A stretch of DNA of 64,000 nucleotides from Glutinoglossum americanum (Eukaryota; Ascomycota; Geoglossomycetes; Geoglossales; Geoglossaceae), in contig JAGHQL010000093.1 of NCBI GenBank assembly GCA_020080175.1, forward strand, positions 38,818 through 102,817, in the 5' to 3' direction. Shown piece after piece: positions 1 through 64,000 of the stretch. A program made the translations under genes and the position numbers. Position 1 is the stretch's first letter. The number at the start of each line of letters is the position of its first letter. The notes beneath the pieces were generated by a model. The model saw nothing but the letters and a program-made list of their open reading frames with translations. It had not been told where the DNA came from and ran no database searches.

Positions 1-2
1 AT

Positions 3-1527
3 GGACCAGAGTGGCCTTGGGTATCTTTCGTGAAGCCACCTTCGGCCGGCGTGCGGGTACTTACCCTCGACGGAGGTGGAGTCCGTGGTATCCTGGAGCT
101 CATCGTGCTTAGGTACTTGCAGGATTATGTTGCAGTTGAACTTGGTGCATATGTTCCCGTCATTGACATGTTTGACTTGGTGGTGGGAACTAGTACCGGA
201 GGAATCATAGCTCTAGGCCTCGCCCATTGCCTCTGGGATATCCCAGGTTCCATAGTCAAGTTCACTCATCTTGCCAGCAAAATCTTCACTCCACGCCCCC
301 CAGGAACTCAACGGCTTTACCGATATTTAATCGGTCACAAATATCGGACGAGCGTGGTTGAAAACGCGTACAGAAACCTCTTTCCTAAGGATGGACCGCT
401 GGTCAGTAGTCAAAGGGCCTCGCCTATCAAAGTTGCGGTAACAGCAGTATCCGATATAAGCGGTTCATACAGGCCATATTTAATAACCAATTATAGTCGA
501 CCATTCGTCCGTATGTAATTCTTAATCCCGGAGAGTTCCCTTCTGACAATGCTCGCAGATTCTAAGGAGTGGCTGGTCAGGCCTGATACCTATGAACAGG
601 AGGTGAAGGTCTGGGAGGCGTGAGTATCTATTCCTACATCAGCAGAAGTTCCACTCTCATGGGAATACGCATAACAGAGCACGCGCGACCTCAGCAGCTC
701 CAACGTTCTTCAAGCCATACACACACGATGCCACTGGCGTCGTCTATAAAGACGGAGCCCTAAAATGCAACAACCCTATCCGCATCGCCGATTCTGAGCG
801 ACGCTCAATCTGGCGATCCGGAAGCAACTCCCTTGATCTCCATCTCTCGATCGGCACCGGCGTCAATCCGGAGCTCGGAGGCGCAGTTCAGAGCTACGAC
901 CGCCGCAGCAGAACCGGCATTGGAGTGCTTATCGACATTGCCACAGACGCAGTCAAAAGCACAATGGACTCAGAGTCCGAATACGAATCGTTCCGGCGGG
1001 ACCTTCATGACGAAGAAATCCGCAAGCGCTACCACCGCTTCAACGTCTGTATCAACGATGGACAGCCCACACCGTCCTTTGACGACTGCAGACACATCCA
1101 ACGCTTAAAAGATTTAGCTAAGAAGCATTGTGAAAGCAAGGATATAGAACCGCAGCTTCGGCAACTGGCCAGAATTCTCGTCAGCTCCACTTTCTACTAC
1201 GAAAAGAAAAGCTGGCACAGATTACCGAGACACTGGGTGTGTCAAGGAGCCATACATTCGAGGCTAACAGCTGAGCGGCAGAAAGCATTGAGCGCATTGG
1301 TGACAAAAGGGGTGAGTTTTATGGTGGGAACTGAGAGCCCCCCAAATGCTGGCGGAGAACCCAAGTTCGAGACCGCGACTACCGTATCGGCTTCCGTTAC
1401 TCCATGGCCTATGCCGCTAGAATTTGCGGTATCAGAGGCGTCGAAAGATAGAAGGATCTGTATTGACCTGATATTCCCAGACGGACTCCACTGTGCAATA
1501 AGTGGCTTTCCGAGGACCATCGCGTAG
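3..1527 (+). CDS. Patatin-like phospholipase, 5' end missing
   Basis: Exons are about 3-510, 559-619 and 678-1527 (introns 511-558 and 620-677, donors GTATGT and GTGAGT, phases agree). The frame is open to the left edge, so the N-terminus lies outside the window; the first in-window ATG at 1 is in another frame and stops quickly. Patatin hallmarks are in order: the oxyanion-hole motif DGGGVRG near 70-90, the nucleophile elbow GTSTGG near 190, a WEAARATSAAP stretch formed exactly across the second intron, and the catalytic-Asp motif KDGALKCNNP near 750. The expected activity is acyl hydrolysis of membrane lipids. In fungi such domains are often the effector part of NLR-like proteins, but no NACHT or repeat domain follows here: after the patatin core there are about 200 residues without a recognised domain, then a stop. 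It may be a stand-alone lipase or the C-terminal part of a larger protein that starts further left. Confidence 0.88.
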
Positions 1528-1765
1528 ACATGTTTCTTGTTTCTCGCTGTCAAATTTTCACGGCCGAGGGGTTTGATTGGAGGAGAAACATCACAGAAAG
1601 GCATGAGGAGACCAGGAAATGCTCACACATACCGCCGCCTGCAGCCAAAATTTGTTCACGTCGGATGCTGCAGAATCGCCAAAGCGAAGGAACATATATA
1701 CGTGTACTTAACAACCTGGCATTTCGTCTGCCTGGATGCTATAACCAGAATGCCGCGCCATCTGT

Positions 1766-1806
1766 ATGGTACTGTGGAGGAGGCGATTTCTATGCCGTGG
1801 AAGTGG
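1766..1806 (+). repeat. Segment shared with 41516-41554 (inverted)
   Basis: About 40 bp starting ATGGTACTGTGGAGG are nearly identical to the reverse complement of 41516-41554, apart from a 3-base GGA insertion and a one-base difference near the left end. Both copies read VEAISMPWKW-like peptide in one frame. The copy at 41.5 kb continues with WSEYN and stays open for about 30 more codons; this one stops at once. They look like two relics of a shared coding sequence, possibly a UstYa/DUF3328-type protein, though that family guess is weak. Confidence 0.5.
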
Positions 1807-2835
1807 TAATTTTATTAGCTAGTGGTTAGTCATTCTCTTGGCAGGGGTAGCTTACCTACCGCACCCACGACCTGCTTAATCCAACCATCCTTCTACCTAC
1901 CGGTTGAACTATGCTTCTACAGTACCTCGTACGACAATGCGTTACTCATCCAGCCTCTGCACGGGGCTAGCATCGCGGGTGCGATGCCACGCAAGGTTGT
2001 TGCGTTCAACATATCGCAGCTTGGTCGGTCACAGGCTGCCATGTCAAAATGGAGCTCACCCTCGACCCCTCCATCGGCAACCTGGCCATTTCGCTCAAGC
2101 TAGCAAGGACTACAGAGACTAAGTGTACGCTGTGGAGATTTCCTGGTAAAGCGTGCTGCCTTGGAAGCTTCTTTTATGCACGTATTGTGGGGGGTACCTT
2201 TATGTCCGCGTTTACACCCTTATGTAGTATTAATGTCGGGCAGCTTTATTAACGAGGCCTATCCCCATTTCAATTCAACGTTCTTCTGCCCAGCGGTTGA
2301 GCTTTTGCCTAATGGAGCGTTGCAAGCCTACTGGCTGGAATTGTCACCTTCCTAGCCCCTCGGCTGTGGCTCGAGGTGTTCTCGGCCATCGGAATCCCTG
2401 CTTGAAATGCAGTCAAATTGCTTGATACTGGAATGGCTGGAGTTTCGTGTAGTAAATATATGCTGTAGGTTTGATGCAACAAAACCTCCGTGCCGTGAGC
2501 ACGCCTCGTACAAGTACATGCAGTACTGGGTCATAAGTTTTGGAACGTTTTATGCGGCCGGGAGATTTGACTTGATCAACAAAGCTCACCACCGGAAAAA
2601 TAGAAGGCCATGTCCTACAGGTATAGCTGAATTATTGGGGACAGATGCAAGTATATCTCTACGAAAAAAAAAAGTATTCTATACATCTGCTACTTGGAGG
2701 CAGTTGGTGCGGACAAGCTATTGGCGAGGTCGCTTCGCAAGTGTTGCGAAGCTTTTGTACCTCAGTTGTATCTTTCCGGCTGAGTGAGTCCACTTCCAGT
2801 TAGCTAGCATACCATAGAATCGGAGAATCAGAGAA

Positions 2836-3246
2836 TCAGAGCTTCCGGGTTGCACTCCTCTCAATGGCTGAAGTCATGGCTGGCAGCCGTGGCAAATCAC
2901 CATCAACAGCAAAAATTATCGATTCAACAACCAAATGCCTGATAGCTATTTCAAAAGGCCAGCTAGTCTTCTGAGCTTTAATGCTATCCTCTACAAGTGT
3001 GCAAGGACATCCTTCAAACACTCTTAAATACTTCCACTGGTCCCACTTGCTCTATTTTCCGGAACGAACATTGATGATGTCTATATTGCAAACGGGAGCA
3101 CCTAGCCTTTCCACCTCATCTCTAGGAAGAAAAGTTCTGATGGTTTTGTTTCCAGGATTATGGCATTTTTCGTCTGTTTCTCTGCCGAAAGCGGAACGTC
3201 CACTGGATGGAATCGATCGCTTGGATCCAATTAAAAAATGGAGCAT
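2836..3246 (-). pseudogene. Broken reading frame, unknown protein
   Basis: Two minus-strand open stretches (3246-3052 and 3042-2836) lie in the same frame and are separated by one TAG and a few codons. Joined, they give about 130 residues with a natural composition, including segments such as DQWKYLRVFEGCP and SWPFEIAIRHLVVE. No splice pair removes the stop. I do not recognise the family. It could be a recently inactivated gene fragment or a chance frame. Confidence 0.3.
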
Positions 3247-3594
3247 TTCAAGGCCTCCGTAGCTTGCGACTCTGGGTAGCTACGTTCCAGGTAGCCGGGA
3301 GAAACGTCACTGAGCCTTTCGGCAAGCAGCCAGTCTCGGCTTTCTGAACTTTTTGATAATATATAGGCTTTGCTTGGGAAACTAAAACGGTAGTAACGGG
3401 AAGGGAATAAAGAACCACAAACTAAGGGTGGAGAAAATACTCAAGAAAATTGAAAATAAGGGGGGATGGCTACGCTAAATCGTCAACGGTAATGTGCTCT
3501 GGTCCTACCATAATATGGGTCACTTCATGACGGAGGTGAATGTAGCTCTGCCGGCTAGCTCACCGCAACACTGTTAAAACCAAGACGACGACAT

Positions 3595-4970
3595 CTAAGT
3601 CAGATACTCGGTCCTCCCGTCCGCGTATGTATACTTAGTGCCTCCAAAAAAATCATACCGCATCTTCGCAGTCGCCTGATCCACGCTGGCCGTCGCTCGC
3701 GCGTACTGCGCGGTCTCATTCTGACTCCTCGCCACAATAGCCGCCTGGACTTCCTCATTTCTCCGCTGCGCGTCTGGGTCCGGAGTCTCCGGGAACGCGG
3801 TACGAGGGATCGTTCGTGGAAGTGGCGAGAGGCCATCTGTGGGGTTCAGTAGTGCTGTGTGAGAGAGGAGCGTCTGGAAGCTGGCGTGTTGAGCGGAGGG
3901 ATCGCACTGGATTTTGAGGGTTTGGAAGGCGATGAAGCCGTTGAGGGTAAGGAGGGGCGTCTGGGTTTTGGGGAGGAAGGAGTTTAGAGAGGGGGTGGAG
4001 TGAGTGGCCCGAGGAGCGCTGGTATAGGGGAAGGAGTAGGCTTGATAAACAAGAGCGAACTGCTGATCGATGAAGCCGGCACCGAGGCCGGTCATTGCGG
4101 CGGCAGATTGGAAGATCCCGTCTGTCTCGTTCATTAGCACGCGAAGTTAACAACGCTCCGACGACCGGATCCTGATGCCTTTTGCGAGCGGTCCGCCCGT
4201 TTCTCAAAAGCGGCTTACATACATAAATTTTTCTCGGGGCTAACGCCACACATCTCCGCCGCCTGTCCCATCTTTTCGGGAGACAACCCTCCCTGGCAGG
4301 GCGGCGCAACGGTACGATCAAGGAGATTGTAGAATGCCGTCGCGAGCGTAATGAAGCTTGGAGAAGGCCTCTTGTCAGCCGCGATCATTTCGCCCCAGAA
4401 TTCGGCCGGGTCGGGAGCAGGGGGTGCATGCTGCTGTCGTTGTGGCATTGGCTGTTGTGGCGCTGGCTGTTGTTCCGCTGGCTGTTGCACCGGCTGCTGT
4501 GTCACTGGATGTTGTTGCACTGGCTGTTGTGGCAGTGGCTGTTGTGGCAGTGGCTGCTGTGGCAGTGGCTGCTGTGGCAGTGACTGTTGTGGCAGTTGCG
4601 GTGGGACTAGGGCAGGTGGAGGAGGGTAGTACTGCGGCTGTTGCTGTGGCGGTGGGGCCTGGGTAGGTGGGGGAGGGTAGAACTGCGGCTGCTGCGCTGA
4701 GTACTGGTGTGCGATCGGGCCAGGCGGCTGCCATTGGTTTGGCGATTGCTGCGGTGCCGGCAGGGGCGCAGACGGTGGTGCTCCGTATAAACTCGCTGTC
4801 GCTGCGCTTTGTGCCAGATACTGCGGAGGGCATGCGCCCTGCGGAAATGGCGAATAGGGCTGACTAGCGTGGTGACCAGGAGGAGGGACACCGTATCCAG
4901 TGGTGGTGGGGCTCAATTGTGGAGGGTATTGTCCAAACAGGGGAGCGCCATAGCTTCCGGAGACGCTATA

Positions 4971-5016
<46 letters not shown>

Positions 5017-5084
5017 GGGTGTGTGTTCTGACTGGACTTGTTAGCGGCTCTTTCGAGGATCTTTCCGAGAAAGTGAGCGGCCAT
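3595..5084 (-). CDS. Poly-Q protein with DUF7514-like domain
   Basis: The first exon runs from ATG 5084 to about 4223. It encodes MAAHFLGKILERAANK, a long glutamine run, then about 190 residues of Q/P-rich low-complexity sequence. From about residue 235 a folded part begins (FWGEMIAADKRPSPSF). The second exon, about 4129-3595, continues with conserved-looking sequence such as GFIAFQTLKIQCDPSAQ and PLPRTIPRTAFPET. That pattern resembles the fungal DUF7514 domain (WG at the start, FP.EIPR.xFP near the end). Function is unknown. The splice is unresolved: the strong donor GTATGT at 4222 is phase 1 (an overlapping GTAAGC is phase 2), but the only in-frame acceptors I see (after MNE, or before QF) are phase 0. 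Either a weak donor such as GTTAGC near 4246 is used, or there is a small indel. Confidence 0.6.
4970..5020 (-). repeat. CAG/CAA trinucleotide run (poly-Q)
   Basis: A CTG/TTG run on the plus strand encodes a tract of about 16 glutamines near the N-terminus of the DUF7514-like protein. The proximal part is pure CAG, followed by mixed CAA/CAG. Such tracts are usually length-polymorphic between strains. Confidence 0.85.
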
Positions 5085-5550
5085 CTCTCTTCGCTATGTA
5101 GAACTGGGACTGGAGAAAGGCGAGGCCTCTCCAGGATGGTATTTGAAGTTTGACTGGCATGTCACTAGAGCCTCCTGTGGGGAGTCCACCGCGGGGCGTG
5201 TCTTGGCGGCGCTGAAAAGGAATATATTCATACGGAATCTTCCATAGCTTGTTGCGTGCTTTTTCCACCTCGGCGAAGCAGATTCTTCCATCCCGAGCCT
5301 TTCCTCTACATGGCGCGCATAGGGAAGCAAGAGAACAACGCGCGAAGTCGATGTGTGCATTTCCAGATGCGAGGTGAAGGCGAGAGGGTCCTACATCAAG
5401 TACTAGGGCTAAGGGTCATGTTCTTGCCCAACATTAAAAATTCTCCAATACTTTTTGGCTTACCTGCATGATATGAAAGTATTCGAAGCCGCGAGTCCTG
5501 CGCTTTTTTTTGGTCGTATGCGATACGACCTCGTCCGAATAATGCCGCAC

Positions 5551-5600
5551 CATTGTTGGCCATTGTTGGCCATTGTTGGCCATTGTTGGCCATTGTTGCC
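5551..5600 (+). repeat. Five tandem copies of a 10-bp unit
   Basis: CATTGTTGGC is repeated five times without gaps; the last copy has one mismatch. It lies in the roughly 780-bp spacer between the divergent DUF7514-like gene and the HeLo-like pseudokinase gene, so it is upstream of both. It may be a promoter-proximal minisatellite or carry repeated protein-binding sites (each copy holds CATTGTT and TTGGC). No function is shown. Confidence 0.9.
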
Positions 5601-5866
5601 TAGAGATACACCACCATGCGGGAATTGTTTGTCCGATTCGGCAGCAAATTAAGCCAAACCGGACAAAACGCTTCCGACTGCAGAGTCCATTTGTTTTGCG
5701 AGGTGTTTACGGAGTATGCCTCACGGCCTGCCAATCTTCGCACGCTTTGCTTAGCAGACGGCAAGACTGAAGGAGACGCAAACCTTCAGTTACTCTTGGA
5801 GGAATTTCTTGGATAATATCACCTCTCTTCTCGTGGTTCTAGGTAGCATGACTGCACGATTTCGCT

Positions 5867-8538
5867 ATGGATCCTTTAAGTGTCGCAGCATCGGTTGTCG
5901 GTTTACTTATTGCAGCAGGCAAGATGGCTCAATCGCTGAAGCAGTTGACCTCTTTGGCTGATGCGCCAAGTTCAGCAAAAGCTGTGCTTACAGAGATGAG
6001 CGACATGGCAGCAGCACTAGAACACCTTCAGGACTATCTAAATGGAACAACCAGCGTACCTGCCGGCCGTGGACAATTTATCCTGCTTGAACACGTAGTT
6101 GTAACTCTAACTGGATGCGTCACCACATACTCGGAACTCGAGTTAATCATCGACAGCGTTCACGTTGATCCTGAAATGGGTGCCTTCGACCGTATTAAGT
6201 GGGCCGTTAAAGAAAAGGAGATCCTGGACATTGTTCGGCGGATACAGAACCACAAATCTTCCCTCACATTAATGCTGACAATATTGCAATGGTACGTTCG
6301 ACCAACAGTTAATAGTCACCAACTTTATTCTCGAAAACGATTTAACATCGCCCTAGTAAATCAAATCAAGAGGCTGAAAACTCTATGGCGAGATTATGTA
6401 GTCTTATAGAGCGGGTCGCAAGAAGCAATGAGAATCTCTCATCGCGCCTTCACAGGCTAGAAGGGAGACAACTCTCACCCGATGCTGGAAATCCACCAAG
6501 CGTCCTGGGAGATGACAGCTCTACGATTCGTCCAGCAATAAATAATCGGACAGACCAAGTATCTATTACTGCCGCGACCCGCTCGGTTAGATTCTCCTTC
6601 GAGGAAACTTTACAATCATCCCGGGTCTACTTAAGATCCATGTTCCGCCACTCAGAATCATCCCTATCCAGCTCCGTACAGCGAGCTGCTGCCATTTCCA
6701 TGTTCTCATCGCTGAGTCTCGCAGATGTATCCAACATCTCAGTATTCTCACTGCCGATATACGCTATTGATATCAGCAATAGCTACTGGTATACATTTGA
6801 TCTAGGTGGGACGCAGCAAAACTCCCAGCTACAGGAAGTTCAATCACTCTCAGGGGACCGAGAAGTGGCGGCTTCTGTCAAGGCTCTCACCAGGGAAACG
6901 ACAACTGTCGGTGTTCCTCCTGTGGACGTATGGTGGGTCGAGCAGAGGATAGAGGCGACAGTCACTCGGGATTTTGTGTTTGCTAACCTACAGGAGGAGG
7001 AGCAGAAGTTCCTAGATGAGCCGCTGGTGTTTGGAGGCGGGCTTACAGACGATACGTATATTGAATGGATCTTGAAGAAGGCCAAACGAATATTTCTTAT
7101 ACTGAAGGAGTTGGGTGTAACAGATCGGATTCGCCTTATTGCTGATGACTCCTGGGACGACAGCGACCTTCCACTTCCCTTAGAGGCCATTAAGCGCCTT
7201 CAGCTTACCTACAGTAGAGATGGAGCCTTGGAGAAGAGATTTTATAAGATGCAGTTCAAATTCCTCTTACAAGAGATTAAAGAAGGGGAGCATATCGTAT
7301 TTGGAACCGATGAATTTATCCCCATTGAACCTGTCAACAAGCGTTCAGGGTTCACATTTGACTACACTGCTGAAAAAGTACATCTACCTGGGCGGCCAGG
7401 CGAAATTTACAAGCGGAGACGAATTGTCCTCAGTGGTGCTCCCGACAAAGCTCCAGAAGAGGACTTCATTGCCAAGATACAAGTAATGAAGTCCGCGGTA
7501 CACCCGCACATCGCCCCGTGGGCTTCTTACACATACCGGGGGTATGGATACATACTTCTAAAGTCGGTGAGCGATGTCAGTCTGAAGGATTTTATCCGGT
7601 TTACCCCTCAGCAGTTCAAGATTCTCCGGGAGCGGGAGCGGCAGTTAACCTTATTAACTTGGCTACACTGTCTTGCGAACGCGTTGGCATTCCTCTACCG
7701 ACATGGCTTAACCCATGAAAATATCAAGCCTTCAAACATTATGATCGATGAGTCAAATAACATATTCTTTACAGACATTTTGGCGTTTAAGTGGGGAGAC
7801 GCCGATAAGGAGGCCTCTGGGATTGAATCGTACGAATATGGAGCCCCGGAGAGATGGGGCCGGACATGGGTTATCTCCAAACCAAGCCTCACAAAACACC
7901 GTTCTGGTGGGGAAGCTTCGTGGAAAAGGAATTCGGATACTTCAACTTCTAGTGGCCCTTCGATATCTACGAATACCTACTCCTCCAATCCCCCGACCGA
8001 GCCTTCAGTCGTCTATATCGACTGGCAAAATAACACTCCCGATTTCCAAAAATCAGATGTGTTCTCCCTCGGCTGTATCTGGCTAGATATTATGACCATC
8101 CTCCTCAAGCGAAAGAGCACCTCCTTCTCCTCCCATCGATCCGCTAAGAACAAGAAGCCTGGTATAGGCGGAGGCCTTCCAGACATGTCTTTCCATGCAA
8201 ATATCGGCCAACTGGAGTCATGGATAGGATTACTCAAGAGAGACGCATCGAAGAAAGAAGATAGGATCTTCCGCTTTGTGCCTTCCATCCTCGCCCTCAC
8301 ACAATCCATGCTCTCAAGAGACCCGAATATTCGTCCTAGGCCGCACGAGTGTGAGGAACTCCTCCACCGGGTACTAGCTAGTGCCCTGTTCCCTGAGATA
8401 ACACACTGCGACACTCAACAGTTGGCCGAGGGCGATTGGGAGTTTGGCAGTCCGTCGTCAGCTGAGGGTTCGGACACCATATCAACACCGAGACAGTCTG
8501 CAGTGTCCAGCTTTATTACAAAGCGTCTCTTTGTGTGA
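5867..8538 (+). CDS. HeLo-like N-terminal domain plus pseudokinase
   Basis: Two exons, 5867-6291 and 6357-8538 (intron with GTACGT donor, CCCTAG acceptor, phase 2), give 868 residues. The first 140 residues start MDPLSVAASVVGLLIAAGK, the typical opening of the fungal N-terminal helical domains found on STAND proteins (HeLo-like/PigL_N group). A variable region of about 290 residues follows. Residues from about 480 form a kinase fold: HPHIAPWASY in the N-lobe, HENIKPSNIMID at 595-606 in place of HRDIKPSN, TDILAF at 614-619 in place of DFG, then YGAPERW and SDVFSLGCIW in the C-lobe. The catalytic Asp of HRD is Asn and the DFG Phe-Gly are Ile-Leu, so catalysis is probably lost. A helical-bundle domain plus a pseudokinase is the layout of the animal and plant necroptosis executor MLKL, suggesting a membrane-acting cell-death protein; this is inference. 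Confidence 0.82.
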
Positions 8539-9925
8539 GAATGTCTGTTGGTACGTGAATGTCTCTGCGCTAGAACCGTGTTGGAGAGTTATGGTTTAGG
8601 TGAGGTCAGATTGATGGTTATAACACAAAGGGGAATAGTACTGTCAATGCGGGATGGCACTGTAGCAACTCCTAATAACCGTTTTATACAGCGACTATTT
8701 GGTGATTCTCATATATACAGCTTTGTCGACAATTAATTGTAAAATTCTTCAATAGCCTTCATCCAAGCGAGCCGCCTCCTGAAAGACCCCACACAAAGGC
8801 CGGCATTTCAATTACCGTATTAGGGAATCTACGTCTGGAGTCCTCTCCTGCCCCCTCAGCGCACCCTCTATATACCCGCAGGGCTCTTGCGAGAATAGCT
8901 CAACCTCAACCGGCGGGGGCCACAGGGGGATGTGATGATTGTGATGACCGCGACTTCGAATCTATGGATTAGGTCTAAGATGGGAACTCAAATTCGACCT
9001 CCCTAGATGGCTCAAGTGCCCTAGCTATGGCATGTTCACTCAACCCGAAGGATGGGGGGCCCCTCATCAGTCTGTGCGAGTAGTCTCCGTATGGGATATG
9101 ATAAAGGCAGGGATCATAATAAGAGTGACAGCCGATAGTGCGGTAACTGCAACTATGAGGACAGGAACCCGCCCTTTCTAATGGAAGTGGGGGCTGTCTC
9201 TCGAATTCCGATGTCTTCGGGCTGTAAATAGACGCTAGGTGCCGAGAGATAGGCGGTGGTTAGTATTACCCACTAGGACTTACTGGAGCGTGAGGCACAT
9301 ACCTGGGTGAATTCGCAATGGGTTTTACTTAGAGCTGTTTCCATTGGGACGCCCATCCAGCTCACACCTTCAGCGTGTGTGGGCGCGACTAAACCACCTT
9401 CCTATCTAATAAAACTAGACTCCCATACAACCGGGGAGCCGCTCATTTCGGGCCTGGCGATACCAACTTCCATAATTGCGTTTTGAAGGCCTCTTTAAAG
9501 GTAGCGCTTTCCATGTATGAGTAAGTAGATTATCTAACAATACCCGTTAGCTCAGGCTTAGGATTTCGCTAGGCGAAGTCAATCTCGCGAATGCCCCTCA
9601 CCGGGAGATATGGCGTGGAGAATACTAACCGTGCTCCTTAACACTCGCCTCAATTGTGGCCAGCAAAGCCGTCTTGCTCCAAACCTCTCACACCGATGTG
9701 ACCGAAGTATGATAGAAGCTTCACCTAGTTTAGTGTCCGTGCAGTCTATACTCCGCAGCTCACCCTCCCCATCTAGTGCCAACTCCGATATCCCCTGTAC
9801 TAGGATTGATTGGACGACCCAGAAAATTCGTTAACCAGCGAACGCGGAGATAGTAGGTGCACGGCCTCTAAGTCCAGGCTGCCTGGGAAATTCGACCAAG
9901 TATCCCCCAGCAAACCCACTCTTCC
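8539..9925. other. Spacer without recognisable genes
   Basis: This lies between the convergent 3' ends of the pseudokinase and C2H2 genes. No open frame has plausible coding character, and I see no RNA gene or transposon signature. The base composition is not markedly AT-rich, so it does not look heavily RIP-mutated. Confidence 0.5.
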
Positions 9926-12108
9926 TCAACCCACCACCTCTTCCGCTGCTGCCACCGCAGGCGGCCTAACCTCCCTCCTACAGCCCTCCACCAACCCCGC
10001 TATAAATTCGATTCCCACCGCATGCGCATTTGCCACATGCCTCACAAACTGCTCCTCCCTATAAAACCTAGCATTATGCGAACACCTCGCAAAGCCATGT
10101 GCTCTTTTTAGATGCCGGATGCGCCGCGGCCAGTTGCTAGGTGGATAGAAGTCACCACAGAGGAGACACATATCGTTGTCGTGATCATAGGTGTCGAAGA
10201 AGAGGCCGGGAGTTTGTGCAGAGGTGAGCGGAGGGCAGATAAAGCAGGTGGGCCAGGAATGCCAGATTTCTGTGTGCCTCATGGCGGTGGTGGCGTCGGG
10301 GAAGCCAATATCGCAGAGGTGACACTGGTGACGTCTTTCCTTAAGGGAGCTAGATCTGCATTTTTCGGGTATGCTGCATGTCAGAAGGTAAAGGCGGTAC
10401 GCACAAGGAGAAAATGGAAGATATTGAAAGAAATTCACACTGACCCATTATCCTCCTCATTGCCCAATCGCTGAGCCCCCAACAGCGTTCCCAAACTCCA
10501 ACACGCTGGAAACCCACGCACAGGCGAAAAGTCGTGCCTCTGCATCGGATACGGCGATGCCAATGGATCCCAAGATGCCATAGTTGTTCCTTCCCCATAG
10601 TGGTCGCCGATATGCTCTGTACGCTCAAACCAGGTCTTCAGAAGAACGGAACAAAAACCGCAGGAATAGAACCAGTTATCATTATCGTGCTCTATAGCAC
10701 CATCATACCCCTCATTGTCACACACTTGCAGGATGTGTGACTCTTCGTGATCGAGCCATGCGGCCCTGTCACTAAGCTGCTCCAGGCAGAACGTGCACTG
10801 CCAGGGCTTTAGTGTGCCCAGAGGGGAGGGGGATGGTTGGGTGCATATATGCGGGATGACCGTAAGTGAGGAAGAGAGGCTAGATGGGACAGTCGAGGGA
10901 GGAAGGAGGTGTGAGTGTAAGGATGGATTCGTACTAGGGTCGGAGTCCGTAGGCGTGGTCGCTTGTCTTCTGGTCTCGGTGCTAGATGGCGGTGATGGCG
11001 GCAGTAGCACATCCGATCCACCCCCACCTCTTTTCGACGGTGATGATCTCGGTGATCTCGAGCCAGCTAGAATCTTTTGTCCCGCTTTCACGATCCATGA
11101 GCCTGCCGTTGAGAGCGGACTTCGTGTCGCCTCAGATTCCGGATCTAGGCTGAGACTACTGCGGGGGCGGAACAAAGCTTTGAGCCTAGAGAGGGTGGAA
11201 GTGGAAAGGTTAGTAGGAGTGTTGGACTTCATCCATTCCTCGAACCTATCTCTCCTTCTTCCCTTCTTGAGTCGCCTAGGTTTCTTGCTCGAGGATGAGC
11301 CTTCAGTCCCGCGGGATTCTGTATAATCCGAAGATGACTGCTGTGAGGAAGGGATTGGGATGGTATAATTGCTACTGGAGTTTGCTCTGTCGGGCTTCAA
11401 GGGGGGGGTTTCTTCCCCTTTCTCCTCTTCGATTAGCAGTCTCGGTTCGGCGGTTGGTAGAAAGTCTATTGGATCTTCCTAGACGGTGATATCAACTAAG
11501 TAGGGATGCCAGCTGTGAGGAGATTGAATCTTGGAACTGACAGTAGAAGGCAAGTCTTGAGAGGGGATAGGAGCCTGGTATTGTAATATAATCGGTATTA
11601 CACCAGTATCAGAAGCTTCCTGCACTTCTTTATTAGGTAGTAAGGGGAGGGAAGCTACTGGTGGACGGGGGAGAGGTTTCTATTTGTCGTTCCAACGAGT
11701 CAGCAGAGCAACCTATGGGCGCAGGGAGGATTGGATAGGTTAGGTACTCACAGTTAGACGAGTCTCAGTTGATGACGCTGGTAGTTGTCGTTGCGAACGG
11801 AAAACCCTAGCCGCTGTGGAAGTTCTTTGATCATTTCCGTTATTCACAAAATCGATCCCCTTGCCGGAATAGATGTATGCGAACTCCTCGAGCTGTGAGA
11901 GTATTTCAGCGTCATATAGGGAACTGTTTCGGTTTTGTGTTCCCGCGGGAACCGAGATCTCCTGTACTATTTGAGACGATTCTTTCCCGAAGAGGAGCGG
12001 GCTTGGTTTTCGCAAAGTTGTCATTCTAATGCCTCCCCCAGGGCTTGCCATTTCCAGACTCGGAATTTGTTGTACGAGAGGGGGCCTGATGTTTCTCGCT
12101 TGAAACAT
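9926..12108 (-). CDS. C2H2 zinc-finger protein, five fingers
   Basis: Three exons: 12108-11752, 11478-10445 and 10373-9926 (introns 273 and 71 bp; phases 0 and 2 match), giving 612 residues. The N-terminal half is low-complexity and Ser/Pro-rich with a basic patch (KKPRRLKKGRRRDRF). Finger-like modules follow: QCTFCLEQLSDRAAWLDHEESH at about residue 345, YSCGFC...HIGDH at about 390, and after the last intron HQCHLC...HTEIWH, MCLLCGDFY...HLKRAH and ARCSHNARF...HVANAH. It is a fungal multi-C2H2 protein of the kind often annotated as a transcription factor; nuclear location is likely but targets are unknown. The first exon is assigned because its GTGAGT donor and the CTAG acceptor at 11479 agree in phase and the joined frame stays open; without it there is no in-frame ATG before about residue 146. 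Confidence 0.75.
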
Positions 12109-15100
12109 ATCTAGATCGCAGGCTTGATCTTAAGGGCGCTGTAGATCTTAGGTTTAATGAACGAGAGCAACTACAGCGTGACTGTTTTGCAATTGTAGCC
12201 TTCGAGAAAGGTTCGTAGATGTGATCACCTAGGCTCTAGGCTCTCGCCAGCGAAGGCTAGAGTCTGTTGACCAGTATTAGACAGCACAGAGTGTTCCAAA
12301 AAAGCGCACGTCGCAGCAATAAGAACTAGACAGCTCGAGGACCCAAAATCATAGAGATGCGCTAAATGAAGGACTTGGCTAGCGGCGGTATGAAAGTAAG
12401 TAGACGGTAATAAAATACCTCGCCTGGTTAGACACGAAAATAAAAGCAAGAGATCCGAGCAGCTTTGCATGTGAAGTCGTTCAAATCTCCTATTTTGCCC
12501 AGCGGGTAAAGCGCTCCCCGAGCGTGTCCACGCATTTCCAGTATCGAGGGTCGTGAACAATGGTTCGCAGGTCCTGCATGGCGGGGAGGAAGAACACGTA
12601 GGTGGCGGATCATGAGGTGTTGGCGCGACGAAGAAGCTTTGAAGTGTGACCTCGTCGAGGGGAAAGCGGTCTTTGCGGTGCCAACACACTCACTTCGATT
12701 AAGTCTTGTGTCCTCTATTGGCAGTTGTTAAACGAAGCTTCATGATACGAGGATTTGAAGGTCTGTCGGAAGTGAGAGGTGGTTGGAGGGCTTGCTCGGC
12801 TGCTTTAATTAAGCAGAGTAATTTAGAGCAAGCATTAGGGCGGCGTCTTCCGAAACATCCTCTCACCATTCCCCCACACTTCTCAAACGACTTGTCCACG
12901 ATCCGGAGGGACTTTGACCAAAGTATGTACATGAATTGGGAAGGAGCTGCTGTATCTGCCTCTACCACCGCTAAGTGCCTAGTTCACCCTGTTGCCTTGC
13001 CATCTCCGCCTCCGCCATCAATACGCTTTGCCCAAGCTTCTCACAAGTCTACCCGGCTCCTCCAAAACTGCGAGCGCCTCCCCTCTGCTACAGACTAAGT
13101 TGTCAGATATTTCTATTGACTCTAGCTCGTTATGCGGTACTGGAGTAGAGGGATGTAGAATAAAAGACAAATATGTTGGCGACCAATTGACAACTATGGT
13201 TCCAGTTTCCCATATGACCGACAAGCCTTCAAACTATTTGTGCATATGGTCCGACAGCATTTCGCATAGTATGCTTCCCACGCTAGGCCACGGCCTGTAG
13301 AGGTCCTTCTTAGTCTAAAGCGCCTTGCAAACTGCCATCTCGATCGACTGCTTAGAGATTTGCTGTTGCCAGGACCCGGAGGCAGCACTAGATGCACCGT
13401 CCTCACGAATTCCCGAGTGGAACCCCTAACTGCCAATCTGGAGTTTTTCTCTCATACAGGGCATAGCGGGGTACGCTGCCGAGTACGAGAGGGTATTTTC
13501 CTCTCCTAAGTGCCATTGAGGTGATGGCAGGCTGCCTCTGAGTACTCTATCAGCCATCAGAAGGGCGAGAGGGGGTACCATTGGGCCAGGGATCCCGCCA
13601 CCCCTGGGTAGGTAAAATGGACACTGAGCCTATGTGGAGATGGTCATGCGCTCTCTAGATCAGCACCCCGCGATCCATCCACCAGACCCAACCAAATGAG
13701 AACCCTAAAGCCATGTTAGTACAGCGCTCGAAGCACACCACAAATTGAACGGTTATTTTGGAATATCGCCGGCGAAAATGCACTGGCCTGGATTCTCGAT
13801 GCAAAGTCAGTATCTCTCCTCACACCGTAGGGCTCGTGCGACTTGTTGTCATATGCTAAAAACCACCTCCTACGCCCACCAATATGTGAGTAGAGTCGAT
13901 GACGACATAACATTGGCCATTGCGGTGACAATTGTTTACTCGTGGTTCCACATGCTAGCATCTGACTCGCATGTGTTACCATGTGCCAGGAGGCTGGTAG
14001 AATGCTCGAGGCACATAAATAAGCCCCCAAGAGCACTAGCCTTTTTACATATAGCGCTAATAAATTCTATTACGCTGCCTACTCACATCATTACCTCTTT
14101 TTCCGGAACCACAAGACCCCCAACACAACTCACCCACCCCGTCTACCGATAACATGTGCGAATAGCCATTCAAGCGGAACATCCGACCTAGAGCGAGCGT
14201 TCGGAAGTAATCCAGACAACGCTAATCGTTCTCACGTAAAACACTTCGTGATGCCGTGGAGCTTCTGCACCCCTCAGTCGCCAACCGAAGCTCATAGGGC
14301 GAAACCGCCACCTGGATTCCAATTATTTCATGTAAATAGTGTTCCCCTGAACCTCAGCACCGTTCTGGTGAACCTCACTTCCCCCAGCCCCGAGAGAGAT
14401 TTCCAAACTCGACGCGGCCAAAAGCAAAGAGGGCAACTGAACCCCATCATCCCCGAAACAGTAAAGGTTCATCCTGGAATGTATCCTTTAGTATAAATGC
14501 CACTTGATAGGTTCGATTTCATACCGTCTAACATGCCGTGTGAGTGACTCAGTGGGCTCCAGGTCCATTCTGTGTTCATGTGTCGGGTGGTGTAAGGTAG
14601 TTTGACTCGCTGATGCGAACAAGCCGAAGAGACTACTGAGGTGAACTAGGAGAATTGCTAAATGCCATACGCGGATTGAACTATCGGAGTCATACATATC
14701 TTGTAGGCCCTAGCCCCTGAAAGTGCCTCTCTGATAGACATCATCGATAGACACACGTCTTTACCATACTAATATCTCCTCACTCCTTTCCACCTCCACG
14801 CCTGCAACCCCATAAGTTCTAAACCAAATGCGGGGTGACAGCCCTGATGGTGGAGTAGATATGCAATTATCGCCCCACCACGTTCAGCACCACAACCACC
14901 ACGCGCCACTTCTCAGCCCACTCCACATAGCGAAGCTACCCCAATAAACCCCGGACCACTCGAGAGGTTCGAAGAGTATAATTTTCGTCATGAGTGTCGT
15001 TTAATCAGCCGTTGAGCCCAGGATCTATAACCCTAAATAGTAACTAACCAATGATTAATACCGCAACTGTGACGGCGGAAGAGCGAAGCGCGGAATCGCG

Positions 15101-15504
15101 CTCTCACCGTAGATAGTGCAAGGGCATCTCTCCGGGGGCGTGGTGACGATGAGATCCGACCCACAAAAAGGACTAAACCGGGGTAGAAAAGAAGTCGTGG
15201 ACTAAACAGAATCGAAACCTGTTGTGTATAGTAGAGATACCTGAGCCCACCCATACTCAAACTGCTCATGGCGAAGATCTTGGCTCTGTCGCGAAACCAT
15301 AGCTATCGCCGTTGTGAAAATGGGCCAGCCACACCAATCCCGATCGTAATGGTCACACTCCCACCTACTCTTCCGCAACTCCATTAAACTTGATGCATGT
15401 ATGGCTTTAACTATCTTACAGTCTACATGAACGCCTATCCACGCGCCCCCAACTGCCTTTCAGAATCCTTCTCGATCGCGTGGGTGAAAAAAAAGGGGGG
15501 CAAC

Positions 15505-15796
15505 AAAAAAACCGCACCAAGCGAGAATCGAACACGCTCCTTTTCGACATCACCGAAATACCCACCCCCTCCACTCCGCCCTTCGAAAAACAAACCTTCC
15601 TGGTATCCAAATCAGACAATTGGACAGCCAACAGAAAGCCCGCGAGAACAGCAAAAAAAACTTAAAGCCCCGAGGAGTTTCGACTGCCAGATACGCCCGC
15701 GTCGGGCATTGTAACGGACAGGTCCTCAGGTGTTTAAGGGAAAACCTGGTATTAGCAGTCGGTGTTCATAACCGTTAGGCCACGATGGTTTTTTTT
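15505..15796 (-). repeat. tRNA-like repeat, copy 1
   Basis: Read on the minus strand, it starts with ATCGTGGCCTAACGGTTATG. This contains a good pol III A-box (TGGCCTAACGG), followed by an arm whose 7-base loop CTGCTAA would carry a serine-type GCT anticodon. About 220 bp later comes a B-box/T-arm-like GTGTTCGATTCTCGC and then a T-run. The A-B spacing is far too long for an ordinary tRNA. It is therefore more likely a tRNA-derived element (SINE-like), or a tRNA gene interrupted by extra sequence. A diverged second copy lies about 490 bp downstream. Confidence 0.55.
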
Positions 15797-15994
15797 GTGA
15801 GAGGAGCGGTGTTAAACTTGTTTATAGACAGACCGTGCCCCTGAGTGTGCCACCAAAACCTTTTACATAGCACGACCCCGATCTGCTGCATTGCGAGATA
15901 AGTTGAGATTAAAAAAAGGGAAGGTGCTGAGGTGATTTCTCTACCTCCCTCGATGAAAAAGATACGAACGCGTGGAAAAATAAAAAAGGGGAGG

Positions 15995-16297
15995 CGAAAA
16001 GCCGCAAGCCAGAATCGAACACGCTCTTCTTCGCGGCCACCCACACAAGCACCCACCCCCTGCCCTGCACCTACAAAAAAGAACATCTTCCCATCACTCA
16101 AATCAAACAGTTGGACATCCAAAAGAAACGCCGCGAAAACGGCAAAAAACTCAAACGCCTCGAGGAGTTTAGACTGTCCTGTTGTCCCAATCGCCGAAGA
16201 ATGGGTACAGTGGGGGACAGGTCCGAGAAGAGGATATCGAGGAAAACCTCCGTATTAGCAGTCGGTGTTCCTAACCGTTAGGCCACGGTGGTTTTAT
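15995..16297 (-). repeat. tRNA-like repeat, copy 2
   Basis: A diverged direct duplicate of copy 1. It has the same A-box (TGGCCTAACGGTTAGG), the same GACTGCTAATA anticodon-arm-like segment, the conserved internal blocks GGACCTGTCC and AAACTCCTCG, and the same GAGCGTGTTCGATTC B-box block near 16010-16025, followed by TTTT. The conserved parts match the tRNA-like ends and a few internal blocks, while the filler between them has diverged. Confidence 0.55.
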
Positions 16298-18129
16298 TAT
16301 GGAACAGACCACGCTAAAATCGATTATGTGTCAAACGGTGCCCCTGAGTGCATCCAACCTCACTAAAAATTTTCCCTTACCCGCGCTTTTGTCCACACAA
16401 CACACTGGTTTCCGCAACGCACCTTCGCGGTGGACGAGTCTCAAGACAAGGCGTTCCGGTTTTCCGGTTTGAGGGCGAGGTAGACCTTCAAATAACATCA
16501 GCGAATGCAATCATAACGACAGCATTGACAAGTTTTTGGCCTCGCAAAACGGTATATCTCTGCTCCGCACCGGACAATCTCCACCTCGGAGCCCCTGCGA
16601 GCGGTGCAGAGGCCTTCAGGATAGCTGCAGCATCGACCCATGGGCGTCGGTGCAGGAAAACACGAGTAGGTTCGCGATAAGAAACCCGACAGGCAAGCCC
16701 TCATAGCCTCGTTGCAATTCCCTTACGCACATACATAGTTCTCTCACATCAATAGCTGCGCCCCACCCAATCCCTTCTTCTCTTCTCTGGGGGTAGGGTG
16801 AATGCCACACCGAAGGAACATACAGAAGCTTACGCAACCGATTCAAGAATCACAGCTAATGGCACTCATATCATACGAACGAATAGCTCAAAGAACGCTC
16901 TCTAGACAGAGGCTAGATGCGAGAGCACACAGATGGCGGTACTTATGGAAAGAGATAACGAAGACTCGACTCCCGACACGGTATGACGAGACGCCTTGAC
17001 GGTGAATCCTTAGGGCGCCCTTGCCCATAAACAAAAGGTCAGACGGAAGGAGCGGCAACATACACATACTTACATCCACACAAGCCATAAAGCAAAACAG
17101 GATCACCCCCCCCATACTTCATTCAAACCTAGGGAGAATCTGGACAACCCAACCTATCAACCACACCCCCACTCCATTCCTTCAATTCCAACCCCCAAAT
17201 CCCGCTCTCGAGAAGCTCAACCCTCGACGAGCCGGTCCCCCACGAGGCACAGGACGCAAAAAGAGAGAGCACGGAAGCGGAGGGATCGTGGCCAGAAGCC
17301 GGGCATACCTCCTCTACACAATATCCTCGCTCCCTGCATCCACACCTCCAATCCCTCAATTCTCTCACTCCCTTCCCTAAGTAACTAGCATAAGCCCTCA
17401 AATACGCACCTCCAACGACACATACATGCTCCCACAGATACCTCCCAAATCCCAACCAATATCTTACCCTAAGTGGATACGGGAAAAATGGCGGTGTGGG
17501 GTGAAGACAAAGGAGATCGAAATTCCGCGAGCTCATGCCAGTCATCACGACAAGATGCAGACGCATCTCTGCCCCAATATAGGAGCTAATGATATCATTT
17601 CCTTCTCCGGATCTCCCGATGCCGCAACGGTTGTCCAAGCCCGATATGTTGGTACGACCGAAGGGGAAAAAATCGGGAGAGGCAACGCTATTGCTAGCAT
17701 TCGGAGATCACCACTCTCTTCGCAAACATTGATCCTCGGCGACGGGATAACCCAAGCACTTTCACAATACGCGACCGAAAGAGCAAGGCACGCGTCATTC
17801 CCAGAAAAGCACAGTATTACCATATCAAATCTTTGCTCGATAGAGAAGAATATGCTAGACGGAGAAAAAGAAAACCGTTATACACATTCCTCCAAAAAAA
17901 AAAAAAATGGAGATGCTCAAGCCCCGCTTTCCTCCGCATCGCAATCAATGATCCGACATGACACTTCGTGAAGGAGAAAAAAAAAAATCAAAAACTTTTT
18001 GCACCTCTTTGCAAACGCTTTCCACCAGTTGATGAGGGTCTTGAACCGAGTCAATAATAAGAAAATGTGGGTAGATTGCACCTCCTAGGAAAGGCGATAC
18101 TGAAAGTAGCCAGCCAGATGCTCATATCA

Positions 18130-19882
18130 CTATTGCAACAGTGGATCCTGAAATCGAAGCGGTTAGTTTGAATATTTCCCCTCTACACCGGAGTTAGCTT
18201 TACTCACCCGGAAATGCTGCTGCATGTTTCCCCTCTTTTCAATCCCCCACTGATACCGATCTCGTGCTCTACCTTCCCGTTTTCGTTCCCGTTTCTCGAC
18301 CGCTTTGATCTCCCGCTTCTTGGCGTCACTCACACCAATCATCCCTAAACCCCCGCTAGCACGAGTAACCAGCTGACGGCCTCTCTGTGCACTAGCATCT
18401 CCATCCACACCACTACTGATAGTACGGACTTCGGGCTGCTGCGAACTCGACGATGGGTACCTGTAGAGATTCTGGCGGTAGTAGCGCGCTAGCGACCTGT
18501 GGCCGGCGGAGCGGCCAGTTGGGAGGTGAAGCTCATACTCGGAATGGTACACTGCGTGAGCATGAGCGTGATGTGCATGCGAGTGCCACCCGTCTGCGCT
18601 TCTGTGGGGGAGAGCGTCGTGGTGTGAGTGATGCGGATGCTTGTGAAGTTTTTCGTACTGGTGGCTGTGGTCATCCAAGGGGACTGCAGTAAGGTCTGCA
18701 GAATCTAGTGATGACTCTGAAGTGTCAGTTTCCCATCCATCAGCATCGGCGACATCCCGGTCAATATCCGCATTTTCGTTCCCATCAAGGCCAACAGCGG
18801 TAATATTTGTCTCACGCCTCGCTCCAAGCTTAGCCCCGGCATTCTGCTTCTCCGCTGGCTCGTCTTCGTCTTCGCCTTCCACAGAATCTCCCTCGGAATC
18901 CGGGTATGTACTCCGGAAGTCGTAAAACTGCCCAACCTCAATCATCTGTTCCTCGGTATCAAAGGCTATCATGCAGTGACCCTTGTCTCTCATGTGAGTC
19001 TGTAGGCCAGTAGTTGTGCCCTTGACCTTCCCGCAGTACAAACACTCGTGAAATCGAGTAACTTTCTTGATCAGATATGCAATAAGGCCTTCCAGATCGA
19101 CAAGATAAGACTGCTCTGGAATGAACATTCCATGAATCTTTCCCATATGCGATACGTTCAGGCTAAGCGAAGGAGAGATGTAATTGCAAAATATGCAGGA
19201 CAGCGTAGGCAATACTGGAGTATTCTCCACACTTTCCATAGCCATAGAGGGAGTGGCAGTTGATGTCGAATTCTCCGACTTCTCTCCCTGCTCGACGACC
19301 GAAACGCTCTTAAGGCCTTTGATAACCTGGGACAGTTCAGCCTCTCCCAGTGCACCCGGTGATTCCTCTGCACCGACCGGCTCGCCTAATGAAAATGTAG
19401 AGCCTATAACGGATGCGGCCTCATCGTCTGCTTCAGCGCTTCCACTCGCAGTGCCGTGGTGCATCGCCAAAACCCTCGCCTTGTGCTTTTGGCTAGCGAC
19501 ATGGTTCCGATATGCATTCTCGCTATAGTATGTCTTTTGGCAAGCCTGACAGACCGTCTCATAAGAAGCCTTTGCAGCTGCCGCCGATGATGATGCTTGG
19601 GCGGTCAGGACCTTCTCCGCAAAGACCTCTGAAGGTAGTGGTGGAAGTGAGGAAACTCTTCGTTTAAGGTTGTATCGGCTATATAGAAGTTAGATGACGC
19701 TTCGAGGAGGACGGTCAATATACTCACTGCCAGTCAGTATGCATGTGTCCACGCTGCAGTCCACTGCTCCGAAACGCCACTTGACAAGTATTGCAGGTGA
19801 ACGGATGCGACGATGGAACGTTCGATGAAGGCGACGTTTGGGAAAGACCCATTGAAGCTCTGCTCGACACGATTGTGGCCAT
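18130..19882 (-). CDS. REI1: Cytoplasmic pre-60S factor REI1
   Basis: Exons 19882-19728, 19678-18208 and 18147-18130 (introns 49 and 60 bp) give 547 residues. Four C2H2-type fingers are present: FTCNTCQVAFRSSGLQRGHMHTDWH spanning the first splice, VCQACQKTYYSENAYRNHVAS, LSCIFCNYISPSL and HECLYCGKVKGTTTGLQTH. The signature TDWHRYNLKRRV follows the first finger and the protein ends HFRDPLLQ, both typical of Rei1/ZNF622. REI1 acts in cytoplasmic maturation of the large ribosomal subunit, helping release and recycle Arx1 and probing the exit tunnel with its C-terminus. The last exon is only 18 nt (DPLLQ-stop) and is easily missed; reading through the intron would give a wrong tail. An acidic linker and a His-rich stretch (about residues 340-380) separate the fingers from the basic C-terminus. 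Confidence 0.95.
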
Positions 19883-20881
19883 TGTGGCAAGAATTTAGGC
19901 GTTTAATACCAACTCTATGAGCAACAGACGTTGCCTTTTTAAATGAGCTTCCGACGGGCAGACCAGAGCAATATTTCGGGGCGTAAAAGAGGTTTCGGCC
20001 TTATCGGCGGGCGTGGAGATGCGCTGGTTGTGGACGGATATTTAGCTTCGGTGGATTTAAGCTTGTGGGTGCGGGTCCTCCTCCCATACCCTACCGCGTA
20101 ATCCGTAAGGCGTCGCCGACCCTGTCGACCCCGAGGGTTGAGTAAGCAGAACCAAAAGCGCCACAAAGCTTCGCCCAAAAGCACTTAATATCCACGAGCC
20201 TCAGTATAGCAAGTCAATGAGTGCGTGGGGGTGTTTTGGCATTTCCGAGTTTATCGAGTTGTTTGTGTGTGCGCGGAATTGCAGCGCATTAGTTAATACG
20301 GTTAGTAACTGGTTTAGATCAGGCGACCGGGACAGACCGAGACAGGGCAGTCCCATCTGGTCGCAAGAATATGGCCGGGCCAGCGGCGGCTTTCTTATAT
20401 GCCTCAATGTTGTGGGAATCCAGGCCAATTCCCTGGTATCACGTGATCCATAGTGTCCATTTCGGCAGCTTTTGGGGCATTTGGGGGCCAAAGCAGGGAC
20501 TGGGGGCCCTAGAGCTCACCCTTAAATCACAACTTGATGCTCTCAGCCACTTCGCATAAGAATTTAGGTAGCGGCGGGTGAGAATAGTCTATAGGAAGGA
20601 TATTCTTGCTACTATCCGCCGGGACCGAGCCACTTGTTCTTAGTGACGAGGATATTCCTGCAACGAGCGTCCTTGTAGCCGTCAGGCTGTACCCGCTGAC
20701 ATCAGACTCAGGTATCAAATCACTTCAGTTTGTCCAGTATCGGACACACTATCCAGTCGCTACGCAGTGCATAAGTACTTGCTGCACGGTCAGCGGCAGG
20801 AGCGCTCGGAACAGGTCCCTTGCTTTGTGCCAAGATTTGCCAAGAGACTGAATCTTTGGACTGCGGCTCCGCTATGGTGAT
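19883..20881. other. Divergent promoter region, REI1 and HECT ligase
   Basis: A 1-kb spacer between the starts of REI1 (minus) and the HECT ligase (plus); it must hold both promoters and 5' leaders. No coding sequence is supported in it. Confidence 0.5.
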
Positions 20882-23800
20882 ATGAACACAGTTCAGCATC
20901 CGCCTCGACCATTGAAGGAGCGAGCAAAAGACATGACCCGGTCAAAGGGAAGGCCTTTGGGTGAAACCATGGACGACACTCTCAGCACCTTGTCCTCGAG
21001 ATTCAACTTAAGCTCTCTCTACGATAGCGGGTTTGCTGTCTTGCCCGAGAGCGCCCCCGAAGTCCTCTCCAAGAACACCATCTATGTAAGGGATCCAGAT
21101 AGAATCGTGTCTATACGGGAAACAGATAGACAGAGGGCATTCAACGCCCTAGTTAGACGGTAGGCTTATCCCAGCTGGTTTCCCAGAACTCAGTGCAACT
21201 CTTTTGCTCACACTTGGCCCTGTGATGCTCATTGATTTATGACTTCAGGTACATATCACAACTGCTTTACGGTTGCCAGAACCCCTATTGCACCACCCCA
21301 ACGTGCTTTTCCTGTCGGCGGCGCATTACAGTAGCACCGTTACGCAGGCTCACGGCGGTCAGCGCCAGAACGATTGCATGCTACCTGGCTAGCCAAGATG
21401 ACGCGGAAAAAGCGCTTTGCCCCCACAAGCCTGTTGTCTCGATAGAGGCAAAGAACGCAAGATCTAAGCGTACAAACGCAAGCCGCTTGTGGTCTACAAG
21501 GATCGGAACGACCGAAGCAGGTTCCAAAGGAACCGAGGAGGCTAATCTTGGCACTACTTCGAAGCGCGATACCGATCCAGACAATCCGAGGACGAAGGCC
21601 ATAGAACCAAGTGAGGCAAACCCGGCTCCAGCCTCACCCGATGGAACGGAAACAGTGGAACGGTCAGGCGAAATTAAGCCCGAGAAATGTGAAATTCGGA
21701 CAGAATTCCTGGGGAAGAAACAGACACGGAAGGATCCCAAGTCGTTCACACAAAACCTCTTTGACGCTTTTCATTTGAGGATGTTGGAATGGCTATCTCT
21801 CCCGAAAGTAGCCCACGCAATTCCCTTCGCACCTGAGGGGAGAGAAGATGAAGGCTCTCCCAAACCGCCGAGTTTCCCGCAGAACAGAGATCATTTTACG
21901 ATAGGAGATCCTCCCAAATGCCTACCAACTGCGCAGCAGCGAAAACCCAAGGAGATCACGTCATCTTCAAAACCTTCAACGGTCACAAAACCCCACTCGA
22001 GTGATCATTCATTATCCATTCAAACGCCGCCACCAATTCCTGCCCAACAGACTGATTATGAGCCACTTTCCACACCAATGAGCCTCGCTACATCACCAAA
22101 GGTGCGCAGGCGACGCTCCTTGGGACACCCAGATATGCACCGCCCGCAATCACCCCAGGTAATAAAAGAAAAGCTACAATCATCAGGATTCCCGAGGCAG
22201 CCCCGAATCCCTCCGCCTATCACGCCATATGGCCACCCCGGTGATATGGGTCCACCGAGCCTTCCGCCTCCTGTCAACAAGCACCACCAGCAAGCCCAGC
22301 ATGGCGGACTCGCCAAGGGTTGCAATGTCGTTGGAATGAAGCTTGAGAATCACAGACGAAACTCATGGAATGGCGCAAAGACGCCGCAACTCCCGCAGAC
22401 AACCCCTTCGAGGATTAACGAGAAGGACCTAGCAAGCAAGGACCGAAACTTGGTCGACATTTCAAGAGATTCTGTTATTATGGAGACCGAGAAGTCTCCT
22501 ACCAACACCCCTTGCTTCATTCGACCTCCACAGTCGCTATCCCATCTCTCTTGTGAGGCCATAGCAGCACTTGTACAGCTGGTCGAATCTACAGATACCG
22601 TGCCGAAGGAGGAACGCATCTTCACTCGGTCCTTTGGAACTGTAAAGGCTGCCCAAAAAGCAGTCCTAAAACACATTGATACCTTGAAACATCCTGACCT
22701 GACTATCGGAGGTCTAATCGAGGACTTGAGTAGGCTCAGACACAATCCTCATGTCGAAGCGGAACGGTTTACAGAGCAGAGCATATTTTATGTTCTGAGC
22801 AATCCTAGCGCGATTCTTGAATCGTTTACGGTCCGCGAATCCAAGACTTCAGTTGGGTACCCTGAACACACCTTAGCCCGACCTCACCCCCAAGACATGG
22901 ATGAAGCATTCCGGCTATTAATGAGGAAAAACTCAGCCCTCATTTTCAATAGCCTATGGCTCGCGGTGGAAGCGTTATTTACACCGCCGCCTGAACTCAT
23001 TCCTCCGAGTCCAAGGTTAAAGGCCGCCCTAAGTACACCCTCGCCATATTCGCCAAGTTCCCCAATTGAAACATCGCCTAGAGTGCCCCCTCCGAAAGCC
23101 AGATATTTTACAGATCTAGAAGCTGCACATATTGTCGTCGTCTGCCTCCACGCACTGGTGGCCAGCCTACCAAAGGCAACGCCAGAGGCTTGGTTCGCTA
23201 TCCACAAGCTACGAGCTCAAGGAAAGGTAGTGCCTGACTCCAACTTAGCCAGAGCAGGCACGGATTCCGTCGCTTCCATGCTGGATGTAATTGAAGTCCT
23301 GGAGGATGAGATGGCCTTGAGGTTGATGAAAAGGCTTTCCAGGGCCGTCGCGGCGAGGACCTACTTCACCGAGATAGTAAAAACCAAGAGCCGAAAAGGG
23401 AAGAATTCAAAGGGCAAAAAACGTGATCGACGCGGCGTGATGGAGATAGTATGCGATCACTTCGCGCGGTGCAACAAGGCGGGCTCGGCACCCCCACACG
23501 GCAATACCGGGAAATTCCCGTCAGAGTGGAACGAAGAACAGGGCCCTACTGGGTGGTCAATCCCCGCTCTCCTCTTGGAATGGATTCGAAGTGCATTGCT
23601 CAAAGAATGGGACGGGAGGGAAGAAGTCTCTAGATGGAGTATCGCAGGCGGAGCGATAGGGATGCTCTCAAGTTTACGTGAGTACATTCGATCACCTCAA
23701 CTTAGGTCCACAGTAGGCTGACATGCCCTACAGATGAGAGGCACGATTGTCTCGGCCTTGCGCCAGAAACGTTTCAGGCTCCCTTCATCTCCGACCGCCT

Positions 23801-25456
23801 CGACTCCTTAGAGATCCCCGTCGAATGGCTATCCTCAAATCCCAACAACAAAGTTATCCATCTCCTCTCCTGTCCATTTCTATTCCCACAGTCCGCCCTT
23901 GTCACCTACCTCCGCGCCATAAACTTCTCAAACATGTCACGCTCTTTCGAAGCATCTATGACAATGCTCCGGCTAGTGACACAGATGGCTTTTGTTGATC
24001 CCCTACCGGATGCTGGGGGTCTATTGCCGCGCCTGCAAAAAGCCGTCGGTCATTACTTGGTTCTCGAGGTACGTAGGGATAATTTGTTGGTTGACGCCCT
24101 CAATCAGCTCTGGAGGAGAGAAAGGAGAGAGTTGATGCGACCGTTAAAGGTACGGATGGGTATGGACGAGGGAGAGGAAGGCGTGGATCATGGTGGCGTC
24201 CAGCAAGAATTCATTCGAATGGCGATGAGCGAAGCGTTTTCTCCAGAATACGGTACGTCACTCTCTTGGTGCTTCTAGCTCCTAATTAGTTGGACCTCTA
24301 AACAGCTAGCTAATCCGTGATCCCAACTAGGTTTGTTCACTACGGATCCCCAGACGAGAATCTCCTGGTTCCAACCCGCTTCTCTCGAACCCCTTTACAA
24401 ATATGAGCTCATCGGTCTTCTATTCTCCCTTGCCATCTACAACGGCCTCACCCTTCCCGTTTCATTCCCCCAAGCACTTTACCGCAAACTCCTCGGTCTG
24501 CCCGTGGCAGACATCGAGCACATCCGGGATGGCTGGCCCGATCTCGCAAGAGGTCTTACCAAGCTCCTTACCTGGATGGACGGCGATGTCGGGGATGTAT
24601 TTCTCAGAACCTACGAATTCAGCGTCGAGGGTTGGGGCACGGCTTTGACGGTGGACATGAAAACCCGGAAAGGGAATCTAGTGTCGTCAGCACAACTAAT
24701 ACCTAGCGAAAATGAATCAGCGGACGCAGAAAGCGACGGAGGGGTCGCCCTCGACTCTTCATTCTCCTCATCCTCATCCTCGTTCACCCAACCCCTCGAT
24801 ACCAGCACTCCACCTCCCATGCGGCCAGCAGCGGGAATCATCACTCCTGCTGAAAGCTCCACGACCGAGGAAGCCGAACTAGTCACAAACGCGAACCGCG
24901 AGCAGTACGTTAAGGACTACATTGCCTGGCTAACCGACCATTCCATATCCGCCCAATACGAAGCCTTCGCCCGCGGCTTCTTCGTCTGCTTAGACCGAAA
25001 ATCCCTCACTGTTCGTCTCCTCCCTTACCCCAATAAAAGAAAAAAAACCCTACTAACCACCGTCTCCCCTAGCTATTCACACCACCCACCCTCCGTCCCC
25101 TTCTAGAGGGAACCCTCGAAATCGACATCTCCGCCCTCGAAAAATCCGCCCGCTATGATGACGGCTACTCCCCTAATCACCCCTTAATCAAAGACTTCTG
25201 GTCCATCGTCCGATCCTACACCCCGCTCCAAAAGCGCCAGCTTCTCGAATTCGTGACGGCCAGCGATAGGGTTCCCGTTGGGGGTATCGGGAGCGTCATG
25301 TTCGTGGTGCAGAGAAATGGGCCGGATAGTGAGAGAGTTCCAACCAGTTTGACTTGTTTTGGGAGGTTGTTGGTGCCCGAGTATGGGACGAGGAAGAAGT
25401 TAAAAGAGAAGCTAGAGTTGGCGTTAGACAATGGGAGAGGGTTTGGCGTTCCGTGA
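20882..25456 (+). CDS. HECT E3 ubiquitin ligase with AZUL finger
   Basis: Five exons: 20882-21159, 21249-23677, 23734-24252, 24331-25010 and 25073-25456; total 1429 residues, all phases agree. The last intron has a perfect TACTAAC branch site but a weak GTTCGT donor. Residues about 93-155 form an AZUL zinc finger (YISQLLYGCQNPYC, CFSCRRR, ACYLASQDDA, LCPHKP), as in UBE3A. A long Pro/Ser-rich linker follows. The HECT domain starts near PLKVRMGMDEGEEGVDHGG and ends with the catalytic loop VPTSLTCFGRLLVPEY; the active cysteine is about Cys1397, 32 residues from the C-terminus, which is the normal distance. It takes ubiquitin from an E2 onto this Cys and transfers it to substrates. Within the HECT domain there is an unusual Ser/acidic insert (about 24700-24890). 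It is the filamentous-fungal UBE3A-like ligase; substrates are unknown. Confidence 0.93.
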
Positions 25457-26137
25457 GCTTACTTGTTTTTTCCTGTGGGCCGTGACTGCCCACTCCGGTT
25501 TTCTTATTTGCTTGCCTTTGTGGATTCGCCGTTTGGGCCTCTCGCTCTCTTTATCTCTTAGAAAGGGGTAATCAGGACGAGCTGTCATTCCTAATAGGGT
25601 AACGGATAGCGCTGGGAAGTCGCCGGTCGGTCGCACACGATCCGTTCTTCACCACTTTTTCTATTTTCTTCGAGGGGTTTTCTTTAGAATACCCATCCCT
25701 CTCGTTCTTGCTCATATGGGCGATATCATGCATCGGTCCTTTTTCCCACCTTATTACAGGCCGTCTCTCTCGCGTTCCTGTGCCTTCTGCCTTTCCATTC
25801 CAGCCATCATTCTAGAATAAGCAATATCTAGTTTTGCAATCCCAAATTGAGCTCAATTTTAGAAAAACTTCTACCCTAGAAAACGAGGAATCAAAGCTAA
25901 TCGAGCTTCTATTGCTATGAGCTACGTTCTTCTATATTTCCAAAATGAAGAAGATATCGTCACATCTAATCGTTATCATAATCCCCCGGATCCAAAGGCT
26001 CCAGCCCACTAGAGACCCTGAAAAATAGGAAGCAAGCATATTCAACGCCCAGCCTTTCAACTTCTCAAGACCCCAATCTCAGCAAACCTTCAACCTTCAA
26101 ATTCCACACTCAACCTATTCCATTGCCGATACGCCTA
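25457..26137. other. 3' spacer between convergent genes
   Basis: Lies between the stops of the HECT ligase and the histidine phosphatase. No coding or RNA feature is seen; it presumably holds both 3' UTRs. Confidence 0.5.
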
Positions 26138-26998
26138 TCAAATGCGCCTCCGCTTTGACGACGCCTCCGTTTCGATGAGCGACGCGCTGTCCGAGTCAGG
26201 CGCGAACTGGTAGGAGCGGTATTCAATGTTGGACCATTCGGCACCTAGTGTTCAAGTATTATTAGTAGGCTACCCTCGTCGGGGAGAGGGGTGCACCGAC
26301 CAGGGTCTTCGGTAACGTAGGAGATAAACTAGAGCATGTGTTAGGCTCCGATTTAGATACCAAGGATACAAGTATGCAGAGACTCAGACAACTTACTCCC
26401 CCATGCGTGATAAGGACAATCTCCTTCTCTGGTCTAGCTTTCAGCCACTCCCGAGCAGCCTTCGCACGGACTTGGATTGCATCAGGTGTAGCTGCGTATC
26501 TACCCGCCTACACCACAACCAGCACCCTCATCAGTAAACCATCCATCCCCAGGAGGAAAGCCTTCCAAATCTCCCCATCCTCACCTTAACATACCACTCC
26601 TCACCCACCTCCCCAAAATCGAACACCCCTTCAAACTCCTTATCGAACTCCTTACGCAACTCCTCCAACGGACTCCCTATATCACACGGAGCGGAGTTTC
26701 CCTCCTGTACATCTGGAAGCACAATCACACGCAAGCCGCGCTGGTGGATTAGCGTTGCGAAGCCGTGGAGGGCCGTGTAGAGCGCGCGGCGGAGAGGTGA
26801 GGACACAAGAAGCTCGATGGTGTCATGGTGAGGGAAGCTCAGGTTCAGGTTCACGCACTGCTGGTGGCCGAGGGGGGTGAGGTGCGGATCTGGTATGTGA
26901 TGCGCAAATCCGACGTTGTGGAGGCCTTCGGCGTGGCGGACTATATGAACTGTTGGGGACACTTCGAAGCTCGTCAGTCGGGGTTTCGTCACACTCAC
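26138..26998 (-). CDS. Histidine phosphatase (PGAM-like) protein
   Basis: Exons, reading leftward: about 26998-26585, 26507-26397, 26328-26301 and 26244-26138 (introns 77, 68 and 56 bp). The family's RHG-type motif is VRHAEGLHN with the phosphoacceptor His; SSPLRRALYTA and the second catalytic His in LITHGG follow. The tail AEWSNIEYRSYQF and a final basic SKRRRI match fungal PGAM-like phosphatases. The middle exon is only 28 nt. The start is unclear: family members usually begin MxPTIHLVRHA, but here the aligned codon at 26962 is GTG (VSPTVHIVRHAEG). Alternatively an upstream exon splices in: a GTGAGT donor at about 26999 and a CAACAG acceptor would fuse TVSPVD to VHIVRHAEG in phase, but I see no ATG there. 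The substrate cannot be told from sequence. Confidence 0.78.
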
Positions 26999-27059
26999 CG
27001 TCCACAGGAGACACCGTATATAGGGAGGGATAGGAAGTGGTGCCGAGCGTCACAACATA

Positions 27060-28342
27060 CTGCTAAGCGTCTGACAACTGTATTGAGACGTTGCTGGGCT
27101 GCTTCTGCAACCTGGTTGATAAGAGTGTTTTTGCTCGCGAGTGCCTCAACCGTTTGGCGCCGCTTTAAACGGCAAGGTTACCCGCGCGAGCACATCCCAT
27201 AACTTCATCCTTCACATTCCGTCCCATGTCAGTGCCCCAAACACAGCCCGTCAAGTCTCAGGCGAAAGATATACGCGCCTATAACTCCTCGTAAAATGGG
27301 AGACCGGTCCCCTTCCCACCCGACCGATCGACCGTCCTCCAACAGAGTGCAGTTGGGCCCCAACGTCCCAAGCACTCATCGAGCACGGGGCATGGCACGC
27401 CCCGCAATTATGAGCAAAACAGCAAAAAATTGGTCCAAGTCTCGCAAAGCCCAAAGGCCCAACCATATTATAGCTTCAATAACGGCGAGCAGACCTCCTC
27501 TCACGATCTTCCCTCTTCCGCGGAACGCCAATCTTCACGAAGGTCTTCGGCACTCAGGCTCATAACATAGAACATTAATATGAGCACTCCTAGCACAGCC
27601 ATCCGTATGGAAGCTACGTTGCGGTACCTGCAACAATTGGTCCTTACCATTCCCTCTTCGCCCCTGGTCGTGATATTCCTCCACGAAACGACTACCGAAC
27701 GCATCACGCAGATCCGTGGAACATCATGGGTGCAGGAGAAGTTCATCGTCACAGATATACATGATCAGAACTGGCCAGGCAGGTCGCTCGACACCATGAT
27801 GCTTATCGACAGAGACCCGACCATGAGAAATATATTTCACATCAAATTTCAGTCGAGATTGGGCAAGATGGGCTCCTCGTCGATATTGCAGTCAGTACAC
27901 CTGATGGCAGCAGTGTGAAAGATGCGGAGATCCGATTATGCAACACGCATCACAACACAACTCTTGCTAGCGCCCGTATGGTCCCATCGTGCATGCGCGC
28001 ATATGACCCTTGCTTGCTCCCGATTGGTCCCATCTTGTGTCTTATAGCGCGCACTATCCATCGTGCATACGGCTCTGCAAAAATTGAGATGGCTTTACCT
28101 CATACAGTCTTCTAAGTTTATCAACTTCTATAAGTTAGAAGATAGCTTTATTTACTACTTTCTACTTTCTTTTTGCTGTCAAAGTTGTGAGAACTATCGA
28201 AATTTTTAAGACCAGTTCTTGGTTTTAAGCTAGAGAGCCGGTTTGGGAATTGGCCAATCTGGCATTCAACCAATACTCCATATCATTGATAGTTTGGAAG
28301 GACGGTTCCTCCTCTCCGTACCAAAAAATGAGCGCGCGACAT
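27060..28342. other. Spacer with degraded repeat
   Basis: No gene is supported. It contains a diverged copy of a sequence also found at 32.44-32.58 kb (listed separately). The open frame 27580-27918 (112 codons, plus) has no recognisable domain and its minus-strand overlap is equally open, so I leave it out. Confidence 0.45.
27135..27280 (-). repeat. Dispersed repeat, copy near 27.2 kb
   Basis: Shares TTGGCGCCGCTTTAAA, then after a variable stretch CACATCCC, CGTCCCA..TCAGTGCC and TACGCGC with 32440-32580, in the same orientation. On the minus strand both copies encode AL(T/M)WDGM in one frame. This copy has stops, while the other sits in a 112-codon open frame. They are probably remains of a duplicated gene or element. 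Confidence 0.45.
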
Positions 28343-30305
28343 TCAAATATGAACATGGCCATAACTATAGGGTAGCTGCACCGGTTCCCGCTCCACGCCC
28401 AACTGCAGTTGACCCGTTTCTCCGACAACAGAGAACCACCCAAACCGGTATTCCCTGTTCTGCGCCCTCAGGTTTTTAGCCCTTTGCTCCACCGTCTTCG
28501 CGGTAGCTTCGTGTACGTCGCCCAGAAGCTTCCGACTCCGGCACATGTACAGGATCTTCGAAGATAGCGTTAACGGCTTTCTTGGGACGACGGGAGTCCT
28601 CCGACTGAAAAGAGACACCCAAATAATAAAGTCCATGATGGCGAATGGATAGCTAGCATAACCCAGAACCTTGGTGGAGGCCTGTAAGGTTTCCGGAACG
28701 TCAGAATCAAGTGACGTGTAGGCGATCTTCCAGATGCTATCGAGCAGTGCTGGACAGAGAACAATGAAGATTTGGGATATAAGGGACCCAAAACTAATCC
28801 AGGCGACAATGGGGGAGCCCGAGAAAATACGGGATAAGGGATTCATACTGTCGTAGTCGGCGATGATGGCGTTGGTCCTGCTCATGTTCGGCCTATCAGT
28901 AGCGAGTTGTCTCCAGGGCTCGATAAGACGCACTCCCTCATCAGTCGCAGTCCATAAGGCTGTTGTCATCGTGCACGAGAACATAGCCAGAATTCTTATC
29001 ACCTTCGGTGACCATACTTTTGAGGAGAATTCAGCCTGGTATCCTGCGACCTGAAACGCTATATATGGACCCAGGAAGAGAAGCTCAGTCAACACAAGAA
29101 ATCGTCCCCACAATACCCAGGGGTGAGCTTCCCAACGGCTCTGCTGGAAAGTGGTATCGGGCTGCAGAGGAGAGCTAGCGGGGGTCATATTTGTATTAGG
29201 TTCCCGGGCGACATCGGATGTAATTCTGGTCACCAATACTGGAGAAGATCCGGCCTCCCGCGTGACCATGGTGTGGCGAAGCTGGAAGCGACGGTTCTGG
29301 AGTTCTTTGTCGATATGGGCCTGAGTTTGGTAGACGGTGATGTGTTGAAAAACTGGCAGGATGTTGGAATTGTAGATCAGCGATGCCAGACCAGATAGAC
29401 CCCCAGGATCGGTCGAGAGTCCGTATCTCCGCGTCCGCAAGGTAAATAGAAGAATAGCCGCGAGCACAACCATGACTGATGTCAAGCTCAACACGGCGCA
29501 CACCACGGCCAGGTTCACCACGACTCTGAAATTCCCGTTGTACTCAATTTCCCACATGTTGTCATGGGCGATGGGGAGAACTACGAGGGCCAGAAGGTAT
29601 AGAGTTGAGGAGAGACCGACGCAGTAGTGGCGTCGCGACAGAGCTACTAATGGAGCTACTAGGCAGATCAGTGACAAATAATCAAGGCTAAGGGAATCCT
29701 CAACTGTGGCGCCGTGAGGTTGGTTCATTTGGTAGAATGGTTCGAGCCGGCGGACATCGGAATCGACGATTCCCCAGAGGAATCCAAGCAGGACCGCGCT
29801 CATTACGGGAAGAAAACGCCAGGCGAAGTACGCAGAGGCCTCGTCTCCGAAGACGAAAAAGGCGCCGTCTTTAGCCTTGTACTTTGAGAGAACCAAACCT
29901 ACGAGGGATATCTGGGCAATGTGGAGACCCACAATTACTACGATAATGAAGCCGGGGTGGAAGGACCATGGTTTCCACGACGCTGTTTCGCTGGTCTCGT
30001 TGGCTATCAAGGCCCATTTAACCGTTGAAACTGAATCTAATTATCTAACACGAGGACGGGGAGCGCTCACGCATTTCGGATGAGTACTGTTGGCAATTAA
30101 TCTCCCGCATCTGAACATGTCCCACACTCTTCTCCGCCCGGGACTCAACTGTCCCGCTACAGTTGGACCTTTCGGGTTCCTGATTATGACCCAGCATCGT
30201 AGAGGGCTCAGGTGGTGGCATGGGAGCTGCAGCGGTGATAGCTTGGCCCTGCTGAAAGCTGTCTGGACCATTCTGACAAGCGTGGGAATCCACTGGGGGG
30301 TGCAT
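28343..30305 (-). CDS. DUF3433 polytopic membrane protein
   Basis: A long exon 30030-28343 and a proposed short first exon 30305-30071 (40-bp intron, GTGAGC donor, ATTCAG acceptor, phase 1) give 640 residues. The main frame has no ATG at its left end (it opens TTG), so an upstream exon is needed; the one proposed starts ATG (MHPPVDSHACQNG) and encodes a hydrophilic tail. The body holds two copies of the DUF3433 pattern: FLWGIVDSDVRRLEPFYQM and LASLIYNS in the first, and TATDEGVRLIEPWRQLA in the second. Each is embedded in several hydrophobic helices. The family is widespread in Pezizomycotina; its molecular function is unknown and a plasma-membrane location is inferred from the helices. Confidence 0.85.
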
Positions 30306-31558
30306 TTTCGGGAAGGCTAGTTTGGGAAGGCACGATGGGGTTTAGTAGCCGTTGTGTGGTGAACTGCTGTGAGTTGGAAGCATACCAGACATTGAATAAA
30401 TCCAATCGACAGAACGATGCAGTGGTTCTCACAGCTCCTTCTCGCAGAGTTACAACAGGGTGATGGCCATCTAGCAAATCATTTGAACCTTATATGAGAA
30501 TACTGCACGTCACAGGGATGAATGGCAGGAAGAACATATTCGCCAGCCAAGGTCTAGGGCAGCGTCAATCAACCACTGGTAAAGCTGTTTAGACCGTGGC
30601 CGAGCAAGGAGGTATTATTAGTGACAGCAGCAGTCTGCCTTGTTTTGCAACCGAAAGCGATGAAATGTCTTGTGCCCAAGGCGTAGTCGGCTCCGAGTGT
30701 TATTTATGCATCTGCGTAAGTTCTGATAGAGAGCTCTAGCCCCTAGCTCAGTCAAGTAGAATATAGTAGTGCATAGCGGCTTTAAGATCCTACTGGGCAA
30801 GATATATGCAGAGGGTAAGCACTTCCCTGGAGCGGGGACACACCATGGGAACACCTACACCATGAAGCAGAGTAATCCATAATACATGCGAAGAGGCGCA
30901 ATAGGCGTTATTCTTATGATGACATGCAAGAACCAATCATATCAAAAAGCCGCCTTCCACTGATTCCCATCCGCCCCACCCTCACGCCAGGCGGACATCA
31001 GCAGACAGCATCACGGTACAAAAGCAATAAACGAGTATATATATACTATGCTTTTTCCCCAGAGACGAATTTCTTTTTACGAAGCAACGTTAGTGAAAAG
31101 AAAGCCTTTGTGTGAGCCTTGCGCCTTCACTCCTGGGAAAATCCGCTGACATTGTGTGTGATAAACTGCTGTCGATGACACTGCGGAGCTTCCGTTGGCT
31201 GGTCGCGCCAAGGCCCGAGCAGAATGTTTCCAGGGAGTCCTTCAAACAGCCGCACAGCTACCCCACCCCGAGCCCCACGGCACTTAAGGAGGAGATCCTG
31301 TACCAGCGGTTGGACGCAGCCGGATTGGTCGCCCCGACCAAAGTCGTCGAGTAGTTAGGTTAGACCAAGATGCAGCTGCAGAAAAGGCAATGTCGCGCGA
31401 GGAGAAATTGTGACGCTAGTTACTTAGATAACCCTTAGGCCTTCCGACATAGCATCTCACTTTTCCCTATCTACTCCTGTAGTCTACTGACAGGTACAGC
31501 TAAGGGAACGTTAAATCTCGTCACCACAACGAGCCTGGCCCAACTGAGTGAACCATCC
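30306..31558. other. Spacer, divergent promoters
   Basis: Region between the DUF3433 and LITAF genes, which are divergently transcribed. No gene is supported; an 80-codon plus-strand frame at 31112-31354 lacks an ATG and known motifs. Confidence 0.45.
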
Positions 31559-32380
31559 ATGGCCTCATCACCCTACGCAAAGAAATCTACCTCCGAAGTG
31601 CCCCAGAGGCCGGACGACGATGAGATAGCACCAGTCGCATCGCAGACGCAAACCCAAGCCCAATCCCCCACCCTCCACCGCAGCACCGCAGAGGTCCAAG
31701 AACTCCCTCAAGCACAAAAGCCACCTGTTGGGTAAGGACTAGCCTTAGTTACGATATACCTGATCACACTCTTTTCCCCCGCCTCACTTTCCTGAAACTC
31801 TTATTCTAATACCTCACCCACTTGCTCCGGCAGCATGGCAGAAGGCCAAACCCCCGCCCCTACCGCCCCTCCACAAGGCCCACAGGCTTCCCACCAGCCC
31901 GAAGGGGAACCCATTACCACCTCCGAGAAAACCGTCAGCAAATCCCCTCCCCTCCCCTCCGCCGGAGAAGTGACATACCCCACTGCGGTCCCCCTCTCCC
32001 ACCTCGCAGAATTCGCCGCGCCTGTTGACTGTCCCAGTTGCGGCGAGCGAGCGATGACAAAGACGAAGCGCGTGTCAGGGGATCTTGCACAGTAAGTGTT
32101 CCCTCCTCTCCGCCCCTCGAGACTTTGGGTCTTGTAAGCTCTCGCCGATCTCCTGGCGAGTGGGCTCGGCTCACGAAATCTCTTTTCCTTTTTGCGTTTC
32201 CCTAGGTGCTCCGCAATGCTCCTGTGTTGCTTTCTCGGCTGCCTATTTGCCTGGATCCCGTTCGTGGTGCCTGGATGCAAGGATTTGGAGCATCACTGCG
32301 GGAAGTGTCACGCATTGCTGGCGGTATGGACGGCGGACGGGGAGACGGAGGTGAGGGCTCAAGTTGGAGGCGTGAAGTAG
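31559..32380 (+). CDS. LITAF-domain protein
   Basis: Exons 31559-31731, 31834-32091 and 32206-32380 give 201 residues; donors GTAAGG and GTAAGT, phases 2 and 2. The first 120 residues are Pro/Gln/Ser-rich. The C-terminal 80 residues are a LITAF domain: DCPSCGERAM forms the first zinc knuckle, a hydrophobic in-plane helix follows (MLLCCFLGCLFAWIPF), and HHCGKCHALLAVW completes the zinc site. The last splice falls inside the domain (DLAQ-CSAM). LITAF proteins are monotopic and sit on the cytosolic face of endosomal or plasma membranes; roles in fungi are little known. Confidence 0.9.
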
Positions 32381-33678
32381 CTTTCATCAGCTGATAGGGG
32401 TAAGGGTGAGCTAGCTGCAGTTTTCTTGCACAACAGTAGCCTCGCGGGCATCCAGTTGGCGCCGCTTTAAATAGTAAATTGGATAATACCCACCCCATCA
32501 CACATCCCGTCCCACATCAGTGCCTCCAAATACGGCTCATCGGGCAGAAAGTCAAGAATTGTACGCGCACATTGAGAGAAGGTTCTCAGAAAGAAGATAC
32601 CCAAATATGTCCAGAAAACTTTTAAAAGATCAAAAATTGGTTGGAACGTTGTGTCGCTCCAGTTATGACATCTCAATGGGACTTTACTAACCTCTCGAAC
32701 AGGTGGATTGGAGGTATAGAGACGGAGTGAAAGGATCAAGGAGAAGATAGCAAGGCAGAAAGAGCTGATGAGACGGCGGAGATGGAAGACGCCACGACAG
32801 TCCACTGCCTCTGGAAAAGAGCGCCTGTCCAGACCTAGCCACTACCCCAGACTTCTGCCTTTTTCCCAAATCCTAATAATAAGCCTAAAGGCCTCCATGG
32901 CAAGGTAAATTTTCTCCGGTCTAGATTGAATAAGACCCCAAACTTTGAAGTTTCAGAGTTGAGACCCTTTCTTCACTTGCATCATACACCTGACCAAGTA
33001 GCTGTAAGATGTCGGATGTCGGCTTTTGATCCTTGGTTCGTGTCGGCGGTCGCCCAATAGATCAACTGATATCTATTCTATATCGTAATTGTCGCTACGG
33101 TATCCCCACCGGGCGAGTAATCGCATATATACGCAAGCTCGTCCGGGATTTTTTTTTTTTTTCTCATCCGCCCAAAGCTACCTCGTCTCGTCATGCCGCA
33201 CGTGGGAGGCCGGCGAAGTTGTCACAGCCTGAGGGAACAAAGCGGACATCCGGGAAAGGAGCGTCTTTATTGTTTGGAGACCTCCGAGCCCGCACGGCTC
33301 ATTAGCGGCCTCGCGGGACGGCGGCCGCACAATATCCAGCAACTTGGTTGATGGATAGAATGTATGCGGTAAAAACGAACCAGGAGTGGGACATGCTGAG
33401 TAAGCGCCAAGGCCATCGTTGGGGTATATTTGAGACTTTCCTCATAGCCAAGAGGTAACTAATAGGTACTGCTGAATCACAATGCAAAAATTCGGGGCAT
33501 TTATAACTATAGGTTCAAAACCAGCTATCACAGATAGTCAAGCATTGCAGATGCTGGTGTGTGAGAAGTTTTGAGTGTTGCCCGACCGCGCGTTTCGGCA
33601 TTAGCCACTGCTTTATGAGCTCCAAAAAGTGCGCGAATACTTTGCATACCTACGTCCCTCCTGGGATCCACCACGACC
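32381..33678. other. Spacer with repeat and doubtful ORF
   Basis: Contains the second copy of the dispersed repeat. A minus-strand open frame of 112 codons (32805-32467) has one membrane-like segment but begins with GTG and has no known domain; it may be a remnant gene. Nothing else is seen. Confidence 0.4.
32440..32580 (-). repeat. Dispersed repeat, copy near 32.5 kb
   Basis: Counterpart of 27135-27280, same orientation, with TTGGCGCCGCTTTAAA and CCCGTCCCACATCAGTGCC as the best-matching blocks. It overlaps the C-terminal part of the 112-codon minus-strand frame that ends just inside it. Confidence 0.45.
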
Positions 33679-35485
33679 ATGTCCCGTTTAAAGCCTATTA
33701 TTATGATCACCCTTCTTATTGCTTCCCTAAATGCGCATGCCACGATGAACATGACTGTTCTCGTCCCAGACGGGACTACGAACCACGGTGACCCGAACTT
33801 AATATGTCTCCCCATGAAATGGCACAAATTAGCCTTGTTCTATTTTGGAAACTACTTTGCTCATGCGCTGACCGTCAAATCGGTACCTGGAGAATCGATC
33901 GGGGAGAAGGCTCTTAGTGTGTTGCTCTCGATTACCCTTCCGTATGCTGGGGTTGCTAAAGGACTAGACGCAATCTTTCGGAATTCGAGATCCGTCAAAG
34001 ATAAGCTGCAGAAGGCTGCTCGGGCTGGTGCGCTCTGCGTAGTCACCCGGTCGGAATCCTGGAGACCTCCTACTGGATTCCAGCTGTATATTCGTGACCT
34101 CAGGATTGAGGATAATACCCGAGTTGAGAATACACCTCCTGCCAATAATGGCAAGCCTCAGCTTTCTCCTGGAAAGGCACATAATTTGTGCTGACCACAA
34201 TGCCCTATGTTTAGGTATCGCAATGCGAGAATCCCATATGATGTTAGCCTCTTTGGGGATTTATATTCCCAGATGCTTAGAAAGTTGGGATATGGATACG
34301 AGGATCCAAGCCTGGACCGAAGTCCATGGGAAGTACACACTCTGCGACGGCTACGAGTTGACCCGTCTCCCACGGAATACGGAGGTTGAGTGGGATCTAT
34401 CCAGCCTTTATAAAGAATATCAGGTCGATATCTCGTCGGCCTACAGCATAGCAACACCCATCATTGCCATCTTTCAGGTACTCTATGCATCCTATACTTT
34501 GTATCACTCCCGAGGAGACCAACTCCGCCGTTACGGTTATGCTGCATTTTCGCTTACCGTCGTCCAATATTTGGTCATGTCGATAGTGAACTTGGCTGGC
34601 TGTTTGTGCACCCCTAATTATCCATGTTTATATGTAATTAGGTCAGATATTATGGGCGAAGCCGAGCTACGTGGAGCCGAGTTTGAAGGAGTCATTGGTA
34701 GCGTTACGATAGAAACTGAAGATAACAACGCTAGAAACCCTGCAGGTGGACAAGTCGATTTACTCGAAACGGGAAACCTATTTGAGCGTAAAAGGTAAAG
34801 AATGACTCTATTATATTACCCAGACGCTGCCTATTTTTATTGACTTATGGGAATAGTAGCTAACCTATATAGTGGAGGGCAGCTACGGTCTAGCCGCCCA
34901 ACGTGGGATGGAGGTGAATTCCTCCAAGTACACACACAACACTTCTGTGGAACTTTCCAACTACAAAACGATGGAACAATGCTCCTTTCACAGCAAGCAT
35001 TGAGCCTTCCTGGACGGACGAACTCTAATCGTGCTTGGACCATTCAACCTGAAAACACCGAATTCAGTGCAGAATCTAAAAGAGTTTTCGTGCCTGCAAG
35101 CAGCATGTTTAAGACAAAAGGCTCTGACTTTAGCAGGAAAAGGGAGAGGCCGTTTTATATAGCTCTAGGAATTCTCTGTGCCATTCCTTTCGTTATTATA
35201 GGTGCTCTATCGCGCTTCCACAAAGGCGAGAGCACCAGATATCAGCAATTTTTCACAATAGGTTGGCTGGTATCAAGTATCTTCAGCTTAACTACAGGAC
35301 CGAGGTTTAGGAGCGAGGATTTATCGGAGGGCAGGAGAGGGTGGGCTAATTATTTTCGAAATAAACGTACCCACCATATAGTATATGTTATGTTCTGCTT
35401 CTTCTATGGAGGTTTGTCTCTAGGAGGTCCCGTTGTCGTGGGTCAAATGCTTATGAGTTACGGAGATTGCATTCAAATTGATTAG
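33679..35485 (+). CDS. Fungal polytopic membrane protein
   Basis: Starts at ATG 33679 with a likely signal peptide (MSRLKPIIMITLLIASLNAHA). Matches the layout of a common ascomycete family of secretory-pathway membrane proteins. Recognisable pieces are VLVPDGTTNHGDPNLICLP and ALFYFGNYFAHALTVKSVPG in the first part; YSIATPIIAIFQVLYASYTL, RRYGYAAFSLTVVQYLVMS and TPNYPCLYVIRSD in the second; and two hydrophobic segments plus FYGGLSLGGPVVVG in the last. The second intron, 34795-34872, is clear (phase 2, GTAAAG...ATATAG). The first junction is uncertain: a frame change occurs between about 34093 and 34215. One pairing that keeps phase is 34094-34214 (weak GTGACC donor, TTTAG acceptor), which would give 535 residues. 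Function is unknown. Confidence 0.75.
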
Positions 35486-36717
35486 TTGAAATGGCAGATA
35501 GTAACCTCTGATGTACACTTCTTCAGTAAACACCCTTCCTAGGAAAAGTATATTCCCAAAGCGCATATAGGGCTCTAGAAATGCTTATAGGATTCAAGGG
35601 TTATATCCTTAGCGGGCAGCTGCCTTAAGGCAAGCAACTTCAGGGCATGCTTATCAAACCATTCACATTAAGTTTTACAGATATAACTAAACTACATCCC
35701 TGAAGAGAAGCCCCTCAGGTTCTGTAGTGATTTTTTTGCTCCAGAAATTCTCTACGGGATACCACGACACCCCAGTTCTCATTCCTAAATATTATGAGTG
35801 AACCGATTATGCTAAGATAGCGTCAACGAGTAAAATCGCCCAGAGGAGTAGCATAAAACATTACCAAGGCAAACTCATCTAGGAAGGTAAAGGACCTATG
35901 CGGATAGAGTTTCCACATAGCTAGCCCGTCCGAGGGAGAAAGGCATCTAGTCAGGTAGAATACCCAGGTGAGTGAATGACTATATGGTGATGAAGCCCGG
36001 AAGGCCGCAACTTCAGGGAGATCCATTTTCCAGAGACTAACCAAACCACAATAATCAATCCCTTCTAAAAGATGCTGGCCTCATGAGGAAACAAGTTCCC
36101 CAGGGTAAAGGGCTCCCGAAGGCCTTACAATTTATGTGAGAGCAAGTTCCCTAGGGTGAAGAGTACTCGGAGGTCATAAACACTACAGGCGAGAGAATTT
36201 CTGACATGGATGCCACCCGCAGGGCGCAACGGACCCATTGTCCCTATAAATTCGTCCAGATAGTCATTCGGTTTTTACCGTTAGTGCCGGTAAGCTTGTG
36301 AACGCATGGCAAAATCGCCTTGAAGGTAAAGCATCCAGGTGAATCACCGAACGCTTCCACAATGCCGAGGCTGCTCCAGGAATTCTTTACCAATTCATCG
36401 GTCCGATCTCTATCCTTGATGAGTCGTCACAGTCTGGGTTCCTTCGTGCTTTCGCCTTCCAGTCCTCCAAGTCTTCCATGCAATGTCATCCCGCACCTCT
36501 TAGATTCTGTCCGACCCTACAACAAAATTAAGCACACATTTGGCCAAGGCAGACGGAAATAGATCAGTTCGGTACACAGCGGGTGAGGGTGAGCTTACTT
36601 TGAGCCTTTGAAGCGTTTACCTAAGAAGCTTGCTATAAAAAAAACGCAAGACATACTACCCTTAATGCGAAGCATACTCAGATGGACACGGCATGCCTAG
36701 AAGTTCGTGGTATTTCA
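35486..36717. other. 3' spacer between convergent genes
   Basis: No coding sequence or RNA gene is recognised between the membrane protein and the CK2-like gene. A short element resembling 'AAGTTCCCYAGGGT(A/G)AAG' appears twice (about 36095 and 36145). Confidence 0.45.
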
Positions 36718-38063
36718 TCACAACTCGGGAGAGCCCAAAAAACGATCCGAAACAAGGGCTGAGCGCGAGACGGCGGTGTTGCGGACCGGATCGAAATAGG
36801 GATGTGCCATGGCTTCCTTGGCTGTCAATCTCTCCTGCATAGATATCAGCATCCATGGGACAAGTTCCGCACTGCACATGATTTATACTTGATGGTCATA
36901 TCTTAACAGCTTATCCAAAAGGTCAATAGCGTCACCGCCCACAAATCGTCGATTTTCGACGTTGACGAATTCATGCCAGTTCTTCTTGGGAAACCTGTCA
37001 AGAATGCCGTCGTGCTGTACGTCCAACTCAATATCGTACTTGTCGAGGTAATCAATGAGGTCTTCGGTCCCTAAGACCTTTGCGATCTTTACCAGCTGGT
37101 CCGAATTACAATTGCCGTGGAAGAATGGCTCCTTGCGGAAGATCATTGAGGCGAACATCGCACCCAGCGACCACATGTCTAGTGAATAGTCGTACTCCTG
37201 GAAGTCCACCAGAAGCTCAGGGGCTTTAAGCATCCCAACCCGGACACTATATTCTGTTCCTTCGTGATAAAATTCTGCAAGGCCCCAGCCGATCAACCGC
37301 AGCTGGAAAGTCAGGGTTAGCAGAATCCCTAGAAGACGCAAAACCAAAATGAACTGCTATAACAAACCGTTCTCTTCTCGTGGTCGATCACGACATTATG
37401 AGGTCTTACATCTCGGTGCATTATACCCTTACTGTGACAAAAGTCTAGGGCCTAGCCAAGAGATGTTCAGCTACAGCATAAAAATCCCTTACCAGCTATA
37501 TGTACCTTGAGCAGTTCATATATATAATACCGAACATCGTGGTCGGCGAACTTTGGATACAGACTTCGGAAGTCCGTATTGTTCACATACTCAATTATTA
37601 GAGATCGAGTTTTACTCTGTTGTGTACGTCGCAGGCTAGAGGTTAGCCCAATCCATTCTACCTTTAAACAGTCCTTGAGAATAGATAGACAAATCAAGCG
37701 GACTGACTTGGCTGTCTCTAACGACATCTAAAAGTGCAATAATGTTCGGCCCCCCGGACAGATTCTGCAGGACCTTTATCTCGCGCTTTATCTTCTTCTT
37801 GGCCGGCTTGAGAGCTTTAATGACGCATTTCTGATAGTTTGTGATGTTTATGCCCTCAAACACTTCAGAGTGCTTCCCTCTCCCTAGTGACCGCAAACGA
37901 TTACTTTGTAAGTGGTCGGGCTCCCGGTACGAGTGCACACAGCCTCACCTATCTTCTTTACAACCTCGTAGTTCTCCAACACGCCCCACGAAATGTTCAC
38001 GCTGTCATAGTCCCAGTATGACCTTGGCTGCTGCTGGTTCACATTCCCATAGATGCGCGCCAT
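36718..38063 (-). CDS. CK2 alpha paralogue, probable pseudokinase
   Basis: Six exons: 38063-37949, 37883-37708, 37616-37506, 37451-37368, 37302-36889 and 36834-36718; every junction keeps phase and the total is 338 residues. The N-terminus ([20 protein letters not shown]), the glycine loop [11 protein letters not shown], the ATP-site Lys in VIKALKP and the catalytic loop [15 protein letters not shown] are those of casein kinase 2 alpha. Two positions are abnormal. The metal-binding motif, LIDWGLAEF in the family, reads LIGWGLAEF (Asp to Gly). The activation segment RVASRYFKGPELL is shortened to [11 protein letters not shown]. The conserved Lys in HRDVK is Arg and one Lys is missing from the KKKKIK patch. 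Splice sites and frame are intact, so the gene looks expressed but catalytically impaired, perhaps a regulatory decoy; a normal CK2 alpha presumably lies elsewhere. Confidence 0.88.
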
Positions 38064-38950
38064 TCCGCCGAGGGCCCTTTTTTATTGCTTGCGGAGGTAA
38101 TGCAGAGGGCAGACGGATGATGACGCCGGTCTTCAGGATTGTGTGAGAGCTATTAGGGTAGTGTATAGTCCGCGCAATGGATGAGGCGACCAGCCCATTT
38201 GAAATGATATAAAGATTCGATGATTCAAGGCTGTAAGTGGAGATAGGTAGTGTCTCTCCACTGCGCCCACTCCCCCACTACACTTCAACATCCATCGCTC
38301 GTTTAACCTTCCTGGCAATTCCTCCGAGAACCCGCACAGCCTGCGCCGCCGACTATTTCTGCCTACTTCGCGGTAGAATCTCAGTCACGAAGGCCTATTC
38401 TACAATCTTTTCAAACTATCTTCTAAGTCAACTCTGGGTCTGTAACACAGCCTTAGTTGCAGTGTCTTCGAACATGAAAATATCCGTCTTTTAGCCTAAC
38501 TATTGCGGTACTAAATAAATTCAATACGAATCACATTGCGACGGGTTGGCGATCGGGGCAGAGACAAGGCATATCGGATGTGTTGTATAAGTACTGTAGT
38601 GCTCGGAGCAACTCCTTGGGGTGTAGGTAGGTTGATTGCTAAAGGAACGTACACGCGAGAAACTATATAGGGGTGGTCTGCCAAGCCCGTGTTGCTCGGC
38701 TCCGCCGAGCTGCTCCGGACAGCCATTCCAGGCCAACCTCCGGGCTCCACAGTACTCTACTAGCCAATACCGTCGTTTCATGTGCGGTAGATGTGGTGGG
38801 TGCAGAGGAATATCTCAGCCTTATCAAGTACAGCGTGCATACATAAAGTGTGAACCGCCCACTACTAATTCTAGACTTAAGGTGTCCATTCCAAAAAGTC
38901 CTACTTTCAATCTAAGAAACGATCATTTCTAATCGAGGCCTTCAGTGACG
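38064..38950. other. Divergent promoter spacer
   Basis: Region between the CK2-like gene (minus) and the CorA-like gene (plus). No feature beyond presumed promoters is supported. Confidence 0.45.
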
Positions 38951-40447
38951 ATGCTTCCACCCCAAGGCCATAGATTAATTAACTCCCCTCTACCTCCGTA
39001 TCGCAGACGCATCAAAAGCAGGCTCCTACAAAGCCCCGGCCTAGCAACTCTCGACCTCTTTATGAGCAAGGGAGCCGAGTCCCCCCTATTCTTGGAGCGA
39101 ATGCATAAATTCAATATCGATGTCATTCATATTCTCCGGTCAGGAGAAGTCTGTGCCCCAATCAGATGCAGGACCAAAGATAAATTTGACACCGCCATCA
39201 GCTCCGAAGTGCCCCCAAACCGAATTAGCACTTTCATCCTCGCCAAGGATTTGTCTCATATTATGATCGAGACGCTCGGAACTAGATTTAATCTGGCCCC
39301 AGAATATTTTGCACTACATCTTAGAGGAATACAACCTTTCCAAACGGGTGAATGGCGTCCATTGATGTTTCCTGAACTGGACTTACTCCCGTCATACTAC
39401 TTGAAAGCACCCTTCTACTCGGTCGAGATTTACCGGTCTTACTATTTCCCAGGGGGCTTGCCAGAAATCATCGAGCTGCGCAGATCTGAGACCAACCTTC
39501 CAAGGGGCGCCTATGTAGCGGAAGGCTTGGAGAATGGAGCAGTTCAAGAGAGAGCATCAGTATACCAAACAAAGCTCGGGGACATAGACTTTGGTGAGAA
39601 TGGCTAATACTAGCATCATACTGGAGAGGCTAATCATATGGCCGTATTTTCAGGCATTATCCTAACCGATCGCCTTCTTAAAGAGGAGAGACCTATTGCC
39701 GGCGTTGACACTATCCTCCACTTCGAAGACCAAGATCCTGACAAAAATCTTTCACCTACCCCATCTAACCAGCGTGATCAACCTACATATAAAAACAAGC
39801 AATTGTCTTGCCGAAAGGAAGTTGTTGGGTGGCTCCAGAAATTGTCAGTAACGGAAAGCGCTGCTCTATTTCACCAGGCAGAACCTCTTGCAGTTTGTCC
39901 GCTAGTCAGGGTTAGTGCAGCGCAAAGCTCTCTATTTCTGTTTGAGGCTCGGAACAATCTCAACCGTATCTTTAACAAACAACACGATCACAAGTTTCCG
40001 GATGATCCCAAATTCTGCCTCCATATTACTCGTCGTCTTCACAAACACCTTTACATTTACCGACAACACTTAGAACAGAATATTCAGGTTATAGCTGCAA
40101 AGAGTGTTGATGGCACAAACGAACCTGCTATCACCCAAGATATCGTCTTTCTAAGGCAAGAGATGGATTCTCTACTAAGAAGAGTAGAGGAAGACGTTAA
40201 ATTCCTAGCTTTCAATATGTCCATTCATCAGGCTGAGCTCGTCAATTATTTGACCAAGATCGCCATTCTTTTCATACCAGTAAGTACCATTGCCGCGGTC
40301 TTCGCGATCCCTGGCCCTGGGCTCAGGTTCGCCATATTCGGGGCCGTTACTGGATCCGTTATTGCAATTTTGTGTTTCTGCATGTTTGTGTGGAACCCGG
40401 TACATTGGCAGAAGGTGGTGAAACTGAAACTGAAAAAAATGAAGTAA
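38951..40447 (+). CDS. CorA-like membrane protein without GMN motif
   Basis: Exons 38951-39593 and 39654-40447 (60-bp intron, GTGAGA donor, TTTCAG acceptor, phase 1) give 478 residues; the frame extends to a GTG at 38945 but the first ATG is 38951. The N-terminal 350 residues form a soluble domain with an aromatic-rich centre (APEYFALHLRG, LPSYYLKAPFYSVEIYRSYYFPGGLPE). The C-terminal part is a long helix (DIVFLRQEMDSLLRRVEEDVKF, then LVNYLTKIAILFIPVSTIAAVFAIPG) and a second membrane segment (IFGAVTGSVIAILCFCMFV). This helix plus two-TM layout is that of CorA-type divalent cation transporters and the related fungal proteins. The pore signature GMN expected after the first TM is replaced by AIPGPG, so ion transport cannot be assumed. 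Confidence 0.75.
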
Positions 40448-42220
40448 CCTACCGTCATGTCCGTTTAAGGGAGGGCGAGTTGACCGCTCTTTGCGGCCAG
40501 ATCTGTGAGGTCATGTAGATTAGACTGTCCTAGAGTTTGGTGGTCAAGATGTTATAAATTAATCCGTTTGTGAGAGATACACTAGTAAAAATAATGGAGC
40601 TCAATAATGAGGTCATTAAGCGGGCGAGTACTAGGGACCGATGCGAGAACGCCTCCGAGGAAGGCCGAAGGAATACTTACTTTTATTGATACCCCTGGTT
40701 GGAGGAATCTACTTTCTTTGATCATCTTTGCTCTCGTGTGAGCTGGCGATGAGAAAGCCAGCAATCGCAACCTTAGTGTTGGTAATAATGCTAGCGGGTG
40801 CTACCGAGGGCAATTTTATGCTCTTGGATATGCTCATATGTAGGGTTTTGATTTTGATTGATTAGTTTGTTCAATTTGCCAACTCAGCTGCCGCAAGGGC
40901 GGCCTTGTGGACAGAGTGAGTTAGTGTACAAATGCATTCAATGTGTTCCATGTGCCTCCTCGGATGCCAACAGTGTTGTGTGGATTTTCCCGTCGTCCGT
41001 TCTAGTAAGTTGGGTTATCCTGCAAGTGCAAGAGCATTCGTGATTGCCCGTAGGTCTGCCGCTCTTCTCTGTTTTCCTATTCCGTCTCCCTGCACCTGCT
41101 TTCTTAAGCCTTTGTAATTGCTGCATTCTAGCAGCACACGCTTGGCAGTCTGCTGCCCTTGTCGGCCTTGATAGTGGTTCATGTGTATTTGGGACTTTTC
41201 TCTCCGAACCTCGCGGAAAAACTGGTGAGTGGAGAGGCATGTGACAAGAGCACTTGAAGAAGCACTGGAAAACTGTTGGATGGGTGTTAACACGCTCGAG
41301 CATTGCGTTATGCTCATTTATGGTTTAGCGTGTGACGGTGAATATTAGACACACACACACATTCTCTTAGTTAGTTTTCTTCAATCAATACTCATTTTCT
41401 ACTCTACATTCGTTCCACAAAAACCTAAGTAACGAAAGGCCTTGATATCAGTTGAATGGCTATCTCCCGCCTCCCCATATTCAGGTGTTTCCTTTGGAAC
41501 GTTATATTCGGACCACCACTTCCACGGCATAGAAATCGCCTCCACAGTACCCATTGCATTTGTGATCAAGATCAATTTAAAAGTCATAAACTTTGCACTT
41601 GCGATCTGATGGCATTCAAAAACAATTCTTGTAGTTAGGTCGTGAAATCCATGCCTTAAACCTCAGTTCGGTACTGTCATCGAATGTTTCAAAGGTATCA
41701 AAGGTTTCAATTTGTTGGCCGCTGGTGGGGCCCCTGTTCATGATGGTCGAAAAGGTACTTGTTTGTATCAAAATACCGGAACTTGGAGGCCAAAAAAAAA
41801 TAATCGCGATGCCCATCCTTATCCTATAAACCTCCATAGCCGATTTCAGTGGCTGGCCAAGGTTATTGGCCAATAGCGAATGAGTAATGGTTTCTCTGAT
41901 GATGAGGACGATGTGGATCAGCATTATGGAGCGCTAACCCGTTAATTTAACTAGGCTGCTAGGTAATTAGTTACTGTGGGGTGATCACTTGAAAGAATCC
42001 CTGTAAATGGAACACAGCTGTGGCTGATGAAATCGAATCAGCTTGCAGCTAAGCCTTCGCTTTTCTTACGCAATCAGCGAACCAGCTGCAGCCACATTAT
42101 CGTAGTTTCGCCCATTCATCTTAGGCCTTGCTGTGGCCGGGAATGCACTATCATGAATACTTCGTAGATACTGCCTTGGCTGCGTCTCTCGACACTCACC
42201 ACTTCCGAACTCTCGCGATC
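40448..42220. other. Spacer upstream of the patatin-NLR gene
   Basis: Contains a short CA run (41345-41362) and the segment shared with 1.77 kb. No intact gene is supported. Confidence 0.45.
41516..41554 (-). repeat. Segment shared with 1766-1806 (inverted)
   Basis: The reverse complement matches 1766-1806 almost exactly. It lies in a 62-codon minus-strand frame (41587-41399) reading VEAISMPWKWWSEYN and then PKETPEYGEAG, which has a more natural composition than the other copy. Probably a fragment of a gene family with members elsewhere. Confidence 0.45.
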
Positions 42221-45200
42221 ATGGCAGAAAAGACGTCCTTAGGGACATCTCCCCCGCCTCCTCTCAAGCTTTTAGCCCTTGGTAAGTATCGATTCGCTCC
42301 GATACGGTTCAACGGTCTTTATTCAGCAAACTTGTAGGGGGCTTACATTCAATCGCTGTGCAGATGGTGGCGGTGTGCGAGGTCTGGCAAGCCTTATCAT
42401 TCTCAAATATTTGATGGAGCAATTGAGCCATGGGGAGAAGGAGACCCTCAGGCCGTGCGAGTACTTCGATCTTATCGGGGGAACAAGTACCGGAGGGTAA
42501 GCAGCACTCCGTGGAATGCCCCCTCATAGCATATAGGAGTGCTTCAATATAAATACAGTAAAAAAAAGAACTTTATTGATCTCTAGAATTCTAGGCTTAT
42601 CGCTATTATGCTCGGCCGCCTTCAAATGGATGTTGATACTGCTATCCAGCAATATATCGAGATGTCCAAGATCGCATTCCAGCGGAAGAGGTCAAGCGCT
42701 AATGTCCTTGGCCGTATGAACGATTTCTACAAAGTCAAAGGGACGTATTCGTCGGAAGGGCTCACAGGTATTGTGAAAAAGCTGGCCGAGGAGAAATCAG
42801 TTGAGAAAGATGCTGAGGCGAAAATGGAATTGGCAATGACGGCTGCAGACAGTGTTGATGAGATAAAAGTTCGAGAGACAAAGGAGCGCTGTAGGACCTT
42901 CGTTTGCTGTTTTACAAAGGGGCTCAACACTCCAAGGTTAATACGGACATACAAACAGCCCTTTGAAGTCAGAAGTCTCTCACTTCAGGACTGCACTATC
43001 TGGCAAGCAGCCCGTGCAACATCCGCTGCAGCATCATTCTTCGACCCCATCACAATTAGCCGCCAAGAATTCGTCGACGGCGCCACCGGGATGAACAACC
43101 CCGTCGAAGTTGTGCTTGACGAGGCACGCAATATCTGGCCTGATGCCATATCTAGAATCCAGTCTATCGTGAGCATTGGAACTGGAAGGGCAGATCTGAA
43201 GGGTTTTGGAGACAACGTAAATGAGGTCATTGAAACTTTGAAGAGCATCGCCACGGAGACTGAAAACACAGAAAAGCGATTCTTCAAAAGTCACAAGCTC
43301 ATAGGTCTTGAAGGCCGCTACTTCCGATTCAACGTTGAGCAAGGCCTGGGTGACGTGCAGCTTGACGAGCATGAGAAGACCCCCGAGATAGAAGAAGCGT
43401 CCGAAGCATACCTAGGGCTCCCTCGGACAAGTGAAGATGTGCAAGCATTTGTCAAAGCCCCTCGTCCGGATTACTGTACGTACCTTTAACAAATCCTCTC
43501 TTACCATTCTGAGAATCTGGCGGCGTTTATCATTTATGCGTGACGTCTTTCTTCTGGAGAGTCAAAGGGACTTAAATCACGTCAATAGCAGCATAGACTT
43601 CTGGCTCTTTTAGATAAGCCGTCAGAAGTTCAAAACTCTGCTTTGATGCTTCAGAGATGGAGACACTGGGATATTTAAGTGCGGAAGGGATAGCTTCATC
43701 TTTTAGAAAAATAAACGCCAACGAGCCAAAGGATACCCTAACCTTCCATCACGGCATTTTCAGATTCTGATCATTCTTATTCTTAGTGCCTCCACTCAGC
43801 GGTGATGCGAAAGATAATGCGTTAAAATGGTTGACTGAGAAAACCTCTGATACCTCCAGTCTACATAACAGAAACCGGAAAATGAAGACAGAGGGTACAG
43901 GAGCTTGGTTCTTGGACGCTGAGTTTAATCGCTGGAAGACGGCTCCTCGGTCTTTTCTATGGCTACACGGTAAAGGCAAGATAACTCATCCTTTATTTTC
44001 ATTTCTGTGAAAACATTAATGATTTTTATTCTAACAGTTGGTTGCGGGAAATCTGTTCTCTGGTAAGGAAATTGAATACCAACTCCACAAACTCTATTGA
44101 TTTGGTCTAGCTCGAATGTTATCGAAAATATCGGAGAGCAGAGGTTAGGTGCACTCACATACTTCTATTTTAACCAGCAAACCGGACGGCAAGATTTCGA
44201 GTTGATGTTGGCCTCACTTTTAGTACGGCTTGTCCGAGGGCTCGTACAACCTGACAAGCAACAACAAAATCTATTCCGATTGCCTCGCGCGTTTCACGAC
44301 CTCTACAACCGGTACAAGCTAGATTCCGAACCTCCCATTGAAGAGCTGCGAGCCGCATTTATCAGTGTTGTGGCAGAGTCCAAATCAACATATATTGTGA
44401 TTGATGCTCTAGACGAATGTCCGGGACGGAGAGATCGTAAAGATATTCTTGAGTTCCTCGCCACTGTTGTGGACGTTGCATCAAGCAATGCGCACATTTT
44501 AATCACAAGTCGCCCAGAGGGCGATATCTCGACAACGATGAACAGTCTGTCGCTTCCGTCTGGATTGATTCAAGTCCCGATTCAAAATAGCCAAGTCGAC
44601 GGCGACGTCAAGAAACATGTGCAAAAGTGGGTAGCGGAGCACTCCGATTACAACCAATGGGGGGTTGATATCCAAGAGCTCATCATTTCTGAGCTGACAG
44701 CAAAATCCAACGGCGTATTTAAATGGGTGGAATGCCAATTGAACGCCTTATACAGCCAATTGAGGATGGTCGACATACGTGATGCTCTGAAAGAGCTGCC
44801 GGAGGACCTTGACGAGACTTACAGCCGGATCCTCCTCAAAATAGATAGGATGAAATACACCAAAGCGGCTAAAGCTACCCTGCAATGGCTTGCCTTCTCC
44901 GAGCGGCCCTTAACAGTTAATGAAGCAGCCGAAGTTGCCGCTCTCAAGCTGGATACAGAGTCCCCAAATACCGAACCTTGTTCCTCGAAGTTCGAACCCG
45001 CCGACAGATTCACACCAGAACAGATCCAAAAAGTCCTATCCCAACTTGTCGCCGTATCTGGGAGCAATTCCGAGATCACCTTCGCACATTTCTCCGTCAA
45101 GGAATATTTGAAATGTGAAAGGGTGTGGCCAAAATCATTTCAAATACAGGAGAGTGCTGCCCAATGGTTCATTCTCGAAGGTTGCCTCGCTTACCTTCAA

Positions 45201-48200
45201 CATTACGATAAAACTCCTAAAGGAGTCGGTTTAGAGCGATATCCTCTTCTCCTTTACGCATGCAAGTATTGGTCACATCATGCAATAGCATTGTGCTGTG
45301 ACAACAATCAAGATGTCATAAAAAGGCTGGCTGAACTCCTGGCCAAGTTCAATGGCCCAACTTTAACTTTATCTACGAGAGTAGTACTTGGCCTTAAGCG
45401 TCGTCGGTCTCCCGAGAAGCTACAAGCCATCTTGTCACACTGGTTTAAAGACAACCCATCTCATATCGTGTTACCATTCGTCCTGCACGACAGTCTTAAA
45501 GCCTATTCATATTCGAGCTTCATTGGGAGGCCCGAATTCGACTTCGAGAGCGGCTTGGCACTTTGTGCGGCCTCCGGTGCCGGCGAAAAAGAACTGGTCA
45601 AATTACTACTTACCGGCGGCGCTAACGTCAACGCGGTGGATAGCGAACGAAGGGCTCCGCTGCACTACGCAGCACGGAGCGGGCATGAGGAAGTCGTGGA
45701 GATGCTGCTCCAAGGAGAAGCCAGCATCGAAATGAAAGACAACGTGAGGGGCACACCGTTAGCCAGCGCAATCGAAAATGGATCTAGGGGGGTTACCAAG
45801 CGCTTACTTGAGAGAGGTGCCAATGTAAACTACCACTATATACCAATTGTAAGTGGGACCCAGCCCCCCCTTCCAATCCTATAGGTCAATGGCTGACGCC
45901 TGCGTCCTTTGCTATTGCAGGAGGTAAGTCAAACCCTCGCCCTCGCTCTTCCCCCTCCATCCCTCTGGATCGATGGCTGACGCCGGCCTCCTTTGCTATT
46001 GCAGTTTGTAAGTCGAACCCTCGCCCTCGCCCTTCCCCCTTCATCCCTCTGGATCAATGTCTGACGCCGGCCTCCTTTGCTATTGCAGGTGGTAAGTCGA
46101 ACCCTCGCCCTCACCCTTCTCCCTCCATCCCTCTGGATCAATGGCTGACGCCGGCGTCCTTTGCTATTGCAGGTGGTAAGTCAAACCCTCGCGCTTCCCC
46201 CTCCATCCCTCTAGATCAGTGGCTGACGCCGGCCTCCCTTGGCTATTTCAGGAGGTAAGTCGAACCCTCGCCCTCACCCTTCCCCTTCCACCCCTCTGGA
46301 TCAATGGGTGACGCCGGCCCCCTTTGCTATTGCAGGTGGTAAGTCGAACCTTCGCCCTCGCGCTTCCCCCTCCATCCCTCCGGATCAATGGCTAACGCCG
46401 GCCCCCTTTGCTATTTCAGGATGTAAGTCGAACCCTCGCCCTTTCAATCCCCCGGATCAATGGGTGACGCCGGCCTCCTTTGCTATCGCAGTTTGTAAGT
46501 CGAACACTCGCCCCCGTCCTTCCCCCTCCATCCCTCTGGATCAATGGCTGACGCCGGCTCCCTTTGCTATCGCAGTTTGTAAGTCAAACCCTCGCCCTCA
46601 GCCTTCCCCCTCCATCCCTCTGGATCAATGGCTGACGCCGACTCCCTTGGCTATTGCAGGGGGTAAGTCGAACCCTCGCCCTCGCCCTTCCCCTCCATCC
46701 CTCTGGATCAATGGCTAACGCCGGTCTCCTTTGCTATTGCAGGCGGTAAGTCGAACCCTCGCCCTTCCCCTTCCATCCCTCTGGATCAATGGCTGATGCC
46801 GGCGTCCTTTGCTATTGCAGTTGGTAAGTCGAACCCTCGCCCTCACCCTTCCCCCCCCATCCCTCTGGATCAGTGGCTGACGCCGGCGTCCTTTACTATT
46901 GCAGTTTGTAAGTCGAACCCTCGCCCTCGCCCTTCCTCCTCCATCCCCCCGGATCAGTGGCTGACGCCGGCCTCCTCTGCTATTGCAGGTGGTAAGTCGG
47001 ACCCTCGCCCTCGCCCTTCCCCCTCCATCCCTCTGGATCAATGGCTGATACCGGCCTCCTTTGCTATTGCAGGTGGTAAGTCGAACCCTCGCCCTCACCC
47101 TTCTCCCTCCATCCCTCTGGATAAATGGCTGACGCCGGTGTCCTTTGCTATTGCAGTGGGTAAGTCGAACCCTCGCCCTCGCGCTTCCCCCTCCATCCCT
47201 CTGGACCAATGGCTGACGCCGGCCTCCTTTGCTATCGCAGCGGGTAAGTCGAACCCTCGCCCTTCCCCCCCATTCCTCTGGATCACCGGCTGACGCCGGC
47301 ACCCTTTGTTATTGCAGCGGGTGAGTCGAATCCTTGCCCTCACCCTTCCCCCTCCATCCCTCTGGATCAATGGCTGATACCGGCCTCCTTTGCTATTGCA
47401 GCGGGTAAGCCGAACCCTCGCCCCCTTCCCTCTCCCTCCATACCTCTGGATCAATGGCTGATACCGGCCTCCTTTGCTATTGCAGGTGGTAAGTCGAACC
47501 CTCGCGCTCGTCCTTCCCCCTTTATCCTTCTGGATCAATGGCTAACGCCAGCGTCCTTTGCTATTGCAGGTGGTAAGTCGAACCCTCGCCCTCGCCCTCG
47601 CCCTTCCCCCTCCATCCCTCTGGATCAATGGCTGACGCCGGCCTCCTTTGCTATCGTAGTTGGTAAGTTGAACCCTCGCCCTCGCCTTTCCCCCCTCCAT
47701 CCCTCTGGATCACCGGCTGACGCCGACGTCCTTTGCTATCGCAGGCGGTAAGTCGAACCCTCGCCCCCGTCCTTCCCCCTCCATCCCTCTGGATCAATGG
47801 CTGACGCCGGCCTCCTTTGTTATTGCAGTTGGTAAGTTGAACCCTCGCCCTTGTCCTTCCCCTTCCATCCCTCTGGATCAATGGCTGATGCCGGCCTCCT
47901 TTGCTATTGCAGTTTGTAAGTCGAACCCTCGCCCTCGCCCTTCCCCTCCATCCCTCTGGATCAATGGGTGACGCCGGCCTCCTTTGCTATTGTAGCGTGT
48001 AAGTGAGCCCGATTCTGGCCGACCAAATTTCTGTTAAATATAGTCCTTAGAAGCCGCTGTCACGTGCCGCCGAGGCAGGGCACGAGGCGGTGGTGCGACT
48101 GCTCATCGAGAAGGGAGCCGACGTCAAGGCGGAGGACGGTGGTGGAAGGACGGCGCTCCACAGGGCCGCCGAGGCAGGGCACGAGGCGGTGGTGCGGTTG

Positions 48201-48314
48201 CTCATCGAGAAGGGAGCTGACGTCAAGGCGAAGGACGGTGATGGAAGGACGTCGCTCCACAGGGCTGCCGAGGCAGGGCACGAGGTGGTGGTGCGGCTGC
48301 TCAAGTCCGCTTGA
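42221..48314 (+). CDS. Patatin-NACHT-ankyrin NLR with microexon array
   Basis: Main exons: 42221-42281, 42364-42496, 42595-43475, 43787-43975, 44038-44062 (25 nt), 44111-45848 and 48051-48314. Patatin domain, residues about 15-300: ALDGGGVRGL, GGTSTGG with Ser62, WQAARATSAA, and Asp226 in VDGATGMNNP. NACHT ATPase from about 365: Walker A GKVGCGKS at 420-427, Walker B YIVIDALDECPG, sensor ILITSRPEGD, and a C-terminal winged-helix/arm region ending HFSVKEYL. Ankyrin repeats begin near residue 920 and resume in the last exon. The Walker A motif is complete only if the intron at 43976-44037 uses a GC donor (AAAG-GCAAGA); the GT donor six bases upstream would delete Gly-Lys. Between the ankyrin exons lies the 2.2-kb splice-site array listed next; without microexons the protein has about 1096 residues, with all 26 about 1122. 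The role inferred is ligand sensing by ankyrins, oligomerisation by NACHT, and membrane lipid hydrolysis by patatin. The 311-bp gap at 43476-43786 could hide a further exon. Confidence 0.85.
45849..48050 (+). repeat. Tandem intron array with 26 single-codon microexons
   Basis: A minisatellite of about 26 units, 13 of them 84 bp between successive donors, range 72-90 bp. Each unit contains a donor (GTAAGT in 24 junctions, GTGAGT and GTAAGC once each), a pyrimidine-rich stretch, a branch-like CTGAC/CTAAC/CTGAT, then CTATTGCAG or a variant (24 CAG, 2 TAG). After every acceptor come exactly three nucleotides and then the next donor; this holds at all 26 junctions (first at 45921-45923, last at 47996-47998). 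The trinucleotides vary: GTG 7, TTT 5, TTG 3, CGG 3, GAG 2, GCG 2, and GAT, GGG, TGG and CGT once each; none is a stop codon. The upstream exon ends in phase 0 (45848) and the downstream one begins in phase 0 (48051), so each triplet would be one codon. Several unit lengths are not multiples of three, which argues against the array being a coding repeat and for splice-signal spacing being what is preserved. Confidence 0.85.
48066..48314 (+). repeat. Near-identical 99-bp ankyrin repeats
   Basis: Two and a half direct copies with a 99-bp period (starts 48066, 48165 and 48264), each coding RAAEAGHEAVVRLLIEKGAD and then VKA plus a variable turn (EDGGGRTALH or KDGDGRTSLH). The copies differ at only a few bases, mostly in the turn. 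The last copy is truncated, ending VRLLKSA and stop. High identity between repeats is typical of recently expanded, rapidly diversifying fungal NLR sensor domains. Confidence 0.9.
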
Positions 48315-48780
48315 TGCAATCATTGAACCCACCTCTCTCCAAGCTTCAAACCCCTTTGCCGCCCCCATCCCGTCACGCCCCTTTGTGTTTGACTCCCCAT
48401 CTCGACGTGGTTTCGTCCACATCATGTTGCCTTTCCATGCGCCTGACTCCCATCTCGGCGCCTTTTCATCACCAACCTGCCAACCGCGCTCCCTACCAGC
48501 GCAATATAGCCACTTAGCAGGGAAAGATAAAGTGCAATAGCAAGCTATTTGTAATTCTTCTACCTATCACAGCCTATTTTGAGCCCCCTTATCCAATATC
48601 AGCCACTTACTCTAAAATACGGCTCACTCCATTTCTGGCACCCTCACGAAGCTAAAGCTAACTTTACTGCAAGAATCGAGGACTTGCAGACAGACAATGC
48701 AAAGTTGACTAAAGTTTAGGCACAATGGAACTTCCGGCATACTTTCCTTAAAAAGAGTACTGGCACCAAGATCTGAGCAG

Positions 48781-48900
48781 AGTGCTTCTTGGAAGGCCTT
48801 CGAGTGACTATTTTTCAGTACACACTTTGGCTCTACAGTATCATGGAGCCCGGGGGTGGACAGAGAAGTAGTCATTCAAAAGAGTTCCGGGAAGCACTGA
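48781..48900. repeat. Imperfect inverted repeat
   Basis: The left arm, about 48781-48809, read in reverse complement (GTCACTCGAAGGCCTTCC, then AAGAAGCACTC) matches the right arm, about 48872-48900 (GTCATTCAAAAGAGTTCC, then GGGAAGCACTG). The loop is about 62 bp. Both arms code SHSK.F.EAL-like peptide. It may be a folded relic of a duplicated segment. Confidence 0.45.
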
Positions 48901-49190
48901 CCCTCGAGTCTCCGTCTTGCCACTTACAACAGTCAGCAAAGATCTGGACCCTCTCTTTTCCTCTCCTCATCCACTTCATCCAGACAACAGAGACAACAGA
49001 GACAAGGAAGGCTCAAGAAGAGGCCTAGAACAGCAAACTTCGGCCGTAGCATTCGGCTTCCCGATGCTTAGTCTAGATCGGCGTTGAACCTTGAGTTTCC
49101 CCGGCTTCTAGCTCCGTCCGATCCGGGCTCAAGATGGGTTCGATCAGCTTAGTCGATCGGTGAATGCGACGGCTCAGCAAGGGGGAGGCT

Positions 49191-49375
49191 TTGTACAGTA
49201 CCAGCGGACGCTGGTAGGGTATGGGAAGGCGCTTGGCCCCAACCACACGTCGACACTAGCCACGGTCGGCAACCTGGGCCTCTATAAAAACCAGGGGAAG
49301 CTGGCGGAGGCGGGCGCCTGTACCAGCGGGCGCTTGTCGGGGAAAGAGAAGGCGCTTGGTCCTTGTTGAGAATAC
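49191..49375 (+). pseudogene. Decayed kinesin-light-chain-type TPR repeats
   Basis: Encodes YQRTLVGYGKALGPNHTSTL, TVGNLGLYKNQGKLAEA, then after a small deletion the DNA for YQRALSGKEKALG out of frame. These are hallmark phrases of the 42-residue TPR units of fungal NLR-like proteins (YQRAL.G.EKALGP.H..TL.TV.NLG.LY..QGKL.EAE). The two copies of GTACCAGCGG are 122 bp apart instead of 126, so bases were lost and the frame broke. No start, no NB domain and no further repeats are present. It is the remnant of an NLR sensor domain beside two live NLR genes. Confidence 0.75.
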
Positions 49376-49698
49376 TCAACTTTGTATTCTTAAATCTCAG
49401 AATTATTAACCCGAGACTACCCAAGATTGTATGCGACTACTCACTGTAGATAAGTTATCTGATAACTGCCCACGTCCCGAGGCTAAAGCGGAATTAACCC
49501 CAAAAACTTTTAAGCCCGTCTATTGGGTGTTTGCACGTGACTGGGAGATCGGGATATCGTTCCGTTTATGGAGGCAGCCTAGTGGCCGAGTGAGAGAGCT
49601 GGCAAGGCAGACTGGGGAGGCAGTGGGTGCTGCACGGAACGGCATCATGAGACAGCCCTCCTCTTTTTATATTATGATTTATTCGCATCTTGAAGGAC

Positions 49699-52585
49699 AT
49701 GGATCCATTAACATCGCTATCGGTCGCAGGCGCCATCGTGCAGTTCGTAGACTTCGGTTGTCGATTGCTTGCGGAAGGGCGAGAGCTATATCGGTCGACG
49801 ACGGGGGTCCTGACGGCCAATGAAGAACTCGAACTAGCTACAACAGACCTTCGTGCACTCGTCAACAAGCTTCGTCACTCCTTCACTGGACCGTCATCTG
49901 AGGTGTCCCAATGTTTTACGAAGGAAGACCAAGAGCATCGACGGTACTTCGATACCATTTGCGACGAGGCTGTAAAAGTCGCGGAGGAGCTCATTAGAAG
50001 ATTAGATAAACTGAAGCTGAGAGGGTCTGGAAGTCGGGAATGGAAGAGCTTCCGGCTGCTGATTAAAGGAGCTTGGTCTAGAAATGAGGTGGCCAGCCTG
50101 ACAAGGCGACTGTTAGACCTGAGGAAGGCACTAGAAACCCGAGTATTGTTCGCTATTAGGTGACTAATCTCTGTATTATAACTAATTTTCCCAATCGTGC
50201 CTAACCAGCTTTAGGGAGAATCTTGATGCTGCCTCTATCCGTTTGTCTGCACGCTTCGATGCACTTGATGAACAGACACAACGCATCATTTCGACCTTGC
50301 TTAACAACAATACAGTATTGTCTCAAGAGATCACAGTCACACTCTCTCAGATTGTTAATCGTCTTGAAGCTATCAACGAGGAACAGCACAGGCGGGCTCG
50401 TGATGTGATTCTTGAGAGATGGCAGCGCAGAGCCGAACCTGGCAATATTTATGATATTACTGCGAGCGTAGAATTACTCAGTGTTTCGTCGGAGGAAGAG
50501 GATAAATTGCGAAATGCCATCCAAACAGCTATTCTCGAGAGTTTGAAATTTCCTACAATGACAAATCGGTACGAGGACGTGGTTGATGCCTACCCTGAAA
50601 CCTTTGAATGGGCTTTTCACGATTCGAACGAAGACCGGTATCGAAAGGATTTTCACGAATTGAGCGAATATCAGTCCCCAAAAGGTTACCGTGACCTGGA
50701 CGAAGAAGATTCCTCATGCAACTCTCATGATTCGAAATGGTTCCCATGGAGCAGCTTGCCGAACTGGCTTAAAAAGGGAAAAGGCGTGTACTGGATCCAT
50801 GGAAAGGCCGGTTCGGGAAAGTCGACGTTGATGAAGCATATATTTGATGATCAGCGAACACACAAATATCTTTCGTTTTGGGCCCGGAACGCGTTTCCAC
50901 AAGAGGCACCTCTATGTCTCGCAACGTTCTTCTTCTGGAATAGTGGGACAAAAGAACAAAAGTCCCAAATGGGGCTGCTCCGCGCTCTTCTCTTCCAGGT
51001 CCTGGAACAGTACCCCGACCTCATCCCAGTCACGTTCCCGGCGATTTGGGCCCGCCGATATTCAAGGGCTGTCAAGTCCATACCATCGGTATCGACGGAA
51101 TCATGGTCTCTGCGGGGATTATCAGCAGCGTTGAAGACCCTTCTTCAACAGACAAGCCTGCCACTTAATATCTGTTTTCTGATAGATGGACTCGATGAAT
51201 TCGGAGGCGATCATGAGGATATCGCAGACCTATTCAAAGATGCGGCGAATTCGCCCTGCGTAAAGGCTTGTTTATCTAGTAGGCCATGGGTCGTGTTTGA
51301 GGACAGCTTCCGCGATTGTCCGAGTATGCGACTTCAGGATCTCACCCGCAGAGACATCGTGCATTATGTCACAGACAGATTCCATCGAAACAGTGCATTC
51401 CAAAGACTCGAAGCAAAAGACCCCGGGCCAGCTCTCGCACTTATACACGAGATTGTTGGCAAGGCAGATGGCGTATTCTTATGGGTCCGAATCGTGGTAA
51501 AGTCTCTTTTGGACGGGATTAGAAATCTGGATGCCATCCCGGATTTATGGATGCGGTTGCGTCTTCTCCCGCGAGAATTAGAGCCACTCTATCAACATCT
51601 CTTGGCTTGTATCGAGCCTGTTTATCTACTTTGGGCGTCGAAGGCCTTTCAAATTCTTCGCACTTCCCGAGAGCTCAATACTGAACCTTTCGGGGATCCT
51701 CTGCCACTGGACGCGGGATCGGCCCTCGGCGTCAGGCCCCTGTCAATCCTAGCCCTCTATCTTGCTATGAATCCAGGGATTGATGTTATGAATAGCCCCG
51801 AGCTTGCAACCCAAGTAGGCATCAATGCGAGATGTCAAGAAACCCAAATCCAATTAACAGCCCGCTGTGCCGGTTTGCTAGAAGTCCCACTGCTGAAAGG
51901 CCAAAAGAAGATTCGGCAGGATTCTCTAGTGCAGTATTTGCACAGGACTGTTCGAGATTTTCTTGAAACCGATGCTCAGTGGTCTGACTGGTTAGCTCAT
52001 ACAGCTACGACCGACTTTGATCCCTGCCTGTCTATGATGCACTCCTCGATCCAACATCTCAGGATTGTTTTTCGCGAATACTCCGGCAAATCCCACCTCG
52101 GCCGCGACATGAGGATAATAAACTCCCTTGCAGCAGACACCATGGCCTATGCGTTTTGCGCTGACTCGAGAGGCACTAATCACCAAGCCGAGTTTGCAAT
52201 GCTTGATGATTTGGAGGAGCTCATGACTTTCTATGCTAGTCCCTTACACGCCGGTGTCATTCGCCACTGGAGTCAGAGACTTATTGCTGTAGTAGAGAGT
52301 GAGCAGCCCCAAATGGAGTTTCTAGGCCTCGCAACAATCTATTGTTTGGCTGCATATGTTGAGGAGAAGCTGAAGCAACGCTCATCGTCTGAAGCAAAAG
52401 ACGCGGCGATTGATCTAATGCATCATCTTTACTCGCGTCCTTATAAACACATGCTTACATGCAGTGTGCCCTCACAAACGGCGGCAATAGAATCTTTGTT
52501 GAGTTCAATTTGTGCAGAAGATCTCATGGAGATCGAAGGGAAGCTGGAGTCGCGTATGATCACATATCCGATTGATGTCGATTAA
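49699..52585 (+). CDS. NACHT-domain STAND protein
   Basis: Exons 49699-50159 and 50215-52585 (55-bp intron, GTGACT donor, TTTAG acceptor, phase 2) give 943 residues. The N-terminus (MDPLTSLSVAGAIVQFVDFG, then RLLAEGRELY) is the helical domain common on fungal NACHT proteins. The NACHT module has Walker A GKAGSGKST at residues 350-358, preceded by GVYWIH, Walker B NICFLIDGLDEFGG and a sensor ACLSSRPW. A helical region follows, with KADGVFLWVRIVVKSLLDG and a DUF7791-like segment after it (SILALYLAMNPG, VQYLHRTVRDFLE). No C-terminal ankyrin, WD or TPR repeats are present, so this is a short NLR-like protein, possibly sensing through its C-terminal helical part or acting as a partner. ATP-driven oligomerisation is the expected mode; the effector output of the N-terminal domain is unknown. 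It lies 1.4 kb downstream of the patatin NLR. Confidence 0.9.
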
Positions 52586-53422
52586 TCCTGTGGGATGATG
52601 ATATTTTTTTCCTGGCTTGACGATTACTTTCCAATAATGATATGCAAAAGTGAGTTATTTCGATTAGTTTAGACGAATGAGTAGGATTGTGGGATGGGGT
52701 GCTACGCATCCTGATTTTAGACCATAGAGCTAGAACCTTTTCCTAGCAGACATCGCAAACCACCCCCACAGTCGCTCTACGCTGAGTCATCCTTATATAT
52801 ATGAGTAAGCTGAGCCTCTACCAACCCAAAAAAAAAAAAACAAACGCCACATGGAACAGTCACACAGAATACCCTGTTCATCGCATGGTGACAGGCATGA
52901 GATGTGGACCCCTCTGTCCGGGTCCCTTGCATCTCAAACTGCCTATGGTTGGAGAGTGCAGAATGCACGGCGATGTATGTATATTGTTTACAACAAGCGA
53001 CAAGAATCACTTCAAAAAATAAACTCTCAGCACGGAATTCTCACGGGGAAGAAATAATTCCTCTTTCGGTCTCTCCTGCTCAATTTCGACACGGTGATGC
53101 GAGTCTCCCGTCTCCGCGAGATGTCCTGATAGCAATATTCGTTATTTTCACCCTCTCCTCCTCCTAAACTAACTATAGCTACGCCTCGTCCTACTGCTAC
53201 AACTGCCCCTTGAACTGGATTCGAGCAGCAAAATCAAAATCAAAAAAGACAGACGGCTTCTACCTTGCCACTTCCATGATATCACGAATCCCTCCCCCCT
53301 ATTTTCCTAGAACATCCCCTCTAGCAAGCCTGAACCTATAAATACTTCGAGCATCAACTAAGAACCATCCTTCCATCCCCTCTCTCTTCCCCACTGCTAC
53401 GATTCTCTGTTCGCCAGGCCAG
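52586..53422. other. Spacer between convergent genes
   Basis: No gene recognised; open frames of 60-110 codons overlap on both strands and lack domains. Confidence 0.45.
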
Positions 53423-54039
53423 CTATTCCTCCACGGCGACCTCCACCACCTCCACAGTGCTCTCCTTCCTCCTTCCCAGGAACACGGCAGCGTTCTTCCA
53501 TACGCTACTTCTCCTCCTCCCTCCCCCTTCTGATTCTCCGACGCTGCCGCTAAACGCAGAGAGGATGCTACTCCGTCTCCGCTCTCTGCCTTCTTCATTG
53601 GCACCACTAGTGCTGAAGGCATTGCTAAGGCTAAGCCGCCTTGACTCCGGGTACATGGAGTCGGATGGGCGACCTAGTTGATTCGGTCTCATTAGCTGAG
53701 GTATGCTCCCTTCAATGTCGACCTTCCCGCGTTGTTGGGCGATATTATGGTTGAGGAGGAGTTGAAAGGTCTTTAGTCCGGAGTGCAGAAGGAGAACTTA
53801 CGTAAATTCCCTGCGCCGCCCCTGCCGAAGCTATGATACCTCTCCCCCCCAATACTCTCACCGTTGCTATTGCTATTATTGCTGTTCATGTTGTTTTGGT
53901 TGCCAATGCCCACAACGATGGTAGTAGCGCTACTGATAGTGCTCGTTCCGTACGGCTGCTGCTGGATATATGTAGTATACGCCAAGGGAGGGCAATTAAT
54001 CGTCTCGGCGGACGCGTTTTGGAAAGGCTGGAATTGCAT
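53423..54039 (-). CDS. Small GRGGAGN-motif protein (DUF3602-like)
   Basis: Two exons, 54039-53802 and 53709-53423 (92-bp intron, GTAAGT donor; the TTGAAG acceptor is the one that keeps phase 1), give 174 residues. The first exon ends in RYHSFGRGGAGNLR, the short glycine motif that defines fungal DUF3602 proteins. The second exon is Ser/Arg-rich with repeated phospho-site-like patterns (RRLSLSN, RRRSSILSAFS, RRRSSVW) and ends in VEVVEVAVEE. It is probably a small cytosolic protein regulated by basophilic kinases. The exact acceptor is uncertain because a nearby CTCAG is out of frame. Confidence 0.55.
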
Positions 54040-54982
54040 CTGCTCAGCTTCTCTCGGCGGTGCTTATAACTCGTCGAGCAGACCCACCACAGCCCACCGC
54101 AAGTGCGGAGAAGCAGCATTTTGCTCGCCCATGACGCGCCTCCATCACACCACCCCACAATCCACCATGAAGACGGTGAAGCGCGAGATATCAGCATCTC
54201 CCATGGGCCAAGATAAGGCCAAGCCTTTGCATTGGCTCGCCCGAGCTCCCCGGACTCACCCCCGCGATTAAACGTCGCATGCACGGGTGAGAGATCGGGC
54301 AAAGCTTGTCCTGCCTTTGCAGGTGACGGCGAACTTGGCAGGGCTGTGGCATTGCTTAGATATGTCGAGATAGCGAATCGCCTCCTCATAGGCGGCTGGG
54401 ATATTTGTGGCTTCTGAGGGATTTCCCATCTCCCCAAACCGTCGAAAGACCGGGCCAATGAATTCCGGGTTTTCTCTCCTGCTCGTGATGCAAAGTACAC
54501 CGTGCCTACAATTTACAACAACTTCCTCATCTCAACTAATTGCCCCAGAACGGCCGAGATTGCAACCCGCCTAATCTCATGCAGCTTTACGTAGCGGTTG
54601 GGAATTGGCCTCTATCAGCCTAGATAGTGGCAAGATGCGCCTCGAGAAAACAGATATGGAAATCCCCAGTCGTGAAATCGCGCAACATCGAGAATGGTCA
54701 TCCCGACAAACAACCGCCACTTCACCAAGTAGTTATCAGGCAAGATAAACTATGTAGCTTTCCAAGTGCCGAGGGATTGGGGTATTTCCCGATTCGGAGT
54801 AAAGGCTTAGGAGTTTAACATTGGTGAAAGAAATGCAAGCCATAGCCCCTCCGAGTAGGTCTGCAACAACGGTTCTTTGTTTAACGACCACTCGTTCTGT
54901 AGGCAAAGAAAGGATCTCTACGTCTCAAGCGCAGGGAAATTGTAAACCATGCATTCAACTTCCAATCTTCCATTAGACTGTC
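54040..54982. other. Divergent spacer
   Basis: Lies between the DUF3602-like gene and the decayed kinase gene. A 204-codon minus-strand frame (54500-53886) overlaps the DUF3602-like exon in another frame and has no domain; I treat it as chance. Confidence 0.4.
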
Positions 54983-56171
54983 ATGAGCCTAAGCAAGTAC
55001 GAACACCTCGAGGAGGTTCTTCTCCTTGAGAAAGAGGAGAGCTGCGCCATTGTTCCCGCCGATGATATATTCGCCAAACCGACAACGACGACATGGATAA
55101 CTAGAAGACGGCAAGACGGCAAGGTAGGCAACCCAACTCTGCATTTCCCAAAGGTATTAGGGTTACACCTTCAACTAACGGGTAACAAACGATAGTTGTT
55201 CCTGGCGGTCGAGTTGGAAGATAGCATCGGCCTCATAGACAGAGTCGGGGAGGGCCTGAAGAGGCTTTTAAACCACCCTAATCTCGTTTGCTTGGTCGAC
55301 ATCGCCAGAGATAGTAAAGTCCCAGGGGGAGGCAAGGACTTTCTAGTGTGGGATAAGTGCGACACAAACTTAAACAAGCTTTTCTTACAGATGGAAGAAC
55401 AGAGGAGGAAAGAGAGGCTGTAATGAATGACCCCAAATCGCTCGCTCGGCTCATAGCTCATTTCCGCGGTTGTTGCAGGATAATCCCGGAAGGCCTTTGC
55501 TGGCATGTCCTAAATGGAATTAACCAAGCCCTTCTATTCCTCCACACTGGACTCAAGCACATAAGTCTGTGGAATCGGCTCATGGCAATTGACGACGATT
55601 GGCAAGGAGTACTGTGCGCAGACGTTAGTCCAGCTACGAGTAAGTCACGACCCGTCGGGCCCCCACGGGATGCTTCCCCTGATAAGCGGATCAGTACATT
55701 TCAGGTCACCCGAGGGAACGGCCACTTACGGAGAGGTGAAGTTGGGCTGTTTCAAAGACGTCATAGTCACCAGCGGTGCATCTGTAGAAGTGCCACGTCC
55801 ACCATTAAGGCACGGAGGGAAATATACGGCTCCGGTATCAATCCCTTCACCGACAGTAAGTTGGAACGGCAACGGCTAACAGACCACAGGAAATCCGCAA
55901 AAATGCCCATCCGTGGTCTCCAGCAGCTGAGATCTGGTCGCTAGGTGCAGTGCTCTACCACATGATGGTTGGACATCCACCTGAAGGGAGGAATATGTCG
56001 AAAATAATCCCTCAGGACGATGAATGGGTCCTCTATTATGTTGAAGCTTTACCCAACAGATACAGCAGCGAGCTGAGGACGATAGTGTATGACATGTTGC
56101 AGGTCGCGAGGGAACAGAGACCAACCGCTCAACAACTTGCAGCTCGCATTAGCGCTGGGATTAGTTCCTAG
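54983..56171 (+). pseudogene. Decayed kinase-like gene with a frameshift
   Basis: Exons fit 54983-55153, 55196-55639, 55695-55855 and 55890-56171 with good splice sites. The product resembles a fungal kinase-like family: LKRLLNHPNLVCLVDIARD, then SLARLIAHFRG, IIPEGLCWHVLNGINQALLF, DDDWQGVLCADVSPAT, TYGEVKLGCFKD and AEIWSLGAVLYHMMVG. In exon 2 the frame changes near 55380: the left part (CDTNLNKLFLQ) runs to a stop at 55421-55423, while the right part (TEEEREAVMNDPKS) is in another frame with no intron between them. One base has therefore been gained or lost. Even if intact, it would lack HRD (CAD) and DFG (GCF). It may be an inactivated gene, or a sequence error in a live pseudokinase. Confidence 0.65.
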
Positions 56172-56856
56172 AGAGAAAAGACCGACGAAGAATACATCTT
56201 GAAGTAAGAACGGCGAATGAGGCAGTGGTTTCAGTGTGTGTGTGTGTGTTTTTTTGCAAGATTGAACATGACGTGGTACAACGTAAAATGAACATTTTCA
56301 AGTAGGGATATCGTAAGAGGCCGCGTAGTTCCATCCGCAATATGTGCAAGGCTTCATCTGTGCAACCGTCTCCGCCACTCGCCGCAGGCCCTCTCATGAT
56401 AAGAGAGCATTTAGCCCATCACTTCGAGGCTAACTCCTATTTACGCTGTAGAGCCCGATATCAACTCCACACAATCATGCCGTGATGCTTGACGGAGCAC
56501 AGCCCCCCTCCCCCCCCGCCCAAGGCAGAGCCGTGTTATGGGGGCGGCAGCCCATCCGCGATCCCGACGCGTGGCTCCAGCGCTGGCGTTTCATGACCCG
56601 AAGAACTGCGACTGCCATTGAAATCTCCGCAGTCCCATTCGGCGTCGAGTTGAGTTGGCGATTACGAAGCTTCTCCCATTTGCGGGAACCGCCCGAGTAA
56701 CGTGCCGAATATCTATTTATAGTAAGAGGCTGAGTTGGGAGCTTAATCGATATGGTCTTTGTTTAGTCGACTATATGAACCACCACTTGCTCTTTCCTCC
56801 TGTCCCAGACTCGCACTAGTGAGATCAACTACTATGATATTGCACCATATAGAGAC
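56172..56856. other. Spacer, short GT run
   Basis: Contains a short (GT)n-T run near 56236-56256. No gene is supported; an isolated 72-codon frame at 56482-56700 has no family signal. Confidence 0.45.
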
Positions 56857-58373
56857 ATGCTCGACGCAAACCTTCCAAGTATGTGATCACCATCATTTTG
56901 AAAATACGCTCAATACTAATCTCTTATCCTACAGCGTTCTTTCTCAAACCTGCCTCCGACAATATCAAACACCACCAAACTATCTATTTATCACACCACG
57001 ATTCGGCGCTCGAGCCGGCATACTCCTTGCACCACGCAGACCCATCGCTAGATGCGTCTAGAAACGTCTACTCCGTTGCCCTTTTCGATTCCTATAATCC
57101 AGACGTCCTCTTCGCCGAGATACTTCTGAGGCCAGAATGGACACAGCCAACTCTTTCCGCCGACGAGATACGTCGGAATGGGGGGATACCCCCACGGCCG
57201 CACCCTATCCTGCCGACTGAGTTTACAATACAGCTTTACAACCCTGACCAACAGGTTCATGTGAAGCAAATCCAGGGTTCTTGGAATGCGTCAGCCTATT
57301 GGGAGTTTGAAATGCCCCAGCAGACGTTCCGGACACCATCAACCTCTAGCCTAGACAAGGGTCGAAACGATCCCACTCTGGCTGCGACTACGCCAAAGAT
57401 AGTTTTCAGATGGAGGAGAGAAGGGAAATTATCTAAAAGAGATTTGGTATGCGTGATGTGTGGGAAGAATACGAACTTGGACGGGAATAAGAAGAAAGGT
57501 GGCAAAGACCCGGATGTCACCATCGCCTTGTTTCAAGGTTTAAAGGAGATCACCATATATGAGCCAAACTTGTATAGGGTCGACATGGAAGATCCAAAGG
57601 GCTTGGAGGTTGTGCTGTTATTAGGAGCAGCAGCGATACGCGATATCTATTTCCCCAATAACGTGTGGGACGTCTTCAACATTCAAACACCGAATGCCTC
57701 AGGCATCCCTGGACGAAAGGGCTCGTCTCCGCCTGCAGTTCCGGCCGCGGTGGGTGCTACATCATTTCAACCACAATACCCTCTTGCTGCAAACCATAAC
57801 CGACAGCCTTCACGGTCCACCAGCGATCCCCAACGTCGACACCAAAGCCAGCCTCCACCAGCCGATCCCCTAACTCAATGGCAGATCGATGCCGAAGCTG
57901 CCCGTCTCAAGAAACAGCAGGAGGCGGAGCGACAGGAGCGGGAACGAGCCGAACAAGCCGAGCTCAAACGCATAAGAAAGATGCTTGACGCGGAAGAGAA
58001 AGAGCAAAGACGCAAGGATGCCGAAATCGCCAAAGAGACGGAGCGACTTCGCAAGATATACGGAAAGGAACAACAGACTATGGGACAGAGACCACCGATA
58101 TCCCCCCTCCGGATCCCAGCGCAGAGGCCCCACTCGGGCTTCGCTTCACACAACCAACCGATAAGACCGCCGCGACAGGGAGGTCCGTATCTACAGCCCC
58201 CGCCCCACTCTGCAAGCGGGTTCTTCGGGAGTGGCGGACTACTAAAGCCCGATAACGGCCAAAGGCTAAATAGCGGGAGGGACCATAGAAAGAGCTTCTT
58301 GGGTTTAAGGGACCGTAGCCATAGCGATTCGACCACGAACAAACTAAGCAAGAAGAAGAGTAGCATGTTTTGA
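56857..58373 (+). CDS. Conserved fungal protein, C-terminal coiled coil
   Basis: A 22-nt first exon 56857-56878 (MLDANLP and one base) joins 56935-58373 across a 56-bp intron with GTATGT donor, TACTAAT branch and TACAG acceptor; total 486 residues. I chose this start because it alone uses the strong donor in phase. The first 270 residues look like one folded domain conserved among Pezizomycotina (AEILLRPEWTQPTLSADEIR, TEFTIQLYNPDQQVHV, YWEFEMPQQTFR, FRWRREGKLSKRDLVCVMCG, ITIYEPNLYRVD, GLEVVLLLGAAAIRDIYF). I know no biochemical role for it. After a Pro/Ser-rich linker, residues about 340-400 are a charged helix (EAARLKKQQEAERQERERAE and onward), probably a coiled coil, then a basic low-complexity tail ending KLSKKKSSMF. 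Confidence 0.85.
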
Positions 58374-60285
58374 CGTACGGGCGTTCTTCCACAGCGACGG
58401 TTGTTGTTTTGCTTTTTGCGGCGCTGGGGTCTGCATCGTCATCGGTTTTATGTTAGCGGACGGGATATGGGGAATCCTTCCAATCCCTTGCCTATTTCTT
58501 TTCTTTTTTTTTTCCTTCTCCATCTTCGTCCGGACTACCTCCCCTAAACCGATAACTAATAAATTGATAATCCCGTCCGCCGGTACTAAAATTTATTATT
58601 TATCATCTATTTATTTTCCGAACGAAGGTTTGCGTATTTTCGGTAAGTTAGATGAGCTTGCTTGCCTGCTTGCCTGCCTGCTTGTTGCTGCTGTGTTCCT
58701 GGGGCAGGGTTTCCTGGGGGGTGGAGCTTGTCGGGGTGACAAAAAATAAAATAAATTTTCACGTTGAGATGTCGGGCGTGTATATTATTATTATTATTAT
58801 TCGCGTACCAGACGAATGGGATTTTATATTATCCAGGGGATTTAGGGACTTTTTTTCTGAGAGTTTTTTTTGGTGCCAAAAAAAAAAAAAAAAGGCCGTC
58901 TTGAAACGCAAGCCCCCGGTTTTGAATTGGGTTGGGTTTTGACGCCTGCCAGTCGTATGCATCCTCACCGCCTTTCCGTTGAGAAGTTAGGTTGCGGGTT
59001 CGAAACCTCCTTCGCCGCCGTGCTCATCACGCTCGTCGTGGTCTGATCTTTTTTGTATTCTGTATCTCGAATGGCAGGTGGCGAGATGGCTTTTTCTTCT
59101 TTTTTTTTCCCATCGAGATGGGAGGGGAGATGAGCATCTGCGGGAATCGAGTGGCAGGCTTGTGTGGGCCAGCAGAAATGGCGTCGTGTGGCACAAGGCA
59201 AAGCCAGTTATCATGTAGTTGTCCCTGGGAACCCTGTCGCGCCGCCGAATTCGGCCTCAGTAGCAGGTAGAGTAGAGTGACGGCGTCCAATACAAACTGC
59301 GCTTGGATTGTGTCACAGCATATTGAGCCGATCTTTGATTGCTCGGACTGATTGATCTTGGCTTGGTGCTGATGTTCTCGGTTATGTCGAGGCCTGCTGG
59401 GTGGAATGGACGGTGGATGCCCTGTTGGCCCTGTTGACTCTCGTTGACTCTCGTCGACCCTGTTGGGGTCGTTGGGTTCTTGCCTCACTCGTGATCTGGG
59501 CCCTTGTCCGCTTCGCCGATTTGCTTGTTTTCACTCGGTCGTCTCTTGTGCGTCTCCTCGTGCGCGAATCGCATCTCGCTGATCAACCACCACTTTCCTT
59601 ACTTTTTCCTTCCTAGCGAGGCAGAAAAAAGCACCTTCGAATACACCGTCCTGGAGTACGTGGTCACGCCGTCGCCCCAACATCCGCCGTTGCTCATCCC
59701 AGGAAATCTACGGGAGATCGAACGGTGCGCGACATCGCAATTGCCCAGCGACAAAGTACCCCAGGTACTTCCGGGGCCTTCGCTATTTGCCCACACCGCC
59801 GTCTGTCCGACCCCGCACAGAAGCTCGGTCCGTCCACCGTTGTGTTACATTCGACGGAACCAGAGGTCACCACACCACAGCTCTTCGTCAGCCATTCCAA
59901 CCTGCGCTTTTCGGACCAAAACACTTGGAATTGCTGACCTGGTCGCAATCGCGCATACCTGCTTTCTCGCCGTAGAGCGGCCTGACAGAGCTCGTCGCAC
60001 GGCATCTTCTCGTCCACCGTCGCGTGACCGGACTAGATTCGCGACTAGCAGCAACTGTGGAATCATCTGTCCGCGAGGGCTTCTGGATCGCCGAAAGCTG
60101 AAGGCCCTGCGAGAGCGGGCTTGCGTGGCTGGACCCCTCAAGGGACGATCGCGGGTACGCGCTGCGGTGATTTAGAACGTGGGTGCTTCGCGTTGCTTGA
60201 ACTGACCGAGCGTCCCTTGCGTCGAAGCGTCGGGCTGCCCAGTGACCCTAATTCCTCAGATTCGATACTACCTACTCGCAGTAGC
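58374..60285. other. Long leader and promoter region of ERT1/acuK
   Basis: A 1.9-kb spacer with pyrimidine runs, a TTA run (58782-58800), an A16-like run near 58880 and several overlapping open frames without known domains (for example 59504-60175). Long 5' leaders are common for fungal regulators. No separate gene is supported. Confidence 0.45.
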
Positions 60286-61582
60286 ATGCCCTTGAAGGCG
60301 GAAAATGCAATAACCTCAACAGATCTTGGTGGAGAGCTGGAGGTGAGCGATATGGTGGATATAAACGAAAACGGCGTGGACGGGGCGGCGGTCGCAGCGG
60401 TTCCCACTAGTAACGGTGCGACTTCGTCAAGTGCTAAAGACGCGCTTCGTCCTAGGAGGAAGAAGGCGAGGAGAGCCTGCTATGCGTGCCAGAGAGCCCA
60501 TTTAACCTGCGGTAAGGTCGCTGTCTGAACGGCTGAGGGGGGGCGTTCCCCCCGAAGCCGTTCGTGACGGCTAGCACTACAGACGGCAAGCAGCGAGCTA
60601 ACTCTCACTATCGATAGGTGACGAACGGCCGTGTCAACGATGCATAAAACGTGGTCTTCAAGATGCCTGCCACGACGGGGTCCGGAAAAAAGCAAAATAT
60701 CTCCATGATGCGCCAAATGAAGCTCTAATGCCTGGTGTGGCAGGAAACTTGAATAATATTAGCACCGTTCGGAACACCTCCTTGTCCGCCTCTGCTTCAG
60801 ATACCACTCCCGGAGCAGGGCAGCAGCATCCTGGGTTTTTCCCATCAAGTCAACCTCAGTCGTCCGCGACGTTCGCAATGTTTCCCCACGGGACTACTAC
60901 TCAAGGACAGATGCCACCGCCATTCCAGGATAGCACAATCAACCCATCTTCCTTTAGCAATCAGCAACCCCCAATGTCCCCAAAAATAACAACGGGCCAA
61001 CAGGCCTCTCCGCTGCAGGTCATGACTGCTAACATGTCCCAATCGTCACCAATCACTCACGCACAGGCTCAAAATATCTACGGCGGGCCGCTGTTTGATC
61101 CTAGCGATCCGGCGCTCTTCAATTTTGATCTCGCGAGTTTGAATTTTGGTAATCACTATGGCGCTTTAGAGTTCGGAATGTTGGGTCACATGGCGTCTGG
61201 CACAGCAGAAACGCCCCCAAGCGACACCAATGCAGCTGCTACTCAACCCGGGGGTGGGGCACCCGGGTTTGCAACCTCCGGTTCGTCTGCCTACAGCTCG
61301 AGTCCTCGAAGTGCAGCAACTTACATGTTTCCGCAAGATGCTATGGCAGGCGACTGGCACTCCCCCGGCGGCGGAGCCCGACAGGGAGGCGTATTCAACG
61401 GAGGCCGCGTCCATTCTTCGAACGCCAACGTTCCCCACGCCTACGCCATCGGGATAGGGCCAGGTAGCCTAACCAGTCCCAGTCCTCCGGCGCCGAGTCC
61501 TCAGGGTCTTCTACCGTCTTTCGACCAGAGTCCGACCGTGCGAGACTTTTATAACAATAATACCGTAAGTGGCCAACAACAA

Positions 61583-61626
<44 letters not shown>

Positions 61627-62889
61627 GCAGCAGCAGAAGCAGCAACAACAACAACAACAGTCGATGGGTGCTCCGCAGCAAAACGCTCCTACTACAACGC
61701 CAAAAATACAACCTCAACCTACTTTGGGAAAACGACATCGTGACCCATGGACGATCTACAAGAGCGTGAAACAGCCGTACCCATATACAACGGGATTCCA
61801 TTCATTAACTGCTTTCTTGCAGAGACGCTTTCCCCCACAGAAGACCCTTCGAATTGCTAAATCACTTGCATCCATAAGACCGTCATTCATCTCGTGCACA
61901 AAAACATTAAATCGTGATGATCTAATATTCATGGAAAAATGCTTTCAGCGCACCCTTTGTGAATACGAAGATTTCATCAACGCCGTCGGGACTCCAACCA
62001 TAGTGTGCCGGAGAACTGGAGAGGTAGCCGCTGTCGGCAAGGAATTCAGCATCTTGACGGGCTGGAAGAAAGACGTCCTCCTGGGTAAAGAGCCAAACCT
62101 CAACGTCAACACCGGGGGAGCCTCCGGGCCTGGGTCCAACGTCAACGCCAATTCACTTCGCAGCAACGCGGCGCGATATCCCGAGCTCAAGAACCGAGAA
62201 GACGACGGCCCCCCCCGCGCGCAGCCCGTCTTCCTAGCCGAGCTCCTCGACGACGATAGCGTAATTGAATTCTATGAAGACTTTGCCAAGCTAGCCTTTG
62301 GTGACTCCCGCGGTAGCATCAACACGCGCTGTAAGCTCCTAAGGTACACGACGAAATGGGGTCCCGAGTACGACAACAGCAGCCACAGCAACAATGCCGG
62401 TGACGAAAACGTCATCAAGACAGAAGGAGGCGCTCCCGACAGCAACAACAACATCAATAACATGAACAATAACATCAACAATAGCATCAACAGCAACACC
62501 ATTAATCCAAACCCCAACAGCAAGATGACCCAAAACGAAGATCCCTCCACGACGTCCAACTCCACCGGCCCACCCCTCATGTCCCCCATGCAACGGAACC
62601 GCGCGGCTGGCGCCCACCACCAACAGGCCCCCCTAAAGCACGGGATAATCCGCACGAGCGTCAAGAGCGGGGAGGCGGGGTTCAACAGCCTAAGCACCAA
62701 AGACGGAAAAGTGGAATGCAGCTACTGCTGGACGGTGAAGAGGGACGTTTTTGATATCCCGATGCTGATCGTCATGAATGTTAGTCTCGCCCCCGGGAAA
62801 AAGCACCTGATTGCCATGACCTTTCGGCTGCGTTGGCTAACTTGATTGCTTTCCCGCTTCGATGAATATAGTTCCTGCCATGCATCTAA
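60286..62889 (+). CDS. ERT1/acuK: Zn2Cys6 activator of gluconeogenesis
   Basis: Exons 60286-60511, 60618-62779 and 62872-62889 give 801 residues. The zinc cluster spans the first splice: [15 protein letters not shown] joined to [17 protein letters not shown], with six cysteines in C-x2-C-x6-C / C-x2-C-x6-C spacing. It is followed by [20 protein letters not shown], the signature of ERT1/AcuK. A PAS-type domain lies near [20 protein letters not shown] and [16 protein letters not shown], and a second conserved block near the C-terminus includes [21 protein letters not shown]. The last exon is 18 nt and ends the protein IVMNFLPCI; skipping it gives a wrong tail. These factors bind CCG-type sites and activate gluconeogenic genes (PEP carboxykinase, fructose-1,6-bisphosphatase) during growth on non-sugar carbon. 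A poly-Q run of about 30 residues lies at about 61576-61665, and an Asn-rich insert at 62430-62520. Confidence 0.94.
61576..61665 (+). repeat. CAG/CAA run (poly-Q) in ERT1/acuK
   Basis: Mixed CAG and CAA codons encode about 30 glutamines with a single Lys interruption between the zinc cluster and the PAS region. It is likely to be length-variable among isolates. Confidence 0.9.
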
Positions 62890-64000
62890 AGAATAAACCC
62901 CGCCCCTGTAAATTTCTGATCCTGTCTTTCGGCGCAGAGCCCTCACCGAGCTCCGCGCATGTCTTTCCTTTCTAGCGGCGTCATCGGTTGAATTTGCCAG
63001 ACCCGGCCTTTCCCGTTCATTTCCCCCTCCCGACACCGCCCGACTCGCGAGCCACGCAATACATACACACGCATCAGCATCCACTGCATTCCACCCTTCC
63101 TTCCATCCTTCCCCCCCGCCCCAGCGACGATTATTCTTTTCTCCCTCCTGCCCACTGACCGGAGTTTCACCGAGGGGTTTTTTTTTGTCAATTTCCCATT
63201 TAGTTTTTTTTTTCTTCTGTTTCCCGGCCCGGGCCCGGAATCCGGTGGCTTTCGGCCATACCTGAGGGTTTTGCCCCAAAGCGTGTCTGTCTGTTCAAGG
63301 GTCGTTTCCCGTAAGCGGGGGGGGGGCGCCCACGGTTTTTTTTTTTAACCAAAAAAAAAAGAGAGCAAGAGAATTACAAAAAACGCATCGACATGGGAAC
63401 ACATTCCGGCATGCATATGGAAAAGAGAAAGAGAGGCCTTGAACCCTTTGTATCTATACATATGATTCTTTTGAACTTGGGAACTTTCCAGGATGGCGCG
63501 CGCGGGGTAGGGGTGGGGGGGGGTAGGGGGTGTTTAGAAGGTGATGGGGGGGCCTTTTTTTGCTCTCCACTGGGGGTGTTTTAGGGTTTGGGATTTGAAT
63601 CACAAAGGCAATCGAAACGCTGAAAAAAAAAAAAAAAAGTAAAAGAGAAAAAGAAAGGAAATTGCACGGTTCTATCGGCGGCGACGATGGTGATGGTTCC
63701 GCGTGTCTGTCTACCTGTGAAGGTGAAGTGCGGAGAGAGATTTATCGAAAGGAAGGAACCAGAACCCGCATGTTGTACACGCATACATACATACATCCGT
63801 TCATCTATCTAGACCCCCCGCCGCCGCCCCAATCCGCCAACCCAAACCCAACCCGACTATCCCCTTTCTATAAAACCCACCCTAAACCCCAAAACCCAAA
63901 GGAGAAACCCCCCCCCCCCACCCCAAAGAAAAAAGCCCCTTACTCGCCACCACCAACACCGTCCGCATCCCCACCCCCCTCCTCCTCCCCCTCCCCATCC
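62890..64000. other. 3' region with low-complexity sequence
   Basis: Contains the ERT1/acuK 3' UTR and then C/T-rich and G-run low-complexity DNA (G-runs near 63310 and 63505-63550, T/A runs near 63180-63360 and 63625-63640). The right edge is C-rich. No gene is supported. Confidence 0.5.

Follow-up and report, generated by a model that had tools for sequence, protein, structure and literature searches.

The window, a stretch of 64,000 nucleotides of Glutinoglossum americanum DNA, carries on its plus strand an apparently intact patatin-NACHT-ankyrin NLR gene (42221..48314, ATG to stop). Its open spliced frame matches Pfam Patatin, NPHP3_N and Ank, which bears out an initial annotation that had called it an NLR gene. 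Six exons upstream of the array described below (42221-42281, 42364-42496, 42595-43475, 43787-43975, 44038-44062 and 44111-45848) join into an open frame of 3027 nt with 0 stops, LWLHGKVGCGKSVL included. A patatin-like phospholipase domain (42364..43475, in exons 42364-42496 and 42595-43475; PF01734, E=2.5e-9 on 42587-43489) stands at the N-terminus in the same continuous spliced frame as the NACHT and ankyrin parts. Reading 43976..44037 as a GC-AG intron (GCAAGA...CAG) restores LWLHGKVGCGKS in frame; the 25-nt exon that follows it (44038..44062) encodes most of the NACHT P-loop, and GKVGCGKS spans the junction in the spliced frame. The NACHT domain and first ankyrin repeats occupy 44111..45848 (NPHP3_N, E=2.2e-17, and Ank_2, 8.9e-18; Pfam extents on 44076-45848), an exon that ends in phase 0 after ...GANVNYHYIPI. 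On the far side of the array, a 3' ankyrin exon at 48051..48314 (KPLSRAAEAGHE...; Ank_4, E=8.7e-24; ankyrin on 48051-48311) continues the frame to a stop ending at 48314.

This 3' exon is missing from the public annotation. The public Glutinoglossum americanum protein FGG08_004552 has 1003 residues and ends ...NYHYIPI-VSGTQPPLPIL. That tail comes from reading on into the first array intron, which is how the 3' ankyrin exon came to be missed; the protein also omits the P-loop exon. It is an example of gene prediction truncating such a gene at its first array intron.

An array of putative one-codon exons

Between the two ankyrin exons, at 45849-48050, a script search re-found the feature that the initial annotation had reported: 26 consecutive plus-strand junctions of the form YAG-NNN-GTRAGY (45918..47993) with a constant gap of 3 nt, dividing the region into 27 introns and 26 one-codon microexons. 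Tandem Repeats Finder (TRF) independently places a tandem array of ~84-bp units, each an intron plus one codon, at 45886..48004 (period 84, 25.5 copies, 84% matches). Junction spacing varies over 72-90 bases with a mode of 84, and intron lengths range from 52 to 87 nt, some not divisible by 3, in agreement with the drift in unit length first described. The splice dinucleotides are kept across all 26 junctions, as claimed; donors are GTAAGT in 25 of the 27 introns (GTGAGT and GTAAGC once each), and acceptors are CAG (24) or TAG (3). The search pattern itself demanded YAG and GTRAG, but no spacing in the chain exceeds 90, which leaves no room for an overlooked broken junction. A branch-like motif had been claimed before every acceptor: CTRAY does start 28-29 nt upstream of the 3' end in 23 of the 27 introns, three others have GTGAC at that place, and the last intron has none.

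The first array intron (45849..45920) resembles the repeat units in its 3' half but not clearly in its 5' half. It is followed by the first microexon, GAG (45921..45923), and the 26 microexons (45921..47998) read, in order, GAG TTT GTG GTG GAG GTG GAT TTT TTT GGG GCG TTG TTT (codons 1-13) and GTG GTG TGG CGG CGG CGG GTG GTG TTG GCG TTG TTT CGT (codons 14-26). The exons flanking the array are both in phase 0, so that each triplet would add one codon, as originally proposed, and the spliced frame agrees. Beyond the last microexon, CGT (47996..47998), lies a last intron of 52 nt (47999..48050) that falls outside the repeat and whose 3' end is unlike that of the interior introns. The last intron of the paralogous array described below is also 52 nt long and resembles it by eye.

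A paired-junction pattern run over the 25.77-Mb genome (317 contigs) gave 33 forward and 12 reverse matches, and the reversed control pattern gave 1 and 0. All 45 matches fall on four contigs: C311, which carries the window array (23), C290 (11), C197 (10) and C178 (1). The junction array is not due to chance. Retention of any single C311 intron would break the frame, because 24 of the 27 bring in an in-frame stop and the remaining 3 have lengths indivisible by 3; among the 58 introns of the three full arrays (C311, C290 and C197; one intron with an assembly gap), none is both a multiple of 3 and stop-free.

The array falls between one ankyrin repeat and the next. In four other ankyrin linkers of the gene, counted by eye, 8 residues run from an N-x-N-like end to P/A/S-L; across the array the exons alone give 7, and adding CGT (Arg) gives 8 (NVN-YHYIPI-R-K-PL), placing the last microexon at the ankyrin consensus Arg position. 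We take this Arg to match that of the familiar ankyrin G-R-T-P-L motif. The C290 array likewise ends in Arg (CGA), followed by T-P-L. Because Arg restores the standard spacing and C290 also ends in Arg, the last codon is probably the founder codon. The other 25 codons, if translated, would extend the loop between the two repeats; such loops form the exposed 'finger' edge through which ankyrin domains contact their partners. It had been suggested that any subset of codons could be skipped. No skip changes the frame, but the last codon fills a consensus position. Joining 45848 straight to 48051 drops the consensus Arg and makes the linker one residue too short, so this join is not the natural 'empty' state. 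The four forms scored against ankyrin profiles come out nearly level, and the scores make no choice among them (Ank_2 bits: 35.3 skip-all, 35.9 Arg-only, 35.6 two-codon, 32.6 all 26).

The units appear to derive from the array itself. The 3' halves of interior introns match the 3' half of their own first intron (34 nt in C311) with a mean z of 9.8 in C311 and 8.2 in C290, and do not match their own last intron (mean z 0.2 and 0.5); their 5' halves show no clear derivation from either end intron. DNA searches with array sequence matched only the same or related arrays, with no copies elsewhere, although the reach of these searches was limited: very common words were skipped, and the C311 query missed the 62%-identical C290 array. 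Local tandem duplication, the origin first proposed, is the simplest account of the array, no copies having been found away from arrays. An origin from dispersed introner-like elements was rejected, as these same searches of limited reach found no intron copies outside arrays.

Relatives and other arrays

A protein search with the window protein found 310 matches, of which 120 were listed and supply the figures that follow. Alignments of 18 listed matches extend to at least residue 587 of 591: these are the window's own protein, 12 that break at the array site and 5 that continue. The 12 (P0002-P0008, P0010-P0013 and P0017) carry V-S or V-G at the break, as read-through of a phase-0 GT donor would produce, and terminate 9-55 residues beyond it; they come from Trichoglossum hirsutum (two), Geoglossum simile, G. 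umbratile, a Vezdaea acicularis MAG and metagenomes (seven). Those that run on past the break (P0063, P0068, P0072, P0085 and P0094) are remoter ankyrin proteins. Back-translation by eye from protein shows two array units in the tail of P0010 (G. simile) and one CAG-NNN-GT step in each of the T. hirsutum tails, P0013 and P0004. The break point is thus common to relatives; at least one species has predicted array units, and another has single steps. In the metagenome protein P0009, the frame continues for ~54 low-complexity residues and then reads V-S-E, resembling the start of the window's last intron; its N-terminus resembles intron read-through, and P0009 is therefore probably genomic. No relative of the window protein or of P0009 was found on viral contigs. 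Three Tuber aestivum NACHT-ANK proteins appear at 28-31% identity among the 120 listed of 310 matches.

Within the G. americanum genome, C290 (L041) carries on its minus strand an NLR paralog with 15 triplets at the same site and 10 N inside the array. Over residues 361-1008 of the 5' part of the window gene it is 47% identical and stop-free; its patatin part is 52% identical, and the five stops there are confined to two stretches, probably introns, where the alignment is gapped or poor. C178 (L038) holds a relic array before a 3' ankyrin exon. Within the 9,491 bases examined there, nothing matched the 5' part of the gene (E 1e-3), and the idea that C178 keeps the patatin part was rejected, as tblastn gave no support. 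Its donors are GTAAGT in 6 of 9, and one shifted acceptor still yields a valid 3-nt junction. On C82 (L044), the ankyrin part alone matches, with one in-frame stop and then a relic of two decayed units.

C197 (L039) differs in kind: its 14 one-codon exons have a sequence unrelated to the NLR arrays, and this is no NLR gene. Its first exon, 32 codons from an ATG at 8449, starts like a signal peptide by eye; the 14 one-codon exons follow, and then an exon that supplies a Cys codon and the stop. Cys codons occur in both end exons and in 2 of the 14 triplets, making four in a short predicted secreted peptide; by its sequence, C197 would be a gene with a secreted product. Used as a DNA query, its introns matched only their own array, which looks like independent invention. 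A search for relatives of the first exon found none in its own genome, and its frame (50 residues, the last 18 being intron read-through) found no match in the protein database.

This census of arrays is a lower bound. We scanned six further paralog pieces (L043-L048) of 116 matches and found no array-like chain on the gene strand; the two-unit relic of C82 was found only on reading, so the scan misses short decayed arrays. A single two-junction chain on L047, with weak donors and on the opposite strand, was taken as chance.

Diversity of codons and introns

In three arrays of the G. americanum genome, the triplets exceed the surrounding introns in diversity by a factor of ~3 to 6. Mean pairwise diversity per column is 0.551 for triplets versus 0.111 for introns in C311 (25 units), 0.654 versus 0.106 in C290 (13 units) and 0.762 versus 0.270 in C197 (14 units). 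Excluded from these counts are the last intron in each of the three arrays, the first intron in C311 and in C290, and a C290 unit interrupted by a 10-N assembly gap. No three-column intron window reaches the triplet mean (0 of 73 in C311, 0 of 66 in C290, 0 of 73 in C197). A pooled rank test of 9 triplet columns versus 228 intron columns gives P 2.9e-7, a rough value because columns share one history per array. By contrast, the GT and AG columns flanking the triplet are invariant in all three arrays, and donor bases 3-6 show little variation in C311 and C290, with values as high as 0.36 in C197. Among unit pairs whose introns are at most 6% apart, the triplet differs in 12 of 13 (C311) and 13 of 15 (C290), where equal rates would predict a difference in 12-15%; such pairs are non-independent, and C197 has none this close.

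The codons also tend to specify different residues: 9 residues from 10 distinct codons in C311, 7 from 7 in C290 and 11 from 11 in C197. A column shuffle for distinct residues gives P 0.011, 0.12 and 0.08 respectively (combined 0.005), significant alone in C311 only. No stop codon occurs among the 55 triplets, which is not significant (expected 0.76, 0.31 and 0.72 per array); runs of identical neighbouring triplets show no significant excess (P 0.053, 0.15 and 1.0), and triplet identity does not correlate with flanking intron similarity. With the neighbour-run and flank tests both null, a history of duplication followed by divergence is not directly visible. The introns of C290 and C311, though alike within each array, are only 62% alike between them, which points to turnover homogenising the units. 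That the codons stay different through this turnover is best explained by selection on the residue and hence by translation, and suggests that the triplets are translated, diversifying codons; their hypervariability could also be partly mutational. The DNA supports translated codons that diversify between units, and fits their constitutive or selective inclusion equally.

With the architecture, the open frame, the break shared by relatives, the codon hypervariability and the want of copies found elsewhere in evidence, we consider it likely that the locus is a working array, in which one-codon exons between short introns add and diversify loop codons in an apparently intact NLR. The introns would most likely be removed one after another, each offering a YAG acceptor and nearly all a GTAAGT donor and a branch-like motif. 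The codons thus spliced in would lengthen the loop between two ankyrin repeats, at the partner-binding edge, with most or all of them present in a typical transcript and skipping yielding further variants. The array probably arose when units were duplicated locally and in tandem around a single founder codon, the consensus Arg, after which unit turnover would have kept the introns alike while selection for new loops drove the codons apart. Splicing itself, ligand binding by the loop, and selection (as opposed to a mutational process) as the force on the codons are what we infer.

The array might instead be a minisatellite removed whole as one long intron (45848 to 47996 or 48051), its internal signals mere passengers. 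Passive duplication is common in tandem repeats and the Arg-only form has canonical ankyrin spacing, but passive copies should vary equally in triplet and intron, and the triplets are ~5 times more variable; GT and AG beside the triplet stay invariant while other intron columns drift; and junctions are broken in 2 of 9 units of the C178 relic (counted by eye) versus 0 of 55 in the three full arrays (P 0.018). We regard this explanation as unlikely. A coding minisatellite read through unspliced is scarcely credible and was rejected: stretches of the array are stop-free (46227-46718, 46667-47293 and 47248-47751), but in the frame of the gene the first intron's twelfth codon, at 45884, is a stop, the open frames lie in another register and end where unit length changes, and a protein database search with the frame 46667-47293 found no relative. 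It is also improbable that introner-like elements entered between the codons of a pre-existing loop. Such insertion would at once explain variable codons amid near-identical introns, with no need of diversifying selection, and the metagenome relative P0009 has ~54 extra uninterrupted residues at the array site. Against it, DNA searches, of limited reach, found no intron copies outside arrays, and five NACHT-ankyrin paralog pieces (of 116 matches), translated by eye, are without a long loop. We know of no habit of introners to insert at every codon boundary.

A further alternative is hypermutation, in which the triplets are scattered by mutation alone, for example through error-prone repair where repeat units meet. 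Triplets far more divergent than the flanking introns, and uncorrelated with them, are what this would produce, yet the adjoining AG and GT are untouched, a sharpness hard to obtain without selection; codons avoid synonymous duplicates by the combined shuffle test, and the same pattern recurs in C197, whose sequence is unrelated. We think this quite unlikely. A combinatorial generator, in which each cell or transcript takes a different subset of codons, is a stronger version of the working array and compatible with it, and we entertain it tentatively. Alternatively spliced 3-bp mini-exons have been reported for the NACHT-ANK genes of Tuber melanosporum, in passages that cite Iotti et al. 2012; any codon can be skipped without a frame change, and near-identical donors and acceptors would present the spliceosome with many equivalent choices. 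However, four Cys in the short predicted secreted peptide of C197 fit all-codon inclusion better, and selection on codon diversity between units works without alternative inclusion.

Comparison with known systems

If the codons of the working array are translated, evolution would edit a binding loop residue by residue through intron duplication, and diverging codons amid like introns offer a sequence signature open to testing from DNA alone. C197 suggests that the device is not confined to NLRs. It is possible, though we would not yet favor it, that codon-sized microexon arrays are a general and repeatedly invented ascomycete device for evolving short hypervariable stretches of peptide, the intron unit being the recombination substrate by which single codons are added, removed and shuffled; it would be used in NLR ankyrin loops and, independently, in the mature part of a secreted Cys peptide (C197), and transcripts may also sample codon subsets. 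One gene would then be the source of many receptor or ligand forms.

Several known systems share parts of this organization. The introner-like elements of fungi are many near-identical short introns dispersed over many genes; near-identical short introns occur here too, but were found in local arrays only. Dscam-type clusters are tandemly duplicated exons of an immune-related receptor, whereas the exons of the window array are one codon long. Schistosome micro-exon genes, like C197 as predicted, build a secreted protein from many tiny same-phase exons. The microexons of these genes and of aphid bicycle genes are longer than one codon and are not known to lie in tandem arrays of similar introns. 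As described in passages of PMC9168663, bicycle genes resemble C197 alone, with a predicted secreted protein and many tiny same-phase exons; nearly all of those exons are in phase 2, while the 14 exons of C197, each exactly 3 nt, are in phase 0. In fungal NLR repeats, according to excerpts of PMC9815663, recombination keeps repeats similar while a few recognition-domain residues diversify, much as here, but a whole coding repeat is duplicated there and an intron plus one codon here.

The nearest likeness, noted at the outset and borne out by passages in four papers that credit Iotti et al. 2012, is with Tuber melanosporum. These describe alternatively spliced codon-sized microexons in its expanded nank family (PMC4986451, PMC3689799), dozens of 3-bp mini-exons (PMC9815663) and 3-bp microexons (PMC10197012). 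According to the abstract of PMC11121469, in which the word truffle is absent, functional microexons had not been described in filamentous fungi. Within the library searched, Glutinoglossum or Geoglossum combined with NLRs or microexons brought up no title or abstract concerned with such arrays. Triplet hypervariability and a secreted-peptide array are absent from the citing-paper passages, and Iotti et al. 2012 may say more.

Both the truffle nank genes, as those passages portray them, and the window gene are filamentous-ascomycete NACHT-ankyrin NLRs with tens of 3-bp exons bordered by splice sites, here 26 in the window and 15 in C290 as read from sequence. They differ in that Tuber belongs to the Pezizomycetes and Glutinoglossum to the Geoglossomycetes, so that a little-followed truffle observation extends to a second ascomycete class. 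The window gene has patatin as its N-terminal domain. Alternative splicing is reported for nank, and the window array, read from DNA, is a candidate for it. Set beside these systems, the array is real, functional-looking in its sequence and of a known but rare kind, to which the diversification of its codons and the independent array of C197 give new weight.

Other arrays in the genome

A gene on contig C197 of the same genome, G000, is predicted from its sequence to encode a secreted cysteine peptide (L039:8449-9711, corresponding to C197:13448-14710), whose mature part would be composed of 14 one-codon exons. No copies of its intron units were recovered outside their own array in a DNA search, and searching its first exon against its own genome and the protein database found no homolog. 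The array of the NLR paralog on contig C290 contains an assembly gap of ten N (at about 1127-1136 of the reverse complement of L041), and its unit count may be wrong by one or more.

The array gene and other genes of the window

At positions 43976-44062 of the window, within the array gene, a GC-AG intron precedes a 25-nt exon that bears most of the NACHT P-loop; this exon is absent from the public gene model (FGG08_004552). Directly downstream of the array gene lies a second NACHT gene (49678-52585), in which Pfam identified NPHP3_N and DUF7791 on 50186-52585 and returned no match for the 49678-50163 frame. Elsewhere, reading frames at 5852-8538, possibly a single gene, match PigL_N (weakly, below the cut-off) and a protein kinase domain in Pfam, and a patatin-like fragment occupies 607-1527 at the left end of the window (E 4e-5, under the Pfam cut-off).

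Protein relatives at the array site

P0009, a metagenome protein related to the array-gene product, carries at the array site ~54 uninterrupted low-complexity residues rich in Y, H, D, C, F and P; the V-S-E that follows them resembles the start of the array gene's last intron. This stretch could be an intron-less former array or a trinucleotide repeat. P0028, a patatin-NACHT protein of Fusarium oxysporum f. sp. vasinfectum, ends in ...YGCLPARVSNDESLFIG, near the break point at the array site. This ending could be a phase-0 donor read through, and it hints at an older origin of the break point.
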